This document shows positions 1-64,000 of a stretch of DNA of 64,000 nucleotides, piece by piece. The notes below the pieces were generated by a model. The model worked only from the letters and a program-made list of their open reading frames with translations, made no database searches and had not been told where the DNA came from. The translations under genes and the position numbers were made by a program. How positions within the stretch are numbered: position 1 is the first letter of the stretch; each line of letters opens with the position of its first letter. Location of the stretch: the NCBI GenBank assembly GCA_001898935.1, contig MKVT01000013.1, positions 1-64,000 on the forward strand, in the 5' to 3' direction. The DNA is from Paludibacter sp. 47-17 (GTDB lineage: Bacteria > Bacteroidota > Bacteroidia > Bacteroidales > Paludibacteraceae).

Positions 1-146
1 GATAAAAATTGAGTCTTCCAGGTCGAGATTTGACCCGGGTGAAGTTCATACTTCCGCGCGATCTCCTGGACTGTTTCTCTTTCTTGAAGGGCTTCTAAAA
101 CGATCTTTGTTGTAAAGCCGGCACTGTAAGTTTTCCTGTTCTTCAT
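1..146 (-). CDS. IS3-family transposase OrfA, N-terminal fragment (runs off window)
   Basis: This frame is too short for the ORF track. On the minus strand an ATG at 146 opens a frame beginning MKNRKTYSAGF and continuing through EALQERETVQEIARKYELHP to the window edge, 48 residues in all. This is the typical helix-turn-helix N-terminus of IS3-family OrfA (HTH_Tnp_1), which binds the element's ends. The catalytic OrfB (DDE integrase) would lie to the left, outside the window. Whether the copy is intact cannot be seen. Confidence 0.8.
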   Translation of the reverse strand, partial: MKNRKTYSAGFTTKIVLEALQERETVQEIARKYELHPGQISTWKTQFL

Positions 147-208
147 GACAACAAAATTAATATTATTTTTTAATGATAATTGTTGTCTAAGATTAGGGGG
201 TAATTATA
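1..208 (-). mobile_element. Partial IS3-family insertion sequence (5' end with orfA start)
   Basis: The left edge holds the beginning of an IS3-type orfA read on the minus strand. Beyond its start codon is a short AT-rich stretch ending in the sequence that reads CCCCCTAATCTTAGACAAC on the minus strand. This resembles the terminal repeat style of IS150-like IS3 elements. The exact tip of the element is uncertain (about 200-213), because the other end, the inverted repeat and the target duplication lie outside the window. The element sits about 430 bp upstream of the dehydrogenase operon and points away from it. Confidence 0.6.
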
Positions 209-589
209 CTCCAACGTACTCCGGGCAATTTTTTACAATTGCCAAGAACTCCTGGTTCCATCGAAACTGCAATTGTATGCGTACTTCGTTTGCAATCGAA
301 ATTTTCTCAACTTTCACAGTCAATTCGTTATTAAGGTTTTTTGACACGTCACCGCAGGTCAGTCCCATTTATCGCACTACAAATGCAGTTAAAATGTACT
401 AACAAGCAGATAATCTTGCCAGCAAAAATACAAAATTTGTTTAATAATCGATGGTATCAAATTAATGTTATGCAACAGTTTTTTCAAAAAGATGGCATAT
501 TGTTCAGCATGAAAAACATCCAATTTACTCAGCATCAAAAAACAAAGTTCTTTGACCAAAAAAAGAATGCTGATCTAAGAGGATTAGCG
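209..589. other. Intergenic stretch between the IS end and the E2 promoter, no gene seen
   Basis: About 380 bases hold no convincing coding frame. The ORF-track entries here (145-402 and the first 101 codons of 341-1987) have no recognisable protein character. A small hairpin, GGCAATT-ttttac-AATTGCC, lies at 224-243; it could be an old terminator or chance. The stretch is AT-rich in its right half. Confidence 0.5.
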
Positions 590-597
590 TACTTTTG
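590..597 (+). promoter_or_regulatory. Promoter -7 box for the dehydrogenase operon
   Basis: TACTTTTG matches the Bacteroidetes -7 consensus TAnnTTTG exactly and lies 46 nt before the E2 start codon. No good -33 TTTG is found at the usual spacing. The predicted 5' leader is about 40 nt. Confidence 0.5.
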
Positions 598-643
598 CAT
601 TGGTTTATTGTATTCACATGAAATTCATAATATCCTGAAATAT

Positions 644-1987
644 ATGGCTGTAGTTATTATTCTCCCCAAACAGGGTCAATCGGTTGAAAGTTGTATTATT
701 ACCGAAATCAAAAAGAAAAAGGGCGATACTGTAAGTGTTGGCGATGTGCTCTTCAGTTACGAAACCGATAAGGCTTCGTTTGAAGAAGTTTCGCCTTCGG
801 CAGGTGTGGTTCTTGAAGTGTTTCACAACGAAGGCGACGAAGTGCCCGTACTGATGAACATGATGGTGATTGGCGAACCGGGTGAAACAGGCGATTGGAA
901 TGCTGCCGGCGAAACCGCACCGGTGCAGGAAAATACTCCCGAACCGGTTTCTTCTGCCGCAGGTTCAACTCCGGCTGCTCCGGTTAGTCCGGCCATTCCT
1001 GCTGTTGCATCTGTTACAGGCGTTTCGGCAAGTACAGGTGCTATCTCGCCCCGCGCCAAAAACCTGGCGGCTGCCGAGGCTGTTGCAACCAATGCCATCG
1101 CCGGCACAGGACCCAACGGCCGCATCATCGAACGTGATGTGAAAGCAGCGCTCGAAAATCGTCCGCCGCTTACCCCTCTGGCCAAACGTATTGCTGCCGA
1201 AGAAGGTGTACAGGTTCAGGGCAATGGCTCCGGTCTCGCCGGAACTGTGACTTCTGCCGACATCAAAGCGCCTGTCAACACTACTTATGGAGTGGATTAT
1301 GAAGATACGAAATTATCGAACATGCGAAAAATCATTGCTAAGGCCATGCATAACTCGCTCCAGAATTCGGCACAACTTACGCACCATCTCGGAGCCGATG
1401 CCCGCAACATTCTTGCCCTGCGTAAAAAAGCAAAAGCAGCTTACGAAGCAGGTGAAATGACTACCAACCTCACCATTAACGATTTTGTGTGCTATGCCGT
1501 AATCCAGGCGCTCAAAAAATTCCCGAACGTGAACTCGCATTTCTTAGGCGACTCGATGCGGCTTTTCAACAAGGTTCACCTTGGTCTGGCGGTAGATACC
1601 GAGCGCGGTCTCATGGTTCCGGCTATCCGCAATGCCGACGATCTGTCGATTACCGGCCTGGCTAATCAGTTGAAAGAAGCAGCCAATGCTTGTAAAAAAG
1701 GGGCCATCGCTCCCGAACTGCTGGCAGCCGAGGCAGCCACATTCACGGTATCGAACCTCGGCAATTACGGTGTGGAGATGTTCACGCCGGTCATCAACCT
1801 TCCCCAATCGGCCATACTGGGCGTAAATACCATCGTTCCCCGTCCGAAAGAGCTGGGAGATGGAGTATATGGCTTCGTTCCGTATATCGGGCTGAGCCTT
1901 ACGTACGATCACCGGGCATTGGATGGAGGCGAAGCAACCCGGTTTTTAAAACAGATAGCTATCGAACTAGAGAATCTAAAATTATGA
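644..1987 (+). CDS. Dihydrolipoamide acyltransferase (E2) of a 2-oxoacid dehydrogenase-type complex
   Basis: E2 core of a pyruvate/branched-chain/acetoin dehydrogenase-type complex; it moves the acyl group from lipoyl-lysine to CoA in the cytoplasm. The start is placed at ATG 644 (MAVVIILPKQGQ) rather than the ORF-track 341, because the lipoyl domain begins here and the first 101 codons of the long ORF look non-coding; this gives 447 aa. The lipoyl lysine lies in the ETDKAS motif (K43). An Ala/Pro-rich linker follows. There appear to be two successive peripheral subunit-binding domains, at about 133-170 (ISPRAKN...GTGPNGRI) and 176-210 (LTPLAKR...). The catalytic domain ends with DHRALDGG (about 422-429). 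It is first in an operon with E3 and E1. The substrate cannot be fixed from sequence alone. Confidence 0.9.
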   Translation: MAVVIILPKQGQSVESCIITEIKKKKGDTVSVGDVLFSYETDKASFEEVSPSAGVVLEVFHNEGDEVPVLMNMMVIGEPGETGDWNAAGETAPVQENTPEPVSSAAGSTPAAPVSPAIPAVASVTGVSASTGAISPRAKNLAAAEAVATNAIAGTGPNGRIIERDVKAALENRPPLTPLAKRIAAEEGVQVQGNGSGLAGTVTSADIKAPVNTTYGVDYEDTKLSNMRKIIAKAMHNSLQNSAQLTHHLGADARNILALRKKAKAAYEAGEMTTNLTINDFVCYAVIQALKKFPNVNSHFLGDSMRLFNKVHLGLAVDTERGLMVPAIRNADDLSITGLANQLKEAANACKKGAIAPELLAAEAATFTVSNLGNYGVEMFTPVINLPQSAILGVNTIVPRPKELGDGVYGFVPYIGLSLTYDHRALDGGEATRFLKQIAIELENLKL

Positions 1988-2070
1988 CTCACCAACCAGG
2001 CATCAAGATAACCGGGAACAGCCTTCGCTGCGAGCTCCGACTCTTGATTCTTGATACAAAAAAATAAACT

Positions 2071-3426
2071 ATGTACGATCTGATCATACTAGGCGGCGGT
2101 CCGGCCGGATATGTAGCTGCCGAACGGGCAGGACACAAAGGATTAAAGGTTCTGCTTTTTGAAAAAAACAAAATGGGTGGTGTATGCCTCAACGAAGGAT
2201 GCATCCCTACGAAAACCATCCTCTATAGTGCAAAAACCTACGAGAATGCACTCCATGGCGATAAATACGGCGTGTTTGGCGAAAACATCCGGTTCGATTT
2301 CGGTAAAATTATGGCTCGCAAGAATAAGGTGGTACGTAAACTGGTAGCCGGCGTTGAGTCGAAAATGAAGATGAATAAGGTTACCGTGGTAAAAGGCGAT
2401 GCCTATATCAACGGCCGCTCCCAACAAGGCATAGAAGTGAGTTGCAACGGCGAGGTGTATTGGGGAGTTAATCTGCTCGTCTGCACGGGATCCGAGGCTT
2501 TTGTACCTCCCATCCCCGGAATTGCCGAAGCAGGCGACGTGATACTCACCAACCGCGAGATTCTGGATCTGAAAGAACAACCTCAATCGCTGGTTATAAT
2601 CGGCGGCGGGGTGATCGGGATGGAATTTGCCAGTTTCTACAACAGCCTGGGAACGCAGGTAACGGTGGTGGAAATGCTGCCCGAAATTCTGGGCAACAAC
2701 GATGTTGAGATTTCAGCCATGCTGCGCGAACATTATGCTAAAAAAGGGATCGTATTCCACCTTCAGTCAAAAGTCGTAAGAATTGACGGAACTACTGTTT
2801 ATTTCGAGAAAGAAGGGGAAACCCACAGTATCGGCGGCGAAAAAATACTGGTGAGTGTGGGTCGCCGGCCGGTAACCGGCGGATTCGGTCTCGAAAACCT
2901 CAACGTGGAGCTGTTCCGCGGAGGTATTAAAACCGACGAGAAGATGCGGACCAATGTTCCCGGCGTATTTGCTGCCGGCGATGTAACCGGATTCTCGCTG
3001 CTGGCCCATACCGCCAGCCGCGAAGGCGAAGTGGTGGTAAACAACCTCACCGGCCGCCCCGACCGGATGCGCTACAATGCTATTCCCGGTGTAGTTTATA
3101 CCAACCCCGAAGTTTCGGGTGTGGGCGAAACCGAAGAATCGGCCAAAGCCAAAGGAATTGATTATAAAGTAGCCAAACTGCCCATGGCCTATGCCGGACG
3201 TTTTGTAGCCGAGAACGAAGGCGGCAGCGGCTTGTGCAAAGTACTTGTGGGCGCCCGCTACAACGAAGTAATCGGCGTACACATGATCGGGAATCCGTCG
3301 AGCGAAATGATTTATGGCGCCTGCATGGCGATCGAGCAGGAACTTACTCTGGCTCAGCTCGAAGAAGTGGTATTCCCCCATCCCACCGTTAGCGAAATTT
3401 TCAAAGAAACCCTGTTCAGTTATTAA
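2071..3426 (+). CDS. lpdA: Dihydrolipoyl dehydrogenase (E3)
   Basis: A 451-aa flavoprotein that reoxidises dihydrolipoyl groups of the E2 encoded just upstream, reducing NAD+. The FAD-binding GGGPAGYVAAERAG motif is at the N-terminus. The redox-active disulphide is CLNEGC (C39/C44). The NAD-binding fold is marked by GGGVIGMEFA, the second FAD contact by GVFAAGDV, and the C-terminal catalytic pair is in HPTVSE (H437/E442). The length is usual for the family. The 83-nt gap after E2 contains a short inverted repeat (atcaaga...tcttgat), with no sign of a terminator. Confidence 0.95.
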   Translation: MYDLIILGGGPAGYVAAERAGHKGLKVLLFEKNKMGGVCLNEGCIPTKTILYSAKTYENALHGDKYGVFGENIRFDFGKIMARKNKVVRKLVAGVESKMKMNKVTVVKGDAYINGRSQQGIEVSCNGEVYWGVNLLVCTGSEAFVPPIPGIAEAGDVILTNREILDLKEQPQSLVIIGGGVIGMEFASFYNSLGTQVTVVEMLPEILGNNDVEISAMLREHYAKKGIVFHLQSKVVRIDGTTVYFEKEGETHSIGGEKILVSVGRRPVTGGFGLENLNVELFRGGIKTDEKMRTNVPGVFAAGDVTGFSLLAHTASREGEVVVNNLTGRPDRMRYNAIPGVVYTNPEVSGVGETEESAKAKGIDYKVAKLPMAYAGRFVAENEGGSGLCKVLVGARYNEVIGVHMIGNPSSEMIYGACMAIEQELTLAQLEEVVFPHPTVSEIFKETLFSY

Positions 3427-3548
3427 CTGACTAACGTTAATTAACACCTGAAGTTTCGCATGAAATAAGTAAAAAAGATACAATTAATAACCAATTGATT
3501 AACAATTCACCGATTATCGTTAACAGTTAATCACTAATCACTAAAAAA
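3427..3548. repeat. AT-rich intergenic spacer with repeated TTAAC/GTTAA motifs
   Basis: The 122 nt between E3 and E1 contain several copies of TTAAC/GTTAA in both orientations (for example ACGTTAATTAAC, GATTAAC, CGTTAACAGTTAATC). Similar TTAAC-rich spacers occur at other junctions in this window (24763-24790, 33385-33400, 60050-60190). No promoter box or terminator is convincing. It may be a spacer family of this genome or simply AT-rich drift. Confidence 0.35.
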
Positions 3549-6008
3549 ATGCCTAAAGTACAATTTATTGATCCGGCCGAATCGCGTAAGCCAGGAATGA
3601 TTGAATTTCAGCCTATCGCTGTAAATCAGTACCAGAAATCGGTTGCCGACGAAAAAGGCAATTTTACCGACGAGGAATTTAAAGCTATTTATCACGACAT
3701 GGTGCTCATCCGTGAGTTCGAAACCATGCTCAATCTTATAAAAACCAAAGGCGAATACAATGGAACCGCCTACAACCATCCGGGCCCGGCTCACCTTTCC
3801 ATTGGTCAGGAATCGGCTGCAGTAGGGATGGCGTGGACGCTTACCGTCGACGATTTTATTTTCGGCAGTCACCGTTCGCATGGCGAAATCCTGGCCAAAG
3901 GCATGTCGGCCATTCATCAACTCGACGATGCCCGGTTGCAGAACATCATGGAAAACTTTTTCGAAGGTTCGGTGCTGAAAGTGGTAAAAGAAGGATTCAA
4001 GGGTACCACTAAAGAGCTGGCCCGCCGGTTTTTGGTATACGGAACGCTCGCCGAAATTTTTGCCCGCGAAACAGGTTTCAACAAAGGCTTAGGCGGATCG
4101 ATGCATGCCTTTTTCACTCCGTTCGGGGTGTATCCCAACAATGCCATTGTAGGCGGATCGGGCGATATTGCAGTAGGTGCCGCACTGTACAAGAAAGTAA
4201 ACCGCAAACCCGGTTTAGTGGTAGCCAATATAGGCGATGCTTCCATGGCCTGCGGACCGGTGTGGGAAGGCATCAACTTTGCTGCCATGGATCAGTTCAA
4301 CGAGCTGTGGGAAGGCGATATGAAAGGCGGTTTACCTGTGATTATCAACATCATGAACAACCAGTACGGGATGGGCGGACAAACCTGCGGCGAAACCATG
4401 GGTTATGGCATTGCGGCCCGCATCGGCGCCGGAGTGAATGCCGACCAGATGCATGCCGAGCGCGTGGACGGCTATAATCCGCTGGCAGTAATCGACGCCT
4501 ATAAACGCAAACGCCGGCTCATTGAAGAAAAACGGGGTCCGGTGTTGCTCGACGTACTCACCTACCGCTATAGCGGCCACTCTCCGTCCGATGCATCGTC
4601 GTATCGTTCGAAAGAAGAAGTGGAAGCCTGGGAAAAGCAGGATTGTATCGCCGGTTACGGCAACCAGCTGATAGCAGCCGGCGTGGCCACTCAGGCCGAT
4701 CTCGACGCTACCTGGGCCGATGTAAAATCGCTTGTATACGATATGTTCCTTAAATCGATCGACGACACTATTTCTCCCCGGATGAAAAATCCGGAGGTAA
4801 TCGGTTCGATGATGTTCTCCAATACTTCGGCGGACAGGTTATCGGATGCTACTCCCGATGTATTGATGCCCTTGGCCGAAAATTCACGGGTAAAGAAGAT
4901 TGCTGCCAAGGAGCGTTTTGCTTTTGATGCCGAAGGAAAGCCTTTCAGCAAGATGAAGCAATACCAGCTGCGCGATGGCATTTTCGAAGCCATGATGGAT
5001 CGTTTTTACAAAGATGCATCGCTGATCGCGTACGGCGAAGAAAACCGCGACTGGGGCGGAGCTTTTGCCGTGTATGGCGGTATGACCGAAGCCCTACCCT
5101 ACCACCGCCTGTTCAACTCGCCCATTGCCGAAGCTTCGATTGTAGGTACTGCCATCGGTTATGCCATGTGCGGCGGACGGGTAGTTCCCGAAATCATGTA
5201 TTGCGACTTCCTGGGCCGTTGTGGCGATGAGGTTTTCAATCAGTTGCCCAAATGGCAGGCTATGAGCGGTAATGTATTGAAGATGCCGGTGGTACTCCGT
5301 GTATCGGTAGGTTCGAAATACGGCGCCCAGCACTCGCAGGACTGGACTTCGCTGGTAGCTCAAATCCCGGGCTTAAAGGTTTGTTTCCCCGTAACTCCTT
5401 ACGATGCCAAAGGATTGATGAATTCGGCCCTGCAGGGAACCGATCCGGTTATCTATTTTGAAAGTCAGCGTATTTACGACATCGGCGAACAATTCCATGC
5501 AGGAGGTGTTCCCGAAGGTTATTACGAAATACCGTTTGGTGAGCCCGATGTAAAGAAATCAGGCAGCGACCTTACGATTCTGACGGTTGGTTACACCCTC
5601 TACCCAGCTCTCGAAGCAGCAAAAATTCTGGAAGCACAGTACGGCATGTCGGTAGAAGTGATCGATGCCCGTTGCCTGGTACCGTTCAATTACGAAAAGG
5701 TCGTCGAATCGGTGAAGAAAACCGGCAAATGCATTGTGGCCAGCGACGCCAACACCCGCGGTTCGTTCCTCAACGATCTGGCCTCCAACATTTCCCAGCT
5801 GTGTTTCGACCACCTCGATGCTCCGGTATCGGTACTCGGATCGCGCAACTGGATTACTCCGGCTTTTGAGCTCGAAGAATCGTTTTTCCCGCAGATCAGC
5901 TGGTTCCTCGATATGATTCACGAACGTATCCAGCCGCTGGCAGGCTATGTACCCGGACAGAATTTTACGGATGGAGAGATCATCCGCAGAGCAAAAATGG
6001 GGGTGTAA
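3549..6008 (+). CDS. Thiamine-diphosphate-dependent dehydrogenase E1, fused alpha-beta
   Basis: An 819-aa E1 component with both halves in one chain. Residues about 40-430 match the alpha (TPP-binding) half and about 465-819 the beta half, which in most bacteria are two genes of about 330-400 aa each. The TPP motif starts at GD (229-230, as GDA rather than GDG) and closes with NN at 270-271. The spacing of about 40 is longer than the usual 26-30 because of an insertion around ELWEGDMKGG. The beta half holds the conserved AEASIVGTAIGYA and SQRIYD regions. It decarboxylates a 2-oxoacid, or cleaves an acetoin-like ketone, and loads the lipoyl group of E2. The actual substrate is unknown. It ends 3 nt before the PHP gene starts. 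Confidence 0.85.
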   Translation: MPKVQFIDPAESRKPGMIEFQPIAVNQYQKSVADEKGNFTDEEFKAIYHDMVLIREFETMLNLIKTKGEYNGTAYNHPGPAHLSIGQESAAVGMAWTLTVDDFIFGSHRSHGEILAKGMSAIHQLDDARLQNIMENFFEGSVLKVVKEGFKGTTKELARRFLVYGTLAEIFARETGFNKGLGGSMHAFFTPFGVYPNNAIVGGSGDIAVGAALYKKVNRKPGLVVANIGDASMACGPVWEGINFAAMDQFNELWEGDMKGGLPVIINIMNNQYGMGGQTCGETMGYGIAARIGAGVNADQMHAERVDGYNPLAVIDAYKRKRRLIEEKRGPVLLDVLTYRYSGHSPSDASSYRSKEEVEAWEKQDCIAGYGNQLIAAGVATQADLDATWADVKSLVYDMFLKSIDDTISPRMKNPEVIGSMMFSNTSADRLSDATPDVLMPLAENSRVKKIAAKERFAFDAEGKPFSKMKQYQLRDGIFEAMMDRFYKDASLIAYGEENRDWGGAFAVYGGMTEALPYHRLFNSPIAEASIVGTAIGYAMCGGRVVPEIMYCDFLGRCGDEVFNQLPKWQAMSGNVLKMPVVLRVSVGSKYGAQHSQDWTSLVAQIPGLKVCFPVTPYDAKGLMNSALQGTDPVIYFESQRIYDIGEQFHAGGVPEGYYEIPFGEPDVKKSGSDLTILTVGYTLYPALEAAKILEAQYGMSVEVIDARCLVPFNYEKVVESVKKTGKCIVASDANTRGSFLNDLASNISQLCFDHLDAPVSVLGSRNWITPAFELEESFFPQISWFLDMIHERIQPLAGYVPGQNFTDGEIIRRAKMGV

Positions 6009-6011
6009 GCT

Positions 6012-7214
6012 ATGATTAAAATAAACGCACACCTGCACTCTCCGTATTCTTTCAGTGCTTTTAGCAGTATCGATCAGGCGCTGGACATGGCCCTGGCAGA
6101 GGGAGTAAAAGTAGTAGGAATCAACGATTTTTACACCACGGCCGGCTATGATGCCTGGGCCGAAGGATGCAAAGCTCGCGGTTTGTTTCCGCTGTTCAAT
6201 ATCGAGCTCATCAGCCTGAACGAAGCCGATCAGAAGGCGGGCAGGCGGGTGAACGATCCCGGAAATCCCGGACGTACCTACATCAGCGGGAAGGGTCTTC
6301 GTCAGCCTTTCCGGCTCGACGAACCCTATGCCGGCTTGCTGGCCGGAGTGTTGAAGGAATCGAACGATCAGGTAGTGGCCATGCTGAACCGGCTCAATGC
6401 GCTGCCGGCAATACAGGAGGCTGGTATCCGGCTCGATTTGCAATGGATACTCGACACCCTTACCCGGGGCATGTTCCGCGAGCGTCACCTGGCCAAGGCA
6501 GTACGGTTGAAAGTAGCCGAAGTAACAGGTTTCGGGGACTCGCAACCACCATCCGGCGAACGACGTCCGGCAGCTGCCAACGCCATTGCTTTCAAAAATC
6601 TCCTGGAGAAAATCTTCGGCGGGAAAGAACTCAAATCGGACCCTGCGGATGCAGCCGGTGTTGAAAACGAAATCAGGGGTAATCTGCTGAAAGCGGGAGG
6701 CGCTGCTTTTGTGCCCGAAACACCCGAAGCATTTCTGCCCGTAGAAACGGTTCAGGCCATCATTCTCGCCGGAGGCGGAATCCCCACCTACCCCTTTCTG
6801 GCCGATGATGCCAAAGGGGCTTATACCGATTTTGAAAGCAAGCTGGAAGAAGTAGCGGAAGAGCTCACCGAACGCGGATTTCATTCGGTAGAATTTATAA
6901 CCACCCGCAACGGGGTGGAATTGCTCGAAAAATATGCGGTATACCTGCACGAACAGGGTTTTGTGGTGACTTTCGGAAGCGAGCACAACACGCCGGCCAT
7001 GGAGCCTATCGAACTCTTTGCCCGCAACAGCACGCCGCTAACCGAGAAATTACAGCAAATCAATTTTGAAGGAGCGTGTGTCGTTGCAGCCCATCAGCAC
7101 CTAGTGGCTCAGGGGCTCAGGGGCTATGTAGATGCCGACGGCAAAGCCGATCGCTCGAAACGGGCTGAATTCGTGGCCCTTGGAAAAGAGTTGATCGAAC
7201 GTACTATTAACTGA
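6012..7214 (+). CDS. PHP-domain metal-dependent hydrolase
   Basis: A 400-aa protein starting 3 nt after E1. The N-terminus carries INAHLHSPYS, a PHP-type HxH metal site, followed by GINDFYTT and a conserved FNIELI acid. The C-terminal half has FGSEHNTPAM and HQHLVAQG, which could supply further ligands. PHP proteins are usually phosphoesterases (histidinol-phosphatase-like, or nucleotide and sugar phosphate hydrolases). Placement between a TPP dehydrogenase and a sugar-phosphate aldolase suggests a phosphatase acting on a pathway intermediate; this is inference from context. The tight spacing implies translational coupling to E1. Confidence 0.75.
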   Translation: MIKINAHLHSPYSFSAFSSIDQALDMALAEGVKVVGINDFYTTAGYDAWAEGCKARGLFPLFNIELISLNEADQKAGRRVNDPGNPGRTYISGKGLRQPFRLDEPYAGLLAGVLKESNDQVVAMLNRLNALPAIQEAGIRLDLQWILDTLTRGMFRERHLAKAVRLKVAEVTGFGDSQPPSGERRPAAANAIAFKNLLEKIFGGKELKSDPADAAGVENEIRGNLLKAGGAAFVPETPEAFLPVETVQAIILAGGGIPTYPFLADDAKGAYTDFESKLEEVAEELTERGFHSVEFITTRNGVELLEKYAVYLHEQGFVVTFGSEHNTPAMEPIELFARNSTPLTEKLQQINFEGACVVAAHQHLVAQGLRGYVDADGKADRSKRAEFVALGKELIERTIN

Positions 7215-7223
7215 GATTACATT

Positions 7224-9182
7224 ATGACAGGAATTGAACAACTAATCGATATTTCGCGTAAATACGGCTCCGACAGCCGGTTCGTGATTGCCGGCGGCGG
7301 CAACACTTCGTTTAAAACCGAAGATAAAATCTGGGTAAAAGCCAGTGGCTCGTCGCTCGCTACCATCACCGAAGAGGGCTTTGCCGTGCTCGACCGCGCC
7401 AAGCTCAACCGGATGTCGGAAAAAATTTATAGCGAAGTGGCTGCCGAACGCGAGGAGCAGGTAAAAAACGATCTTGCCGATGCAACGCTCACCAAAGGTA
7501 AGCGGCCGTCGGTGGAAACTTCCATGCACAATGCCATCCTCTATCCCTTCGTTATCCACCTGCATCCTACCCTGGTCAACGGTCTGATGTGTGCCAACGA
7601 TGCCGAACGACGACTATTTGAGCTCTTTGGCGAGAAAAACGTATACATCCCATATACCGATCCGGGCTATGTATTGTTCAAAAAGGTAGAAGATGCCATT
7701 AAAGACTACCGCGCCCGTTTCAGCGAAGAACCGAAAGTAATCTGGTTGCAAAACCATGGAATTTTCGTAGCTGCCGATACGACGGCCGAGGTGGAAGCCC
7801 TTTACAGCTCCATCATCTCCACGCTGGAAGATGCCGTTACGGTTCCGGTTCCGCTGGGCGACCGTCCGTTCTGCAGCTGTACCGAGTTACTACTTCCCGG
7901 ACTGCGGATGATGCTTTCCGGCGAAGGTCTGAAAACGCTGAAGGTGCGCAAGAACATGCTGATTAAAACCCTTTACGATAGTCTGGAAGAGCAGCAATCG
8001 GTGATTCGTCCGTTTACGCCCGATGCTATTGTCTATTGCAAATCGAATTATCTTTTCTTCAACGACGAAGAGCCGGAAGCCGTGCTGGCTGAAGCCGAAA
8101 AAGCGATACCCGCCTTTCGCGAGAAATTCGGTTATCTGCCGAAGGTGCTGCTTATCAAAGGAATCGGGCTGATAGCGGTAGGCGACAATGCCCGTCAGTG
8201 CGACATCATTCTCGATGTATTCGAAGATGCGATGCAGATCGCCTGGTTGTCGAAATCCTTTGGCGGGGCTCACCCGATGACGCAGGAGCAAATCGACTTC
8301 ATCGACAACTGGGAAGTAGAAAACTACCGTCGTTCGGTAGCTGCCGGAGCCACAGCCGGGAGGGCCGAAAACAAAACCATCGTGGTAACCGGTGCGGCAC
8401 AAGGATTTGGTGAAGGCATAGCCCGTTGTTTGTTGCAGGAAGGCGCCAATATCGTGGTTGCCGATCTCAACGAGACCATCGGTTTAGCCACTGTGGAACG
8501 TTTCAATGCCCTTGCAAAAAGCAACCGTGCCATTTTTGTAAAAACCAATGTGGCCGATATCCCGAGTATCGAAAATCTGGTACATACGACCATTGCCAAT
8601 TTCGGAGCCATCGACGCTTTTATCAGCAATGCGGGTGTATTGCGGGCAGGCGGTCTGGAAGATATGACTCCCGAGGATTTTGAGTTTGTAACCAGAATCA
8701 ATTACAACGCCTTCTTTTACTGCACGAAAGTAGTAAGCCGCGTGATGAAGTTACAAAACCGCTATGCACCGGAATACTATTCCGACATCATCCAGATCAA
8801 TTCCAAGTCGGGATTACGCGGAAGCAAGGCCAATTTCGCTTATGCCGGCGGAAAATTCGGAGGCATCGGATTGGTACAGTCCTTCGCACTGGAGCTGGCG
8901 CCTTTCAACATCAAAGTGAATGCAATTTGTCCGGGTAATTTTTACGAAGGTCCGCTCTGGAGCGATCCCGACAACGGCCTGTTCGTACAATACCTCCGGG
9001 CCGGGAAAGTGCCCGGTGCTCAAACCATCGACGATGTGAAAGCGTTCTACCTGGCACAGGTTCCGATGCGCAAAGGCTGCTCGCCCGAAGATGTAACCAA
9101 AGGAGCCCTTTACCTGATGGAGCAATGCGGCGAAACAGGACAAGCGCTTCCGATCACCGGGGGGCAGGTAATGTTAAATTAA
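7224..9182 (+). CDS. Bifunctional class II aldolase / short-chain dehydrogenase
   Basis: A 652-aa fusion. Residues 1 to about 370 are a zinc class II aldolase (rhamnulose-/fuculose-1-phosphate type), with SVETSMH holding the likely catalytic acid, HLHPTLVNG giving the HxH zinc pair, and WLQNHGIF the third histidine. Residues about 385-652 are an SDR: Rossmann motif VTGAAQGFGEG, ISNAG, and catalytic Tyr-Lys in YAGGK. Such fusions cleave a ketose 1-phosphate to dihydroxyacetone phosphate and an aldehyde, and the SDR oxidises or reduces a linked metabolite. Many are annotated as RhaD/RhaEW-like, but no rhamnose genes lie nearby, so the sugar is uncertain. It starts 9 nt after the PHP gene. Confidence 0.85.
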   Translation: MTGIEQLIDISRKYGSDSRFVIAGGGNTSFKTEDKIWVKASGSSLATITEEGFAVLDRAKLNRMSEKIYSEVAAEREEQVKNDLADATLTKGKRPSVETSMHNAILYPFVIHLHPTLVNGLMCANDAERRLFELFGEKNVYIPYTDPGYVLFKKVEDAIKDYRARFSEEPKVIWLQNHGIFVAADTTAEVEALYSSIISTLEDAVTVPVPLGDRPFCSCTELLLPGLRMMLSGEGLKTLKVRKNMLIKTLYDSLEEQQSVIRPFTPDAIVYCKSNYLFFNDEEPEAVLAEAEKAIPAFREKFGYLPKVLLIKGIGLIAVGDNARQCDIILDVFEDAMQIAWLSKSFGGAHPMTQEQIDFIDNWEVENYRRSVAAGATAGRAENKTIVVTGAAQGFGEGIARCLLQEGANIVVADLNETIGLATVERFNALAKSNRAIFVKTNVADIPSIENLVHTTIANFGAIDAFISNAGVLRAGGLEDMTPEDFEFVTRINYNAFFYCTKVVSRVMKLQNRYAPEYYSDIIQINSKSGLRGSKANFAYAGGKFGGIGLVQSFALELAPFNIKVNAICPGNFYEGPLWSDPDNGLFVQYLRAGKVPGAQTIDDVKAFYLAQVPMRKGCSPEDVTKGALYLMEQCGETGQALPITGGQVMLN

Positions 9183-9193
9183 ATTCAAACAAA

Positions 9194-10462
9194 ATGAAAA
9201 CAAAAGCAGTAAGATTATACGGAAAAAAAGATCTTCGACTTGAAGAATTTGAATTGCCCGTGATTCAAGAAAATGAGATATTGGCGAAGGTAGTATCCGA
9301 TTCGCTGTGTATGTCGTCGTACAAAGCATCGACACAGGCCACCGACCACAAACGCATCCCGAAGGATGTGGCCGATAATCCGATTATTATCGGGCATGAA
9401 TTTGCAGGCGAACTGGTGGAAGTGGGTGCCAAGTGGGCGCATAAATTTAAGGCCGGAGATAAATTCTCGATTCAACCGGCGCTTTATTACGAAGATGGTC
9501 CGGTGGGTATTCTCAGTGCACCGGGTTACAGCTACCGGCACATCGGGGGCGATGCTACGTATGTAATCATTCCCAACGAGGTGATGGAAAAGGATTGCCT
9601 GCTTGCTTACACGGGCGAAGGGTATTATCCGGCATCGCTGGCCGAGCCGCTCTCGTGTGTGATTGGCGCCATGCATGCCAATTACCACACCACTCCGGGG
9701 AGCTATGTACACAAAATGGAGATTGTGCAGGGCGGCAAAATGGCTATTCTTGCCGGTGTGGGTCCCATGGGCCTTGCCGCCATCAATTACGTTATTCACC
9801 GGGAAGATCGCAAACCTTCGTTGCTGGTAGTTACCGATGTCGACCAGGCCCGTCTCGACCGTGCAGCAAGCATATATCCGGTAGCCCTGGCCGCTTCGAA
9901 AGGAATTGATTTACGCTACATCAACACCGGCAAACTCGACAATCCGGTAGAAGAATTAAAAGCCATCAGCGGCAGAACCGGTTACGACGATGTATTTGTA
10001 TTTGCACCCGTGAAACCGGTGGTAGAACAGGGCGATGCCATTTTGGCTTTCGACGGCTGTTTGAACTTCTTTGCCGGCCCCGACAACCCTCAGTTCAGCG
10101 CGATGTTCAATTTCTACAATGTACATTATGCCTATACCCACGTGGTAGGAACCAGCGGCGGTAATACCGGCGATATGGTAGAAGCCCTGGCCATGATGAG
10201 CAAAGGGCTCGATCCCGCCGGATTAGTAACCCATATCGGAGGTCTGGACGCCGTGATTGAAGCCACCAACCATCTTCCCGAGATCCCGGGAGGTAAAAAA
10301 CTGATTTACACTCACATTACGATGCCGCTGACTCCGATTACCGAATTTCGCAGGTTAGGCGAAACCAATCCGGTATTTGCTACCCTGGCCGATATTTGCG
10401 ACCGGCACAACGGACTGTGGAGTGTGGAAGCCGAAGCATATTTATTGAAGGCCCTGGCCTGA
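9194..10462 (+). CDS. Zinc-type medium-chain alcohol dehydrogenase (sorbose-1-phosphate reductase-like)
   Basis: 422 aa from ATG 9194 (MKTKAVRLYGKKDLRLEE). The ORF-track start at 9125 lies inside the preceding gene and is rejected. The order of motifs is that of medium-chain dehydrogenases: a catalytic-zinc cysteine in DSLCMSS, IIIGHEFAGELVEVG with the zinc histidine, and the nucleotide-binding AGVGPMGLAAI. The usual four-cysteine structural zinc loop is not evident. It resembles proteins annotated as L-sorbose-1-phosphate reductase, from memory of the family only. Being last in the operon, it probably interconverts a polyol phosphate and ketose phosphate that feeds the aldolase. The terminator at 10501 follows. 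Confidence 0.75.
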   Translation: MKTKAVRLYGKKDLRLEEFELPVIQENEILAKVVSDSLCMSSYKASTQATDHKRIPKDVADNPIIIGHEFAGELVEVGAKWAHKFKAGDKFSIQPALYYEDGPVGILSAPGYSYRHIGGDATYVIIPNEVMEKDCLLAYTGEGYYPASLAEPLSCVIGAMHANYHTTPGSYVHKMEIVQGGKMAILAGVGPMGLAAINYVIHREDRKPSLLVVTDVDQARLDRAASIYPVALAASKGIDLRYINTGKLDNPVEELKAISGRTGYDDVFVFAPVKPVVEQGDAILAFDGCLNFFAGPDNPQFSAMFNFYNVHYAYTHVVGTSGGNTGDMVEALAMMSKGLDPAGLVTHIGGLDAVIEATNHLPEIPGGKKLIYTHITMPLTPITEFRRLGETNPVFATLADICDRHNGLWSVEAEAYLLKALA

Positions 10463-10500
10463 AAAAGGAAATTACGGCCTACTGCATTAAAAATCATTAA

Positions 10501-10530
10501 AAGAGAAAGTTTAAACTTTCTCTTTTTTTT
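10501..10530 (+). terminator. Intrinsic terminator of the dehydrogenase/aldolase operon
   Basis: A perfect 24-bp palindrome, AAGAGAAAGTTT/AAACTTTCTCTT, is followed directly by a T run. It sits 38 nt after the last gene. Confidence 0.9.
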
Positions 10531-10581
10531 ATATCCAGCCTTTTTGTTTACATTTACCAGCCAACAAATCCCCCATTGAAC

Positions 10582-11997
10582 ATGAAAAAATTGAAGGTTA
10601 TTTACATTTGCGCTGCAATTGTGTTAAATTGTACGGTTAACCTGACCACAGCTCAGGTAGCTTACGATCTGAATAAGTATTACACACCCGACATCATCCG
10701 GAATCAGTTAGACCTGAACCTCACTTTCAACTCCCGGCTGGACCAAAACACGCAAGAATACAGCGTTAACAATTCGCTCCGCGATTATTCGGCATACAAT
10801 CATCAGGGAAGACTGGGCGCTTCTCTTTACAACTATATTCATACCCGAAAACTCCTCTCCACGCTCGGAGTGACGATGACGACCCATAATGTTTTCACCG
10901 GTTCGCAATCGGATCTATTGGCCGGCAAGGATCAACCCACATTTCAATACATTCACAAATCCCGTTCTTCGACCAATTCGGTTGAAGCGGATTGGAATAA
11001 CAACCGTTACTTATCATCACGACTATTTATTCAGTACAAAGTGAAGGGCGCTCTCAGTCTCAACTCCTCATCAACCACCGAACTCGACGATGAAGCAAGC
11101 ATTACAAAGAATGAAACAATCCGTAACTCACAACGTAATGGAATAATAGGCCCGCAAGCGGGTGTAGGATACGGACGAATCGAACGCGTGGAGGATGCCC
11201 GCCAGGCGCTCTACATATTCGAAAAACTGAAAAAGAACGGCCGGCTGCTCAGGGATCCGGAACAGGATGAAATCTTTCGTTTTGCACAAGTAATATCCTC
11301 CGTTAAAAACAAACGATTTCTGGACTCCCGGTTGCATTGGATCGACGAGATGCATACGGTGGACGAATTTTTGGCAAAAAACCAACTGATTGATGAAACC
11401 GATATGGTTTATTTCACAACCCTGAACGATATGTGGATGTACGGCGGTTTACACGAACGCAAAGCAGGATATAAGATCACACTCAGCTATGGCGGTCAAT
11501 ACAACTATTCTCGCCAGGCTTCAACAAAAACAATTGTACTGAACCCCGGTGCCGGTTATTCAACCTCCGACCTTGCTTCTTCACTGGCGCACGGAGTACA
11601 GTTGTCGGGTGAATATGAAAAACCCGCGGGCCTCAACTGGCAACATTCGTTTCATACGCTGGGACATATACAGACCGTGAACGGGAAATTTAATTCTGTT
11701 CTAGCCCAGCAGCAAACCAACCTTCATCTTCAGGCAGGCTACAAACTGGGCTATTACCCAACCACCCGCACCTATTTAAATGCATCGCTCACCCATCATT
11801 ACCGGAGAATCAAAGAGGGGGCTTCATCCACTTCGAACGAGACCCGTGTTTCAGGAAATATCTACTATTATCTTTCGCCACAGGTAAAGATAGCAGGCGC
11901 GTTCCAGGTGATGCGGTTTTGGGACAATACGTACACAGGCTATTTAAAATCGCTGACGAATCAGCTCAATGTCTCGATTAGTTATTCCATCTTCTAA
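10582..11997 (+). CDS. Outer-membrane beta-barrel protein, function unknown
   Basis: 471 aa from ATG 10582; the ORF-track start at 10576 is a TTG two codons earlier. A signal peptide is clear (MKKLKVIYICAAIVLN..., likely cut after TTAQ). The mature part is rich in alternating polar/aromatic strands (for example AGYKLGYYPTTRTYLNASL) and ends ...ISYSIF with a terminal Phe, as in outer-membrane barrels. A middle segment (about 200-280) is more helical and charged and may be a periplasmic or plug-like insertion. No family is recognised. It is separated from the upstream operon by a terminator and lies about 100 nt before a two-component system that has its own -7 box. Confidence 0.7.
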   Translation: MKKLKVIYICAAIVLNCTVNLTTAQVAYDLNKYYTPDIIRNQLDLNLTFNSRLDQNTQEYSVNNSLRDYSAYNHQGRLGASLYNYIHTRKLLSTLGVTMTTHNVFTGSQSDLLAGKDQPTFQYIHKSRSSTNSVEADWNNNRYLSSRLFIQYKVKGALSLNSSSTTELDDEASITKNETIRNSQRNGIIGPQAGVGYGRIERVEDARQALYIFEKLKKNGRLLRDPEQDEIFRFAQVISSVKNKRFLDSRLHWIDEMHTVDEFLAKNQLIDETDMVYFTTLNDMWMYGGLHERKAGYKITLSYGGQYNYSRQASTKTIVLNPGAGYSTSDLASSLAHGVQLSGEYEKPAGLNWQHSFHTLGHIQTVNGKFNSVLAQQQTNLHLQAGYKLGYYPTTRTYLNASLTHHYRRIKEGASSTSNETRVSGNIYYYLSPQVKIAGAFQVMRFWDNTYTGYLKSLTNQLNVSISYSIF

Positions 11998-12064
11998 CAC
12001 CTGACTTAGATTGTTTTTCAGTACAATCTCCCCCGGAATACAAATTTTCTCCAGAATTATCGTT

Positions 12065-12072
12065 TATATTTG
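12065..12072 (+). promoter_or_regulatory. Promoter -7 box for the two-component operon
   Basis: TATATTTG matches TAnnTTTG and lies 21 nt before the response-regulator start codon. No clear -33 box is seen. Confidence 0.5.
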
Positions 12073-12093
12073 CTGCGGAAAATGCATCGATAA

Positions 12094-12780
12094 ATGAAAA
12101 TACTACTTGTAGAAGATCAACATGAGTTGCTGGCGGCACTGGAAGCAAGCTTATCGGCCCAGAACTTTACCTGCGAAACTGCAGGCGATTACCGGTCGGC
12201 TTCGGAGAAAATTGTTATTTACGACTACGATGTGATGGTGGTGGATATCAACCTGCCCGGAGGCGGAAGCGGATTGGATTTGATACGTGAATTAAAAACA
12301 ACGAATCCGGAAACCGGAATAATTGTAATTTCGGCCCGCAATTCGACCCTCAATAAAATTGAAGGCCTCGAGCTGGGCGCCGACGATTACATGACCAAGC
12401 CTTTCGACCTGGCCGAGCTTACCGCGCGAGTGAAATCGCTGGTTCGCCGGAAAAAATTTGGCGGCAACACCCTCGTTCGCTTCGGGAACATCGATCTCGA
12501 CCCGCAAACCAGGGAAGTGAAAATCGAAGGCAGACCCGTGACGCTCACCCGTAGTGAATTCGATTTGCTGAACTTCTTTTTTGCCAATCCCGATCGGGTA
12601 ATCGCACGCGATAGTCTGGCCGAACACATCTGGGGCGATCATATGGACGTGGCCGATTCGTACGATTTTATTTATTCGCATATAAAAAACCTGCGAAAAA
12701 AGCTTGCAGCTGCCGGTGGTACCGATCTTATAAAAGCAATATACGGGGTAGGTTATAAACTAACCGGCGAACCTTCGTAA
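12094..12780 (+). CDS. OmpR/PhoB-family response regulator (QseB-like)
   Basis: A 228-aa DNA-binding regulator. The receiver domain has the acidic pair in LVEDQ, the phospho-acceptor D51 (VVDINLPGG), the switch residue in VISARN and the lysine in MTKPFD (about 101). The C-terminal half is a winged helix (LTRSEFDLLNFF ... IKNLRKKLAAAGG ... IYGVGYKL). The kinase gene follows after 25 nt, so the two probably form a cognate pair. The nearby YgiW-like gene recalls QseBC of enterobacteria. That is context, not proof of the same signal. Confidence 0.92.
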   Translation: MKILLVEDQHELLAALEASLSAQNFTCETAGDYRSASEKIVIYDYDVMVVDINLPGGGSGLDLIRELKTTNPETGIIVISARNSTLNKIEGLELGADDYMTKPFDLAELTARVKSLVRRKKFGGNTLVRFGNIDLDPQTREVKIEGRPVTLTRSEFDLLNFFFANPDRVIARDSLAEHIWGDHMDVADSYDFIYSHIKNLRKKLAAAGGTDLIKAIYGVGYKLTGEPS

Positions 12781-12805
12781 ATCGTAATTCAAAGCGTTAA
12801 CCACC

Positions 12806-14038
12806 ATGAAATTACTCCATAAAAGTTATTTGCAGGCATCTGTTTTGCTGATCCCCGCCTTGCTGATCGGGGCCTTATTCTCCTTCCTGATCATCCGCTA
12901 CATAGTATACGAAGAAACCGACGAATTTCTCACGTACGAAATGCAGCGTATACAGCGCTATCACGATAAATACAACGACCTGCCCGAAGATCATAAGGCT
13001 GTAAAAATAGTGGAAGATACGCCGCCTCACGAAAGTTATTTCCGCGACACCCTTATCCTGGAACCCGCCGATAACGAACGTGTACCCCATCGCGAACTGC
13101 GATTCGGACTACAACACAACAACCGTCACTTTACCGTTGTTCTTCGCAATCTTTTACCGGGCAGCGACGACCTCATCGAAGGTACGTTGCTGATCATGGC
13201 AGGCATGATGGCATTACTTATCATTATTTTCAGTATGATGGTGGGATGGATCTCCAAAAAAACCTGGCAGGCTTTTTACGGCACCTTGGCCCAACTAACC
13301 AATTACCAACTGGGACAGCACCTGCCCACATTCCCCTCTACAACAATCGACGAATTCAACACCCTGCAACAAAGTCTGACCGCATTACTTCTGAAATCGG
13401 ACAACGATTACCGCCGCACCAAGGAATTCAACGAAAATGCATCGCACGAATTTCAAACGCACCTCTCGGTCATCAGAGCCGAAACCGAAGCACTTATGAA
13501 TCATTCGCAACTGAACCGGAACGACGCCGCACATCTCTCCACCATCCACCGGAGCACGCTCACCTTGTCGCGCGTACAAAACGCCCTTTTGCTGCTGAGC
13601 AAAATCGGCAATCGCGAATACAACCGGCCTGTCCTTACCAACCTGCAGACCACACTTCAGCGTATTCTGGAGCTTTATCACGAAAGCATCGAGCTGCGGG
13701 ACCTCCGGCTTACCGTCGATGACGAGCCAACCGAAGTACGTATCGATCCCGGCTTAGCCGATATCCTGCTCAGCAACCTGGTGAAAAATGCGATCCGGCA
13801 TAATACGAGCAACGGCTTTATCCATATTGAATTGAAAGAAAACCGATTCCGGATCATCAACAGCGGTCCTTCTCTGAACACATCCACCAACGAACTGATG
13901 GAACGATTCAGTAAAGGTGAAAACGGTAATATGGGAATCGGGCTGGCTATTGTGAAGCAGATTTGCGAACTGAACCGGTTTCAACTGAACTATACCGTAG
14001 AAAAAGAAAATCGTCACTGCCTTACAGTTGCTTTTTGA
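12806..14038 (+). CDS. Sensor histidine kinase (QseC-like position)
   Basis: A 410-aa membrane kinase. One transmembrane helix lies near 10-32 and another near 128-150, bracketing a small periplasmic sensor of about 95 residues. The phospho-acceptor is H214 in ASHEFQTHL, a variant of the usual SHELRTPL. The ATPase domain has the N-box NLVKNAIRH and a G-box NMGIGLAIVKQ. The G1 motif reads INSG where an Asp is more common, a variation often met in Bacteroidetes kinases. There is no HAMP signature of the usual form. It is the likely partner of the regulator just upstream. Confidence 0.9.
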   Translation: MKLLHKSYLQASVLLIPALLIGALFSFLIIRYIVYEETDEFLTYEMQRIQRYHDKYNDLPEDHKAVKIVEDTPPHESYFRDTLILEPADNERVPHRELRFGLQHNNRHFTVVLRNLLPGSDDLIEGTLLIMAGMMALLIIIFSMMVGWISKKTWQAFYGTLAQLTNYQLGQHLPTFPSTTIDEFNTLQQSLTALLLKSDNDYRRTKEFNENASHEFQTHLSVIRAETEALMNHSQLNRNDAAHLSTIHRSTLTLSRVQNALLLLSKIGNREYNRPVLTNLQTTLQRILELYHESIELRDLRLTVDDEPTEVRIDPGLADILLSNLVKNAIRHNTSNGFIHIELKENRFRIINSGPSLNTSTNELMERFSKGENGNMGIGLAIVKQICELNRFQLNYTVEKENRHCLTVAF

Positions 14039-14108
14039 TTGGCAGCTCCAGAATTTCTACAGAATTGCACCCTAACTTTGTATCCTGAACAATTAAAAAC
14101 AAAATCAT

Positions 14109-14483
14109 ATGAATATGTTACAACGCGTACTGATTGCAGCACTCTTATTTACAGGGATCGGCGTAGTATACTCGCAGTACACCGGCCCGGGCAGCAAACA
14201 AAAAATCTATACGGTAAAGGAGATCAAGGATAATGCATTAAAGCTCGACCGGCAGGATATTGTAGTGGCTTTGCGAGGGACCATTATACAGCAGCTCGAC
14301 AACAAAACCTATTTGTTCAAAGATGCGACGGGAACCCTTCATGTCGAAATCAAGAAGAAACACCTCCCCGCTTTCAAGTTCGATGACAAAACAATATTGA
14401 TACTTTACGGCGAAGTTGATTACGATTTACTGGAAGGAACCGAGGTGGAAGTAGAAAGCATTGAACGGGCATCGAAACAGTAA
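14109..14483 (+). CDS. Periplasmic OB-fold protein, YgiW/YdeI family
   Basis: A 124-aa secreted protein. A signal peptide at the N-terminus (MNMLQRVLIAALLFTGIG, probably cut after VYS) is followed by a compact OB-fold, with the family hallmarks VALRGTIIQQL, YLFKDATGTLHVEI and LILYGEVD. In enterobacteria the YgiW (VisP) gene neighbours qseBC and contributes to stress tolerance; here it lies 70 nt downstream of a QseBC-like pair on the same strand. A shared transcript or regulation by that pair is plausible but not shown by the sequence. Confidence 0.8.
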   Translation: MNMLQRVLIAALLFTGIGVVYSQYTGPGSKQKIYTVKEIKDNALKLDRQDIVVALRGTIIQQLDNKTYLFKDATGTLHVEIKKKHLPAFKFDDKTILILYGEVDYDLLEGTEVEVESIERASKQ

Positions 14484-14495
14484 GCCCCTCTAAAA

Positions 14496-14547
14496 ACACT
14501 TCGTGTTGTTAAGCCTATGAAAAGTCATAGCCAACAACACGAAGTGT
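14496..14547. terminator. Large hairpin between convergent genes
   Basis: ACACTTCGTGTTGTT pairs perfectly with AACAACACGAAGTGT over 15 bp, and the loop itself can fold (CTATGA/TCATAG). It lies between the plus-strand YgiW gene and the minus-strand biotin carrier gene, so it may serve both. T runs are weak on both sides. Confidence 0.6.
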
Positions 14548-14578
14548 ATACTTAACGCAATGCGGAACACGCAGCGTA

Positions 14579-14917
14579 CTATTCCTCTCCTTCGGCCTCC
14601 AGCTCGATCATCAGCGTATCCTTGGGCACCTTATCGCCGGGGCTTACATTGATTTTTTTGATACGAGCCGTGAAAGGCATCTGAATCCGGTTTTGCATTT
14701 TCATTGCCTCCAGGATCAACAGATGATCGCCTTCCTTTACCAAATCGCCCTCATTGACCGCAATCGAAATCACGGTTCCCGGGATCGACGATTGAATTTC
14801 GTAGGGATTGGGATTTACCCACACCTTACGATTCTTATATTTATTCGTGAGCTGAGTCTTGTATTTACGGGCAGTAACCGCAAAATCGACCATCTCGATC
14901 ACTTCTTTTTTCTTCAT
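14579..14917 (-). CDS. Biotin carboxyl carrier protein
   Basis: A 112-aa carrier with a C-terminal biotinyl domain whose attachment motif is EAMKMQN; the lysine between the two methionines would carry biotin. The N-terminal about 40 residues are basic, and the domain proper starts near IQSSIPGTVISI. It is encoded 23 nt downstream of an acyl-CoA carboxyltransferase on the same strand, so the two should form one enzyme. No biotin carboxylase or membrane decarboxylase subunit is encoded next to them. Confidence 0.9.
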   Translation of the reverse strand: MKKKEVIEMVDFAVTARKYKTQLTNKYKNRKVWVNPNPYEIQSSIPGTVISIAVNEGDLVKEGDHLLILEAMKMQNRIQMPFTARIKKINVSPGDKVPKDTLMIELEAEGEE

Positions 14918-14940
14918 ATACTTTTCTCAATAAGATACTA

Positions 14941-16485
14941 TCAAAATGGCGGTACTCCATGTTTTTTGTACGGACGGTGGTCGTCTTTGTTTTTCGAAAC
15001 CTCAAGCGCGTGCAGTACCAGTTCGCGGGTTTCTTTCGGTTCGATCACCGCATCGATATATCCCTTGGACGCCGCTACAAACGGATTGGCAAACTTTTCG
15101 ATGTATTCCTGCACCTTTTGCTGACGCATCGCATCCTGATCCTCAGCTTCCATAATTTCTTTACGGAAGATAATGTTAGCGGCACCTTCGGGGCCCATCA
15201 CGGCAATTTCGGCACCCGGCCATGCGAACATGAAATCGGCACCCAGGTGGCGCGAATTCATGGCTATATACCCTCCTCCGTAGGCTTTGCGCAGAATTAC
15301 CGTAATCTTGGGTACGGTGGCTTCGGAATAGGCATACAGCAATTTAGCTCCGTGGCGAATTACTCCCGCATGTTCCTGGTCGACCCCCGGCAGGTAACCC
15401 GGCATATCTTCCAGCGTCAAGATGGGGATATTAAACGCATCGCAGAAACGGATGAAACGTGCGGCCTTGTCGGACGCATCGCAATCGAGCACACCGGCCA
15501 GATACATGGGTTGGTTAGCTACAAAGCCGATGGTTTCACCATTCATACGGCCAAATCCGATCACGATATTGGGTGCCCAGAGCTCCTGAACTTCCAGAAA
15601 TTTAGAATCGTCGCTCAAGGTGTAAATGATATCGCGGACATCGTAGGGCTGTTTGGGATCGGCCGGTATTATATTCTCAATGTTTTTGCGGATTTTGGGT
15701 TTTTTAGGCTCGATACGGGCCGCCTTTTCCTGATTGCTGTGCGGAATAAGGCTGATGAGTTCTTTAATCTGATCGAGACATTCCATCTCGGTTTGGGCAT
15801 AGAAATGGGCGTTACCTGTGATCTCGGCATGTACACGCGCACCTCCCAGGTCTTCCTGCGAAATTTTCTCGCCCAGCACCGTTTCGATTACGTTCGGGCC
15901 GGTGATAAACATCTTCGAAATATTTTCAACAACAAACACAAAGTCGGTAAGCGCCGGCGAATATACTGCACCACCTGCACAAGGACCCAGAATGACCGAG
16001 ATCTGAGGAATCACCCCCGAGGCCATGGTATTGCGGTAGAAAATCTCACCGTATCCGGCCAATGCACCGATACCTTCCTGAATACGGGCGCCTCCGGAAT
16101 CGTTGATACCAATACACGGCATCTTCATCTTCAGCGCGTGATCCATAATTTTAGTGATCTTTCTGGCGTGTTTCAATCCTAAAGAGCCTCCCATCACCGT
16201 GAAGTCCTGGGCATAAATACAAACAGGTGCACCTTTAATGGTTCCGGTACCGGTAATTACACCGTCGCCAGCCAGCTCTTTGCTGTCCATCCCGAAGTTA
16301 CGCTCTTCGTGTTCCACAAACATGTCGTATTCGTGAAACGAGTTCGCATCCAACAAATTCAGAATACGATCACGGGCAGTCATTTTGCCCATGGCGACCT
16401 GCTTTTCGATGGCTTTCTCACCACCCCCCAGTTGAACCTGGGCCTTTTTTTGTCGCAATGCGAGAATGTTCTTCTTTAATGTCAT
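14941..16485 (-). CDS. Acyl-CoA carboxyltransferase (propionyl-/methylmalonyl-CoA type)
   Basis: A 514-aa carboxyltransferase of the PccB/MmdA family, with paired crotonase-like halves. The N-half includes GINDSGGARIQEGIGALAGY and GPCAGGAVYSPALTDF; the C-half includes EDMPGYLPGVDQEHAG and AYGGGYIAMNSRHLGAD. Length and motifs fit propionyl-CoA carboxylase beta or methylmalonyl-CoA decarboxylase alpha. In propionate-forming Bacteroidales such enzymes handle methylmalonyl-CoA. The direction of reaction depends on partner subunits missing from this locus (biotin carboxylase AccC, or a sodium-pump beta subunit), so the name stays general. Confidence 0.88.
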   Translation of the reverse strand: MTLKKNILALRQKKAQVQLGGGEKAIEKQVAMGKMTARDRILNLLDANSFHEYDMFVEHEERNFGMDSKELAGDGVITGTGTIKGAPVCIYAQDFTVMGGSLGLKHARKITKIMDHALKMKMPCIGINDSGGARIQEGIGALAGYGEIFYRNTMASGVIPQISVILGPCAGGAVYSPALTDFVFVVENISKMFITGPNVIETVLGEKISQEDLGGARVHAEITGNAHFYAQTEMECLDQIKELISLIPHSNQEKAARIEPKKPKIRKNIENIIPADPKQPYDVRDIIYTLSDDSKFLEVQELWAPNIVIGFGRMNGETIGFVANQPMYLAGVLDCDASDKAARFIRFCDAFNIPILTLEDMPGYLPGVDQEHAGVIRHGAKLLYAYSEATVPKITVILRKAYGGGYIAMNSRHLGADFMFAWPGAEIAVMGPEGAANIIFRKEIMEAEDQDAMRQQKVQEYIEKFANPFVAASKGYIDAVIEPKETRELVLHALEVSKNKDDHRPYKKHGVPPF

Positions 16486-16540
16486 AAAAACATCGAATTA
16501 AATTAAACGATAAAAAGTGTTTTTGTGTTTAAAAATCGTA

Positions 16541-16548
16541 CAAAAATA
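16541..16548 (-). promoter_or_regulatory. Promoter -7 box for the carboxyltransferase operon
   Basis: Read on the minus strand, TATTTTTG matches TAnnTTTG, 55 nt before the start codon. Confidence 0.45.
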
Positions 16549-16583
16549 ACACATTTTTTCGAGAAATGAGCAAAATTACATGG

Positions 16584-17102
16584 CTATCTCTTCCGTTTAA
16601 GTAAGTTTTTTCGGGCTGCCCTGAATGCGGGCGAATCGAAGTCGTCGGCTGCCTCGTCGAGGACGAGCCAAAACTCGTAAAGCAAATCGTTGTTATCCTT
16701 TACCAGTGCATACAGCAGACGCATTGCCTGCGCCTGAACTCCCGGAGGTGTGGATGCCTGCATCATTAAATCGTACAACCGATTGATCAGTTCAACATCG
16801 GGTTCGGCAGCTAAAGGCAGCGAATTTAATATCGAGATCCCCAACCGCAACATTCCGGTATGTGTGCTATGGAGCACCAGCTGCCGGATTTGCTCTCGTT
16901 GCTCACCGGTCCACCATCCGGGCCAGCGCTGGCTCACCTTTTCACAGGCCCACAAGGCTCTGAAAGCCGCTTTAGGGTCGTCGTTGCCAGCCACCTGCCC
17001 AAACACTTCGGGCCAATATTCAGGATGAAGCGACAAAAAAAGCAGCAGCTCTTCCAGTTGATACCGGCCCGGCAAGCGACGAAACACCTCTGCAATATTC
17101 AT
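16584..17102 (-). CDS. Alpha-helical repeat protein of unknown function
   Basis: A 172-aa, apparently cytoplasmic protein with no signal peptide and no recognised family. It looks all-helical with HEAT/ARM-like repetition (FRALWACEKVSQRWP, LRLGISILNSLPLA, QAQAMRLLYALVKD) and a basic tail (RKNLLKRKR). Its ATG overlaps the stop codon of the upstream transglycosylase gene by four bases (ATGA), so the two are translationally coupled. A role linked to the cell wall enzyme is possible but unsupported. Confidence 0.65.
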   Translation of the reverse strand: MNIAEVFRRLPGRYQLEELLLFLSLHPEYWPEVFGQVAGNDDPKAAFRALWACEKVSQRWPGWWTGEQREQIRQLVLHSTHTGMLRLGISILNSLPLAAEPDVELINRLYDLMMQASTPPGVQAQAMRLLYALVKDNNDLLYEFWLVLDEAADDFDSPAFRAARKNLLKRKR

Positions 17103-18463
17103 AATTCCCCTTTGAATTTCTGGAAGGTAGCCAAGGTATTACGCACATAGCGCAAGGTTTCGGCAGCACGGAACCGCCCGTATTTAACCACCTCATCTTT
17201 ATAATAGGCAGGATCACTTTTCTTTTCAAGATAAGGCTCCACATGGCCGTGCCAGATGTATGGATTTTTGCCGTGCTTCTCGGCCAGAGCCATTGCATCC
17301 AACACGTGGGCCGGTCCCGAATTGTAGGACGCCAGTATAAAATGAAGGCGTTCGTTGGAATCTTCCACTTTTCGAAACAACAGGTTCAGGCTTTTGATAT
17401 ACTGCACACCCGCTTCTATATTCCTCTCAGGGTTGGTGATATTCTCGCGGCTGAGGCCAAAATTAGCTGCCGTACGGGGCATCAGCTGCATCAAACCCGA
17501 AGCGCCACGGCGCGATATCTGTGCCGAATCGAATCCCGACTCGTGAAACGCAATGGCCGCCAGCAAGCGCCAGTCCCAGCCAATTTCGGAAGCGTATTTT
17601 TTAAACAAATGATCGAAGGGCGAAATGGCACCTTGCGGAATACGGAGGCGCGTAGCAGCAAAATACGGATTTCTGATAATATATTTGCCGTACAGCTGCG
17701 ACCGGAACAGCTCGGTTTCGGGCAGGTTTTCCCATTGTTCGATGGCCTTGGCCAGTTCGTGTTCGTCTTTCCTGATAACCCAGCCATTGCGCTGCGGAAA
17801 ACCGACTTGCAACCGTATGTCCATCCGGCGGTTGTGGTCTTTGTACAACACTGCCTTATTGTGATAAGCCAGCGTATATTCAATTTTCTTCTTCAGAACC
17901 TGATCGATCAACTCGTCATTGCTCACAGTATCCGAAACCTCGACGATGTTGATAAAACCACCCAATTCGCGGTTTAAACTGCGAAGTCGCTGCAAGTGCG
18001 GCGAGTTTTCGGGAACATGGATGGTTTTCCCTCTTAATTCGGCAATCGATGTTACGGTATTGACGCCTATCAGTTGCACCAACACCAGATAGGAATCGGG
18101 CTGATAGGCCACGAAACGGTAGTTGGCTTTCAATTCCCTCGTTTCGTACATATCGTAGGCAATCAGGTCGACACGCTTCTCGTCGAGCCAATCGAGCATT
18201 TGCTTGCGGGTGCGGGCCAGGTGAATGCGAACCGGTTTACCCAGCCGGGCGGCCAGGTGAGTCGATAATTCGACATCGTAACCGACTATTTCGTTCCGAA
18301 AACGAAAATACGACGAAGAGCCGTACATTGTTGCTACATGCAAAGTGTCCAACGAAAGCTCCATCATGGCATTTTCGTCGGCCGACAATTCTTTAACCTC
18401 CTGTTTATCAACCGAACAGGAAATTAAGAAAAGGAACAACCCCAACAGTATGCGAACGTTCAT
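17099..18463 (-). CDS. MltF-like lytic murein transglycosylase lipoprotein
   Basis: A 454-aa lipoprotein with lipobox FLISC (C16). Residues about 38-265 form a periplasmic solute-binding (SBP_bac_3) domain, probably regulatory (DTLHVATMYGSSSYF, DVELSTHLAARLG, DLIAYDMYETRE). Residues about 285-430 form an SLT lysozyme-like domain with catalytic E308 in AIAFHESGFD, then GASGLMQLMP and YNSGPAHV. The domain order matches MltF, which cleaves peptidoglycan glycan strands and makes 1,6-anhydro ends. It is followed by a coupled helical-repeat gene. Confidence 0.9.
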   Translation of the reverse strand: MNVRILLGLFLFLISCSVDKQEVKELSADENAMMELSLDTLHVATMYGSSSYFRFRNEIVGYDVELSTHLAARLGKPVRIHLARTRKQMLDWLDEKRVDLIAYDMYETRELKANYRFVAYQPDSYLVLVQLIGVNTVTSIAELRGKTIHVPENSPHLQRLRSLNRELGGFINIVEVSDTVSNDELIDQVLKKKIEYTLAYHNKAVLYKDHNRRMDIRLQVGFPQRNGWVIRKDEHELAKAIEQWENLPETELFRSQLYGKYIIRNPYFAATRLRIPQGAISPFDHLFKKYASEIGWDWRLLAAIAFHESGFDSAQISRRGASGLMQLMPRTAANFGLSRENITNPERNIEAGVQYIKSLNLLFRKVEDSNERLHFILASYNSGPAHVLDAMALAEKHGKNPYIWHGHVEPYLEKKSDPAYYKDEVVKYGRFRAAETLRYVRNTLATFQKFKGEL

Positions 18464-18584
18464 GTACTCTTGGCAGGATTTACAGTCCGCTAAAATAACC
18501 TAATTATTCCAATTACAAAAATTATCGGTTGTTTTTCGGCCGGCTCATGAAGCCCTTTATCGCCGTATAACCGGTCGTCGTACC

Positions 18585-20375
18585 TTACATCCGCTCGGGC
18601 ACTTCAATTCCCAGCAAGGCCATTCCCGACTTCACCACCTGTGCCACCGAGGCCGACAACAACAGCCGGAATCCTTTCAAGGCACCGTTTTCTTCCTTCA
18701 GAATGGAGAAGTCGTGGTAGAACTGGTTGTATTCCTTCACCAACTCATAGATATAATTGGCAATCACTGCCGGACTGAATTCGTCGCCAGCCTGACGCAC
18801 CACCGACGGATACGCACTCAGCAACTGAATCATATATTTTTCCTTATCAGAAACAGCCAGTCCGGTATCCACCGCATCCGGAATCCCGATCCCGGCATCC
18901 TGAGCTTTACGCAGCACCGATTTAATACGGGCGTGCGTATATTGAATAAACGGACCGGTATTGCCGTTAAAATCAATCGACTCCTTCGGATTGAAGGTCA
19001 TATTTTTCTTCGGATCTACCTTCAGAATAAAGTATTTAAGAGCTCCCAGCCCTACCATTGCTGCTATTTGCTCCACTTCTTCGCCGGAAGAGGTATCGAG
19101 CTTACCCAGTTCGCGGGCGGTATCGCGGGCGGTATCCATCATTTCCGTCATCAGATCGTCGGCATCCACCACCGTACCCTCGCGGCTCTTCATCTTACCT
19201 TCGGGAAGCTCCACCATCCCGTAGGAAAAATGCACCAATTCGCGGCCCCATTCAAAACCCACTTTATCGAGCAACAGGGCCAGCACCTGGAAATGGTAGT
19301 TTTGCTCATTGCCCACGACATACACCATTTTGTTGATGGGATAATCTTCGTAACGCAGCTTGGCAGTTCCAATATCCTGGGTCATATATACCGAAGTGCC
19401 GTCGGCCCGGAGCAACAGCTTCTCATCGAGTCCTTCGGGACGCAGATCGGCCCAAACCGAACCATCCTCGCGGCGGTAGAAAACACCTTTTGCAAGTCCC
19501 TCTTCCACTTTCGATTTACCTTCGAGGTAGGTTTGCGATTCGTAATAGATCTTGTCGAAATCGACTCCCATCCGTTTGTAAGTAGCATCGAAACCTTCGT
19601 ATACCCAGCCGTTCATCGTTTCCCACAACCGGTACACCTCCGGATCGTGATTTTCCCAGGCCACCAGCATTTCCTGCGCCCGGCGCATCAGCGGGGCCGT
19701 ACGCTTGGCTTCCTCTTCGGCCATCCCCTGCTCCATCAGCGCTTTCACCTCGGCTTTATAAGCCTTATCGAATTCCACGTAATACTTCCCCACCAGGTGA
19801 TCGCCCTTCATGCCCGACGATTGCGGCGTTTCGCCATTGCCAAAAAGTTTCCAGGCCAGCATCGACTTGCAGATATGGATACCCCGGTCGTTCACTATAT
19901 TGGTTTTCACTACCTCCCAGCCGTTGGCTTTCTGAATCTCGGAGATTGAAAAACCGAGCAGATTATTGCGCACATGCCCCAGGTGAAGCGGTTTGTTGGT
20001 ATTGGGCGACGAATATTCGATCATCATCAACTTACCTTTCCCCGTATCGTTCTGTCCGAAACTCGCATCGGACGACAGGGCGTTAAGCAATTCCAGCCAG
20101 TAAGCCGTATGGATGGTGAGGTTGAGAAAACCTTTGATCACATTGAACGCGCTCACCAGCGAATGCTGCGAAAGCAGGTAATTCCCGATCTCTTCACCGA
20201 TCGTTTCGGGAGCTTTACGGGCCGCTTTCACAAAGGGAAAAATCACCACGGTGAGGTCGCCCTCGAATTCTTTTTTGGTTTTTTGTATCTGAAGTTGGGC
20301 CTCAGCGGCTTCCAGCTGATAAAGCTCGGCAACGGCAGTTTTCACCATAGCCTGGAGCGACGATTCGATATTCAT
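18585..20375 (-). CDS. argS: Arginyl-tRNA synthetase
   Basis: Class I synthetase charging tRNA-Arg, 596 aa from ATG 20375 (MNIESSLQAMVK). The longer ORF-track start at 20471 would run through the tRNA-Gly gene and is rejected. An Arg-S N-terminal domain precedes the HIGH-type motif HLGHVRNN, and the KMSKS-like loop is GKMKSREGT. The C-terminus holds the ArgRS anticodon-binding (DALR) domain with IQYTHARIKSV. The length is usual. Its promoter lies between the start codon and the tRNA gene. Confidence 0.96.
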   Translation of the reverse strand: MNIESSLQAMVKTAVAELYQLEAAEAQLQIQKTKKEFEGDLTVVIFPFVKAARKAPETIGEEIGNYLLSQHSLVSAFNVIKGFLNLTIHTAYWLELLNALSSDASFGQNDTGKGKLMMIEYSSPNTNKPLHLGHVRNNLLGFSISEIQKANGWEVVKTNIVNDRGIHICKSMLAWKLFGNGETPQSSGMKGDHLVGKYYVEFDKAYKAEVKALMEQGMAEEEAKRTAPLMRRAQEMLVAWENHDPEVYRLWETMNGWVYEGFDATYKRMGVDFDKIYYESQTYLEGKSKVEEGLAKGVFYRREDGSVWADLRPEGLDEKLLLRADGTSVYMTQDIGTAKLRYEDYPINKMVYVVGNEQNYHFQVLALLLDKVGFEWGRELVHFSYGMVELPEGKMKSREGTVVDADDLMTEMMDTARDTARELGKLDTSSGEEVEQIAAMVGLGALKYFILKVDPKKNMTFNPKESIDFNGNTGPFIQYTHARIKSVLRKAQDAGIGIPDAVDTGLAVSDKEKYMIQLLSAYPSVVRQAGDEFSPAVIANYIYELVKEYNQFYHDFSILKEENGALKGFRLLLSASVAQVVKSGMALLGIEVPERM

Positions 20376-20402
20376 TGGAAAAACAATTTTTAATTGAGGG
20401 TG

Positions 20403-20433
20403 CAAAGATACAAAAAAGGAGTGGAGCGGCAAA
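20403..20433 (-). promoter_or_regulatory. argS promoter, -33 box overlapping the tRNA-Gly 3' end
   Basis: On the minus strand TATCTTTG (20403-20410) is a perfect -7 box. TTTG at 20430-20433, 19 nt upstream, fits the -33 element. That TTTG belongs to the acceptor stem of the tRNA-Gly gene. Confidence 0.65.
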
Positions 20434-20497
20434 CGGGGCTCGAACCCGCGACCTTCGGCTTGGGAAGCCAACGCTCTACCGACTGAGCTATTGCCGC
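20422..20497 (-). tRNA. tRNA-Gly (anticodon CCC), CCA encoded
   Basis: Read on the minus strand, a full cloverleaf starts GCGGCAATAGCTCAG. The acceptor stem is GCGGCAA/TTGCCGC, the D-arm GCTC/GAGC, the anticodon stem TTGGC/GCCGA with loop TTCCCAA (anticodon CCC, reading GGG), and the T-arm GCGGGTTCGAGCCCCGT. The discriminator is T, and CCA is encoded. It sits between the rnf terminator and argS. Confidence 0.95.
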
Positions 20498-20499
20498 AT

Positions 20500-20541
20500 A
20501 AAAAACAGTGCGAAATTACAAAAAAATCTGTAATTCCGCAC
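20500..20541 (-). terminator. Terminator of the rnf operon
   Basis: On the minus strand GTGCGGAATTAC pairs with GTAATTTCGCAC (one non-Watson-Crick step) across a T-rich loop and is followed by TGTTTTTT, 82 nt after the rnfA stop. The tRNA-Gly gene begins right after it. Confidence 0.7.
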
Positions 20542-20622
20542 CTTGACGGGAATTAATTTATAACAAATAGTGCATGATTTTGGGATGAAACCTGCAGGCC
20601 TTCAAAAACAGGGGAACAAGGC

Positions 20623-21198
20623 TTATTTTACAATCCCGGCAAACCCCATGAATGCCATCGCCAGTAAGCCGGCGGTGAGTAAGGCCGACGGAATTCCTTT
20701 CATGCCCTTCGGCAGGTTCAGCATGTTGAGTTGCTCGCGGATACCGGCAAAAAGCACCAATGCCAACCCGAACCCTATGGCCGTCGATATGGCAAATACC
20801 ACGCTGCTCGCCAAATCGAAATCTTTCTGAATGACCATGATCGCCACACCCAGAACGGCACAGTTGGTGGTAATGAGCGGCAGGAATACTCCCAGGGCCT
20901 GATAAAGGGCCGGCGAAATCTTTTTAAGGATGATCTCCACCATTTGTACCAGGGCTGCAATAATCAGAATAAAACTGATGGTTTGCAGGTAAGTGATGTT
21001 GAGCGGCTCGAGTACCGATTTCTGAACAATAAAGGTGAAAATGGTGGCGATGGTTAATACGAACGCCACGGCGCCTGCCATTCCCAGTGCTGTTTCCACT
21101 TTCTTTGACACTCCCAGGAACGGACAAATTCCCAGAAACTGCGACAATACGATATTGTTTACGAATACGGCGCTGATAAATATAAGTACGTAGGTCAT
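20623..21198 (-). CDS. rnfA: Rnf complex subunit RnfA
   Basis: A 191-aa integral membrane subunit with six predicted helices, homologous to RnfE and NqrE. It holds the conserved cysteines in FLGICPFLGVSKK and TTNCAVLGVAI; in Rnf/Nqr structures such cysteines bind an iron-sulphur cluster between the two antiparallel subunits. It is part of the ferredoxin:NAD+ oxidoreductase that couples electron flow to Na+ or H+ export. It is last in rseC-rnfBCDGEA and starts 4 nt after rnfE ends. Confidence 0.95.
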   Translation of the reverse strand: MTYVLIFISAVFVNNIVLSQFLGICPFLGVSKKVETALGMAGAVAFVLTIATIFTFIVQKSVLEPLNITYLQTISFILIIAALVQMVEIILKKISPALYQALGVFLPLITTNCAVLGVAIMVIQKDFDLASSVVFAISTAIGFGLALVLFAGIREQLNMLNLPKGMKGIPSALLTAGLLAMAFMGFAGIVK

Positions 21199-21202
21199 AA
21201 TC

Positions 21203-21796
21203 TTAAGCTTTTTTCAGTTTATTGAAGATGGCAATGAGGTAGGCCAGCGCAATGAAAGCGCCCGGCGCAAGCACGAACAGCAACATGCCGTAGTTTTCGG
21301 GGAAGATGGTCATACTGAACACCTTTCCGGTCCCCAGCAATTCGCGAACCGTCCCCAGCAGCGTTAACGCCATGGTAAAACCAAGTCCCATTCCCAGTCC
21401 ATCGAAAAACGATTTCCCGACGGTATTCTTTGCTGCAAAGGCTTCGGCCCGTCCGAGCACGATACAGTTCACCACAATGAGCGGGATAAACAAGCCCAGG
21501 CTATCGTAGAGAGCCGGCACATAGGCCTGCATCACCATTTCCACCAGGGTAACAAAGGTCGCAATTACCACGATAAAAGCCGGAATACGCACTTTATCGG
21601 GAATTATGTTTTTGAGCAACGATACCACCACATTGGCCGAGAGAAGCACGAAGGTGGTTGCAAGCCCCATCCCCAGCCCGTTGACGGCCGACGATGTGGT
21701 ACCCAGCGTGGGGCACATCCCCAGCAGAAGAACAAATACGGGATTTTCTTTGATAATGCCATTCAGCATTGTTTTCATTCCGGAATTCTGGCTCAT
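21203..21796 (-). CDS. rnfE: Rnf complex subunit RnfE
   Basis: A 197-aa membrane subunit with six predicted helices, the pseudo-symmetric partner of RnfA. The conserved cysteine segments are LLLGMCPTLGTT and VVNCIVLGRAEAFA. It starts 13 nt after rnfG ends, with a purine-rich gap (GGAGGACAAC on the coding strand) that looks like a Shine-Dalgarno site, rather strong for this phylum. Confidence 0.95.
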   Translation of the reverse strand: MSQNSGMKTMLNGIIKENPVFVLLLGMCPTLGTTSSAVNGLGMGLATTFVLLSANVVVSLLKNIIPDKVRIPAFIVVIATFVTLVEMVMQAYVPALYDSLGLFIPLIVVNCIVLGRAEAFAAKNTVGKSFFDGLGMGLGFTMALTLLGTVRELLGTGKVFSMTIFPENYGMLLFVLAPGAFIALAYLIAIFNKLKKA

Positions 21797-21809
21797 ATAG
21801 TTGTCCTCC

Positions 21810-22439
21810 TTATTGATTTAGGGTTACTGAATCGGTTTTTTCGGTGGCTCCGCTCGCCGCATCGTAGTCCTGCTTGTAAGCGCTGTAGGCATACCGGATG
21901 GTTTCGAGGAAGGCGCGCGACGAGATGGTAGCTGCTGTAATAGCATCCACTTCTCCCCCGTCCTTACTCACGGTAAGATTATTGATTTCAGGATTTTTGC
22001 CACGGATATCCTGCTTGCCTTTTTCGGTTTTAAACCAGTCGGCCATTTTGGTACCCAGCCCCGGCGTTTCTTTTTGTTCCAGTACCGAATAGTTCACAAT
22101 GGCGCCTTCGGGATCGAAGCCTACCATCACTTTGATCTCACCGCTGAAGCCGTTGCCCGAATACGACTGTACGGCAGCACCCACAAACTCGTCGCCTTTA
22201 TACGCTTTGTACAGAACGAAAGGAGCTTCGAAGCCTTCCAGGGAGATTAATTCTTCCGCGTCGAGGCGATCGAACTCGGGCAGCACTTCTTTGATTGCAT
22301 TTTCCTGTTTTGCTTTTTTGGAGGCTGCAATGGGTTCTTTGGTGAGCGAATAAACCGAACCGAGGGCTACGGCAGCAAAAATGGTGATGCCCGTGAGCAC
22401 CAGCACCATATTTTTAAATGTAGATTCTAACTTTGCCAT
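21810..22439 (-). CDS. rnfG: Rnf complex subunit RnfG (covalent FMN)
   Basis: 209 aa with one N-terminal transmembrane helix (about 12-32) and a periplasmic FMN-binding domain. The flavinylation motif is DAITAATISS, with T171 as the expected FMN-bearing threonine. ETPGLGTKM is the other family signature. A flavin transferase (ApbE) would be needed and is not in this window. It lies within the rnf operon between rnfD and rnfE. Confidence 0.95.
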   Translation of the reverse strand: MAKLESTFKNMVLVLTGITIFAAVALGSVYSLTKEPIAASKKAKQENAIKEVLPEFDRLDAEELISLEGFEAPFVLYKAYKGDEFVGAAVQSYSGNGFSGEIKVMVGFDPEGAIVNYSVLEQKETPGLGTKMADWFKTEKGKQDIRGKNPEINNLTVSKDGGEVDAITAATISSRAFLETIRYAYSAYKQDYDAASGATEKTDSVTLNQ

Positions 22440-22448
22440 GTCTTCAGT

Positions 22449-23417
22449 TTATGCTTTTTTCGGTTTTTCTCCAAACCGTTTGGGTTTAACATAGAAGTTG
22501 ATGATAGGGGTAAAGCCGTTCATAATAAGAATGGCAAACGAAACTCCTTCGGGATAAGCACCCCAGGTACGGATGATGACGGTGAGCAGACCGATACCGA
22601 CCCCATAAATCCACATGCCGCGGAACGTCATGGGTGAAGTTACATAATCGGTAGCCATGAAAATAGCGCCCAGCATCAGTCCGCCGGAGAACAGGTGTAC
22701 CAGCGGCGAAGCATAGGTGGCAGGATCGGCAAGGTATAAGATCCCTGTGAATACCGCTACGGTGAGCAGGATACTAACCGGGATATGCCAGGTAATAATT
22801 TTACGGATCAGCATATACCCCAACCCGACAAGCAGAGCGATGGCCGAAACCTCGCCGAGGGAACCCGGGATATTTCCCACAATCATATCGGAGACGGCCG
22901 GAAGCGAGGCCGACCCTTCTTTCAGGATACCGAGTACGGTGGCACCGGTTTCGGCATCGAGGTAGGTAGTGGCGAGCGGATCCACAACGGGCCAGGTAGT
23001 CATTTCCACCGGGAACGAAATAAGCAGAAACACACGCCCCACCAATGCCGGGTTGAAAGGATTGTTGCCCAAACCGCCGAAGCTCATTTTTGCCACGCCG
23101 ATAGCCACCAGCGCTCCGACGATAATCATCCAGAGCGGAAGATTGGAGGGCAGGTTGAAGGCGAGCAGCAGGCCGGTTACAGCAGCCGAACCGTCCAATA
23201 TGGTGACCGGACCTTTCAGGATGTACTTCTGGATCAGAAATTCGAAAAGCACCGAAGCTGCTACGGCTGTGAGGGTTACAATAAGTGCGCCCAGTCCGAA
23301 AAAGTAGAGCGATGCCAACAGGGCGGGAACCATGGCGATGACCACCCCGTACATATTTTTGGATACGGAGTCGCCGCTGTGAATATGCGGTGCGGGCGAT
23401 ATTATCAGTTTTTCCAT
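22449..23417 (-). CDS. rnfD: Rnf complex subunit RnfD (covalent FMN)
   Basis: A 322-aa polytopic membrane subunit of the NqrB/RnfD family. The flavinylation motif DAETGAT places the FMN on T160. Other conserved stretches are GGLGNNPFNPALVGRVF and MATDYVTSPMT. It starts 9 nt after rnfC ends, consistent with a single transcript. It carries electrons between RnfG and the membrane Fe-S core as ions are moved. Confidence 0.95.
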   Translation of the reverse strand: MEKLIISPAPHIHSGDSVSKNMYGVVIAMVPALLASLYFFGLGALIVTLTAVAASVLFEFLIQKYILKGPVTILDGSAAVTGLLLAFNLPSNLPLWMIIVGALVAIGVAKMSFGGLGNNPFNPALVGRVFLLISFPVEMTTWPVVDPLATTYLDAETGATVLGILKEGSASLPAVSDMIVGNIPGSLGEVSAIALLVGLGYMLIRKIITWHIPVSILLTVAVFTGILYLADPATYASPLVHLFSGGLMLGAIFMATDYVTSPMTFRGMWIYGVGIGLLTVIIRTWGAYPEGVSFAILIMNGFTPIINFYVKPKRFGEKPKKA

Positions 23418-23426
23418 TCTCTGTAT

Positions 23427-24758
23427 TTATTTTGCGGTTCTACTTCTTATAATTCCACCAACCGTGGATTTGCCGAAACGGATATAATCGAGCAGCGGCC
23501 GGTTCGACGGGCAGGTATAGCTGCAACTTCCGCATTCGAGACAATCCATGGTGCGGTTGGCTTCCATCTCGGTCCACATATTGCGTTCGCTCTGGGCCAT
23601 GAGCAGATACGGCTCGAGACCCATGGGACAAACCGTAACGCATTTGGTACAACGGATGCAGTTTTGTACCGGTTTGCGGATGGCTTCGGCATCGCGGATA
23701 AACACTACACCGGAGCTTCCTTTTGCCATGGGGATATTGAGATTCATCAGCGAGCGGCCCATCATAGGTCCGCCACCGACGATTTTGCCGGTGCCTTCGG
23801 GGACACCGCCGGCTTCTTCTACCACATTGGAAAGATAAGTACCCAGCCTGACGCGGTAATTCCCCGGGTTGGGCGCATCTTTACCGGTGATGGTCATCAC
23901 ACGCTCCACCATCGGTTTGTTTTTCTGAACCGCTTCGTAGATCGCATAGGTAGTGGCTACATTCTGCACCACCGCACCCACTTCCACCGGAATTCTGCCA
24001 CTGGGCACCTGGCGACGGATCAGCGCATCGATAAGCTGCTTTTCGCCCCCCTGGGGGTAACGCACTTTCAGCGCTTCCACTTCAATGCCTTTGTAATCAG
24101 CCGCAAGCTTTTTGAGGAGCTGGATAGCATCTTTCTTATTATTTTCGACACCGATAATCGCACGGTTCACTTCCAGCGCCTTCATCAGAATGGTAACCCC
24201 GATCAGAATTTCCTCGCCATGCTCCATCATCAGCTGGTGGTCGCAGGTAAGGTACGACTCACACTCTACCGCATTAATAATCAGCACCTCGGCTTTCTTA
24301 CCCGGAGGAGGCATCAACTTCACATGGGCCGGGAAAGTAGCGCCACCCAGTCCGACTATACCTGCCGCCTTAATTTTTTCGATAATCTCCTGTTTCGAAA
24401 GCGTACATTCCCGTTTGATTTCCGGGTTGCGATCGATGGTTTCGAGCCATTCGTCGCCATCCACTTCGATAAAAACCGCCGGACGCTTATAGCCCGAAGC
24501 ATCGAGCTGCACATCGAGTTTCACCACTTTTCCCGAAACCGACGAATGCACGTTAGCCGAAATAAAACCACTCGCCTGGCCGATGATCTGGCCTACTTTA
24601 ACGATATCGCCCCGTTTTACGACCGGGTCGGCCGGAGTACCGATATAATGTGCCAGCGGAATCACCACCTGTCCGGGCAATGCGGCCGTGATAATTTTTT
24701 TTCCGGCTGCAAACTTATTCTCTGCCGGATGAATCCCTCCGATTCTGAAAGTCTTCAT
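23427..24758 (-). CDS. rnfC: Rnf complex subunit RnfC
   Basis: A 443-aa peripheral subunit that binds NADH and FMN. The N-terminus has the RnfC-type barrel-sandwich region (IGGIHPAENK), the central part the flavoprotein fold (GLGGATFPAHVK, VINAVECESYLTCD), and the C-terminus two four-cysteine ferredoxin sites, CIRCTKCVTVCP and CLECGSCSYTCP. The length is typical of the shorter RnfC forms that lack the long Ala/Lys-rich tail of proteobacteria. Confidence 0.95.
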   Translation of the reverse strand: MKTFRIGGIHPAENKFAAGKKIITAALPGQVVIPLAHYIGTPADPVVKRGDIVKVGQIIGQASGFISANVHSSVSGKVVKLDVQLDASGYKRPAVFIEVDGDEWLETIDRNPEIKRECTLSKQEIIEKIKAAGIVGLGGATFPAHVKLMPPPGKKAEVLIINAVECESYLTCDHQLMMEHGEEILIGVTILMKALEVNRAIIGVENNKKDAIQLLKKLAADYKGIEVEALKVRYPQGGEKQLIDALIRRQVPSGRIPVEVGAVVQNVATTYAIYEAVQKNKPMVERVMTITGKDAPNPGNYRVRLGTYLSNVVEEAGGVPEGTGKIVGGGPMMGRSLMNLNIPMAKGSSGVVFIRDAEAIRKPVQNCIRCTKCVTVCPMGLEPYLLMAQSERNMWTEMEANRTMDCLECGSCSYTCPSNRPLLDYIRFGKSTVGGIIRSRTAK

Positions 24759-24821
24759 ATAATTGTTAGTTGTTAATTATTTATTGTCGATTGTATGCCG
24801 GGAATGCCCGAGGATAACGCA

Positions 24822-25676
24822 TTATTCAGCGGCAACAGCTTCCTCTTCCTTCACTTTCCGGGGCGGGAAATTGATCTCTTTAATCGCATTGGTAGGACAT
24901 ACCTCCACGCACTTGCGGCACAGTTTACATGCTTCGTCGTTGATAAATGCCAGGTTGTTACCGACGGTAATGGCTTCGTGCGGGCAAACTTTAAAACATT
25001 TGGCACAGCCAATACAGCCTACATCACAGGCTTTTTTGGTAATATGCCCTTTGTCCTCGTTACGGCATCCTACATAAATACGCCTTCCTTTAGGACCTTT
25101 CTTACGCAGTTCGATAAGTAATTTCGGACAAGCGCGTACACAGGCGCCGCAAGCAGTACATTTATCATCATCCACTTCCGGTATCATCGTCACCGGATTC
25201 ACCTTGATGGCGTCGAATTCGCACGACAATTCGCAATCGCCGAAACCAAGGCATCCCCACGAACAATTGGTTTCGCCGCTGTAAAGGTTGTGGGCGATGA
25301 AACAATGCTTCACCCCATCGTACTCGTTGTAGCGCGGACGGTGTTCACAGGTACCGTCGCAACGAACCACCGCTACTTTCGGAGCTTGTGCTACCGCCGT
25401 CTTACCCAGAATAGCTGCTACCTTAGCCATGGTATCGTTGCCGCCCACAGGACAGAACAAATCGCCAAGCTCATCCGATTTCACACAGGCATCGGCAAAC
25501 CCCCTGCACCCGGGAAATCCGCACCCCCCGCAGTTGGCAGCCGGCAATGCAGCTTCAACCTCATCGATGCGAGGATCCTCAAAAACATGAAACTTCTTGG
25601 CAACTACAAATAAAATAATTGCAGCAACGGCCCCGATTACTCCCAGGGTAATTAAAGATATGAGTACTACGTTCAT
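24822..25676 (-). CDS. rnfB: Rnf complex subunit RnfB
   Basis: 284 aa from ATG 25676 (MNVVLISLITLGVIGAV); the 13 extra codons of the ORF track precede the membrane anchor and are left out. One N-terminal helix is followed by the Fe-S domain with CGGCGFPGC, then several ferredoxin modules (CTACGACVRACP, CIGCAKCFKVCP, CRKCVEVCP). It accepts electrons from reduced ferredoxin. The acidic tail (KEEEAVAAE) is non-conserved. A 63-nt TTAAC-containing gap separates it from rnfC. Confidence 0.95.
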   Translation of the reverse strand: MNVVLISLITLGVIGAVAAIILFVVAKKFHVFEDPRIDEVEAALPAANCGGCGFPGCRGFADACVKSDELGDLFCPVGGNDTMAKVAAILGKTAVAQAPKVAVVRCDGTCEHRPRYNEYDGVKHCFIAHNLYSGETNCSWGCLGFGDCELSCEFDAIKVNPVTMIPEVDDDKCTACGACVRACPKLLIELRKKGPKGRRIYVGCRNEDKGHITKKACDVGCIGCAKCFKVCPHEAITVGNNLAFINDEACKLCRKCVEVCPTNAIKEINFPPRKVKEEEAVAAE

Positions 25677-25704
25677 GGTTGTTATAAAAAAACTTAAAAT
25701 CAGA

Positions 25705-26127
25705 TCAGTCAGCATTGAGCTTTTTCACCTGAAATTTCAGCTTGGATTTTAATTTACTATTGAATTGCGAAAGGATCAGAAAATACGGGACTAATGTACC
25801 GAGTGCAATACTCCCCGACAAGGCATCATTATCGACATACGATTTGAGTATCAGCAAAGTAACCAATATCAACACAAAGGGAATCACAAATGCGAGAAGC
25901 ACGGCCAGCAAGCCCATCGAACTTTGCCCGTAGAGTAAAACCGGCTCACCGACCTTAAAACCGGTACCATCGGTTTCCACATCGATCAGCTTATCGTCGA
26001 CGTCGGCAGCCGAGCAGGCCCCCTTGGCATGGCAGGAACTACAGGCCGACATTTGAACAATTTGGACCTGAATGTGTTTTCCATTTACATTCTGAATAAT
26101 TCCGGAATGTTCGATAATTTGACTCAT
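25705..26127 (-). CDS. rseC: RseC/MucC-family membrane protein
   Basis: 140 aa from ATG 26127 (MSQIIEHSGIIQNV). The cytoplasmic N-terminus bears a cysteine cluster (CSSCHAKGAC), followed by two transmembrane helices (about 75-95 and 104-124) and a basic tail. This family accompanies Rnf operons; E. coli RseC with RsxABCDGE reduces SoxR. Here it is the first gene, 28 nt ahead of rnfB, and probably helps assembly or electron transfer of the complex. It carries the operon promoter. Confidence 0.9.
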   Translation of the reverse strand: MSQIIEHSGIIQNVNGKHIQVQIVQMSACSSCHAKGACSAADVDDKLIDVETDGTGFKVGEPVLLYGQSSMGLLAVLLAFVIPFVLILVTLLILKSYVDNDALSGSIALGTLVPYFLILSQFNSKLKSKLKFQVKKLNAD

Positions 26128-26156
26128 TTTGTAATGTAGAGATTGCAATTTGAGCG

Positions 26157-26196
26157 CAAATGTACTATAAATTTTGTTTTACTACAAGATTGTAGT
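26157..26196 (-). promoter_or_regulatory. rseC-rnf promoter with overlapping palindrome
   Basis: On the minus strand TACATTTG (26157-26164) is a perfect -7 box, 29 nt before the rseC start codon. The inverted repeat ACTACAA-TC-TTGTAGT (26181-26196, minus-strand reading) covers the -33 position, where no TTTG is present. A regulator, activator or repressor, binding this palindrome would control the operon; the protein is unknown. Confidence 0.55.
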
Positions 26197-26210
26197 GTAT
26201 TTTTTATACA

Positions 26211-26261
26211 CAAAAAACACAAAGATGAGCAGGCAGCATGGCTAACTCGCTATCTTTGTGT
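26211..26261 (-). terminator. serS terminator
   Basis: On the minus strand ACACAAAGAT pairs with ATCTTTGTGT across a 25-nt loop and is followed by TTTTTTG. It lies between serS and the rseC promoter. Confidence 0.7.
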
Positions 26262-26307
26262 CTTTTGCAATAAGGGTGATTTCTCTTAATAAGAACCAAT
26301 CCAAGTA

Positions 26308-27579
26308 TTAACCGATCATTTCGAAACCAGTATACGGAACGAGTGCTGCAGGTATCCGTATCCCTTCGGCGGTCTGGTTGTTTTCGAGCAGGGCCGCTAC
26401 GATACGGGGCAATGCCAGTGCGCTGCCGTTGAGGGTATGACAGAGTTGTGTTTTCTTATCATTGCCTTTGAAACGGCATTTCAGGCGGTTGGCCTGGTAA
26501 TTCTCAAAATTGGATACCGAACTCACCTCCAGCCAGCGTTGTTGTGCAGCCGAATATACTTCGAAGTCGAAGGTCAGGGCCGAGGTAAAACTCATATCGC
26601 CTCCGCACAGGCGAAGAATCCTCCAGGGAAGTTCCAGTTTTTCAACCAGGGTTTGCACATAATTCACCATATCGGTAAGCGACTCGTACGATTTATCGGG
26701 ATGTTGAATCTGCACAATTTCTACCTTATCGAACTGATGCAGGCGATTGAGGCCGCGCACATCTTTACCGTACGAACCGGCTTCACGGCGGAAACAAGCC
26801 GAATAGGCCGTATTCTTGATGGGCAATTCCGATTCGTTGAGGATTACATCGCGGTAGATATTGGTAACCGGAACTTCGGCGGTCGGAATCAGGTACAAAT
26901 CGTCGGCAGTAGCATGGTACATCTGACCTTCCTTGTCGGGCAGCTGACCGGTACCATAGCCCGAAGCCGCATTCACCACATAAGGAGGCTGCACTTCGAG
27001 GTAACCGGCATCGCGGGCATTATCGAGAAAAAAATTGATCAGCGCACGTTGCAGACGGGCTCCCTTCCCTTTATAGACCGGAAATCCGGCACCGGTAATT
27101 TTCACCCCCAGTTCGAAATCGATGAGGTCGTATTTTTTTGCCAATTCCCAATGCGGCAAAGCACCGGCAGGAAGTTGCGGCAATTCCCCTCCCGTACGTT
27201 CCACTACATTGTGTTCGGCATGACGGCCTTCGGGCACCGAATGGTGCGGTAAGTTGGGAATTTGCACCAACAGGTCGGTAAGCTGCTGCTCGAGCGATGC
27301 CTGAAGGTCGGTGAGCTCTTGAATTCTTTTTTTCAATTCGGTGGTTTGCTCTTTAGCAGCAGTTGCCTCGTCGGTTTTACCTTGCTTCAACAGGATTCCG
27401 ATCTCTTTCGACAGCGCATTGGACTGCGCCAGGGCCTGATCGGCCGATGTCTGGGTTTGTTTACGCTGTGTGTCGAGCTCGATTACCTGGGCGATAATAG
27501 CTTCCGCAGGGAAATGCTTTTTAGCCAGACGGGCTGTCACCTCCTGCGGATTTTCAGTTATATACTTTAATGTCAGCAC
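26308..27579 (-). CDS. serS: Seryl-tRNA synthetase
   Basis: A 423-aa class II synthetase. The N-terminal about 110 residues form the long antiparallel coiled coil that reads the tRNA-Ser variable arm. Motif 2 includes FRREAGSYGKDVRGL, and motif 3 includes LNGSALALPRIVAALLENNQ. The ATP and serine pocket is marked by TAEVPVTNIY. The length matches the family. It is transcribed after rplU-rpmA, but a hairpin at 27617 separates them. Confidence 0.97.
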   Translation of the reverse strand: MLTLKYITENPQEVTARLAKKHFPAEAIIAQVIELDTQRKQTQTSADQALAQSNALSKEIGILLKQGKTDEATAAKEQTTELKKRIQELTDLQASLEQQLTDLLVQIPNLPHHSVPEGRHAEHNVVERTGGELPQLPAGALPHWELAKKYDLIDFELGVKITGAGFPVYKGKGARLQRALINFFLDNARDAGYLEVQPPYVVNAASGYGTGQLPDKEGQMYHATADDLYLIPTAEVPVTNIYRDVILNESELPIKNTAYSACFRREAGSYGKDVRGLNRLHQFDKVEIVQIQHPDKSYESLTDMVNYVQTLVEKLELPWRILRLCGGDMSFTSALTFDFEVYSAAQQRWLEVSSVSNFENYQANRLKCRFKGNDKKTQLCHTLNGSALALPRIVAALLENNQTAEGIRIPAALVPYTGFEMIG

Positions 27580-27616
27580 TTTATTACAACTATAAGGGAT
27601 TAACGGGTTTACTTCT

Positions 27617-27650
27617 AAAAAAAATACTCCCGTATTTTACACTACGGTAA
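27617..27650 (-). terminator. Terminator after rpmA
   Basis: On the minus strand a short stem, CCGTA/TACGG, is followed a few bases later by eight Ts. The stem is weak, but the T run and the position after rpmA support it. Confidence 0.5.
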
Positions 27651-27688
27651 AACCACAGGAGCACTTATAACGGTAAGAGAAACTACGA

Positions 27689-27955
27689 TTAGTTAGCTTC
27701 TGCTACGGGACGTACCGAAACGTACGATTTATTGTCTTTGCGTTTTCTGAATTCAACTACTCCGTCGACCAGTGCAAACAAGGTGTGATCTTTTCCAAGA
27801 CCCATGTTTTCGCCTGCATGGTGAACAGTACCGCGTTGACGTACGATGATGTTACCGGCTTTAGCAAACTGACCGCCGTAAATCTTTACTCCGAGTCGCT
27901 TACTTTCCGATTCGCGACCGTTCTTCGAGCTACCAACTCCTTTCTTATGTGCCAT
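27689..27955 (-). CDS. rpmA: Ribosomal protein L27
   Basis: An 88-aa basic protein, [18 protein letters not shown]..., with the L27 core LGVKIYGGQ and [10 protein letters not shown]. There is no Firmicutes-type cleavable N-terminal extension; the glycine- and lysine-rich tail begins directly after Met and reaches the peptidyl-transferase centre. It is the second gene of the usual rplU-rpmA operon. Confidence 0.97.
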
Positions 27956-27982
27956 TTTCTTCTAAATTTTAATACCGGTTAA

Positions 27983-28297
27983 TTACGCTACAATTTCTTT
28001 AATCTTCAATTCGGTGAAGTTCTGACGGTGACCATTGCGTTTGCGGTACCCTTTACGACGTTTTTTGTGGAAAACGATTACTTTCTCGCCACGTACGTGC
28101 GACAATACTTCACATACTACTTTAGCTCCTTCAACAACCGGCGCGCCTACTGTGATGGCCCCATTGTTATCTACGAGCAATACCTTGTCAAATGCTACTT
28201 CCGAGCCTTGTGCAGCCTCTTCCATACGGTGTACATACAGTCGTTTTCCGGCTTCCGCCTTGAACTGCTGACCCAAAATTTCTACAATTGCGTACAT
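27983..28297 (-). CDS. rplU: Ribosomal protein L21
   Basis: 104 aa from ATG 28297 ([17 protein letters not shown]). The 38 upstream codons of the ORF track cross the promoter and are not coding. The C-terminal signature [15 protein letters not shown] is typical. It sits 27 nt upstream of rpmA and is the first gene of the operon. Confidence 0.97.
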
Positions 28298-28382
28298 TAT
28301 AACTATTTGATTTTTAATTACATCGGGAAGGTGAGATGCCTGATGGCAGCGCTGCTTCATATACCTTCTTCGAAACGGACTG

Positions 28383-28390
28383 CAAAGATA
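28383..28390 (-). promoter_or_regulatory. rplU-rpmA promoter -7 box
   Basis: TATCTTTG on the minus strand, 85 nt before the rplU start. A GTTG at about 20 nt further upstream could be a degenerate -33. An inverted repeat, CCACAA-CATT-TTGTGG, overlaps that -33 region (28408-28423). Confidence 0.55.
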
Positions 28391-28446
28391 GAAAAAGTTT
28401 TTGGAAACCACAACATTTTGTGGCCGGTTAATTGGTAATTATCAAC

Positions 28447-28486
28447 AACCCGGGGCCGGGCTACCTGTGGATACCCGGCCCGGGTT
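28447..28486 (-). terminator. GC-rich hairpin after the MscS channel gene
   Basis: AACCCGGGGCCGGG pairs with CCCGGCCCGGGTT (one bulged base) just beyond the mscS-type stop codon. There is no T run, so termination is likely but not certain. Confidence 0.5.
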
Positions 28487-28492
28487 CACCAA

Positions 28493-30091
28493 TTAGGTAT
28501 TTCTTTTCGGGATGGTGATTTCATTCCCGTCGCGTTCGGCACGGTAATGCGGCGACATGATTTCGATACCTCTTTCGGCGAACACATCCTGAATATGCTG
28601 GTGCAATTCCGAATAAATGGGAGCTACTGCCTCTGCTGCAGCGGTATACACGTTCAGCTGGTAGGCCACATAAAAATCGTCGAGACTGGTTTGAAGTACA
28701 AAAGGCGCTTTACCGGCCAGCAGATTGCCGGTGCGGGAGGCCGATTCGAGCAATGCTGCCTGAACATCGCGCCAGGGAACATCGTAACCGATGGTGACGG
28801 TGGTATGTATAATCAACCCTTCCGATTTGGCAACTACCGAAAAATTGGTAGTATTGCCCGACAATACTGCTGAGTTGGGAATGGTGATCTCTTCATTTTT
28901 GACGGTCCGCAACCGCGTTACCAGCAACGATTTCTCGACTACGACACCTGTAACCTCCCCGATTTGAATCCGGTCGCCATCCTTGAATGGCCGCATGTAG
29001 GTGATCACCAGCCCGGCCACGATATTCGAAATAGCCGACGATGAGCCTAACGACACCAGCAATCCGAGAAAAACCGATACTCCCTGAAACACACCCGAAT
29101 CGGAACCGGGTAAATACGGGAAAATAATGATGAACATGAAGGCGTAAAGTAAGAATTTGACGATACTGAAGGTGGGCAAGGCCCAGTCTTCATGAAATCC
29201 GCTTATTTTCAACTTCCCGCTGTCGATTTCTTTAAAAATGTATTGAACAAACCGGATCAGATAATGGAATACCACGATAATTACGACAATGGTAAACAGA
29301 TTGGGCATATACTCCCATACCGATTTCATGATACCGCTGAAAGGCTTCCAGATGAATCCGAATAAAGTATCGGCCCACCCGCGCGTAAAGGGGAAAATAC
29401 TGAAAACCAGCGGCAATAACAGATAAACGAGTAATACGACGAAAAACCATTTCAGGATTTTCAGCAACCAGGAGATCACCACCAGTTCCTGGTCGGCCGT
29501 CAGAAAGGTATAATCCTTATAGGATAAGTTTTTAAGTAGTTTTTCCTTGTTGGAGGCTATTTTCAGTTCGATCCAGCCATGCGCTTTCATTATCAATCGT
29601 ATCAACAGGAAAATGCCACCTAACACCAACAGTACCAATCCGGCCCTTAACAAGGTTTTCAGCCATCCGCGATCGGCTCTGGCTTCTGCAAAAGCCACCT
29701 TCATAGCTTCCATGTATTGTCCGGCCAACTCGACATTGGTAACGCCCGTACGTGCAGCATCCTGTTCCGTGACACTCATCACGATGAGTTCGCCGCATAC
29801 GATATCCATGTACTGCCCGTTGGCCTGCAGGCTAAAATCCTCTGCTTTCGTATAATCGTTTTCGAATACTTTATGGAGCCGTGCCGAGATATTGGCAGCC
29901 CGTTCGGCAGCTCCCAGCGATGCCAGGCGATTGTAAACATAGAACAGCGTATCGGAAAACAAATGAACCGGATAACCGGTAGCCTCACTCACTTCGGCAG
30001 GCCGGGTTGGTTCTTGTTGCGCAGTCCTCTGAGCAAAAACACCTGCCGGCATCAGCCAGCCGATCAGTATCAAAAATACTATCTGTTTCAT
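28493..30091 (-). CDS. Mechanosensitive channel of the MscS family, with N-terminal extension
   Basis: 532 aa from ATG 30091 (MKQIVFLILIGWLMPAGVFAQ), which opens a clear signal peptide. A periplasmic domain of about 130 residues precedes four or five transmembrane helices. The pore-lining TM3 and beta domain are recognisable (VFLGLLVSLGSSSAISNIVAGLVITYMRPF... DRIQIGEVTGVVVE... IPNSAVLSGNTTN). Such channels release solutes on osmotic downshock. A -7 box lies 28 nt upstream of the start. Confidence 0.88.
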   Translation of the reverse strand: MKQIVFLILIGWLMPAGVFAQRTAQQEPTRPAEVSEATGYPVHLFSDTLFYVYNRLASLGAAERAANISARLHKVFENDYTKAEDFSLQANGQYMDIVCGELIVMSVTEQDAARTGVTNVELAGQYMEAMKVAFAEARADRGWLKTLLRAGLVLLVLGGIFLLIRLIMKAHGWIELKIASNKEKLLKNLSYKDYTFLTADQELVVISWLLKILKWFFVVLLVYLLLPLVFSIFPFTRGWADTLFGFIWKPFSGIMKSVWEYMPNLFTIVVIIVVFHYLIRFVQYIFKEIDSGKLKISGFHEDWALPTFSIVKFLLYAFMFIIIFPYLPGSDSGVFQGVSVFLGLLVSLGSSSAISNIVAGLVITYMRPFKDGDRIQIGEVTGVVVEKSLLVTRLRTVKNEEITIPNSAVLSGNTTNFSVVAKSEGLIIHTTVTIGYDVPWRDVQAALLESASRTGNLLAGKAPFVLQTSLDDFYVAYQLNVYTAAAEAVAPIYSELHQHIQDVFAERGIEIMSPHYRAERDGNEITIPKRNT

Positions 30092-30118
30092 GCACGATGA
30101 ATTTATGGTATCGTGATA

Positions 30119-30126
30119 CAAAACTA
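30119..30126 (-). promoter_or_regulatory. Promoter -7 box for the MscS-type gene
   Basis: TAGTTTTG on the minus strand matches TAnnTTTG. It lies in the 63-nt gap after trpA, so the channel gene need not depend on trp transcription. Confidence 0.45.
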
Positions 30127-30154
30127 AACAAAACTTTTTTAAAAAACGAATTTT

Positions 30155-30925
30155 TCAACTACGCAGTTGCTGTATGAGCGCTTGTACTGCCTCCGAAACG
30201 GAACAGCTGGACTGGAGTGATTTTATAAAAGCCGAGCCCACAATAGCACCCGACGAATAGCGGTTGACCATCTCAAAAGTGGCTTTATTGGAAACTCCGA
30301 ATCCTATGAGGCGCGGATTTTTCAGTTTCATCGATTCAATACGCCTGAAATATTCTTCGCGGCTATCGAACGATTGCTGAGTTCCGGTAACCGCCGCCGA
30401 TGAGACCATATAAATAAATCCATCGGTTTGTTGATCGATGATCCGTATGCGTTCGTCGGAGGTCTCCGGAGTAATTAAAAAGATAAACTTCAGGCCGAAC
30501 GCTTCCGCAATGGCTTTGTATTCCGAAAGGTAATCGTCCATCGGAAGATCGGGGATAATCATTCCGTCGACTCCTACCCGCCGGCACTCACGGCAAAAAT
30601 CGTGAAACCCGAATTGCAGGATGGGATTCAGATACCCCATCATCACCAACGGAATAGTGACGGACGATCGCATACCGGTCAACTGTTGAAACAACATCCG
30701 CAGATTCATGCCGTTTTGCAAGGCCTGGTGTCCCGACTCCTGAATTACAACGCCATCGGCCATCGGGTCGGAGAACGGGATTCCGATTTCGACCAGATCG
30801 ACGCCATTGGCCTGTAACGCATCAAGAATGGGTAATGTATCGTCGAGCTGCGGATAGCCGGCGGTGAAATACACCGACATGATGCCGGAGGGTTTATTTT
30901 TAAAAAGTTGATTAATTCTGTTCAT
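30155..30925 (-). CDS. trpA: Tryptophan synthase alpha subunit
   Basis: A 256-aa TIM barrel that cleaves indole-3-glycerol phosphate to indole and glyceraldehyde 3-phosphate. The catalytic Glu is in DLVEIGIPFSDPMADG and the catalytic Asp in IPDLPMDDY; the phosphate loop is in LIGFGVSNKATF. It is about 10 residues shorter than the E. coli enzyme, as is common in this phylum. It is last of the trp genes, far from its partner trpB, which is first. Confidence 0.96.
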   Translation of the reverse strand: MNRINQLFKNKPSGIMSVYFTAGYPQLDDTLPILDALQANGVDLVEIGIPFSDPMADGVVIQESGHQALQNGMNLRMLFQQLTGMRSSVTIPLVMMGYLNPILQFGFHDFCRECRRVGVDGMIIPDLPMDDYLSEYKAIAEAFGLKFIFLITPETSDERIRIIDQQTDGFIYMVSSAAVTGTQQSFDSREEYFRRIESMKLKNPRLIGFGVSNKATFEMVNRYSSGAIVGSAFIKSLQSSCSVSEAVQALIQQLRS

Positions 30926-30948
30926 ACCATTTTCGTTTGTTTTCTGAC

Positions 30949-31593
30949 TTACTTAGAGCTTTCCTTTTCCCCGGCTTTCAGTCCGGCTAAAAAAGTTTCA
31001 ATTTTTTTCACATCCTTACAGGCTGGCGCTATTTCAAACCTGCTGTTCAGGTCGAGTCCTGCCAGTTGAGGATGGTTGAGCGCCCGAATGATGGCCGCAT
31101 CGTCGGCACCTATGCCTCCGCCGAGCAAGAAGGGGATGGGGGCTGTATAGTGATCGAGCAGGTCCCAATCGAATTTTTTCCCCGAGCCTCCGTGTCCCGC
31201 TGTTTTGGTATCGAGCACAATAAGGTCGACGCAGCCCTGGTAGCGCTCCGGCTGTTGCAAATCGCGGGAGCTAGCCACAGAAACCGCTTTCAACACTTCC
31301 AGTCCCTGTTGTTTATAAAACGCACATTCGGCGGCGCTCTCTTGTCCGTGCAACTGAACCCCTTTCAATCCGAATTGCTTTACCTTTTCAAGCACCAGCG
31401 CCGGCTGTTCGTCGACAAACACACCGATGGTACACAGTGCTGCTAATTCGTCAAGGGGGAAATCCTCGGCAGTAGCCACATACCGGGCCGATCCGGGATA
31501 AAAAATCAATCCCAGGTAGTCGGGTTTCAGGGCAGCCACGTCCAGGATATTATCCCGTTGACGCATACCGCATATTTTAATCTTCAGCGACAT
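30949..31593 (-). CDS. trpF: Phosphoribosylanthranilate isomerase
   Basis: A 214-aa TIM barrel performing the Amadori rearrangement that precedes indoleglycerol phosphate synthesis. The general base Cys is in KICGMRQRDN, the general acid Asp in LDLNSRFE, and the phosphate loop is LLGGGIGADDA. It overlaps trpC by 10 bases, so the two are coupled but not fused as in E. coli. Confidence 0.95.
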   Translation of the reverse strand: MSLKIKICGMRQRDNILDVAALKPDYLGLIFYPGSARYVATAEDFPLDELAALCTIGVFVDEQPALVLEKVKQFGLKGVQLHGQESAAECAFYKQQGLEVLKAVSVASSRDLQQPERYQGCVDLIVLDTKTAGHGGSGKKFDWDLLDHYTAPIPFLLGGGIGADDAAIIRALNHPQLAGLDLNSRFEIAPACKDVKKIETFLAGLKAGEKESSK

Positions 31594-32363
31594 AGTGTTC
31601 GGATAAAGAAATTCAGCGCGGCAGCCGGATCATTTTCTTTCATGAAATTCTCCCCCATTAAAAAGCCGCGATAGCCCTTTTCCATGAGCGTTCTTACAGT
31701 TTCAACCTCCGACAATCCGCTTTCGCTGATCTTCACAAAACGATCGGGAATGAGCGGAGCCAACTCCACCGACAAGTTGGTGGATACTTCAAATGTTTTC
31801 AGGTTCCGATTGTTAACTCCCACCAAATCCACCTCGTCGCAACAATAAATCAGCTCATCCTCCGAATGGATCTCGAGCAGTACTTCGAGCCCCAACTCCC
31901 TGGCTTTTGCCGCCAATTGCCTGCATTCGGCGGGTGTAAGCGCAGCAGCAATCAGCAACACCACGTCGGCGCCGATCGCTTTTGCCTCATACAGCTGGTA
32001 TTCGTCGATCATAAAATCTTTACGCAAAACGGGACAATGCACATGCGGCCGGGCAGCGGTAAGCTCCTGCTGAACACCTCCGAAATACTTCGAATCGGTA
32101 AGAATCGATACTCCGGCGGCACCGGCAGCGCTATACCCCGAAGTCACCTCCACCACGTCGGCCTCTTCATGAATCCATCCTTTCGAGGGCGATTTTCGTT
32201 TAAACTCAGCAATAATCCCTACCGATTCGCGCAAACGGTCCTTCAACGACAAAGAGCTTCGCTGAAAATAAGGCGACGATTGCAGGTCGGCCAGGCTGAT
32301 CAGCTTTTTGCCGGCTTCCACTTCCTTCCGTTTATCGGCTATTATTTGATCTAAAATTGTCAT
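31584..32363 (-). CDS. trpC: Indole-3-glycerol phosphate synthase
   Basis: A 259-aa TIM barrel. Motifs are EFKRKSPSKGWI with the catalytic lysine, VLRKDFMIDEYQ, VGVNNRNLKTF and KISESGL. It catalyses ring closure with decarboxylation. It overlaps trpF and follows trpD after 9 nt in the operon. Confidence 0.96.
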   Translation of the reverse strand: MTILDQIIADKRKEVEAGKKLISLADLQSSPYFQRSSLSLKDRLRESVGIIAEFKRKSPSKGWIHEEADVVEVTSGYSAAGAAGVSILTDSKYFGGVQQELTAARPHVHCPVLRKDFMIDEYQLYEAKAIGADVVLLIAAALTPAECRQLAAKARELGLEVLLEIHSEDELIYCCDEVDLVGVNNRNLKTFEVSTNLSVELAPLIPDRFVKISESGLSEVETVRTLMEKGYRGFLMGENFMKENDPAAALNFFIRTLCR

Positions 32364-32372
32364 AAGTCGATT

Positions 32373-33368
32373 TTATTGATAACATTCCAAAAATTTGACA
32401 AAGGCCTTTTTTGCCGCACCCGATTCGAGCGAAGCTTGTGCTTCGGCCCTGCACGTCTCCAACGATCGGTCCGTATTTAAAGTTTGGATGGCCACCGCAG
32501 CATTGGCCAACACCACATCGCGCTGTGCCGGAGTCGAGGTGGTATCGAGCACCTTTCTGAAAATAGCTGCAGCTTGTTCAATCGTCGCTCCGCCGTATAA
32601 ATCCTGTTGATTGAGTGGCGAATAACCCAGTTGCTCAGGACTTACAATCTGTTCGCCCTTTCGGTTGACGACGAGGGTTGCGTCGGTGAGCGAGATTTCG
32701 TCGTAACCATCGAGACTATGCACAATGGAATACCCGATCCCCAGTTGCTGGTAAATATAGGTGTACAGACGCAACATTTTCAGGTTGTATACGCCGAGGC
32801 ATTGCGATTGTGGCCGGGCCGGACTGATCAGCGGTCCCAATACATTAAAGAAGGTTCGTACTCCGAGACTTTTACGTACAGGCGCTACATTTTTCATGGC
32901 AGGATTGAAAATGGGAGCATGCAGATAAGCAAAGCCCGAAGCATCGAGCGATCGTTTCAGTACCGATTCGTTGGTCGTAAATTTCGCTCCGAAATATTCG
33001 AGTACATTCGACGATCCACTTACCGAAGTGGCAGCATAATTCCCGTGCTTTACCACCTGGTAACCGGCTCCAGCCACCACAAAGCAAGCTGCAGTCGATA
33101 TATTAAAGGTGTTTTTTTCGTCTCCGCCGGTACCAACGATATCCAGAATATTAAAATCCGAAAAATCGAGCTTCACGGCCATCGACAGTAAGGCTTCGCG
33201 AAACCCGAGAATCTCGTCGAGTTCGATACTCCGCATCAGGTATACCGAAATAAAAGCGGCAATTTGCGATTCGTTATAGTGTCCCTCGGCCATCTTTGTC
33301 ATTACCTCGTGGGCCTCGTCGCGCGTTAGCGATTGATGGTCGAACAATCTGTTTAATATATGTTTCAT
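32373..33368 (-). CDS. trpD: Anthranilate phosphoribosyltransferase
   Basis: 331 aa with the family signature DIVGTGGDEKNTFNIST and VKHGNYAATSVSGSSNVLEYFG, which bind PRPP and anthranilate. It transfers phosphoribosyl to anthranilate. It is unfused from trpG, which lies 23 nt upstream in the operon. Confidence 0.96.
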   Translation of the reverse strand: MKHILNRLFDHQSLTRDEAHEVMTKMAEGHYNESQIAAFISVYLMRSIELDEILGFREALLSMAVKLDFSDFNILDIVGTGGDEKNTFNISTAACFVVAGAGYQVVKHGNYAATSVSGSSNVLEYFGAKFTTNESVLKRSLDASGFAYLHAPIFNPAMKNVAPVRKSLGVRTFFNVLGPLISPARPQSQCLGVYNLKMLRLYTYIYQQLGIGYSIVHSLDGYDEISLTDATLVVNRKGEQIVSPEQLGYSPLNQQDLYGGATIEQAAAIFRKVLDTTSTPAQRDVVLANAAVAIQTLNTDRSLETCRAEAQASLESGAAKKAFVKFLECYQ

Positions 33369-33391
33369 GTATACTTGTCGGTTGTTTATCG

Positions 33392-33976
33392 TTAATTATA
33401 CGACCGGGTTTCCTGCTCCAACCACTGTTTAATCATTTGTTCTCCCAGCGGTGTGAGCACCGACTCCGGATGAAACTGAACGCCTCTTACATCGTAGGTT
33501 TTGTGGGCCAGTGCCATGATCATGCCATTTTCATCCAGGGCAGTTACCGTCAGCTCGGCAGGCAAGGTATGTGCATCAACTACCCAGGAATGGTAGCGGC
33601 CTACTTCGAGCTCGGCAGGTAATCCATCGAACAGCACATCGGGCCGAACTACCCGGACCATCGAACTGATACCGTGAAAAACCTCCGGAAGATTCAGCAG
33701 GCTACCGCCAAATGCCTCGGCAATAGCCTGTTGCCCCAGGCAAACACCTAAAATACTTTTCGTGGGCGCATAGGTGCGGATCAGGTCGAGTAAGATACCC
33801 GACCCGGAGGGTACTCCCGGACCGGGCGACAATACTATTTTATCAAAACGTTCAATATCTTCCAACGCAATCTGATCGTTGCGGTGAACCTCCAGATCGG
33901 TAACACCCAGCTTTTTCAGGGCATGTACCAAATTATAGGTAAACGAATCGTAATTATCAAATACTAATACTTTCAT
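33392..33976 (-). CDS. trpG: Anthranilate synthase glutamine amidotransferase subunit
   Basis: A 194-aa class I amidotransferase supplying ammonia to TrpE. The catalytic Cys is in LGVCLGQQAIAEAFGG, and His-Glu are in VQFHPESV. A 93-nt gap separates it from trpE. It might also serve aminodeoxychorismate synthase, but its place in the operon supports TrpG. Confidence 0.95.
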   Translation of the reverse strand: MKVLVFDNYDSFTYNLVHALKKLGVTDLEVHRNDQIALEDIERFDKIVLSPGPGVPSGSGILLDLIRTYAPTKSILGVCLGQQAIAEAFGGSLLNLPEVFHGISSMVRVVRPDVLFDGLPAELEVGRYHSWVVDAHTLPAELTVTALDENGMIMALAHKTYDVRGVQFHPESVLTPLGEQMIKQWLEQETRSYN

Positions 33977-34069
33977 ATTTTTATAAAGTCAAAAAAGAAA
34001 GACTTGGGATTTATTTGCCATTTCGCCGGTGGTGGATCGGATGTACTTGTTTCTCACACCGGGCGAAGT

Positions 34070-35500
34070 TCAGTTGCCGGAACGAAGCGAAGCGCTTTCC
34101 ATCGCCTTCTTCAACGCGGCCAATTTATTATTCACTTCCTGCAGTTCACTCTCTTCGTCCGATTTGGCCACAACGCCTGCACCGGCCTGGTAATACAGCG
34201 TGTTGTTTTTACTCACAAACGAACGGATGGTGATTGCCTGGTTAAAGGACCCGTCAAAACCGATGTAACCCAGGCAGCCTCCATAAGGTCCGCGGTCGTG
34301 CGGCTCGATTTCGTCGATCAGCTGCATCGCGCGTATTTTCGGAGCTCCCGACAAGGTGCCGGCCGGAAACGTATCGGCAAACAACTTGATTACTTTCGTA
34401 TCGGGCCGGAGCCGCCCGCTCACCGACGATACCAGGTGCAATACATGCGAATAATATTGAACCTCACGGAAAACATCTACTTGCACTTCTTCGGTATTCC
34501 GGCTCAAATCGTTACGCGCCAGATCCACCAGCATCACATGCTCGGCATTTTCTTTTTTATCTTCGCTCAGCTTCGCGGCCAGTGCCAGGTCTTTTTCATC
34601 ATCGCCTGTCCGGCGGAAAGTACCTGCAATCGGCTTGATATATGCCTTTTGCCTGCGCCCGTCGACCACCAGGTGCGCCTCGGGCGACGAGCCAAAGATA
34701 CGGAATTGACCGAAATTAAAATAAAACAGATAGGGCGACGGATTGACCGAGCGCAGCGTGCGGTACAACATAAAATCGTCGCCTGTAAATGCCTGCGAAA
34801 AACGTCGCGAAAGCACGATCTGAAATACATTGCCCCGGTAACACTCTTCCTTTCCCCGCCGTACCATGGCCCGGTATTGCTCATCGTCGATATCCGACTG
34901 CTCCTCTCCGACCGTAAGAAAAGGATATAATGCAATATTATTGTTCAGTAAAATCTTTTCAATAGCGGGAATATTCGTATTTTCGCCTTCGAGCAGATTC
35001 TCGAGGATCGTCATCTCGTTGTTGAAATGGTTGATGGCAATAATGTATTTGAAAAGCACATAATGCAAACCCGGCATCGAGCCCGGAACGGTTTCGCGGG
35101 CCGACAACCGCACATCTTCAAAGTATTGTACCGCCTCGTACGAAGTATAACCCAGCAATCCATTGATGATCCCCGGCTTTTCGATCTTATTGTCGATTAC
35201 AAACGACTTCAGAAAGGCATCGAACCGGTTGGCGACCGTCATTTTATCGGTCACGGGTATTTCCTGCTGGCGCCCGTCGGGATATTCCTCGGTAATTATA
35301 AACCGGTTGACAGAGATTCCGCCGATCGGATAAAAACCGATGTAGGAATAACTATTTTCTGTGCCGTGATAATCGGAACTTTCCAACAATACCGAATTGG
35401 TATATAAATCCCGTATCTTCAGATAGATGCCTACCGGAGTCTGCATATCGGCCAGCATCGATTTTGTATTGACTGTAATGCGCATATACTGATTATTCAT
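34070..35500 (-). CDS. trpE: Anthranilate synthase component I
   Basis: 476 aa converting chorismate to anthranilate. PIAGTFRRT marks the TrpE type (PabB usually has PIKGT), and GTLSGAPKIRAMQL and LVDLARND are in the active site. The N-terminal SVLLESSDYH contains the LLES motif involved in feedback inhibition by tryptophan in characterised enzymes. The start could be ATG 35500 or an internal ATG five codons later. The gene begins 2 nt after the trpB stop codon. Confidence 0.95.
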   Translation of the reverse strand: MNNQYMRITVNTKSMLADMQTPVGIYLKIRDLYTNSVLLESSDYHGTENSYSYIGFYPIGGISVNRFIITEEYPDGRQQEIPVTDKMTVANRFDAFLKSFVIDNKIEKPGIINGLLGYTSYEAVQYFEDVRLSARETVPGSMPGLHYVLFKYIIAINHFNNEMTILENLLEGENTNIPAIEKILLNNNIALYPFLTVGEEQSDIDDEQYRAMVRRGKEECYRGNVFQIVLSRRFSQAFTGDDFMLYRTLRSVNPSPYLFYFNFGQFRIFGSSPEAHLVVDGRRQKAYIKPIAGTFRRTGDDEKDLALAAKLSEDKKENAEHVMLVDLARNDLSRNTEEVQVDVFREVQYYSHVLHLVSSVSGRLRPDTKVIKLFADTFPAGTLSGAPKIRAMQLIDEIEPHDRGPYGGCLGYIGFDGSFNQAITIRSFVSKNNTLYYQAGAGVVAKSDEESELQEVNNKLAALKKAMESASLRSGN

Positions 35501-35502
35501 GG

Positions 35503-36672
35503 TTAATAATTAATCAAGGTATCCATATCCTTATCGCCCCTCCCCGACACCGTGAGCACCACCAGATCGCCGGCTCCAAAGCTTTCCTTTTTAAGCACCG
35601 CCAGGGCATGCGCCGATTCGATGGCTGGAATTATTCCTTCCAGCCGTGTCAGTTCGAACGCCGCAGTCATGGCCTCGGCATCGGTAATAGCATGAACCGA
35701 CGCCCGTCCGGTTTGATAAAAATGAGCATGTGCCGGTCCTACTCCGGGGTAGTCGAGCCCCGCCGAAATGGAATAAGGCTCGGTGATTTGTCCATCATGA
35801 TCCTGCATCAGCAAGGTTTTAAAACCATGGATAATGCCCGGCGTTCCCACATGCATGGTGGCAGCTGTTTCGCCCGTATCCACCCCTTTACCCCCTGCTT
35901 CGGCCGAAATGATCTTAACCCGCGGATCGTCGATATAATGGTAATAGGTTCCCATGGCATTACTTCCCCCTCCGACGCAGGCAATCAGGATATCGGGATA
36001 CGAACGGCCGGTTTGCTCTTCCAGCTGCCACTTGATCTCCTCACTGATTACCGACTGAAAATAGCCCACCATTTCGGGATAAGGATGCGGACCCACCGTA
36101 GAACCTATAATATAAAACGTATCGGGATTGGAACACCAGTAACGAATTGCTTCGTTGGTCGCATCTTTCAGGGTCATGTTGCCGCTGGTTACCGGCTCGA
36201 CCCGCGCACCCAGCATTCGCATTTTCTGAACATTAAGGAACTGACGTTCCACATCGGTTTTACCCATGAAAACCACGCATTCGAGCCCCATCAGGGCGCA
36301 GGCTGTTGCCGTTGCCACCCCATGCTGCCCGGCTCCCGTTTCGGCAATAATACGGGTTTTCCCCATCCGTTTTGCCAACAGGATCTGCCCCAGCGCATTG
36401 TTGATTTTATGCGAACCTGTATGATTCAGATCTTCACGCTTCAGGTAAATACGGGCACCGTAGGTTTGCGACAAACGGCCGGCATAGTACAGGGGCGAAG
36501 GCCTGCCCACGTACTGCTTCAGCAAATAAGCGTATTCCTTTTGGAAAGATTCATCTTCACGAGCTGCATAAAATGCCTTTTTCAGGCTTTCGACGTTTCC
36601 GTGCAAAATTTCAGGGATGTAAGCGCCTCCAAATACGCCGTAAAACCCCTTCTCATCCGGTTGATTATTCAT
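35503..36672 (-). CDS. trpB: Tryptophan synthase beta subunit
   Basis: A 389-aa PLP enzyme joining indole and serine. The PLP lysine is in NHTGSHKINN, the catalytic Glu region in ETGAGQHGVA, and the phosphate loop in CVGGGSNAMG. It is the standard TrpB1 form. It is the first structural gene of the operon and follows the leader attenuator directly; its ATG is 19 nt after the terminator stem. Confidence 0.97.
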   Translation of the reverse strand: MNNQPDEKGFYGVFGGAYIPEILHGNVESLKKAFYAAREDESFQKEYAYLLKQYVGRPSPLYYAGRLSQTYGARIYLKREDLNHTGSHKINNALGQILLAKRMGKTRIIAETGAGQHGVATATACALMGLECVVFMGKTDVERQFLNVQKMRMLGARVEPVTSGNMTLKDATNEAIRYWCSNPDTFYIIGSTVGPHPYPEMVGYFQSVISEEIKWQLEEQTGRSYPDILIACVGGGSNAMGTYYHYIDDPRVKIISAEAGGKGVDTGETAATMHVGTPGIIHGFKTLLMQDHDGQITEPYSISAGLDYPGVGPAHAHFYQTGRASVHAITDAEAMTAAFELTRLEGIIPAIESAHALAVLKKESFGAGDLVVLTVSGRGDKDMDTLINY

Positions 36673-36690
36673 ATTGTAAAAATTTAAAAA

Positions 36691-36725
36691 CTAAAAAAGG
36701 GCCTGTCGTGAGTTCCGACAAGCCC
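36691..36725 (-). terminator. Attenuator terminator of the trp operon
   Basis: On the minus strand GGGCTTGTCG pairs with CGACAGGCCC over ten pairs, including a T-G wobble, with a loop of seven, followed by TTTTTAGTTTTT. On the opposite strand the wobble becomes a C-A mismatch, so the element is built for transcription towards trpB. It stands between the leader ORF and trpB. Confidence 0.9.
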
Positions 36726-36766
36726 TTTTTTATCTTTTATAACCGCTCAGATAGACAATAGCTGCT

Positions 36767-36835
36767 TCACCCACAAAAATTACTTTGCAAGTGCCACCAC
36801 CAATTGTTAGCTGTACGATTAACTTTCATATTCAT
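36767..36835 (-). CDS. trpL: trp operon leader peptide with three consecutive Trp codons
   Basis: A 22-codon ORF, too short for the ORF track, reads MNMKVNRTANNWWWHLQSNFCG and then stops. The three tryptophans come from TGG TGG TGG at 36794-36802. It begins about 7 nt after the predicted transcription start and ends 42 nt before the intrinsic terminator that precedes trpB. This is the layout of ribosome-mediated attenuation as in enterobacterial trpL: a ribosome stalled on Trp codons when charged tRNA-Trp is scarce would prevent the terminator. The competing antiterminator is not obvious by eye. GCTATTGTC (about 36754-36762) resembles the terminator's 5' arm and could pair weakly with its 3' arm. 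Confidence 0.88.
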   Translation of the reverse strand: MNMKVNRTANNWWWHLQSNFCG

Positions 36836-36848
36836 TATTTTTCGGGGT

Positions 36849-36856
36849 CAAAGATA
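36849..36856 (-). promoter_or_regulatory. trp operon promoter -7 box
   Basis: TATCTTTG on the minus strand, 13 nt before the leader ATG. The predicted start of transcription gives a leader RNA of about 170 nt ahead of trpB. No -33 TTTG is found at the standard distance. Confidence 0.6.
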
Positions 36857-36892
36857 AGAATGTATTTTCAAACTCACAATATTTCTGCGAAA

Positions 36893-37408
36893 TTATTTGC
36901 AAAAATAAATATAGAAGCATTCTTCATCCACCTGATCCACCCAGTGCCGGGCATTCAGACTGGCTGCTTTTTCGATGAGCGGAGCAGGCAGAAAAGGTGC
37001 AATCATCGAGTAAATCTCGCCTTCTTTCAATGCTTTCACATCGGCCAACACCTGGTTCACAGGATGTTCGCCCGCTTCCAGCATTTCACGCACATCGAAG
37101 GTACGTACCACTTTATCCTCACTGAACCACGAAGGTTGCACCGTTACAAATCCTGTATCCTGAATCGCTTCCATTTTTTCCTGTCCGACCGCTTTACGCA
37201 GTAAATTTATTAATTCTTCTGTTTTGATATTGCCGATGGGCGCTGCCTGCTGCAGGGTGGTAATTTTGGCTACCGTATTGCGAAGCACCGGATTTTTCAG
37301 CTTGTTGAAAGTCGGTATCGTGGCAATCAGCAACTCCTCGAGCTCTGGGTAAGCTGCCAACAGATCGTACACCTTTGTTTTCGGGGTGATAATCAATTTT
37401 GTTTCCAT
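36893..37408 (-). CDS. DUF1858/DUF2249-type protein
   Basis: 171 aa from ATG 37408 (METKLIITPKTKVYDLLAAYP); the ORF-track start lies inside the upstream gene. The N-terminal about 70 residues fit DUF1858 (LAAYPELEELLIATIPTFNKLKNPVLRNTVAKITTL). The C-terminal part fits DUF2249 (RTFDVREMLEAGEHPVNQVL, ... RHWVDQVDEECFYIYF). These domains often occur with DUF438 and hemerythrin-like proteins in anaerobes, and sometimes in nitrogen-oxide stress settings. It is separated by a single base from the DUF438 gene upstream, so the products probably act together. The biochemical role is unknown. Confidence 0.75.
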   Translation of the reverse strand: METKLIITPKTKVYDLLAAYPELEELLIATIPTFNKLKNPVLRNTVAKITTLQQAAPIGNIKTEELINLLRKAVGQEKMEAIQDTGFVTVQPSWFSEDKVVRTFDVREMLEAGEHPVNQVLADVKALKEGEIYSMIAPFLPAPLIEKAASLNARHWVDQVDEECFYIYFCK

Positions 37409-37409
37409 C

Positions 37410-38642
37410 TTATTTTGAATACGATAATATGCGTTGTTCTCCTTCCAATTCGCGGTATACAGTAACGTCGTGCGACATTTCAAGCGTTCCGAGGTATTCT
37501 CCTTTTTCGTTACGCAAAGCGAAATATTCAATGTGAATCATTTTGCCTTTCATCGTGATCCAGAACGGAGCACGCGAAGCTTTTCCGGTCTTGAAATCGT
37601 CGATTATTTTATCCACAATATGAGCGCTGGCCGGCGGATGACACAAACGTACGTCGCGATTGAGGATGGCCCGGTTGCGCTGAAAAATACGTTCGCTGCT
37701 TTGCGAAAAATATTTCACTTTATCATCCTTGTCCACAAAGGTCATATCCACCGGCAACGTATTGAGAATAGCCATCAGCTCTTCGGCAGTAAAACCGCCG
37801 CTGGGCAATTGAATATGATCGCCGCTTTTATTGAGCTCTTCGAGCACCGTACCGGTCACCCATCCGGGACGCCAGTCGGTGGGAGGATCGTACAGGCAGA
37901 AACCGATTTCGATCGATTGCCGGGCTATTTCGTACCACTCGGCCTCGGTAAGCTTATCCATCGACATCGGAAACAGGATTTCCGATTCCTTGGTGCCCAT
38001 CTCCACCACCTGCCTGATTGCAGGCAGCAACACCATATCGGCCGCCGCCATCAATTCTTCACGACTCACCTCAGGCACCTGAAGCACTTCAATTGCACCC
38101 TTTATCAATCCGCGTATTTCGTCGTGCTTGCCCCACATCACTTTGGGAGGACCCGTGATCCCCTCTTTCTCCAGATAGGGAAAGATGAGGTATTCCTTAC
38201 GCTGGTACAACTTGTCGACATCGTACAGGTTGTTGTACATAGCCCGTAATTGCAGCACTTTTTGAGCCATATCCACCTTCGGATCGTCGGCAATCTCGGA
38301 AATAAGATCGTAGATACGCGAACAAAGCACCTTCAGCTCTTTGTTTTCGTTGAGCATCACATCCACCGGATGACCCGGAGGAATATTCATGGCTGCCGAC
38401 AAATCGACACGGCCTTCGAGCACCGCCGAGTGGGCATCGCATAAATCGAGCACTTCCTGCTCAGGCAAGCCCTCGCTTATCAGCTCCTGTTCTACTTCTA
38501 CTACTTCACCATAGGGAATCTGGCTCAGACTCACCAGTAGTTCGTTGCGTACCGCCTCCTGACTTTCGCCGTGATGAAGCTTGAGAATCAGCTCTTTTAA
38601 TTTCTTTTTTCGTTCAATCGAGTTATTAATCAGTTCACTCAT
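37410..38642 (-). CDS. DUF438 / hemerythrin-like / PAS sensor protein
   Basis: 410 aa in three parts. Residues 1-90 are DUF438 (ERKKKLKELILKLHHGE, DAHSAVLEG). Residues about 95-250 are a hemerythrin-like four-helix bundle with GKHDEIRGLI and TKESEILFPM, which could bind a di-iron site. Residues about 285-405 are a PAS-like domain (DMTFVDKDDKVKYFSQSSERIF, GTLEMSHDVT). There is no kinase or output domain, so signalling must pass to a partner, perhaps the adjacent DUF1858-type protein. Gas or redox sensing is an inference from the hemerythrin and PAS parts. It has its own -7 box. Confidence 0.82.
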   Translation of the reverse strand: MSELINNSIERKKKLKELILKLHHGESQEAVRNELLVSLSQIPYGEVVEVEQELISEGLPEQEVLDLCDAHSAVLEGRVDLSAAMNIPPGHPVDVMLNENKELKVLCSRIYDLISEIADDPKVDMAQKVLQLRAMYNNLYDVDKLYQRKEYLIFPYLEKEGITGPPKVMWGKHDEIRGLIKGAIEVLQVPEVSREELMAAADMVLLPAIRQVVEMGTKESEILFPMSMDKLTEAEWYEIARQSIEIGFCLYDPPTDWRPGWVTGTVLEELNKSGDHIQLPSGGFTAEELMAILNTLPVDMTFVDKDDKVKYFSQSSERIFQRNRAILNRDVRLCHPPASAHIVDKIIDDFKTGKASRAPFWITMKGKMIHIEYFALRNEKGEYLGTLEMSHDVTVYRELEGEQRILSYSK

Positions 38643-38665
38643 GATAAAATTATATTTAATTGCTA

Positions 38666-38673
38666 CAAAGGTA
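38666..38673 (-). promoter_or_regulatory. Promoter -7 box for the DUF438 gene pair
   Basis: TACCTTTG on the minus strand matches TAnnTTTG and lies 23 nt before the start codon. Confidence 0.5.
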
Positions 38674-38753
38674 TAGTATTTTAATTGATTTCCAACTACC
38701 TATTTATTAGCAAAAAATTTCACCTGCTTCACCGTAAAAATACCCAATTGTAG

Positions 38754-40184
38754 TTACCTCTCCCGATTAACCATCAGCTTCTTCACCAACAACTGCATCT
38801 CCTGCACCGGCAACTCTGCTTCGCGGAGCTTAGCAGCTTCGGGATCAACTGCTTTTATCATCGATGGTCCGTTGGTAATATGCGCCAGGGCTGCAGCCAG
38901 TAATTCCTCCCGCGTATCGCCCAGCTGATGGGCCAGATCGTCGTACACTTCAACGTTGGGCACGAATCCGGTACTGAAATCGCTTTTGCGTTCCTTGTTA
39001 AAATATTTCAGTACAATTGGCATGAAAGCGTACTTATTCTTTTTGTTTTCGTCGTCGTTAATCACTATCGAGCCCACATTCTTACCATAGGTTACGTCGC
39101 CGATCAACACACAGGGTAAATAAGGCTTCAGGCCATTGATGACCATCTCGCTGGCCGAAGCGGTCGATTTTCCGGTCAGGAAATAAATTCGTTTCAGTTT
39201 TGATCCGAGCGATTGCACCGGCACTTCCGTTGTACCCGTCTTGATCGAAGTGGTGAAATATTCTACAAAAGGGCTCTCGCTGTATTTTTTCTTATACTCG
39301 GCACTGTTAAAGTAATCGGTCAGGTTGTCGTTGTATTCGGTATACGAAAACACTTTCGAATTATCGGGCTCGGGCACCAGCATGCTGCCCAGGTGGATGG
39401 CCGTCGACATCATCCCTCCGCTGTTGTAACGAAGGTCGACCACCAGTTCGGCAATATCCTGAGCCGCAAAAGCGCCCATCAGGGAATTCAGTTCCAGGTC
39501 GTAAGCCATGCTGCCATCGCCGGCATCGGCGGTAAAGAAATTATACACCAGGTAACCCACTTTTTTATTTCCGACGGTGTATACCGTATCCAGATAAACA
39601 GGATTTTCTTTATAATTGGTAATTTTCGTGAGGTCTTTTTCTCCGGCGTTCACATAGCCGCCATCCGAATACACGGTAAAACCAATTTTGACCGAAGCGG
39701 TTGCATCGGTAAATGAAGCGAGTAGTTGCTGGTAATTGTTAACGGTAAGTTGCGTACCATTGATTCGGCTGATGATATCGCCTCGTTTGATGCCGGCGGC
39801 ACGGGCCGGGGTATTGGGTTTGGTGAAGGTTACGATACAAATCACCTTTTCGCTGCCGGTGCTTTCCAGAAACAACTTGTATTCAAAACCTATTTCGGCC
39901 GGATTTACGCCGGTGAGACGTTTCATCAGCGCTTCGTAATCCTCAAAAATAGCAGAGAAACGATCTTCGTGATGCAACAAGGTTTCAAAATATTCGACGG
40001 GTTTGCCCGCATTTTTTTTGAACGCAGGCAAGTCGGCATTCCAGTAATAAACTCCGGCCATATTGGAGTAAATCCACTCGTTCACATAGGTGTTGAAACT
40101 TTTTTCGTTACTGCTATCTTCATCACAGGAAAACAGCGACAAAACAACCAGAAGGTAAAACAACTTTTTCATCATACTTTTCAT
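38754..40184 (-). CDS. S41-family C-terminal processing peptidase, lipoprotein
   Basis: Up to 476 aa; the start may be ATG 40184, or one of two ATGs 9 and 12 nt further in (MMKKLFYLLVV). The lipobox is LSLFSC, so the protein is anchored in a membrane, probably on the periplasmic face or outside. A PDZ domain (about 130-210; AARAAGIKRGDIISRINGTQL) precedes the tail-specific protease domain with VVDLRYNSGGMMST and the nucleophile region TGKSTASASEMVINGL. Bacteroidetes carry many such lipoproteins of unassigned substrate. Confidence 0.9.
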   Translation of the reverse strand: MKSMMKKLFYLLVVLSLFSCDEDSSNEKSFNTYVNEWIYSNMAGVYYWNADLPAFKKNAGKPVEYFETLLHHEDRFSAIFEDYEALMKRLTGVNPAEIGFEYKLFLESTGSEKVICIVTFTKPNTPARAAGIKRGDIISRINGTQLTVNNYQQLLASFTDATASVKIGFTVYSDGGYVNAGEKDLTKITNYKENPVYLDTVYTVGNKKVGYLVYNFFTADAGDGSMAYDLELNSLMGAFAAQDIAELVVDLRYNSGGMMSTAIHLGSMLVPEPDNSKVFSYTEYNDNLTDYFNSAEYKKKYSESPFVEYFTTSIKTGTTEVPVQSLGSKLKRIYFLTGKSTASASEMVINGLKPYLPCVLIGDVTYGKNVGSIVINDDENKKNKYAFMPIVLKYFNKERKSDFSTGFVPNVEVYDDLAHQLGDTREELLAAALAHITNGPSMIKAVDPEAAKLREAELPVQEMQLLVKKLMVNRER

Positions 40185-40216
40185 ACTTTACTATTTTCAG
40201 TTCATTAAAATTTCAA

Positions 40217-40224
40217 CAAAGATA
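40217..40224 (-). promoter_or_regulatory. Promoter -7 box for the S41 peptidase gene
   Basis: TATCTTTG on the minus strand, 32 nt upstream of the first possible start. Confidence 0.5.
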
Positions 40225-40279
40225 GTTGAATAATCAAAACTGCGAACCGGATAGCTTGAAAAGTAGTCGATTTTTTTTC

Positions 40280-41392
40280 TTAATATTCCAGATGGCATAC
40301 CGGAGCCGGAACGGGAATCCGCCGGCCTGTATCGGTGAGTGTTCCCTTTTTCCGGTTTCGTTCAAACACAACGATTTCGTTGCTCCGCTGATTGCCCACC
40401 AGGAGATAAGCACCGTCGCGGGTAATCATGAAATTACGGGGAGCAATGCCTTGTGTACTGTATTGCGCAACCAGTCTGAGCGTAACCGGAGTTTCGATTT
40501 CAAAAGCCGTAATCTCGTTGTAATCGATACGATTGGTGGCATACAGGAACTTCCCGTCGGGCGACAGGTGGATATCGGCGGCACCCGGCTGCCCGGGCCT
40601 GGTAATCACTGTCGAGGCGCCTTTCAGCATCAGGCGTTCGTGTTCAAAATGCACGATACTGATGGTGCCGGTTAGTTCCTGAAGTACATACAAGGTCATA
40701 CCGTCGTTGTGTAAAGCAAGATGGCGCGGACCACCTCCCCGCTCCATCAGCAGGCTATCCACCGGAGTCAGCGGGGTATCTTCCTGTTCGGCGTCGTAGC
40801 GGTACACATACAGCAAGTCGTTTCCCAGGTTGTTGCTGAACAGGTAATTACCCGATTGATCGAAAATCACCTGATGTGCGTGGGGTCCCTTTTGCCGGTC
40901 GGCATTTACACTTCCCCCCTGGTGCTGGATATTCTGAACCAGCTTTTCAAGCGAACCATCGGCATGTAACGAAAATACATTTATATTTCCACTGCTGTAG
41001 TTGGCGATAATCACATGGCGATCGGTAGCCGTCACCGAACAGGAGCCTCTGCCATCGGCCGGCAGAGCGTTGACCGGCTGCAATTCGCCCGTAGACGCCG
41101 CAAGCCGGAAAGCATGCACCGAACCGGCATCACTACCTTCACCCACCGAATAAAGGCGGAAATCGGCAGCTGTATGGCCAGTCGCCGGCAGCAGTGTCAG
41201 AAAACTGGGATTATCCACCCCTCCGGCAGTAGAACGCACAGTATATTTTCCCGATGCCGGATGTATTTTCACCGAATAAATACCCTTGCTACCTGTATTT
41301 TTTGTATAGGTACCCACCAGAATATTGTATTCCCCGGTAGTTGCGCAGCCGGTAAGCATAAGCAATGCAAAAAATAAGTTCGTTAATTTCAT
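40280..41392 (-). CDS. Lactonase-family (YbhE-type 6-phosphogluconolactonase) lipoprotein
   Basis: A 370-aa seven-bladed beta-propeller of the lactonase family. The start of the propeller is YNILVGTYTKNTGSKGIYS, and blade repeats follow (SPDGKFLYATNR, TRDGAYLLVGNQ). Unlike cytosolic Pgl of E. coli, it has a lipoprotein signal (LLMLTGC), so it acts outside the cytoplasm and its substrate may not be 6-phosphogluconolactone. It lies between the S41 peptidase and lpxH genes without clear functional linkage. Confidence 0.82.
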   Translation of the reverse strand: MKLTNLFFALLMLTGCATTGEYNILVGTYTKNTGSKGIYSVKIHPASGKYTVRSTAGGVDNPSFLTLLPATGHTAADFRLYSVGEGSDAGSVHAFRLAASTGELQPVNALPADGRGSCSVTATDRHVIIANYSSGNINVFSLHADGSLEKLVQNIQHQGGSVNADRQKGPHAHQVIFDQSGNYLFSNNLGNDLLYVYRYDAEQEDTPLTPVDSLLMERGGGPRHLALHNDGMTLYVLQELTGTISIVHFEHERLMLKGASTVITRPGQPGAADIHLSPDGKFLYATNRIDYNEITAFEIETPVTLRLVAQYSTQGIAPRNFMITRDGAYLLVGNQRSNEIVVFERNRKKGTLTDTGRRIPVPAPVCHLEY

Positions 41393-41430
41393 GACAGTAT
41401 GTATTGAAGGTTAATCCGGTCCGGAATGAA

Positions 41431-42162
41431 TTATTGCTCGAAGTAGTCGAGATGAAACTCCTTTCCGTCGAACGCTCCATAGGAAAACAAGCGTATGAAA
41501 TCGCCGAGGATAATCATCTCCGCGTTGTATCTCAATTGCAGTTTCAGATCGATATGCCGGTGTCCGAACACCAGAAAATCGACTTTTTCTTTTTCGATAA
41601 ATTCTTTTGCATATACAATAAGTCGTTCGTTCTCTTCACCTTTGAACTCCTCCGATTTCATGTGCAGGCGGTTGCTTCGCGACCAGGCAAATCCAAAATT
41701 CTGACCGATATAGGGAGGTAATAAGGCAAACAGCCGTTGTGCTACCCGGCTATGAAAAACTTTTCTCAGCACACTAAATCCGGCATCGCCGGTCGACAGG
41801 CCATCGCCATGCGCCAGATAAAACCGCTTACCATACAACTCGACCACCTCCGGACGATAATGCACCTTCATCCCCAGCTCCTTTTCAAAATAGCCAAAGG
41901 TCCATAAATCATGATTTCCTATAAAAAAATGAACTTCGATTCCGGCATCGGTTAACTCTGCAATTTTTCCAAACAACCGGGTGTGACCCTTGGGTACGAC
42001 CGTAGTATACTCGAACCAGAAATCGAAAATATCGCCCAGCAAATAGATTGCTGTAGCATCTTTTTTCATCTGATCGAGTAAGCGTACTACTTTCCGTTCA
42101 TGTTCCCGCTGATCGGGAATCAGCAACGAACCCAGGTGTACATCCGATAAAAAATAAATCAT
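41431..42162 (-). CDS. lpxH: UDP-2,3-diacylglucosamine diphosphatase
   Basis: A 243-aa calcineurin-like phosphoesterase of lipid A synthesis that makes lipid X at the inner membrane. The metal-binding motifs are in order: FLSDVHLGS, LGDIFDFWFEY, IGNHDLW, LAHGDGL and VFGHRH. The length and the insert region fit LpxH. It starts 16 nt after the MIP18-type gene and is probably co-transcribed with it. Confidence 0.92.
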   Translation of the reverse strand: MIYFLSDVHLGSLLIPDQREHERKVVRLLDQMKKDATAIYLLGDIFDFWFEYTTVVPKGHTRLFGKIAELTDAGIEVHFFIGNHDLWTFGYFEKELGMKVHYRPEVVELYGKRFYLAHGDGLSTGDAGFSVLRKVFHSRVAQRLFALLPPYIGQNFGFAWSRSNRLHMKSEEFKGEENERLIVYAKEFIEKEKVDFLVFGHRHIDLKLQLRYNAEMIILGDFIRLFSYGAFDGKEFHLDYFEQ

Positions 42163-42178
42163 GGCTTCGTATCCGATT

Positions 42179-42502
42179 TTAAAGAAATCCCAGTTCCAGC
42201 TGTGCCTCTTCCGACATCATGGAACGATCCCATGCAGGTTCGAATACAATATTGACATCCACGCTTTCAACCCCCTCGACACTGCCGGTTTTCATCCGTA
42301 CATCTTCCACAATAAAATCAACAGCCGGGCAATTAGGCGCAGTAAGCGTCATTTCAATTTCGAGGTGGCCCTTATCGTCGAGATCAATACCATAAATCAA
42401 GCCCAAATCGTAAATATTAACGGGGATTTCCGGATCATATACTGTTCGGAGCATTTTTACAATTTGCTCCTCCATACTTAAAAACTCATTATTTTCGCTC
42501 AT
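42179..42502 (-). CDS. MIP18/DUF59-family Fe-S cluster assembly factor
   Basis: A 107-aa protein of the PaaD/SufT/MIP18 type, with VYDPEIPVNIYDLGLIYG and the conserved cysteine in LTAPNCPAVDF. Members help deliver Fe-S clusters to target enzymes and are often encoded with suf genes; here the neighbour is lpxH. No suf genes are in the window. Confidence 0.88.
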   Translation of the reverse strand: MSENNEFLSMEEQIVKMLRTVYDPEIPVNIYDLGLIYGIDLDDKGHLEIEMTLTAPNCPAVDFIVEDVRMKTGSVEGVESVDVNIVFEPAWDRSMMSEEAQLELGFL

Positions 42503-42552
42503 TTCAATTCATTTTGATTACTTATTCTGAAACAAAAAAAGTTCAATATAGT

Positions 42553-42954
42553 TTACACCAATAGTGCGTCGAAGTCGGGTAAGGAGGCTGCCAGTTTGCC
42601 GTCAATCAGCACTACCGTATCCACTTTTCCTTTCAGGCTCAGCTTCATATCGCTTTTACGGAATATAGCCTGATGGAACACGTATTTGGGTCCATCCTTT
42701 TGCACTTTCAGCTTTACAATAAAGCTGTCGCCCGGTTTCAACGGAGTTTTGAAGGCCATCTCCACCCGCGCAACCACTGCGTCGATGCCCCGGTTATGCA
42801 GCCCGGCAAAACTTACATTATTGGCAATCAGGAACTCATGCCGTGCATGTTCCAGGTAATTCTGGTAGCAGGAGTTATTCACAATTCCTTGAATATCGCA
42901 CTCGTAATCACGAACTTTCATCTCCAGTTCGTAAGTATAACCATCGTGTATCAT
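42553..42954 (-). CDS. Acyl-CoA thioesterase (hotdog fold)
   Basis: A 133-aa YbgC/4HBT-type thioesterase. It has the family pattern VRDYECDIQGIVNNSCYQNYLEHARHEF, with an Asp in the usual nucleophile region (DIQGIVNN). It overlaps the O-methyltransferase gene by 4 nt (ATGA), so the two are translationally coupled. The substrate is unknown. Confidence 0.88.
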   Translation of the reverse strand: MIHDGYTYELEMKVRDYECDIQGIVNNSCYQNYLEHARHEFLIANNVSFAGLHNRGIDAVVARVEMAFKTPLKPGDSFIVKLKVQKDGPKYVFHQAIFRKSDMKLSLKGKVDTVVLIDGKLAASLPDFDALLV

Positions 42955-43580
42955 CGTTTTCGTATCATTGTAAGGCCATCGCGCAGCGGCAACATTACTT
43001 TGTCGACCCGCTCATCGGCCGATAGCCGGTTATTAAATTCCATGATAGCTGCTGTTTGCGGATCCTTTGAACCCTGTCCAACCAGTACTTTCCCGTCCCA
43101 CAAGGTATTATCGGCCAGTATAATACCACCCTTCCTTACCTTCGGGAGCACCAATTCGAGGTATTGCTGGTATTCGCGCTTATCACCATCGATGAACACC
43201 AGGTCGAACACCTCTTCAATACGGGGAATCAGTTGTTTGGCGTCGCCAATATGCACCACCACCTGGCCGGCAAAGGGCGAAAGCTGCAGATTGGCGGCAA
43301 TCAACTCTTCCAGTTCGTCGTCGGCTTCAATGGTATGAATTCGTCCGCCGGCGGCGAGTCCCTCGGCCAGGCACAAGGCCGAATAGCCCGTAAACGTACC
43401 TATTTCGAGGATGCTGCGAGGCTGCATCATCTGCGAGAGCATGGCCAGCACCCGCCCCTGCAAATGTCCCGACAGCATGCGCGGGTTCAGCACCTTCAGA
43501 TGAGTGGTGCGATTAATGGCGGCCAGATAAGCGGGTTCCGGATCGGTATGCGCGATCAGGTATTCTTCCAATTCCAACAT
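42951..43580 (-). CDS. SAM-dependent O-methyltransferase (catechol-type family)
   Basis: 209 aa. The SAM-binding site is LEIGTFTGYSALCLAEGL, the metal-binding Asp is in LVFIDGDKREY, and ILADNTLWDG follows. This is the methyltransferase_3 family (COMT, caffeoyl-CoA and tRNA hydroxyuridine types such as TrmR). The size fits the bacterial tRNA-modifying or small-molecule enzymes, which cannot be told apart here. It is coupled to the thioesterase gene downstream and starts 1 nt after the M16 peptidase stop codon. Confidence 0.88.
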   Translation of the reverse strand: MLELEEYLIAHTDPEPAYLAAINRTTHLKVLNPRMLSGHLQGRVLAMLSQMMQPRSILEIGTFTGYSALCLAEGLAAGGRIHTIEADDELEELIAANLQLSPFAGQVVVHIGDAKQLIPRIEEVFDLVFIDGDKREYQQYLELVLPKVRKGGIILADNTLWDGKVLVGQGSKDPQTAAIMEFNNRLSADERVDKVMLPLRDGLTMIRKR

Positions 43581-43581
43581 C

Positions 43582-44799
43582 TCAATAATATTTCAGCGAC
43601 GACAGCTCGTCTTCATTAAACACAACCTGAGCCAGAGCCTGCAAATGATCGGCAGTCACCGCCATCAGATGCTCTTTCACTGTTTCAATCGAATCGGCTT
43701 TACCATACCGTAAAACACTCTTCCCCAGTCCGGTAGCCGCATTTTCTTTTTGCTCCATGCCTATGGCCATCTGCCCCAGCAGTTGCAATTTGTACTTATT
43801 CAGCACATAGGGCGAAATAGCCTCTTCCCTGAGCCTGCGCAGTTCCAGCCGCACCAGTCGTTCGCACTTCCTGAAATTTGCCGCATCCGTCCCAAAATAC
43901 ACCGTCCACATGCCCGTATCGGTCAGGGGCTGAAAAACAGAATCGACGGTATATACCAGCCCATGTTTCTCGCGCAGCGAAAGGTTCAGCCGGCTGTTCA
44001 TGCCCGGACCTCCCAAAATATTATTGAGCAGATACATGGCCATACGATTCGGATCCTGCAGGCTCACCGCCCGGTTACCCAGCATGTAATGCACCTGGAA
44101 TGTATCCCGTTTTTTTTCCTCGTGACGGACCCGATAGCCTTCCGGTACTTTCCGCGACGGCTGTTGGCTTCCGGCATACGAAGGCAGCAGGTATTTTCCC
44201 GCCATTCGCAGCACTTTTTTCTCGTCCAGCTGCCCGACCACATAAAACACCATCCGCTGCGGATCGTAATTACGATGTACAAAGCGCGCCAGATCGGCGC
44301 TGGTGTACGACTGAAGCAATTCGGGAGTTCCCAGAATATTATGTCCGAGCGGAGCATCGAAAAGCAGTTCTTCGAACTCATCATAAATCAGCTCCGACGG
44401 ACTATCGTTGTACGATTGAATTTCGTCGAGAATAATCACACGTTCCTTCTCCAGTTCTTTTTCAGGGAATGCCGAATGAAACACGATATCGCCGATGAGG
44501 TCGATCGCTTTTTCGAGATGCTCGCTGAGCACGGCAGCGTACACCACCGTTTCTTCTTTCGAAGTATAGGCATTCAGCTCACCGCCAACATTTTCGAGAC
44601 GGTTGATGATATGTCCGGAACGACGTTTCTGAGTACCTTTAAACAAGAGGTGTTCCACGAAATGGGCCATTCCGTGTTCATCCGGAGTCTCGTCGCGGGA
44701 ACCCGTATCGATCACCATACCGCAATAACAAACCGGGATGGGCTCTTTTTTCAGTACGATGCGAAGTCCTCCGGGAAGGGTGTAGAGTTGATATTCCAT
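43582..44799 (-). CDS. M16-family zinc metallopeptidase
   Basis: 405 aa from ATG 44799 (MEYQLYTLPGGLRIVLK). The inverted zinc motif HFVEH is at 46-50, with the downstream glutamate in the NAYTSKEETVVYAAVL region. The second half is the inactive M16 domain. The length matches single-unit bacterial processing-peptidase-like proteins. It is first of a minus-strand cluster M16-methyltransferase-thioesterase, with a -7 box upstream. Confidence 0.9.
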   Translation of the reverse strand: MEYQLYTLPGGLRIVLKKEPIPVCYCGMVIDTGSRDETPDEHGMAHFVEHLLFKGTQKRRSGHIINRLENVGGELNAYTSKEETVVYAAVLSEHLEKAIDLIGDIVFHSAFPEKELEKERVIILDEIQSYNDSPSELIYDEFEELLFDAPLGHNILGTPELLQSYTSADLARFVHRNYDPQRMVFYVVGQLDEKKVLRMAGKYLLPSYAGSQQPSRKVPEGYRVRHEEKKRDTFQVHYMLGNRAVSLQDPNRMAMYLLNNILGGPGMNSRLNLSLREKHGLVYTVDSVFQPLTDTGMWTVYFGTDAANFRKCERLVRLELRRLREEAISPYVLNKYKLQLLGQMAIGMEQKENAATGLGKSVLRYGKADSIETVKEHLMAVTADHLQALAQVVFNEDELSSLKYY

Positions 44800-44823
44800 G
44801 TAGTTGATTCCGTAGAATGGCCG

Positions 44824-44831
44824 CAAAAGTA
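44824..44831 (-). promoter_or_regulatory. Promoter -7 box for the M16 peptidase cluster
   Basis: TACTTTTG on the minus strand matches TAnnTTTG, 24 nt before the start codon. Confidence 0.5.
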
Positions 44832-44900
44832 CAAAAAATAAGGTTAAGATTAAAACGATTATAAACTAAGGAATAAATTTATGAAAATCGAGGGTTTGAA

Positions 44901-44930
44901 TTTGTTTATAGCCATTTTTTAATATCTTTG
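44901..44930 (+). promoter_or_regulatory. Complete -33/-7 promoter for ferredoxin-NADP reductase
   Basis: TTTG at 44901-44904, 18 nt, then TATCTTTG at 44923-44930: both Bacteroidetes elements at a good spacing, 25 nt before the start codon. Confidence 0.7.
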
Positions 44931-44955
44931 CAAAAAAAACAAATAATTAAAATAT

Positions 44956-45762
44956 ATGGAAGAATTAAATGCAATAGTTCAGCAGGTGGTGCAGGTTTCG
45001 CCCATCATGAAAGTGTTTCGAATTGCTCCCCTGGGTTGGGAACTACCAGATTTTAAGCCCGGTCAGTTTGTCGGTATCGGTTTGCCTCCCACAGCCAGCA
45101 AATGTGCGGAAGCTACGGAAGAACCCGTTGAACCGGCCCCCGATAAGCTTATCAAACGCGCCTATTCAATTGCTTCTTCTAATATTTCGAAAGATTATGT
45201 TGAGTTTTACATCACGCTGGTGCACTCGGGCGCACTTACCCCTCGTTTATTCGACCTGAAAATAGGAGATAAAATATGGCTGGGTCAGAAATTCGTAGGC
45301 ATGTTCACTCTCGATCAGGTGGATGAAAACCAGAACATCGTGCTCATCGGAACCGGTACCGGCGTTGCTCCTTACATGAGTATGCTCCGGTCGGATGCCT
45401 TGCGCCGGAAAGGTCGTATTCTGGTGATCCACGGAGCTTCCAACTCCTGGGATCTCGGTTATTCGTCGGAGTTGAACCTGTTGCAGAGCATTGCCCCTCA
45501 CTTCGATTATATTCCCACCATCACGATGCCCGAAAAAGAGCATGTTGCCTGGAACGGCCGTACTCAGTTTATTGAAGACATCTGGAAAGAAGGGGCCATC
45601 GAACAGCTGTGGGGCTTCAAACCTACTGCCGAAAACACGCATATCTTCCTGTGCGGCAATCCCCGCATGGTAAACGGCATGATTGAAATGCTGGAAGGCG
45701 AAGGTTTCGTGGAACATACCCGTAAGCAAGCGGGGCAGGTACACGCCGAGAAATTCAATTAA
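44956..45762 (+). CDS. fpr: Ferredoxin--NADP reductase
   Basis: 268 aa. The FAD site is IKRAYSIASS, with the preceding FKPGQFVGIGLP; the NAD(P) site is LIGTGTGVAPYMSML, and FLCGNPRMVNGM follows. It is of bacterial FNR type and exchanges electrons between NADPH and ferredoxin or flavodoxin, which complements the Rnf complex acting on ferredoxin and NAD+. An insertion near residues 48-62 (EATEEPVEPAP) is unusual but in frame. It is flanked by its own promoter and a terminator. Confidence 0.92.
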   Translation: MEELNAIVQQVVQVSPIMKVFRIAPLGWELPDFKPGQFVGIGLPPTASKCAEATEEPVEPAPDKLIKRAYSIASSNISKDYVEFYITLVHSGALTPRLFDLKIGDKIWLGQKFVGMFTLDQVDENQNIVLIGTGTGVAPYMSMLRSDALRRKGRILVIHGASNSWDLGYSSELNLLQSIAPHFDYIPTITMPEKEHVAWNGRTQFIEDIWKEGAIEQLWGFKPTAENTHIFLCGNPRMVNGMIEMLEGEGFVEHTRKQAGQVHAEKFN

Positions 45763-45784
45763 AAGTTGCCTCTCCAACCGTTTT

Positions 45785-45820
45785 AAACGACTCAAAGAAT
45801 CCACACTCTTTGAGTCGTTT
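45785..45820 (+). terminator. Terminator after ferredoxin-NADP reductase
   Basis: AAACGACTCAAAG pairs perfectly (13 bp) with CTTTGAGTCGTTT across a 10-nt loop, 22 nt after the stop codon. The T tail is short. Confidence 0.8.
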
Positions 45821-45896
45821 CCGTTTGTAAAACGACGGATTTTGATTCTGTTGAAGTTTGATGATGGCAGTTGGGTGCAACTTCGTAAAAAAACAC

Positions 45897-45904
45897 TAAT
45901 TTTG
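45897..45904 (+). promoter_or_regulatory. Promoter -7 box for DUF2721-nadE
   Basis: TAATTTTG matches TAnnTTTG and lies 24 nt before the DUF2721 start codon. Confidence 0.5.
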
Positions 45905-45928
45905 CAGGTGCAATAATTCAATAGTGAC

Positions 45929-46321
45929 ATGGAAGAATTAACCCTTATCACCCCCACCTTTCTGTTTTCGGCCGTTTCGCTGATCCTGCTGGCCTACACG
46001 AACCGGTTTCTGTCGTATGCCCAACTGGTGCGTAATCTGAAGGATCAATACATGAAAGACCGGTCGGCCATTACCAAAGCGCAGATATTAAATCTGAAAA
46101 AACGGCTGGCCCTCACCAAATACATGCAGCTGTGTGGTGTGATGAGTCTGCTTTTGTGCGTAGCTACCATGTTTCTTATTTACCTGGGATCGCAGCTCAT
46201 TTCTGCCTATATTTTCGGATTTGCCCTGCTATTGCTGATCACCTCACTGGGCTTATCGGTGTGGGAAATTCAGATTTCGGTAAAATCATTGAAGATTCAC
46301 CTGAGCGACATGGAGAAATAA
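45929..46321 (+). CDS. DUF2721-family membrane protein
   Basis: 130 aa with an N-terminal transmembrane helix (about 7-25), a basic cytoplasmic stretch (NLKDQYMKDRS...NLKKRLALTKY) and two C-terminal helices. It matches DUF2721, a small family of unknown function. It ends 3 nt before the nadE start, so the two are co-transcribed, but no functional link is known. Confidence 0.8.
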   Translation: MEELTLITPTFLFSAVSLILLAYTNRFLSYAQLVRNLKDQYMKDRSAITKAQILNLKKRLALTKYMQLCGVMSLLLCVATMFLIYLGSQLISAYIFGFALLLLITSLGLSVWEIQISVKSLKIHLSDMEK

Positions 46322-46324
46322 GCT

Positions 46325-48202
46325 ATGAAACATGGATATATACGGGTAGCCGCTGCCATTCCCGAAGTAAAAGTAGCGCATTGCGAATGGAACGCCGTGC
46401 AGATAACCGACCTGATGCAGCAGGCCGAGCAGCAGCAGGTGGAAGTGCTGGCGTTTCCGGAGTTATCGGTGACTGCTTACACCTGTGCCGATTTATTTTT
46501 TCAGAACGAGCTATTGGAGCAAGCTATGACCGCTCTGCAGCAAATACTGCTGAGCAGCTGCGATCTGAATGTGATTGTTCTGGTGGGTATGCCGCTGCGC
46601 ATCGGGCAGCAGCTTTTCAATACAGCGGTGGTGCTGCAGCGCGGACAAATGCTGGCGATTGTTCCGAAAACCCATCTTCCGAATCACAACGAATTTTACG
46701 AAAAACGCTGGTTTGCCCCGGCATCGGCAAGCTCCGTCAAAACGGTAGAAATCCTGGGACAAACTGTACCTTTCGGCACCGATCTCCTGGTGGACTACGG
46801 CCCGGTTACCCTGGGTGTGGAAATCTGCGAGGATCTGTGGGTCCCTGCCCCCCCCTCGGTACAGGCGGCTCTGCAGGGCGCCGGACTGCTGGTCAACCTT
46901 TCGGCCACCAACGAGTTGGCCGGCAAAAACGCGTACCTGCGGCAACTCATCGCGCAACAATCGGCACGCACCAACGCGGCTTACCTGTATGCTTCGGCTG
47001 GTTTTGGCGAATCGTCGACCGATGTGGTATATACCGGAAACGCCCTGATAGCCGAAAACGGACAATTGGTAGCAGAGTCGGAACGGTTTAGTTTCAGTGC
47101 GCAACTGGTAATTACGGAGGTGGATTACGATAAGCTGATGGCGGAGCGTATGCGGAATACCAATTTTTTCAACGACCGGCATCCTGTAGCCTACCGGAGA
47201 GTGAATGCCATTTTCGGCTCTGTTGAATTTCAGGGATTCCACCGCACGGTCGATCCTCATCCGTTTGTGCCGGCCCAAGATAAAATGGACGAAGCTTGTG
47301 AAGAAATTTTCTCGATTCAGGCTGCCGGATTAGCCCGGCGATGGGCGCATACGAAGGCACAAAGCCTCGTGCTGGGTATTTCGGGCGGACTCGATTCCAC
47401 GCTCGCACTCTTGGTCTGCGTTCGCGCTGCCGACCGTCTGGGTTACGACCGCAAGCGAATCATCGGCATTACCATGCCCGGATTCGGCACTACCGACCGC
47501 ACCTATACGAATGCAGTGGCCCTGATCCGGAGCCTGGGCGTCGGGTTCCGGGAAATCAGCATTCGCGAAGCTGCTTTGCAACATTTCAGCGATATCGGTC
47601 ACGACGCTTCGGTGCACGATGTTACCTACGAAAACACGCAGGCCCGGGAGCGGACGCAGATTTTGATGAACGTGGCCAACCAGACCGGAGGATTGGTGGT
47701 AGGTACCGGCGATTTGTCGGAACTGGCCCTGGGCTGGGCTACCTACAACGGCGATCATATGTCGATGTACGGGGTGAACAGCGGAGTTCCTAAAACCCTG
47801 GTGCGCTACCTGGTGGACTGGGCATCGCAGCAAGAAGCCTCAGCCATTTTACAGGACATCCTGTCGACCCCGGTGAGTCCCGAGCTCCTCCCGGCCGGCC
47901 ACGACGGTACCATCAGTCAGAAAACAGAAGATATTGTAGGTCCTTACGAGCTGCACGATTTCTTCCTGTACTACACCATCCGTTTCGGATTCAGTCCGGC
48001 TAAAATTCTGTTTTTAGCCTTGCAGGCTTTTCAGGAGGTCTACGACGAAGCCATCATCCGGAAATGGCAGGATACCTTCCGCCGCCGCTTTTACAGCCAG
48101 CAATTCAAGCGCTCGTGTATGCCCGACGGCCCCAAGGTGGGATCCATCAACCTATCGCCCCGTGGCGATTGGCGGATGCCGAGCGACGCAAGCATCGGTT
48201 AG
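46325..48202 (+). CDS. nadE: Glutamine-dependent NAD+ synthetase
   Basis: 625 aa with two domains. Residues 1 to about 280 are a nitrilase-like glutaminase, with the triad in FPELSVTAYT (Glu), VPKTHLPNH (Lys) and GVEICEDLW (Cys). Residues about 330-625 are the synthetase, with the ATP-binding P-loop LGISGGLDSTLALL and GTGDLSELALGW. It makes NAD+ from deamido-NAD+ using glutamine. The length is typical of the two-domain bacterial form. Confidence 0.96.
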   Translation: MKHGYIRVAAAIPEVKVAHCEWNAVQITDLMQQAEQQQVEVLAFPELSVTAYTCADLFFQNELLEQAMTALQQILLSSCDLNVIVLVGMPLRIGQQLFNTAVVLQRGQMLAIVPKTHLPNHNEFYEKRWFAPASASSVKTVEILGQTVPFGTDLLVDYGPVTLGVEICEDLWVPAPPSVQAALQGAGLLVNLSATNELAGKNAYLRQLIAQQSARTNAAYLYASAGFGESSTDVVYTGNALIAENGQLVAESERFSFSAQLVITEVDYDKLMAERMRNTNFFNDRHPVAYRRVNAIFGSVEFQGFHRTVDPHPFVPAQDKMDEACEEIFSIQAAGLARRWAHTKAQSLVLGISGGLDSTLALLVCVRAADRLGYDRKRIIGITMPGFGTTDRTYTNAVALIRSLGVGFREISIREAALQHFSDIGHDASVHDVTYENTQARERTQILMNVANQTGGLVVGTGDLSELALGWATYNGDHMSMYGVNSGVPKTLVRYLVDWASQQEASAILQDILSTPVSPELLPAGHDGTISQKTEDIVGPYELHDFFLYYTIRFGFSPAKILFLALQAFQEVYDEAIIRKWQDTFRRRFYSQQFKRSCMPDGPKVGSINLSPRGDWRMPSDASIG

Positions 48203-48216
48203 TCGTAGGGCCGGGA

Positions 48217-48825
48217 TTACCAATTAACCACGCCCTTCCCCTGCCTGATTACCTCTGCCTCTTCGCCTGTGCAATCCACTATCGTGGAAGGTTCCAGGCC
48301 ACCATAACCGCCATCGATGACCAGGTCGACCATATGTCCGAATTTCTCCTCGATCAGTTCCGGATCGGTGAGGTACTCGAGCGTATCGTCGTCGGTAAAA
48401 ATGGAACTTACCATGAGCGGGTTCCCCAATTCGCGAACCAGTTGGAGAGCTATAGTATTGGCCGGCATCCGGATTCCCACGATCTTCCGGTTTTTAAACA
48501 GCTTGGGCAGCCGGCTGCTTCCCTGCAACAAAAAGGTAAACGGACCCGGCAGGTTCTTTCGCATCAACTTAAACGATGCGTCGCTCATACGGGCGTATTC
48601 GCTGATCTGGCTCAACTCATGACAAATAAACGACATCTCCGAGCGGCGCGGATCCTTCTCCTTGAAGCGAGCAATTTTCTCGACTGCCGAGGGTTTGAAA
48701 ATATCGCATCCGAAAGCATATACCGTGTCGGTGGGAAAAATAATGATCCCTCCGTCGCGCAGCACCTCCACTACTTTTTGCAGATCGCGCGGATTCGTAT
48801 TCGTTTCGTACAATTTCAGTATCAT
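48217..48825 (-). CDS. YciO/Sua5/YrdC-family protein (threonylcarbamoyl-AMP synthase-like)
   Basis: 202 aa from ATG 48825 (MILKLYETNTNPRDLQ); the longer ORF-track start lies within the MATE gene. Motifs are GGIIIFPTDTVYAFGCD, KEKDPRRSEMSFIC and IVGIRMPANTIALQL. The family either makes threonylcarbamoyl-AMP for the t6A modification of tRNA (TsaC/Sua5) or is the related YciO. The sequence style fits YciO more closely. It overlaps the MATE gene by four bases (ATGA). Confidence 0.85.
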   Translation of the reverse strand: MILKLYETNTNPRDLQKVVEVLRDGGIIIFPTDTVYAFGCDIFKPSAVEKIARFKEKDPRRSEMSFICHELSQISEYARMSDASFKLMRKNLPGPFTFLLQGSSRLPKLFKNRKIVGIRMPANTIALQLVRELGNPLMVSSIFTDDDTLEYLTDPELIEEKFGHMVDLVIDGGYGGLEPSTIVDCTGEEAEVIRQGKGVVNW

Positions 48826-50144
48826 AACTCTTTTTTTTGCCAGTTTCCTTTCAGTAAATACAGGTAACCAATAAGCCCGATAAGCGTCCAGTATACAAAT
48901 TCCGACATCCATACCACGGCCACCGGTTGCGGATTCAGAATAGCGGTGTAGTACACATAGGAAAGATAAAAAAACAAGGTGCCGAATTCAATTAAAAAAG
49001 CCGTTTTGGTATTTCCCGTTCCCGACACCCCGTTGAAAACTATATTGCCCAGCGCACAGAAAATCATGGCCACCGAAACCACCTTCATCACCGGAACCGA
49101 AGCTTCGATGAGCCCGGCATCGTTGGTGTAAATACGGGCAAAAGCTTCCGGAAAAAGAAAAGTAATAAGCATCAACGGCACCACCATCAACAACACATAG
49201 CCCATCATCCGGGTGATAAAGGGTACCACTTCCGCCTTTCGGCCGGCACCAATCAGGTTACTCACCAAAGTATTGACCGTGGTGGCCAAAGCCGAACCCG
49301 GCACCATCAGCAGTACGTATAAGCTCCGCCCTATATTCGTAGCCGCCAACGGCCGTTCACCCATCCGTTCGATAAAAATAAAAAACAAAAACCAGGTGGA
49401 AACCGAAATGAAATACTGAAACATAATAAACACCGACAATTCCAACATCTGTACGATGAGTTTAAAATTGAGCGCCTTGAGTTTGTATAATTCGTATTTC
49501 TGAAAATCGTGATGGCGGAAGGAATAATAAAACAGATACACCGTTGTAACTCCCTCGGCAATGACAGAGGCCAGTGCAGCACCGGCTATGCCCATTTCAG
49601 GGAAACCCCATTTACCGAATATCAACACATAATCGAGCGCCACATTGGTTAGTGCGGTGAGCAAAGCCGAAGTGGTCAGTACCGAAGTATTGGTAACCCC
49701 TACAAACAAGCCCCGGAACATCACGTTCATAAATGCAAACACAAAACCCCACATCCGCCAGTCGAGGTACTCGAGCGAGGCCTCGAAAATATCGGGCGAA
49801 CTCACCAGGTAACGCATGATGGCTTCGTTCCACACCAGCGATAAGGCTAAAAACAGGAAAGCCAATGCGATAATAAACAGCATCCCGTTGATAAACACCG
49901 AACCGATCTGGGTATAATTCTTTTCGCCGTTGCGCCGGCCGATAATAATCTGGGCCCCCTGACTAAAGCCGAAGCCCAGCATATAGATAGCCAGAAAATA
50001 CACCCCGCCGATGGCCGAAGCGCCCAGGGCCACCTCGCCTACCCGCCCGAGAAAGGCTGTATCGGTAACATTAATGATATTCTGAACAACTAAAGTTAAG
50101 ACAACCGGATAAGTTATGTTAAAAATATTCTTTGCAGACAACAT
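48822..50144 (-). CDS. MATE-family multidrug exporter
   Basis: A 440-aa protein with twelve predicted transmembrane helices in two bundles (PVVLTLVVQNIINVTDTAFLGRVG at the start of bundle 1, and PLAATNIGRSLYVLLMVPGSALATT in bundle 2). It exports cationic compounds in exchange for Na+ or H+. It is translationally coupled to the YciO-type gene. It is divergent from the alpha-2-macroglobulin gene and shares the intervening 90 bp, which holds two -7 boxes. Confidence 0.9.
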   Translation of the reverse strand: MLSAKNIFNITYPVVLTLVVQNIINVTDTAFLGRVGEVALGASAIGGVYFLAIYMLGFGFSQGAQIIIGRRNGEKNYTQIGSVFINGMLFIIALAFLFLALSLVWNEAIMRYLVSSPDIFEASLEYLDWRMWGFVFAFMNVMFRGLFVGVTNTSVLTTSALLTALTNVALDYVLIFGKWGFPEMGIAGAALASVIAEGVTTVYLFYYSFRHHDFQKYELYKLKALNFKLIVQMLELSVFIMFQYFISVSTWFLFFIFIERMGERPLAATNIGRSLYVLLMVPGSALATTVNTLVSNLIGAGRKAEVVPFITRMMGYVLLMVVPLMLITFLFPEAFARIYTNDAGLIEASVPVMKVVSVAMIFCALGNIVFNGVSGTGNTKTAFLIEFGTLFFYLSYVYYTAILNPQPVAVVWMSEFVYWTLIGLIGYLYLLKGNWQKKEL

Positions 50145-50169
50145 ACGGTGATTTTTTTACATCAGCCTG

Positions 50170-50198
50170 CAAAGATATTCATTTTAATGTTAATTTTG
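50170..50198. promoter_or_regulatory. Divergent promoters for the MATE and alpha-2-macroglobulin genes
   Basis: TATCTTTG on the minus strand (50170-50177) serves the MATE gene, 25 nt ahead of its start. TAATTTTG on the plus strand (50191-50198) serves the A2M gene, 36 nt ahead. The boxes are only 13 nt apart, so the two polymerases would compete. Confidence 0.6.
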
Positions 50199-50234
50199 CC
50201 GGAACAATTCCGCCACTCCTCAAAAATATACGAT

Positions 50235-53200
50235 ATGAAACGTTTATGCTGGCTGCTTTTTGTAGTCTTTTTTCTGAACACAACCCTGAGTTCTCAATCG
50301 AATTCGTACGCCGATTCCTGGAAACTCGTCGACGAAGCATTGGAACAAAATCTTCCGGAAACCGCGCTCAGGCACCTTCGGGAACTGAACCTGCTGGTTG
50401 TGAAAAATCAAAATCTAACTCAACAAGTTAAAGTACGGCTCTACGAACTCCGGATTAAAGCCGAAAAAGATCCTTCACAAGTGGGATATTTATTGGCAGA
50501 AGCCGAAAAATCGGCCTCACTCCTACCCGTTTCGGCCGAAAAACAACTCATGTACCTGATGCTGGCCGACGCCTACCATCAGTATTTACGCAATAACAAC
50601 TATCAGCTTTCGCAACGAACTACCATCGCTCCCGTGTCCGGCGAAGGAAAGCCGACTCCACTACCCGACAATCTGAACGAATGGTCGAAAGGGGATGTAT
50701 TGCAAAAACTGACTGGATTGATTCAACTTACCCTTGCCGACTCGCTTCTGCTGCAGCAACGTGCAATCGTGCAAGGCGACGAATTTATCACTACCGACAC
50801 ACTGGCCTTGCAAAGTGCTACCACCTGGTACGACCTCGTGCTGCAAAAAATGCAGGATATGGACATGCTGGAGCCAGGCCAGGGCGATAAGAATTATTGG
50901 CTCAAGCGGCAGCTTGCCTTCCGACGTTCGCAACCCGAAATATTCCCGTTGGTGATTGCCGAATTACGCCTGGTCCACCAACAGTATCAAAACACGAACC
51001 AGTCCGGAGCATACCGGCATTATATCGCCCGGCTCGACAGCCTGCAAACGCTGTACAACCGGCACCCCGAAGTGGTGGAAATATTGTCGGAACTGGCATC
51101 GGCCTATATGAACCAAGAAGGCAACAAAGGCGGTAAACAAATTGCTTTTCGCCTGTGCGAAGAGGGAATCCGGCGCTTTCCCCATTATCCGCGCATCCAC
51201 CTGTTGAAAAACATTCAACTGCATCTGGCCACCCCGTCGATCCAACTGGCCACCAGCCGGTATTTCAGTTCGCCGGAACCGATTGTAACCACCTTGACAA
51301 CCACCAATGTGAAGCGACTGAAAGTCGAGCTGCACCGGATTATGGCCAGTGTGCAGGACTATCGCAAAACCTACCGGCGATCGTTCGGTGATTATGGATA
51401 CAAACCCTATCCACATACTCAGGTAGTCGACAGTCAGTGGATCGATATCGCGCAAAACCCCGGCTTCCTTCCGGTACACGACACGGTGCGGTTTGCAGCT
51501 CAGGGATACGGAATGTATGAAGTGCGGGTGATACCGGCCGATCCGGCGGTTAGCTACGACGAAAACAATCCGCTTCCCCACAGTGTAAGCATCGTGACCG
51601 ACCTTACGGCCATCCGTCGTATGGAAGGCAAACAACGACAGATACTATACGTGCTCGACCGCACCACCGGAGCTCCCGTAAAAGATGTTGAAGTGGGCTT
51701 ATTCAGGAATGAATGGATCGACGGCGAATACAGGCTGCTCAAAGAACAGCAACTGACAAGCGGTAAGGATGGTGCAGTACAACTGGCCAGCAAACAACTG
51801 CTGCCCACACTTACACTCGCGAAAGGCAAGGATGCCTGGTGCTATCTCGATATTTATCCGCTGTATCATCCGTTCGAAAATGCCGATCGGTTAAATACCC
51901 ATATCGGCATTTTTACCGACCGGAGCATTTATCGTCCCGGACAGGTGGTGTATTACAAGACTATAGCCTATAAAAGCGGAATGGGGATCGAAGAGGTACT
52001 CTCCGATACTACGCTCGAGGTACAGTTGCAACGCAGCTGGTCCACGACTATTGGCACACAAAAAGTCACCACCAATACATACGGATCGGCTAGCGGCAGT
52101 TTCGTATTGCCCGATGACGCCCCCACCGGATATTATTCCCTGAAAATCGGCAATCAGCAAGTCAGTTTCCAGGTAGAGGAATACAAACGCCCTACCTTCG
52201 AAGTAGAACTTACCTGCCAGAACGATGAAGTGGTATTCGGCCGGAAAGTCAGGCTCAACGGGCAGGCCCGTTCGCTGGCAGGATTTCCGGTACAACAGGC
52301 ACGGGTAAAGTACAGCATTGAACGCCGGATGATGGATATTTTCAGGTATTTCCCGTGGTTCCGTCACGAACTGGCGATTATTGCCGACGGTGAGCTCACC
52401 ACCGACAGCAACGGTAACTTCAGCCTGAGTTTTACCCCGGCGCCAGATCCCGACGAGAGTTTCAAAGGCACCAATTATTATCATTTTTCGGTCAAGGTGG
52501 AAGTAACTTCGCTCAACGGGGAAACTCAAAAAGGCCAAACCGGTATCAGGGTGGGTGAACGGAGTATGCTGCTAACGGCATCGGCCGATCCTGTCTGGGA
52601 ACAAAAAACACCGGGATGGGTAAAGGTGGAAGCCCGCAGCTTGAACGATTCGTTGCTGACGCGCACGGTGCAGTACGAATTATATTATCTTGCCGACAAC
52701 GGGAAATACAGAGAAGACCAAAATACCGAATACCGGAACCGGAAATTGGTGAAATCGGGTAGCTTTGTAAGCAGCGACAGTTTACAACTGAATCTGAGGA
52801 ATGCACCTACGGGACATTACCGGATTAAATTCTCGTCGCTCGACCACCGCAACGACACCGTAGTTGCCGAAAAAGACTTCATAGTTTATGCAGCCGGTCA
52901 CCGGCGCCCCCCTGTCACCACCTACCTTTGGAATCCTGCTCCCGAGATGGAAGCACAACCCGGAAGCAAGGTGAAACTCACCATCGGGACCTCGGTCAAA
53001 AAAGCATGGATTTTATATGAAGTCGTACAGGGCACCAACACCCTGTCGCGCCAGTGGATAAAACTGAATGCCCGGAACCGGCAAATCGACCTGCAACTAC
53101 CCGATACACTGAAAGATGGTGTTGTTGCAAAATTCGCGATAATGCGCGACGGCAATCTCCACAGTACCCACATTACGGTTCGAATCCCCATCGACGAGAA

Positions 53201-56051
53201 AGTATTGAAACCCGTACTTTCGACCTTCAGAGATAAATTACACCCCGGATCGAAGGAACACTGGACGGTGACATTGCCGGGATACCGGGGAACCGGCGCC
53301 GAGCTGCTGGCCGGGATGTACGATGCGTCGCTCGATCAGCTGCGGCAACACAACTGGGTAGTGTACTCCGGCAATAATGCGCGGTTCAGCGACAACTATC
53401 CATGGTATGTCACCTACCAGACCAAGACGGCATCCGGATGGTCGGGGAATCCCCGTTTCGCCGAGGTACAAGGCTATACATTTGCCAGCCTCAATTTTTA
53501 CGGCAGTCCCGAGGCCCTGGCCGGTTCGGGCCGGGAAGCATACTATTCGCAACCGATACGAATTAGAGGAGGGAGTCAAATGAAAGCTATGACCGATGAG
53601 GAAGTCGAAACTGCAGAGGCTGTTTTTATGCACGTTAGCGACGAGAATCGAACGGTAGTTACCGGTAGCGGCTCGCTGCAAGCAGAAAAGCCGATGGCAG
53701 TGCGGGAGAATTTTGCAGAGACAGCCTTCTTTTATCCGCATTTACGGGCCGATTCTTTAGGAAATTTCCACCTTGATTTCACCCTTCCCGAAAGCCTGAC
53801 CCGTTGGAGGTTAAAATTGCTGGCCCATACGCCCGATTTTTACAAAGGCCAGTCGGAATATACGTTTGAAAGCCGGAAAGACCTGATGGTCCAGCTGAAT
53901 CTTCCCCGGTTCGTACGGCAATCCGACCGCTGGGAAGTAAAAGCCACCGTGGTGAACAGGACTGCAACAGCACAAACAGCCGTGGTAAAACTCACCCTGA
54001 GCGATTATGCGCAACCCACACATGCGCTGTCGGGGATAGAAAAAACGATAGAACTGGCTGCCGGACACAGTGGTGTGGTTAGCTGGGAAGTACCTTCCCT
54101 GACGAATCGTGAGCTTGTAATCGCCCGTGCAGAAGCCCGCGCAGGTTCGTTCAGCGATGGCGAACAACGCTACCTGCCGGTATTGAGCGATAATATCCTC
54201 GTTACCGAAAGTGTTCCATTCATGATGCGTGAAGGAGAACGTAAAGAGATCGGGTTTTCAACAACAGTCGATCCTGCGGATATACGCCGGCAGGTGGTCG
54301 AATTCACGGCTCATCCGGCATGGGCTGCAGTTCAGGCCTTGCCGGTATTAGCAGTACCCGAAACCGAAAATGCCATCGATCTGCTCGGTGCATTGTATTC
54401 GAGTGTTACTGCACGTACCTTGCTGAACCGGCATCCGGAAATCAAGCAACAACTGCGCAGGATACAATTGCAGGGAGTAAGTGGCGAGAGTTTGATTTCG
54501 CAACTGGAAAAGAACCAGGACCTGAAAATGATGGTTTTAAAAGCAACACCCTGGCTGACGGAAGCAAACGACCAGACCGAACAACAGCGTCAGTTACTGC
54601 GTCTGTTCGACCAGCAACAACAACTGAACAACGAAGAAACGATGCTCCGGAAGCTCAGCAATTTGCAGTTGCCATCGGGCGCCTTCGGCTGGATGAGCGG
54701 AATGCCTGCCAATCGCTACATCACCCAGTTGCTGGTAGAGAAACTGCAGCGGATGTATTCCGACGAATCGTACGACCGACGAGACCATCTTAAACCACTC
54801 ATCGAGAAGGCTATCCTCTATCTCGACTCGCAACTGGCCAACGATCTGGCTCAATTGAAAGGCTACGACACTAAATTCGAATCGCGAAAAACCGTTACAG
54901 TGCTGCAATTGCATTACCTGGCCATCAGGGCCTTAATTCCGGCCAGTCCGGACACGAAGGCTGCGCTCGATGCAATTAACTATTACCGTCGCCAGATCGA
55001 CACCTATCGCCATGGATTCGGGATCTACGAAAAAGCGCTTGCAGCGCAGTTTTTCCATCGCACGGGCAGTCATAAGCAGGCGGCCGAAATGCTCAAATCG
55101 CTGCGTGAGCAAGCCGTTAGTCATCCCGACAAAGGAATGTACTGGGCAAAATTGCGCAGCAGTTGGTTATGGAACGAGCGCCCGTTGGGCATTCATGTCC
55201 GGGCGTTGGAGGCATTTCAGGAAGCAGGCGGCACACCGGGCGATATTGGAAGGATGCAGCTTTGGCTTCTCAACCAAAAACGCACCAACCAGTGGGATAG
55301 CCGGCTCACGACACTGGAAGCCGTCGTGGCGCTGCTGGCCGGTGACACGAACTGGTTTTCGTCCGATCAGCAATTCAGTTTCAAAGCGGCTTCGCCTGCC
55401 GGACTCACCGAACTGAAACCGGAAAAGGTGTTGCCGGGTAGTGGCTATTTCAAGCTGAACCTGGCGCCTGAACACACGAAACTAGTGGTGGAATCGCAGG
55501 CGCTTACCGCCCCAGGCGGTTCAAAAAGCGCTCCGGCATCGGGCAGTTCGCCTGCCTGGGGAGCCCTCTACCGCCAGTCGATGCAACCGATCGAACGGAT
55601 TCAGGCCTCGGGCAGCGAGTTGCAGCTGGAGCGAAGTTATTATCAGCTGATCACTACCGAGAAGCAACGAAAACTGATTGCCATCACCGGTGTGACTCAG
55701 TTGCAAGCAGGGGATAAAATCATCAGCCGGCTGGTCATTCGTGCGCAACATGATTATGAGTTTGTGGTGCTGCGCGATTCGAAAGCTGCAACGCTCGAGA
55801 TTACCGATCAGCTATCGCAGCTCCAGTACCGCGACGGGCTCCTGTATTTCCGTAGTCCGGGCGATCTTTCGACCCAATACTTTATCCAACATCTGCCCAA
55901 AGGCACCTATGTACTGGAAGAAGAGTACTACCTCACACACAGCGGTGAATTCAGTGGCGGGATCGCCCAGATTCAGTGTCTTTATGCCCCCGAATTCGTT
56001 GCGACAAGCAAGGGAATCAGGCTCAAAACCGGCTCGAAAGCAAATTTTTAA
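50235..56051 (+). CDS. Giant alpha-2-macroglobulin-family protein without thioester
   Basis: 1938 aa from ATG 50235 (MKRLCWLLFVVFFLNTTLSSQS), which is a signal peptide; the ORF-track start is 29 codons upstream and lacks this character. An N-terminal all-helical, TPR-like region (about 25-330) precedes the macroglobulin domains. MG2 shows as IFTDRSIYRPGQVVYYK (about 556-572). The A2M core begins near RENFAETAFFYPHLRAD (about 1155) with LPESLTRWRLKLLA. The thioester motif CxEQ expected in the following helical domain is absent, where LLGALYSSVTARTLL stands instead. Other bacterial A2Ms (E. coli YfaS type) also lack it. The protein may trap or inhibit proteases, or protect the periplasm; no pbpC gene lies next to it. 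Confidence 0.88.
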   Translation: MKRLCWLLFVVFFLNTTLSSQSNSYADSWKLVDEALEQNLPETALRHLRELNLLVVKNQNLTQQVKVRLYELRIKAEKDPSQVGYLLAEAEKSASLLPVSAEKQLMYLMLADAYHQYLRNNNYQLSQRTTIAPVSGEGKPTPLPDNLNEWSKGDVLQKLTGLIQLTLADSLLLQQRAIVQGDEFITTDTLALQSATTWYDLVLQKMQDMDMLEPGQGDKNYWLKRQLAFRRSQPEIFPLVIAELRLVHQQYQNTNQSGAYRHYIARLDSLQTLYNRHPEVVEILSELASAYMNQEGNKGGKQIAFRLCEEGIRRFPHYPRIHLLKNIQLHLATPSIQLATSRYFSSPEPIVTTLTTTNVKRLKVELHRIMASVQDYRKTYRRSFGDYGYKPYPHTQVVDSQWIDIAQNPGFLPVHDTVRFAAQGYGMYEVRVIPADPAVSYDENNPLPHSVSIVTDLTAIRRMEGKQRQILYVLDRTTGAPVKDVEVGLFRNEWIDGEYRLLKEQQLTSGKDGAVQLASKQLLPTLTLAKGKDAWCYLDIYPLYHPFENADRLNTHIGIFTDRSIYRPGQVVYYKTIAYKSGMGIEEVLSDTTLEVQLQRSWSTTIGTQKVTTNTYGSASGSFVLPDDAPTGYYSLKIGNQQVSFQVEEYKRPTFEVELTCQNDEVVFGRKVRLNGQARSLAGFPVQQARVKYSIERRMMDIFRYFPWFRHELAIIADGELTTDSNGNFSLSFTPAPDPDESFKGTNYYHFSVKVEVTSLNGETQKGQTGIRVGERSMLLTASADPVWEQKTPGWVKVEARSLNDSLLTRTVQYELYYLADNGKYREDQNTEYRNRKLVKSGSFVSSDSLQLNLRNAPTGHYRIKFSSLDHRNDTVVAEKDFIVYAAGHRRPPVTTYLWNPAPEMEAQPGSKVKLTIGTSVKKAWILYEVVQGTNTLSRQWIKLNARNRQIDLQLPDTLKDGVVAKFAIMRDGNLHSTHITVRIPIDEKVLKPVLSTFRDKLHPGSKEHWTVTLPGYRGTGAELLAGMYDASLDQLRQHNWVVYSGNNARFSDNYPWYVTYQTKTASGWSGNPRFAEVQGYTFASLNFYGSPEALAGSGREAYYSQPIRIRGGSQMKAMTDEEVETAEAVFMHVSDENRTVVTGSGSLQAEKPMAVRENFAETAFFYPHLRADSLGNFHLDFTLPESLTRWRLKLLAHTPDFYKGQSEYTFESRKDLMVQLNLPRFVRQSDRWEVKATVVNRTATAQTAVVKLTLSDYAQPTHALSGIEKTIELAAGHSGVVSWEVPSLTNRELVIARAEARAGSFSDGEQRYLPVLSDNILVTESVPFMMREGERKEIGFSTTVDPADIRRQVVEFTAHPAWAAVQALPVLAVPETENAIDLLGALYSSVTARTLLNRHPEIKQQLRRIQLQGVSGESLISQLEKNQDLKMMVLKATPWLTEANDQTEQQRQLLRLFDQQQQLNNEETMLRKLSNLQLPSGAFGWMSGMPANRYITQLLVEKLQRMYSDESYDRRDHLKPLIEKAILYLDSQLANDLAQLKGYDTKFESRKTVTVLQLHYLAIRALIPASPDTKAALDAINYYRRQIDTYRHGFGIYEKALAAQFFHRTGSHKQAAEMLKSLREQAVSHPDKGMYWAKLRSSWLWNERPLGIHVRALEAFQEAGGTPGDIGRMQLWLLNQKRTNQWDSRLTTLEAVVALLAGDTNWFSSDQQFSFKAASPAGLTELKPEKVLPGSGYFKLNLAPEHTKLVVESQALTAPGGSKSAPASGSSPAWGALYRQSMQPIERIQASGSELQLERSYYQLITTEKQRKLIAITGVTQLQAGDKIISRLVIRAQHDYEFVVLRDSKAATLEITDQLSQLQYRDGLLYFRSPGDLSTQYFIQHLPKGTYVLEEEYYLTHSGEFSGGIAQIQCLYAPEFVATSKGIRLKTGSKANF

Positions 56052-56101
56052 ATTGTTGAAAGCTTTTTACTTTATGCTTCATCAGTTCGGGAAAAAGTAT
56101 G

Positions 56102-56109
56102 TATCTTTG
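56102..56109 (+). promoter_or_regulatory. recA promoter -7 box
   Basis: TATCTTTG, 99 nt before the recA ATG, giving a 5' leader of about 93 nt. No LexA-like palindrome is evident nearby. Confidence 0.55.
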
Positions 56110-56208
56110 TGAGCAGTTGACCGAAAACGGTCGGCAACATACACTTAACTCAGTTACTTATCGCTTGTTTACAGCTAGTTATTGAACAAAAAACGGAAGA
56201 ACAAAAAC

Positions 56209-57216
56209 ATGGAAGAAGTTAAAAAACCCTCGGCCGAGAAACTGAAAGCACTTCAGCTGGCCATGGACAAAATTGAAAAAGATCACGGTCGTGGTACCAT
56301 TATGAAAATGGGCGACAATAAGGTAGAAGAAGTAGCCGTAATTTCAACCGGATCGATCGGATTGAACGCAGCCCTGGGAGTTGGAGGGTATCCGCGCGGA
56401 CGGGTGATCGAAATTTACGGTCCCGAATCGTCGGGTAAAACCACCCTGGCGATCCATGCCATTGCCGAAGCTCAAAAAGCAGGCGGCATTGCGGCCATTA
56501 TCGATGCCGAGCATGCCTTCGATCGTTTTTATGCCGAGAAACTGGGGGTCAATACCGACGATTTGCTGATTTCTCAGCCCGACAATGGTGAACAGGCCCT
56601 GGAGATTGCCGATCAGCTGATCCGCTCGTCGGCAGTCGATATTGTTGTGATCGACTCGGTAGCAGCGCTTACCCCCAAAGCCGAACTGGAAGGAGATATG
56701 GGCGATTCGAAGATGGGTCTGCAGGCCCGGTTGATGTCGCAGGCTTTACGTAAACTTACTGCCAACATCAATAAAACCAACACCACCTGTATTTTTATCA
56801 ATCAGTTGCGCGAAAAAATCGGGGTGATGTTCGGAAACCCCGAAACTACTACCGGCGGTAATGCATTGAAGTTCTATGCTTCGGTACGGTTGGATATTCG
56901 CCGCGTTTCGCAATTGAAGGAAGGCGACGAAGCTATCGGGAATCAAACCCGGGTGAAAGTGGTTAAAAACAAAGTCGCCCCGCCTTTCCGCAAAGCCGAA
57001 TTCGACATCATGTTTGGAGAAGGAATCTCGAAGACGGGCGAAATCCTCGACCTGGGAGTTGAGTACGGTATCGTGAAGAAAAGCGGCTCCTGGTTCAGCT
57101 ATGGCGATACGAAACTGGCACAGGGACGTGATGCATCAAAAGCCGTAATTCGCGACAATCCGGAACTGGCAGCCGAACTGGAAACCAAAATAATGGAAGC
57201 GATCAGGAACAAATAA
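56209..57216 (+). CDS. recA: Recombinase RecA
   Basis: 335 aa from ATG 56209 ([16 protein letters not shown]); the ORF-track start at 56182 is a TTG and is not chosen. Walker A is [11 protein letters not shown], Walker B is [14 protein letters not shown], and the [22 protein letters not shown] loop is the RecA signature. The C-terminus is short and lacks the long acidic tail of E. coli RecA. It faces rpoD, with a perfect hairpin between them. Confidence 0.97.
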
Positions 57217-57278
57217 AAATAAGTTCGCTTCGCTACCCAATCAGAATCCTGTTGAAGGTAGCGAAGCGAACTTATTTT
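57216..57278. terminator. Bidirectional 22-bp perfect hairpin between recA and rpoD
   Basis: AAAATAAGTTCGCTTCGCTACC pairs over 22 bp with GGTAGCGAAGCGAACTTATTTT across a 19-nt loop. The arms begin and end in A/T runs, so each strand gets a U tail. It lies between convergent stop codons. Confidence 0.9.
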
Positions 57279-57312
57279 ATCATACGAACTGCAGGCCGCA
57301 GTACACCTCTTC

Positions 57313-58176
57313 TTATCCCAAAAAGCTTTTCAGCAATTTACTTCTTGAATGAGGTTTTAATTTACGGATAGCTTTTTCTTTAATCTGGCGAACACGTTCG
57401 CGGGTCAGGCCAAACTCATCGCCAATTTCTTCCAGGGTCATTTCGGGAACACCCAGACCGAAAAATTTCTTTACAATATCACGCTCCCGATCCGATAAGG
57501 CATTCTCGAGCACCCGTTCAATTTCTTTCGACAGCGATTCGTTCATCAGCGAACGGTCGGCATTCGGCGAATCGTCGTTGATCATTACGTCGAGCAGACT
57601 ATTATCTTCACCTTCCACAAAAGGAGCATCTACCGATATGTGGCGACCCGACACCTTCATTGTATCGGCAATCTTATCCACCGGAATATCCAGTTGTTCG
57701 GCTAATTCTTCAGCCGAAGGACGACGCTCGTTCTCCTGTTCGAACTTTGAAAACGCTTTGTTGATTTTGTTGAGCGAACCCACCTGATTCAAGGGCAAAC
57801 GAACAATACGCGACTGCTCGGCCAGAGCCTGCAGAATCGACTGACGAATCCACCACACGGCATACGAAATAAATTTAAAACCACGGGTTTCGTCAAACTT
57901 TTCCGCCGCTTTAATTAATCCTAAATTCCCTTCGTTGATAAGGTCGGGCAGACTGAGGCCCTGGTTTTGGTATTGTTTGGCAACAGAAACAACGAATCTG
58001 AGATTGGCTCTGGTCAATTTCTCCAAGGCGATACGATCACCATTACGGATTCGCTGCGCCAGTTCCACTTCCTCTTCAACAGTGATAAGATCTTCACGTC
58101 CAATTTCTTGCAAATACTTATCCAGCGAAGCACTTTCCCTGTTGGTAATCGACTTTGTAATTTTAAGTTGTCTCAT
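57313..58176 (-). CDS. rpoD: Primary sigma factor RpoD
   Basis: 287 aa, the short Bacteroidetes form without region 1.1. Region 1.2 is [15 protein letters not shown]; region 2 has [18 protein letters not shown] and [13 protein letters not shown]; region 3 has [14 protein letters not shown]; region 4.2 is the helix-turn-helix [24 protein letters not shown]. Sigma factors of this type recognise the TTTG/TAnnTTTG promoters seen throughout the window. Its own -7 box lies about 23 nt upstream. Confidence 0.97.
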
Positions 58177-58198
58177 TTCTCTTCTGAAAATTAGCGTG

Positions 58199-58206
58199 CA
58201 AAATTA
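58199..58206 (-). promoter_or_regulatory. rpoD promoter -7 box
   Basis: TAATTTTG on the minus strand, 22 nt before the rpoD start codon. A 10-bp palindrome, CAAACGTTTG, lies about 100 nt further upstream (58306-58315) with no assigned role. Confidence 0.55.
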
Positions 58207-58356
58207 GTAAAAATTATCGACATAGCCAAACCGATATTGAAATGTCGTTGAGCATCATCTCCCCTGATAACGAATTCGAGGCAGTTTTAGTGCACCTTAC
58301 AAACACAAACGTTTGATAAGATAAAAAGTTTTATCGTGTTGATAAGAATTTTACAC

Positions 58357-58398
58357 GAAAAACAGTCTTCCTGTTTGTTCACGAGAAGACTGTTTTTC
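58357..58398 (-). terminator. Terminator after the HtrA gene
   Basis: GAAAAACAGTCTTC pairs with GAAGACTGTTTTTC over 14 bp; the 3' arm carries the T run. It lies just beyond the stop codon at 58431. Confidence 0.85.
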
Positions 58399-58430
58399 AC
58401 GCATTTAGAGCCGCACCGGCAACCAACTCA

Positions 58431-59915
58431 TCAATTCAACGGAATTGCATAATAGGCTGTCTGTCCGTTCGGATAGAATCCACTTACCCAAAGCACCTTA
58501 TTCGCATCTTCATTGTCCTTTACCGACTCCAGGGCAGTTTTGATATCCTCTTCGCTCGTCATCCGTAAATTATTTATCTTCAACACGATATAACCTGCCT
58601 TAATGCCGGCTTCAGCAAATTTACCCTTACGGACTTCTTTTACCTCCACTCCATAGTCAATTCCAAAACGAGACTTGATTTTCGAATCGACAGGTTTGAA
58701 GCTGGCTCCCAGCACATCCATAGTAACATCGGCAGTAACGGCCGAAGTGGTACCCTGCCGGTTTTTCAGCTCGGCCTTGAAATTCAATTTCTTATTATCG
58801 CGAACTACTTCAATTGTCACCTTATCGCCCGGGCTATACCGGCCAATCTGCTCCTGAAGCTGCGCTACCGTCTTTACTTCCACCTCGTTAACAGCGGTAA
58901 TCACGTCACCTTCCTTGATTCCCGCTTTTTCGGCCGCACTTTGCGGCGAGACCTGAGCAACATAAGCACCAGCCAGCACCTTAATATTCTTTTCCTTGGC
59001 CAGCTTCGATGTCACTTCATCCAAACCTACTCCCAACACGGCCCGCTGCACCACCCCATATTTACGGAAGTCGGAAACTACTTTCTGAACAATCGAGGCA
59101 GGAACCGCAAACGAGTAACCGGCATAGCTACCTGTTTGCGAAGCAATAGCGGTATTAATACCGATCAATTCGCCCCGGGTATTCACCAAAGCGCCACCGC
59201 TATTCCCCGGATTCACCGCCGCATCGGTCTGGATAAACGATTCGATGGGCATAGCCGAATTCAAAATATTAATATTCCGGGCCTTGGCACTCACAATTCC
59301 GGCAGTAACTGTCGAAGTTAAATTAAACGGATTACCTACTGCCAATACCCACTCTCCCACCTTTAACGAGTCGGAATTCCCAAAAATAATGTAAGGAAGG
59401 TTCTTCTCATCGATCTTCAGCAGAGCAATATCGGTATTCGGATCGGCACCAACAACAGTGGCCGAATAGGTGCGCTTATCGTTGAGCACAACCTCTATTT
59501 CCTTCGATTTATCGATAACATGATTGTTGGTAACTATATAGCCGTCTTCCGAAATAATCACCCCCGATCCGGCACCCTCACGAATCTGAGGCTGCTGCTG
59601 ACGAAATTGCGGACCAAAGAAATACTCAAACAACTGATCACGACCTCCAAATTGCGATACCTGTACTTCCGATTTCACTTTCACGTGAACCACTGCATTC
59701 ACGGTCAACTCGGCTGCAACCGTAAAATCGGTTTCACCTGCAGCCCCAACATTCCGGAAATTAGCATAGCTGGCCGGAATTTTATCGTTCGCAAACGAAT
59801 TTCCATCCACCGGCGAAGACCCGCTAATACGATCCACCACATAGTTGGTAGCCACGGTAACCCCCACCACCAAAAGAATCAGTCCTGTAAGATTTAAAAA
59901 TTTACTCGTTCTCAT
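58431..59915 (-). CDS. Periplasmic HtrA/Do-family serine protease
   Basis: 494 aa from ATG 59915 (MRTSKFLNLTGLILLVVG), with a signal anchor or signal peptide at the N-terminus. The catalytic triad is H132 in TNNHVID, D162 in NTDIALL and S239 in NPGNSGGAL. Two PDZ domains follow (about 305-395 and 405-490; AAEKAGIKEGDVITAVN and GKFAEAGIKAGYIVLKIN). It degrades or refolds damaged envelope proteins, like DegP/DegQ. The upstream leader contains an intrinsic terminator-like hairpin, which may mean attenuation or simply the end of gdhA. Confidence 0.93.
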   Translation of the reverse strand: MRTSKFLNLTGLILLVVGVTVATNYVVDRISGSSPVDGNSFANDKIPASYANFRNVGAAGETDFTVAAELTVNAVVHVKVKSEVQVSQFGGRDQLFEYFFGPQFRQQQPQIREGAGSGVIISEDGYIVTNNHVIDKSKEIEVVLNDKRTYSATVVGADPNTDIALLKIDEKNLPYIIFGNSDSLKVGEWVLAVGNPFNLTSTVTAGIVSAKARNINILNSAMPIESFIQTDAAVNPGNSGGALVNTRGELIGINTAIASQTGSYAGYSFAVPASIVQKVVSDFRKYGVVQRAVLGVGLDEVTSKLAKEKNIKVLAGAYVAQVSPQSAAEKAGIKEGDVITAVNEVEVKTVAQLQEQIGRYSPGDKVTIEVVRDNKKLNFKAELKNRQGTTSAVTADVTMDVLGASFKPVDSKIKSRFGIDYGVEVKEVRKGKFAEAGIKAGYIVLKINNLRMTSEEDIKTALESVKDNEDANKVLWVSGFYPNGQTAYYAIPLN

Positions 59916-59947
59916 ATCCAAATATTTAAGTTGATACCTTGATGTAA

Positions 59948-59978
59948 CAAAAAAACCGGAATCCTTACGAATTCCGGT
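59948..59978 (-). terminator. Terminator-like hairpin upstream of the HtrA gene
   Basis: On the minus strand ACCGGAAT pairs with ATTCCGGT, followed by seven Ts, 33 nt before the HtrA start codon and 230 nt after the gdhA stop codon. It is either the gdhA terminator or a premature terminator in the HtrA leader. Confidence 0.75.
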
Positions 59979-60207
59979 GCGAAAATATACAAAAGCTATT
60001 CTCGTTACACCCTTTGTCAGTCTTATTTATTCGATTTTAACAGTTTAATTTTAACATTTAAAACCGATTAACGAATCGACTGCGATTAATTATTAATGGT
60101 TAATTGTTAAATATTGAAGCTCGCACGAAAAACATCCGCACAAATCACCACAATTTAACACTTATCTTCAATTAAACTACTATTAACACCTAAAAATTAA
60201 CATTTGA
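59979..60207. repeat. AT-rich spacer with TTAAC repeats between gdhA and HtrA genes
   Basis: The spacer holds many TTAAC/GTTAA motifs (TTAACAGTTTAATTTTAAC, GATTAACGAATCG, GGTTAATTGTTAAAT, AATTTAACAC, TTAACATTTG), recalling the spacer before E1. No gene is seen. Imperfect -7 candidates for HtrA (TAGCTTTTG and TATATTTT on the minus strand) sit at its left end. Confidence 0.35.
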
Positions 60208-61542
60208 TCAAAGGACTCCCTGAGCCATCATGGCTTTTGCCACTTTCAGAAAACCTGCCACATTGGCACCTTTCATATAATTTATATACCCATCCTGCTG
60301 CCGGCCATACCTGACACATTGTTCGTGAATATCCGACATGATTTGCTGCAATTTGGCATCCACTTCGGCAGCCGACCACGAAATATGCATGGCATTTTGA
60401 GTCATTTCCAATCCCGAGGTGGCAACACCCCCTGCATTGACAGCCTTACCGGGGCCATACATCACCTTATGGTCGAGCAACAAATCGATGGCCTCAGGAG
60501 TACAGCCCATATTGGAAAGCTCCCCTACGCACAACACACCATTGGCAATCAGCTGACGTGCATCGTTACCATTCAACTCATTCTGAGTGGCACACGGCAA
60601 TGCAATATCCACCTTCACTTCCCACGGACGCCTGCCCGCAAAGAACGGAACTCCATACTTTTCGGCATAAGGTTGTACGATATCGTTACAACTCAACCGC
60701 AAATCGACCATGTATTCAATTTTTTCGCCCGAAATTCCGTTTTCGTCGTATACATACCCATCGGGGCCTGAAATAGTAACCACCTTGGCTCCCAACTCGG
60801 TAGCTTTCAATGCAGCCCCCCATGCCACGTTTCCAAAGCCGGAAATAGCAACCGTTTTACCCTGAAGCGAATGACCGGCCGTTTCGAGCATTTGCTTCAC
60901 AAAATACAGCCCCCCGAAACCCGTAGCTTCCGGACGAATCAACGATCCTCCGAATTCCAACCCTTTACCGGTAAACACACCGGTATTCTCGCGAGCCAGT
61001 TTACGGTACATTCCATACAGGTAACCCACCTCGCGGGCGCCTACTCCAATGTCGCCGGCAGGCACATCGGTTTCGGGACCTATATGGCGCCACAATTCCA
61101 CCATAAAGGCCTGACAGAACCGCATTACCTCAGCATCCGACTTCCCGCGCGGATTGAAATCGGATCCCCCTTTGGCTCCACCCATCGGCAAAGTGGTAAG
61201 CGCATTTTTAAAGATTTGCTCAAAACCTAAGAACTTCAGAATCGAAAGGGTTACCGAAGAGTGAAAACGAATCCCTCCCTTGTAAGGACCGATGGCATTG
61301 TTGAACTGAACACGATAACCCAGATTCACCTGCACCTCACCCTTATCGTCGACCCAAGGCACTTTGAACGTGAAAATCCGGTCGGGCTCCACCAGTCGCT
61401 CGGCAATCTTGGCCTTCTCAAATTCGGGATGCTCGTTGTAAACTTCGGTGATGGTGCTTAACACTTCTCTCACGGCTTGCAGGTACTCCATTTCACCCGG
61501 ATGTTTGGCTTCAAGCCCCTGCATGATTTTTTCGATATTCAT
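60208..61542 (-). CDS. gdhA: NADP-type glutamate dehydrogenase
   Basis: 444 aa from ATG 61542 (MNIEKIMQGLEAKHPGE); the ORF-track start 36 codons upstream has no coding character. Glutamate and 2-oxoglutarate residues lie in GPYKGGIRFHSSV and PMGGAKGGSDFNPRGKSD. The nucleotide-binding fold has VAISGFGNVAWGAA. The length (about 445) and sequence style match the hexameric 50-kDa class used for ammonium assimilation. It is transcribed alone. Confidence 0.95.
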   Translation of the reverse strand: MNIEKIMQGLEAKHPGEMEYLQAVREVLSTITEVYNEHPEFEKAKIAERLVEPDRIFTFKVPWVDDKGEVQVNLGYRVQFNNAIGPYKGGIRFHSSVTLSILKFLGFEQIFKNALTTLPMGGAKGGSDFNPRGKSDAEVMRFCQAFMVELWRHIGPETDVPAGDIGVGAREVGYLYGMYRKLARENTGVFTGKGLEFGGSLIRPEATGFGGLYFVKQMLETAGHSLQGKTVAISGFGNVAWGAALKATELGAKVVTISGPDGYVYDENGISGEKIEYMVDLRLSCNDIVQPYAEKYGVPFFAGRRPWEVKVDIALPCATQNELNGNDARQLIANGVLCVGELSNMGCTPEAIDLLLDHKVMYGPGKAVNAGGVATSGLEMTQNAMHISWSAAEVDAKLQQIMSDIHEQCVRYGRQQDGYINYMKGANVAGFLKVAKAMMAQGVL

Positions 61543-61804
61543 AAATATTAGTTTTAAAAGTATGGTAGATTGAAAGTAGATTGTTAGTTTTGTGGTCGGT
61601 TTAAACAAAGAAGACTGATAAAAGTATGAAATACCAACAGAATCTGCCATTTTGTAAGCAAAAGTCGCCGAAAACGCCCGCTTATCCTCTGTTCAATCCT
61701 AAATACAACTATCAGTCCGTTAAAAAACTTACCATTTTATTTTCAGCAAATATAGAAGTTTTTTTCCGAATCCAAAACATATCCGAAAGAAAATTTTCAT
61801 CAAA
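61543..61804. other. Divergent intergenic region between gdhA and the receiver/PPDK_N gene
   Basis: 262 nt, AT-rich, with no coding frame. On the minus strand TACTTTTA (61555-61562) is a one-mismatch -7 box close to the gdhA start. No convincing -7 box is seen for the plus-strand gene. Confidence 0.4.
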
Positions 61805-64000
61805 ATGAATACTATCTACCGCAACATAAAACAGCTCTATTTCAAGGATACTTCCTTTGCCGACCTGATGAAGCACCGGATCTATAATATCCTCTTGTAT
61901 GCCAGTAAATACGACTCGTTTATGCTCGAAGAAGACGGCCGGATCGACGAACAGATCTTCAACGAATACACGGCGCTCAACCTTCGTTATCCTCCCCGTT
62001 TCACCCTGGTATCCGGCGAAGAGGAAGCCTATGCCCAATTACGCGACCGCGCCTACGACCTTATCATCTCGATGCCCAGCGGCGACAGCATCAATCCATT
62101 CGAATGGGCCAAGGGAGTGAAATCGGTATACCCCGACATTCCGATCGTGGTACTGACGCCTTTCTCGAAATCGGTTTCAAAACGCATCGCCAACGAAGAC
62201 CTCAGCGCCATCGATTACGTATTCAGCTGGCTGGGCAACCCCGACATCCTGCTCGCGATCACCAAGATGCTGGAAGATAAGATGAATGTGGAGGAAGACG
62301 TCAGTTCGGTAGGGGTTCAGGTCATTCTTTTTGTGGAAGACTCGATTCACTTTTATTCCTCCATCCTGCCTCATCTGTACAAATGCGTATTTCAGCAATC
62401 GAAGTCGTTCATGACCGAGGCGCTGAACGAGCACGAACAAATGCTCAGGATGCGCGGCCGGCCGAAAATTCTGTTCGCACGCACCTACGAAGAAGCCATG
62501 ACCTTGTACCTGAAATACAAGGATAATATGCTGGGCGTGATTTCCGACGTTAGCTTTCTTCGCAACGGAGAGCGCAACCGGCAAGCCGGAATCGACCTCT
62601 GCCGCGAAATCCGGAGGATGGATAAATACATCCCGCTTATTGTTCAATCGTCGGACAACGGCAACAAAGAGGCTACCGAAGCGTTTAAAGGCACATTCCT
62701 GAGCAAGAATTCGAAAACCCTGTTGAAGGAATTAAAAGATACGATTAACAACAACTTCGGCTTCACCGACTTCAACTTCATCAACCCTGCTACCGGAGAG
62801 GTAGAGGCGCGGGTACGAAACCTACGGGGGCTGCAGGATGTGGTTTTTTCGCTGAGCGACGAAAGCTTGCTTTACCACGTGGGACGGTACGATATTTCGC
62901 GCTGGCTGTATTCGAGGGCCATGTTCCCATTGGCCGAATTTCTCAAAAACACGAACATTTACGACCCCGGCATTGAAGATCTGAACAAGCTCCGGCAGGT
63001 TATTTTCGGCGCTATCGTAAAATACCGGAAGATCAAAAACCGCGGGGTGGTTGCCGTTTTTCAGCGCGACCGGTTCGACCAGTACTCCAACTTTGCCCGT
63101 ATTGGTGAAGGTTCGATGGGAGGCAAAGGGCGTGGCCTGGCTTTTATCGATTCGATGATTAAGCGTAACGAACAATTGCAGCAGTATGAAAATGCGCAGA
63201 TTATGATTCCGAAAACGGTGGTGATCTGCACCGATATCTTCACCGAATTTATGGAGACCAATCAGCTGTATCCCATAGCTCTTTCCGATTTGCCCGACGA
63301 AGATATTCTGAAACATTTTCTGAATGCCCGTATTCCCAAATCGCTCATCGCCGATTTATTTTCGTTTTTGGGCGTTGTGAACACTCCTATTGCCGTACGC
63401 TCGTCCAGCCTGCTCGAAGACTCGCACTATCAGCCTTTTGCCGGCGTATACTCTACCTACATGGTGCCTTACAACCACGAAAGCCGCACGCAAACGCTGT
63501 CGCTGCTCACCGAAGCCATTAAGGCCGTATACGCCTCGGTATTTTTCAGGCAAAGTAAGATGTACATGACGGCTACCAAAAACGTGATCGACGAAGAAAA
63601 AATGGCTATCGTACTTCAGGAAACGGTAGGTAATGCGCACGACAACCGCTTCTATCCTTCCTTTTCGGGAGTGGCCCGGTCGCTGAACTATTATCCTATA
63701 GGCTCGGAAAAGCCCGAAGACGGCATAGCCAATATAGCCATGGGGCTGGGAAAATACATCGTCGACGGTGGGGTCACCCTTCGCTTCTCACCCGCTTACC
63801 CCCACAACATCCTGCAAACCTCGAGTTTGGAATACGCGCTCCGTGAAACCCAGACTCATTTTAACGCACTCGACCTGAACAACATTCACTTTGTACCGCA
63901 GGTAGATGACGGATTTAACTTATTGAAAATAAATGTACAGGATGCGTTAAAAGACGGCACCCTGAAGTACCTTGCTTCCACTTTCGATCCGCGCGAACAG
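61805..64000 (+). CDS. Receiver-domain / PEP-pyruvate-binding (PPDK_N) fusion protein, 3' end outside window
   Basis: 732 codons from ATG 61805 (MNTIYRNIKQLYF) without a stop; absent from the ORF track because it runs off the edge. Residues 1 to about 150 resemble a degenerate receiver-like fold (YDLIISMPSGD ... IPIVVLTPFSK). A second receiver at about 170-310 keeps the full phospho-acceptor set: E178/D179 (LFVEDS), D248 (GVISDVSF), S282 (VQSSD) and K301 (FLSKNSK), with about 25 extra residues before D248. From about 370 it matches the PPDK/PEP-synthase nucleotide-binding domain (GEGSMGGKGRGLAFI near 430; PIAVRSSSLLEDS near 528; FAGVYSTYMVPYNHE). A PEP synthase-like activity under phosphorylation control is an inference; the swivelling histidine domain would lie beyond the window. 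Confidence 0.8.
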   Translation, partial: MNTIYRNIKQLYFKDTSFADLMKHRIYNILLYASKYDSFMLEEDGRIDEQIFNEYTALNLRYPPRFTLVSGEEEAYAQLRDRAYDLIISMPSGDSINPFEWAKGVKSVYPDIPIVVLTPFSKSVSKRIANEDLSAIDYVFSWLGNPDILLAITKMLEDKMNVEEDVSSVGVQVILFVEDSIHFYSSILPHLYKCVFQQSKSFMTEALNEHEQMLRMRGRPKILFARTYEEAMTLYLKYKDNMLGVISDVSFLRNGERNRQAGIDLCREIRRMDKYIPLIVQSSDNGNKEATEAFKGTFLSKNSKTLLKELKDTINNNFGFTDFNFINPATGEVEARVRNLRGLQDVVFSLSDESLLYHVGRYDISRWLYSRAMFPLAEFLKNTNIYDPGIEDLNKLRQVIFGAIVKYRKIKNRGVVAVFQRDRFDQYSNFARIGEGSMGGKGRGLAFIDSMIKRNEQLQQYENAQIMIPKTVVICTDIFTEFMETNQLYPIALSDLPDEDILKHFLNARIPKSLIADLFSFLGVVNTPIAVRSSSLLEDSHYQPFAGVYSTYMVPYNHESRTQTLSLLTEAIKAVYASVFFRQSKMYMTATKNVIDEEKMAIVLQETVGNAHDNRFYPSFSGVARSLNYYPIGSEKPEDGIANIAMGLGKYIVDGGVTLRFSPAYPHNILQTSSLEYALRETQTHFNALDLNNIHFVPQVDDGFNLLKINVQDALKDGTLKYLASTFDPREQ

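Follow-up and report, generated by a model that had tools for sequence, protein, structure and literature searches.

Fusions of a receiver domain (REC) to a PPDK_N ATP-grasp domain are already known. The REC-PPDK combination was termed 'Bacteroides-like' in a 2018 passage (PMC5847659), and a survey of receivers found those without the phospho-accepting aspartate to be enriched with pyruvate phosphate dikinase outputs (PMC4395418). In the open-licence literature that we searched, we found no paper that links REC-PPDK to glutamate dehydrogenase (GDH). PPDK_N domains also occur in rifampin phosphotransferase, HpeI and phenylphosphate synthase-type enzymes, which phosphorylate small molecules. A second line of earlier work concerns GDH itself: the title of Baggio & Morrison (1996; via PMC4539542) refers to one or more trans-acting genes downstream of Bacteroides thetaiotaomicron gdhA in connection with GDH activity. 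No follow-up on this gene is apparent in the literature searched, and the locus tags of the B. thetaiotaomicron locus were not found in papers. A downstream segment of ~3 kb reportedly restored activity in trans and left transcription unaffected.

Here we describe a REC-REC-PPDK_N gene at the end of a 64,000-nucleotide stretch of DNA from Paludibacter sp. 47-17 (the window). Almost certainly, the encoded protein belongs to the architecture named in PMC5847659. New here are its receiver pair, its missing His and PEP domains, its unclassified C-terminal domain and its linkage to GDH.

Gene and Domain Layout

The gene begins with an ATG, and its reading frame is still open at the window end (Table 1). 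The complete gene (G000:C13:61805-64789; L002:3806-6790) measures 2985 bp and encodes 994 residues plus a stop codon. As remarked in the original prediction, the ORF track does not list the gene; truncation by the window end is the only cause. Pfam assigns PPDK_N (PF01326) to residues 437–814 of the complete protein with an E value of 1.9e-42, above the cut-off and over profile positions 3–319 of 328. The receiver match itself (residues 259–295, E 1e-4) lies under the Pfam cut-off and is weak taken alone. A sub-threshold match to DUF5752 covers residues 322–400. NCBIfam holds no family for the 994-residue protein; the best matches are PEP synthases, far below threshold, and a match to NF041857 that spans part of PPDK_N scores 20 against a cut-off of 999. 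Elsewhere in the window, a 1967-aa ORF (50148-56051, plus strand) with a secreted macroglobulin-like look lies upstream of recA (56182-57216).

Table 1. Features of the REC-REC-PPDK_N locus, in window coordinates
Feature	Position	Strand	Basis or remark
gdhA-like NADP-type glutamate dehydrogenase, divergent neighbour	60208..61542	-	homology
Intergenic region shared by divergent gdhA and REC-PPDK_N gene	61543..61804	.	
REC-REC-PPDK_N gene, first 732 of 994 codons	61805..64000	+	rest up to G000:C13:64789, beyond window
REC1, aa 24–169, receiver fold, pseudo-receiver, Met90 replaces acceptor Asp	61874..62311	+	homologue alignment, AlphaFold2, hhalign
REC2, aa 170–320, complete receiver	62312..62764	+	homologue alignment, AlphaFold2, hhalign
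E178-D179, acidic pair of REC2	62336..62341	+	conserved 110/110
D248 of REC2, predicted phospho-acceptor	62546..62548	+	conserved 110/110; hhalign
S282 of REC2	62648..62650	+	conserved 110/110
K301 of REC2	62705..62707	+	conserved 110/110; hhalign
Linker, aa 321–425	62765..63079	+	sub-threshold DUF5752 likeness, here and in homologues
PPDK_N ATP-grasp, aa 437–814, in-window part	63113..64000	+	invariant K441, R532, E538-D539, Q605

Two Receivers in Series

Conservation of the receiver residues was counted in 110 homologues with 36–92% identity. The original prediction had read a receiver with intact E-D, D, S and K residues, and had named a receiver fold at residues 160–310 and the conservation of D248 and K301 as checks. 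All of this was borne out, and the proposed fusion of such a phosphorylatable receiver in front of PPDK_N holds. E178, D179, D248, S282 and K301 are present in every homologue, down to 36% identity. Profile–profile comparison (hhalign) of residues 168–320 with ordinary receivers gave 95.5% and placed D248 on the phospho-Asp and K301 on the Lys. An AlphaFold2 model computed from a 69-sequence alignment (pLDDT 84.6) contains two consecutive (βα)5 domains, with D248 at the end of β3 and K301 at the end of β5. Foldseek returned HpeI, a PPDK_N protein, as the best match, followed by REC-REC structures of PleD.

The other receiver-like segment, which had been noticed in front, also has a receiver fold (97.0% for residues 24–170 against ordinary receivers by hhalign), though it has no acceptor Asp. 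Position 90 is Met or Thr in 109 of the 110 homologues. Since the REC2 residues are invariant and the acceptor Asp of REC1 is replaced, REC1 is a pseudo-receiver and REC2 is a complete receiver. The enrichment of Asp-less receivers described in PMC4395418 fits the state of REC1. No histidine kinase gene adjoins the REC-PPDK_N gene in the window.

An ATP-Grasp Domain with an Unclassified Partner

Two of the characteristic PPDK_N residues, E781 and Q800, are encoded past the window end. Together with K441, R532, E538-D539 and Q605, they are kept without exception in the 124 sequences compared, among them REC-less paralogues of about 30% identity. The ATP-grasp core aligned weakly with true PPDKs (20%, hhalign) and better with PEP synthase/RPH sequences, and the protein shows sequence likeness to rifampin phosphotransferase structures.

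The C-terminal domain contains the invariant core G-x-GRWG…D…LG…E…S-x-G-x-HFF, which is common to all paralogues. Over 79 members, no consistent Pfam family was found for residues 800–994. A profile search of this domain against solved structures gave chance matches only, and a model of the isolated domain (pLDDT 87.9, pTM 0.86) matched no PDB fold at E ≤ 0.001. Comparison with 15 genuine PEP-utilizers His domains by hhalign returned a probability of 0.3%. We also considered whether H923 lies inside a diverged PEP-utilizers swivelling domain, an idea raised by the similar look of a His that starts a helix after a strand; we rejected it on the fold search and the hhalign result. H923 may nevertheless be catalytic.

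The original prediction had suggested that the fusion would place PEP/pyruvate chemistry under kinase control, and had proposed to look for phosphohistidine and PEP-binding domains in the rest of the gene. Neither was found in the 994 residues: Pfam, hhalign and the fold search located no PEP-utilizers phosphohistidine domain, and the PEP_utilizers_C PEP/pyruvate barrel has no match in the protein and no space in it. Because both domains are absent, the REC-REC-PPDK_N protein is not a PEP synthase. Two-component control of a PEP synthase or PPDK is therefore a very improbable reading, even though the protein carries PPDK_N and its best NCBIfam matches, far below threshold as they are, come from PEP synthases. 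Moreover, a 938-aa frame of this genome codes for a PEP-utilizers protein of its own. The other role that had been proposed for PPDK_N, one in signalling, suits the data better.

Distribution and Paralogue Types

Matches to the gene occur in 104 of 121 sampled Bacteroidales genomes, in 49 of 50 sampled genomes of the Phocaeicola-type genus and in 58 of 61 of the Bacteroides-type genus; outside Bacteroidales, many Bacteroidota families carry it. Bacteroidales possess two types. Type A (~1000 aa) is the form found in the window, and type B, with frames mostly of ~1160 aa and an additional N-terminal region, coexists with it. Three type-B paralogues (L064:3281-6730, L055:8765-12259 and L065:3711-8363) comprise ~1160–1550 aa with extra N-terminal regions, and those of L064 and L065 adjoin a gene that is, judged by sequence, a LuxR-type response regulator.

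Other Bacteroidota contain REC-less forms of ~580 aa as well as longer ones (~1060 aa) that carry NTP_transf_2 at the C-terminus. The ~580-aa paralogues (L052:6984-8723 and L056:6913-8652) consist of PPDK_N and the C-terminal domain only, lie in operons with a second GDH and probably represent the minimal functional core. The ~1060-aa paralogues (L052:3808-6987, L056, L057, L062 and relatives) combine an N-terminal region, PPDK_N, the GRWG/HFFQ domain and NTP_transf_2, and adjoin the second GDH family. This nucleotidyltransferase might modify GDH.

The plasmid collection yielded matches of two sorts, records of megareplicon or chromosome-like character and Deinococcus PPDK_N proteins that are unrelated. 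The gene itself is present on two records filed as plasmids, L161 (NZ_OY725790.1) and L162 (NC_022111.1). L161 probably represents chromosomal sequence, or else a replicon of chromosome-like character, since valS, ruvC and two GDH genes are present on it as well.

Linkage to Glutamate Dehydrogenase

The strongest clue to function is the gene's surroundings, which point to GDH as the target, a protein that the original prediction left unmentioned. In the window, the divergent neighbour is a gdhA-like gene; to judge by homologues, its start is probably Met 37 within the ORF as listed. The REC-PPDK_N gene also adjoins GDH in Bacteroides, Phocaeicola, Parabacteroides and elsewhere in Bacteroidota. 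GDH was present in 12 of 14 neighbourhoods that had been picked for their paralogue arrangements, before GDH was considered. An order-wide count covered 121 Bacteroidales genomes with 83 type-A and 53 type-B genes. GDH lies within 600 bp of 27 type-A genes (expected 0.12; binomial P ~1e-55, ignoring shared ancestry) and within 3 kb of 30 (expected ~0.35); 13 type-B genes have GDH within 3 kb (expected 0.22; binomial P ~1e-19, with shared ancestry likewise ignored). These P values overstate the number of independent events, since presence and absence of adjacency are scattered on the tree with 9 changes, against 25.9 after shuffling. Outside the order, 19 of 25 loci contain GDH within flanks of just 1.5 kb.

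Four arrangements occur: divergent, convergent, same strand with GDH downstream, and same strand with GDH upstream. Since they vary between lineages, the pair either stayed together through rearrangement or met repeatedly. In Parabacteroides distasonis, gdhA is directly divergent from a 'PEP/pyruvate-binding domain-containing protein'. Two operons (L053 and L059) read GDH / REC-PPDK_N / HisKA_3 kinase / LuxR-type regulator / GDH / REC-PPDK_N / GDH2. At L055:12260-15171, 2-oxoacid:ferredoxin oxidoreductase genes follow a series of GDH, type-A and type-B genes; this enzyme could supply or use 2-oxoglutarate, a substrate of GDH.

The most telling clue comes from the REC-less paralogues. The GDH genes beside the 580-aa and 1060-aa relatives belong to another family, which shares only about 31% identity with gdhA. 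This paralogue-specific pairing speaks against the idea that a nitrogen regulon alone placed the gene beside gdhA and that its target is unrelated, for example GS/GOGAT or a transporter. The differing arrangements (divergent, convergent, same strand) also mean that a shared promoter cannot account for the linkage. We thus give little credence to shared regulation as the full explanation, although Paludibacter-type genomes have a POT transporter linked to the gene.

This transporter gene of the POT family (L002:6803-8344) lies outside the window on the same strand, starting 12 bp downstream of the REC-PPDK_N gene, and relatives of it occur in 25 of the related loci, mostly from Paludibacter. 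The arrangement suggests an operon tied to peptide nitrogen. In Bacteroides-type genomes the gene is found among gdhA, a second GDH gene and genes whose sequences resemble prolyl oligopeptidase and Xaa-Pro aminopeptidase. Such neighbours would suit a receiver-gated small-molecule phosphotransferase, in which PPDK_N and a specificity domain phosphorylate a metabolite connected with glutamate or peptide nitrogen metabolism, and GDH is a neighbour in the pathway and not the target. The structural match to HpeI and the likeness to rifampin phosphotransferase point in the same direction. However, the constant neighbour across the phylum is GDH, for the REC-less paralogues as well, and not a substrate-specific pathway. 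We therefore regard a small-molecule phosphotransferase as an unlikely explanation.

Linkage to GDH also has its limits. About two-thirds of the Bacteroidales type-A genes do not adjoin GDH, and at least 14 well-sequenced genomes contain GDH and no REC-PPDK_N gene. It follows from the latter that GDH has no universal need for this protein.

Proposed Function

The best explanation of these observations, to which we assign a probability of about one-half, is that the protein acts as a response regulator with an enzymatic, ATP-dependent output that controls GDH activity under two-component command. The intact receiver, the ATP-grasp residues kept throughout, the linkage to GDH in four arrangements, the paralogue-specific pairing and the L053 and L059 operons argue for this function; the many unlinked type-A genes, the genomes with GDH alone and a C-terminal domain that differs from the PEP-utilizers phosphohistidine domain weaken it. 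We infer GDH as the target, control at the post-translational level, and the chemistry. A histidine kinase would phosphorylate D248 of REC2, with REC1 serving as a structural or dimerizing pseudo-receiver. Phosphorylated REC2 would then switch the PPDK_N ATP-grasp module, which would work with the C-terminal GRWG/HFFQN domain, this standing where PEP-utilizers His and PEP domains are normally found. GDH activity would thereby be tuned post-translationally. The most likely means is an ATP-dependent transfer of a (pyro)phosphoryl or nucleotidyl group, with GDH itself or a close partner as acceptor. A more specific and rather doubtful version has PPDK_N charge the GRWG/HFFQN domain (His923) with a phosphate or nucleotide that then moves on to GDH. 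The response-regulator output would in that case be a new type of ATP-grasp transferase, and Bacteroidota would possess a two-component covalent switch on ammonia assimilation.

GDH is often regulated by effectors and partner proteins. The protein might accordingly be a non-catalytic regulator, with the ATP-grasp domain as sensor of ATP/ADP or PEP and the receiver as sensor of a kinase; it would bind GDH or another partner and transfer no phosphate. The lack of a recognised phosphohistidine domain would be consistent with such a role. Binding alone would, however, hardly demand that catalytic-type ATP-grasp residues and the SxGxHFF motif remain invariant in paralogues of ~30% identity, and we consider a purely non-catalytic role improbable.

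An ATP-dependent regulator of GDH would also offer an identity for the factor of 1996. In most Bacteroides genomes compared, the gene adjoins a GDH gene or lies between two, and in three it is convergently downstream of one. In view of this downstream position and of its length of 2985 bp, we propose it as a candidate for the Baggio & Morrison factor, on the basis of the title of that paper and of the reported effect of the ~3-kb segment. A conserved candidate makes the question of the 1996 gene experimentally answerable. The human gut is dominated by Bacteroides and its relatives, and ammonia enters their metabolism by way of, among others, GDH, which converts it into glutamate.

Comparison with Known Systems

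The protein shares the PPDK_N ATP-grasp domain and the conserved ATP-site motifs with PEP synthase and PPDK. In contrast to these enzymes, it lacks both the PEP-utilizers phosphohistidine domain and the PEP_utilizers_C barrel, and it carries receivers in front and an unrelated domain at the C-terminus. With rifampin phosphotransferase, HpeI and phenylphosphate synthase it has in common a PPDK_N domain that is paired with non-PEP chemistry, and HpeI is the top structural match. Of the PPDK_N, small-molecule-binding and His domains that make up the rifampin phosphotransferase/phenylphosphate synthase type, it contains only PPDK_N; the substrate and His modules have given way to receivers and the GRWG/HFFQN domain. 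The latter domain would be a new partner for the PPDK_N enzyme class. PleD, the top structural match of receiver type, also carries two receivers in tandem, of which one is a pseudo-receiver. Here the second receiver is complete instead of the first, and the output is an ATP-grasp domain instead of GGDEF. The 2018 passage (PMC5847659) describes the same fusion of REC to PPDK_N and is confined to the architecture; it mentions neither the tandem receivers and the C-terminal domain nor the lack of His and PEP domains and the link to GDH. As a candidate for the factor of 1996, the present gene would share with it the occurrence in Bacteroides, a place beside or behind a GDH gene, a size of ~3 kb and a proposed effect on GDH activity.
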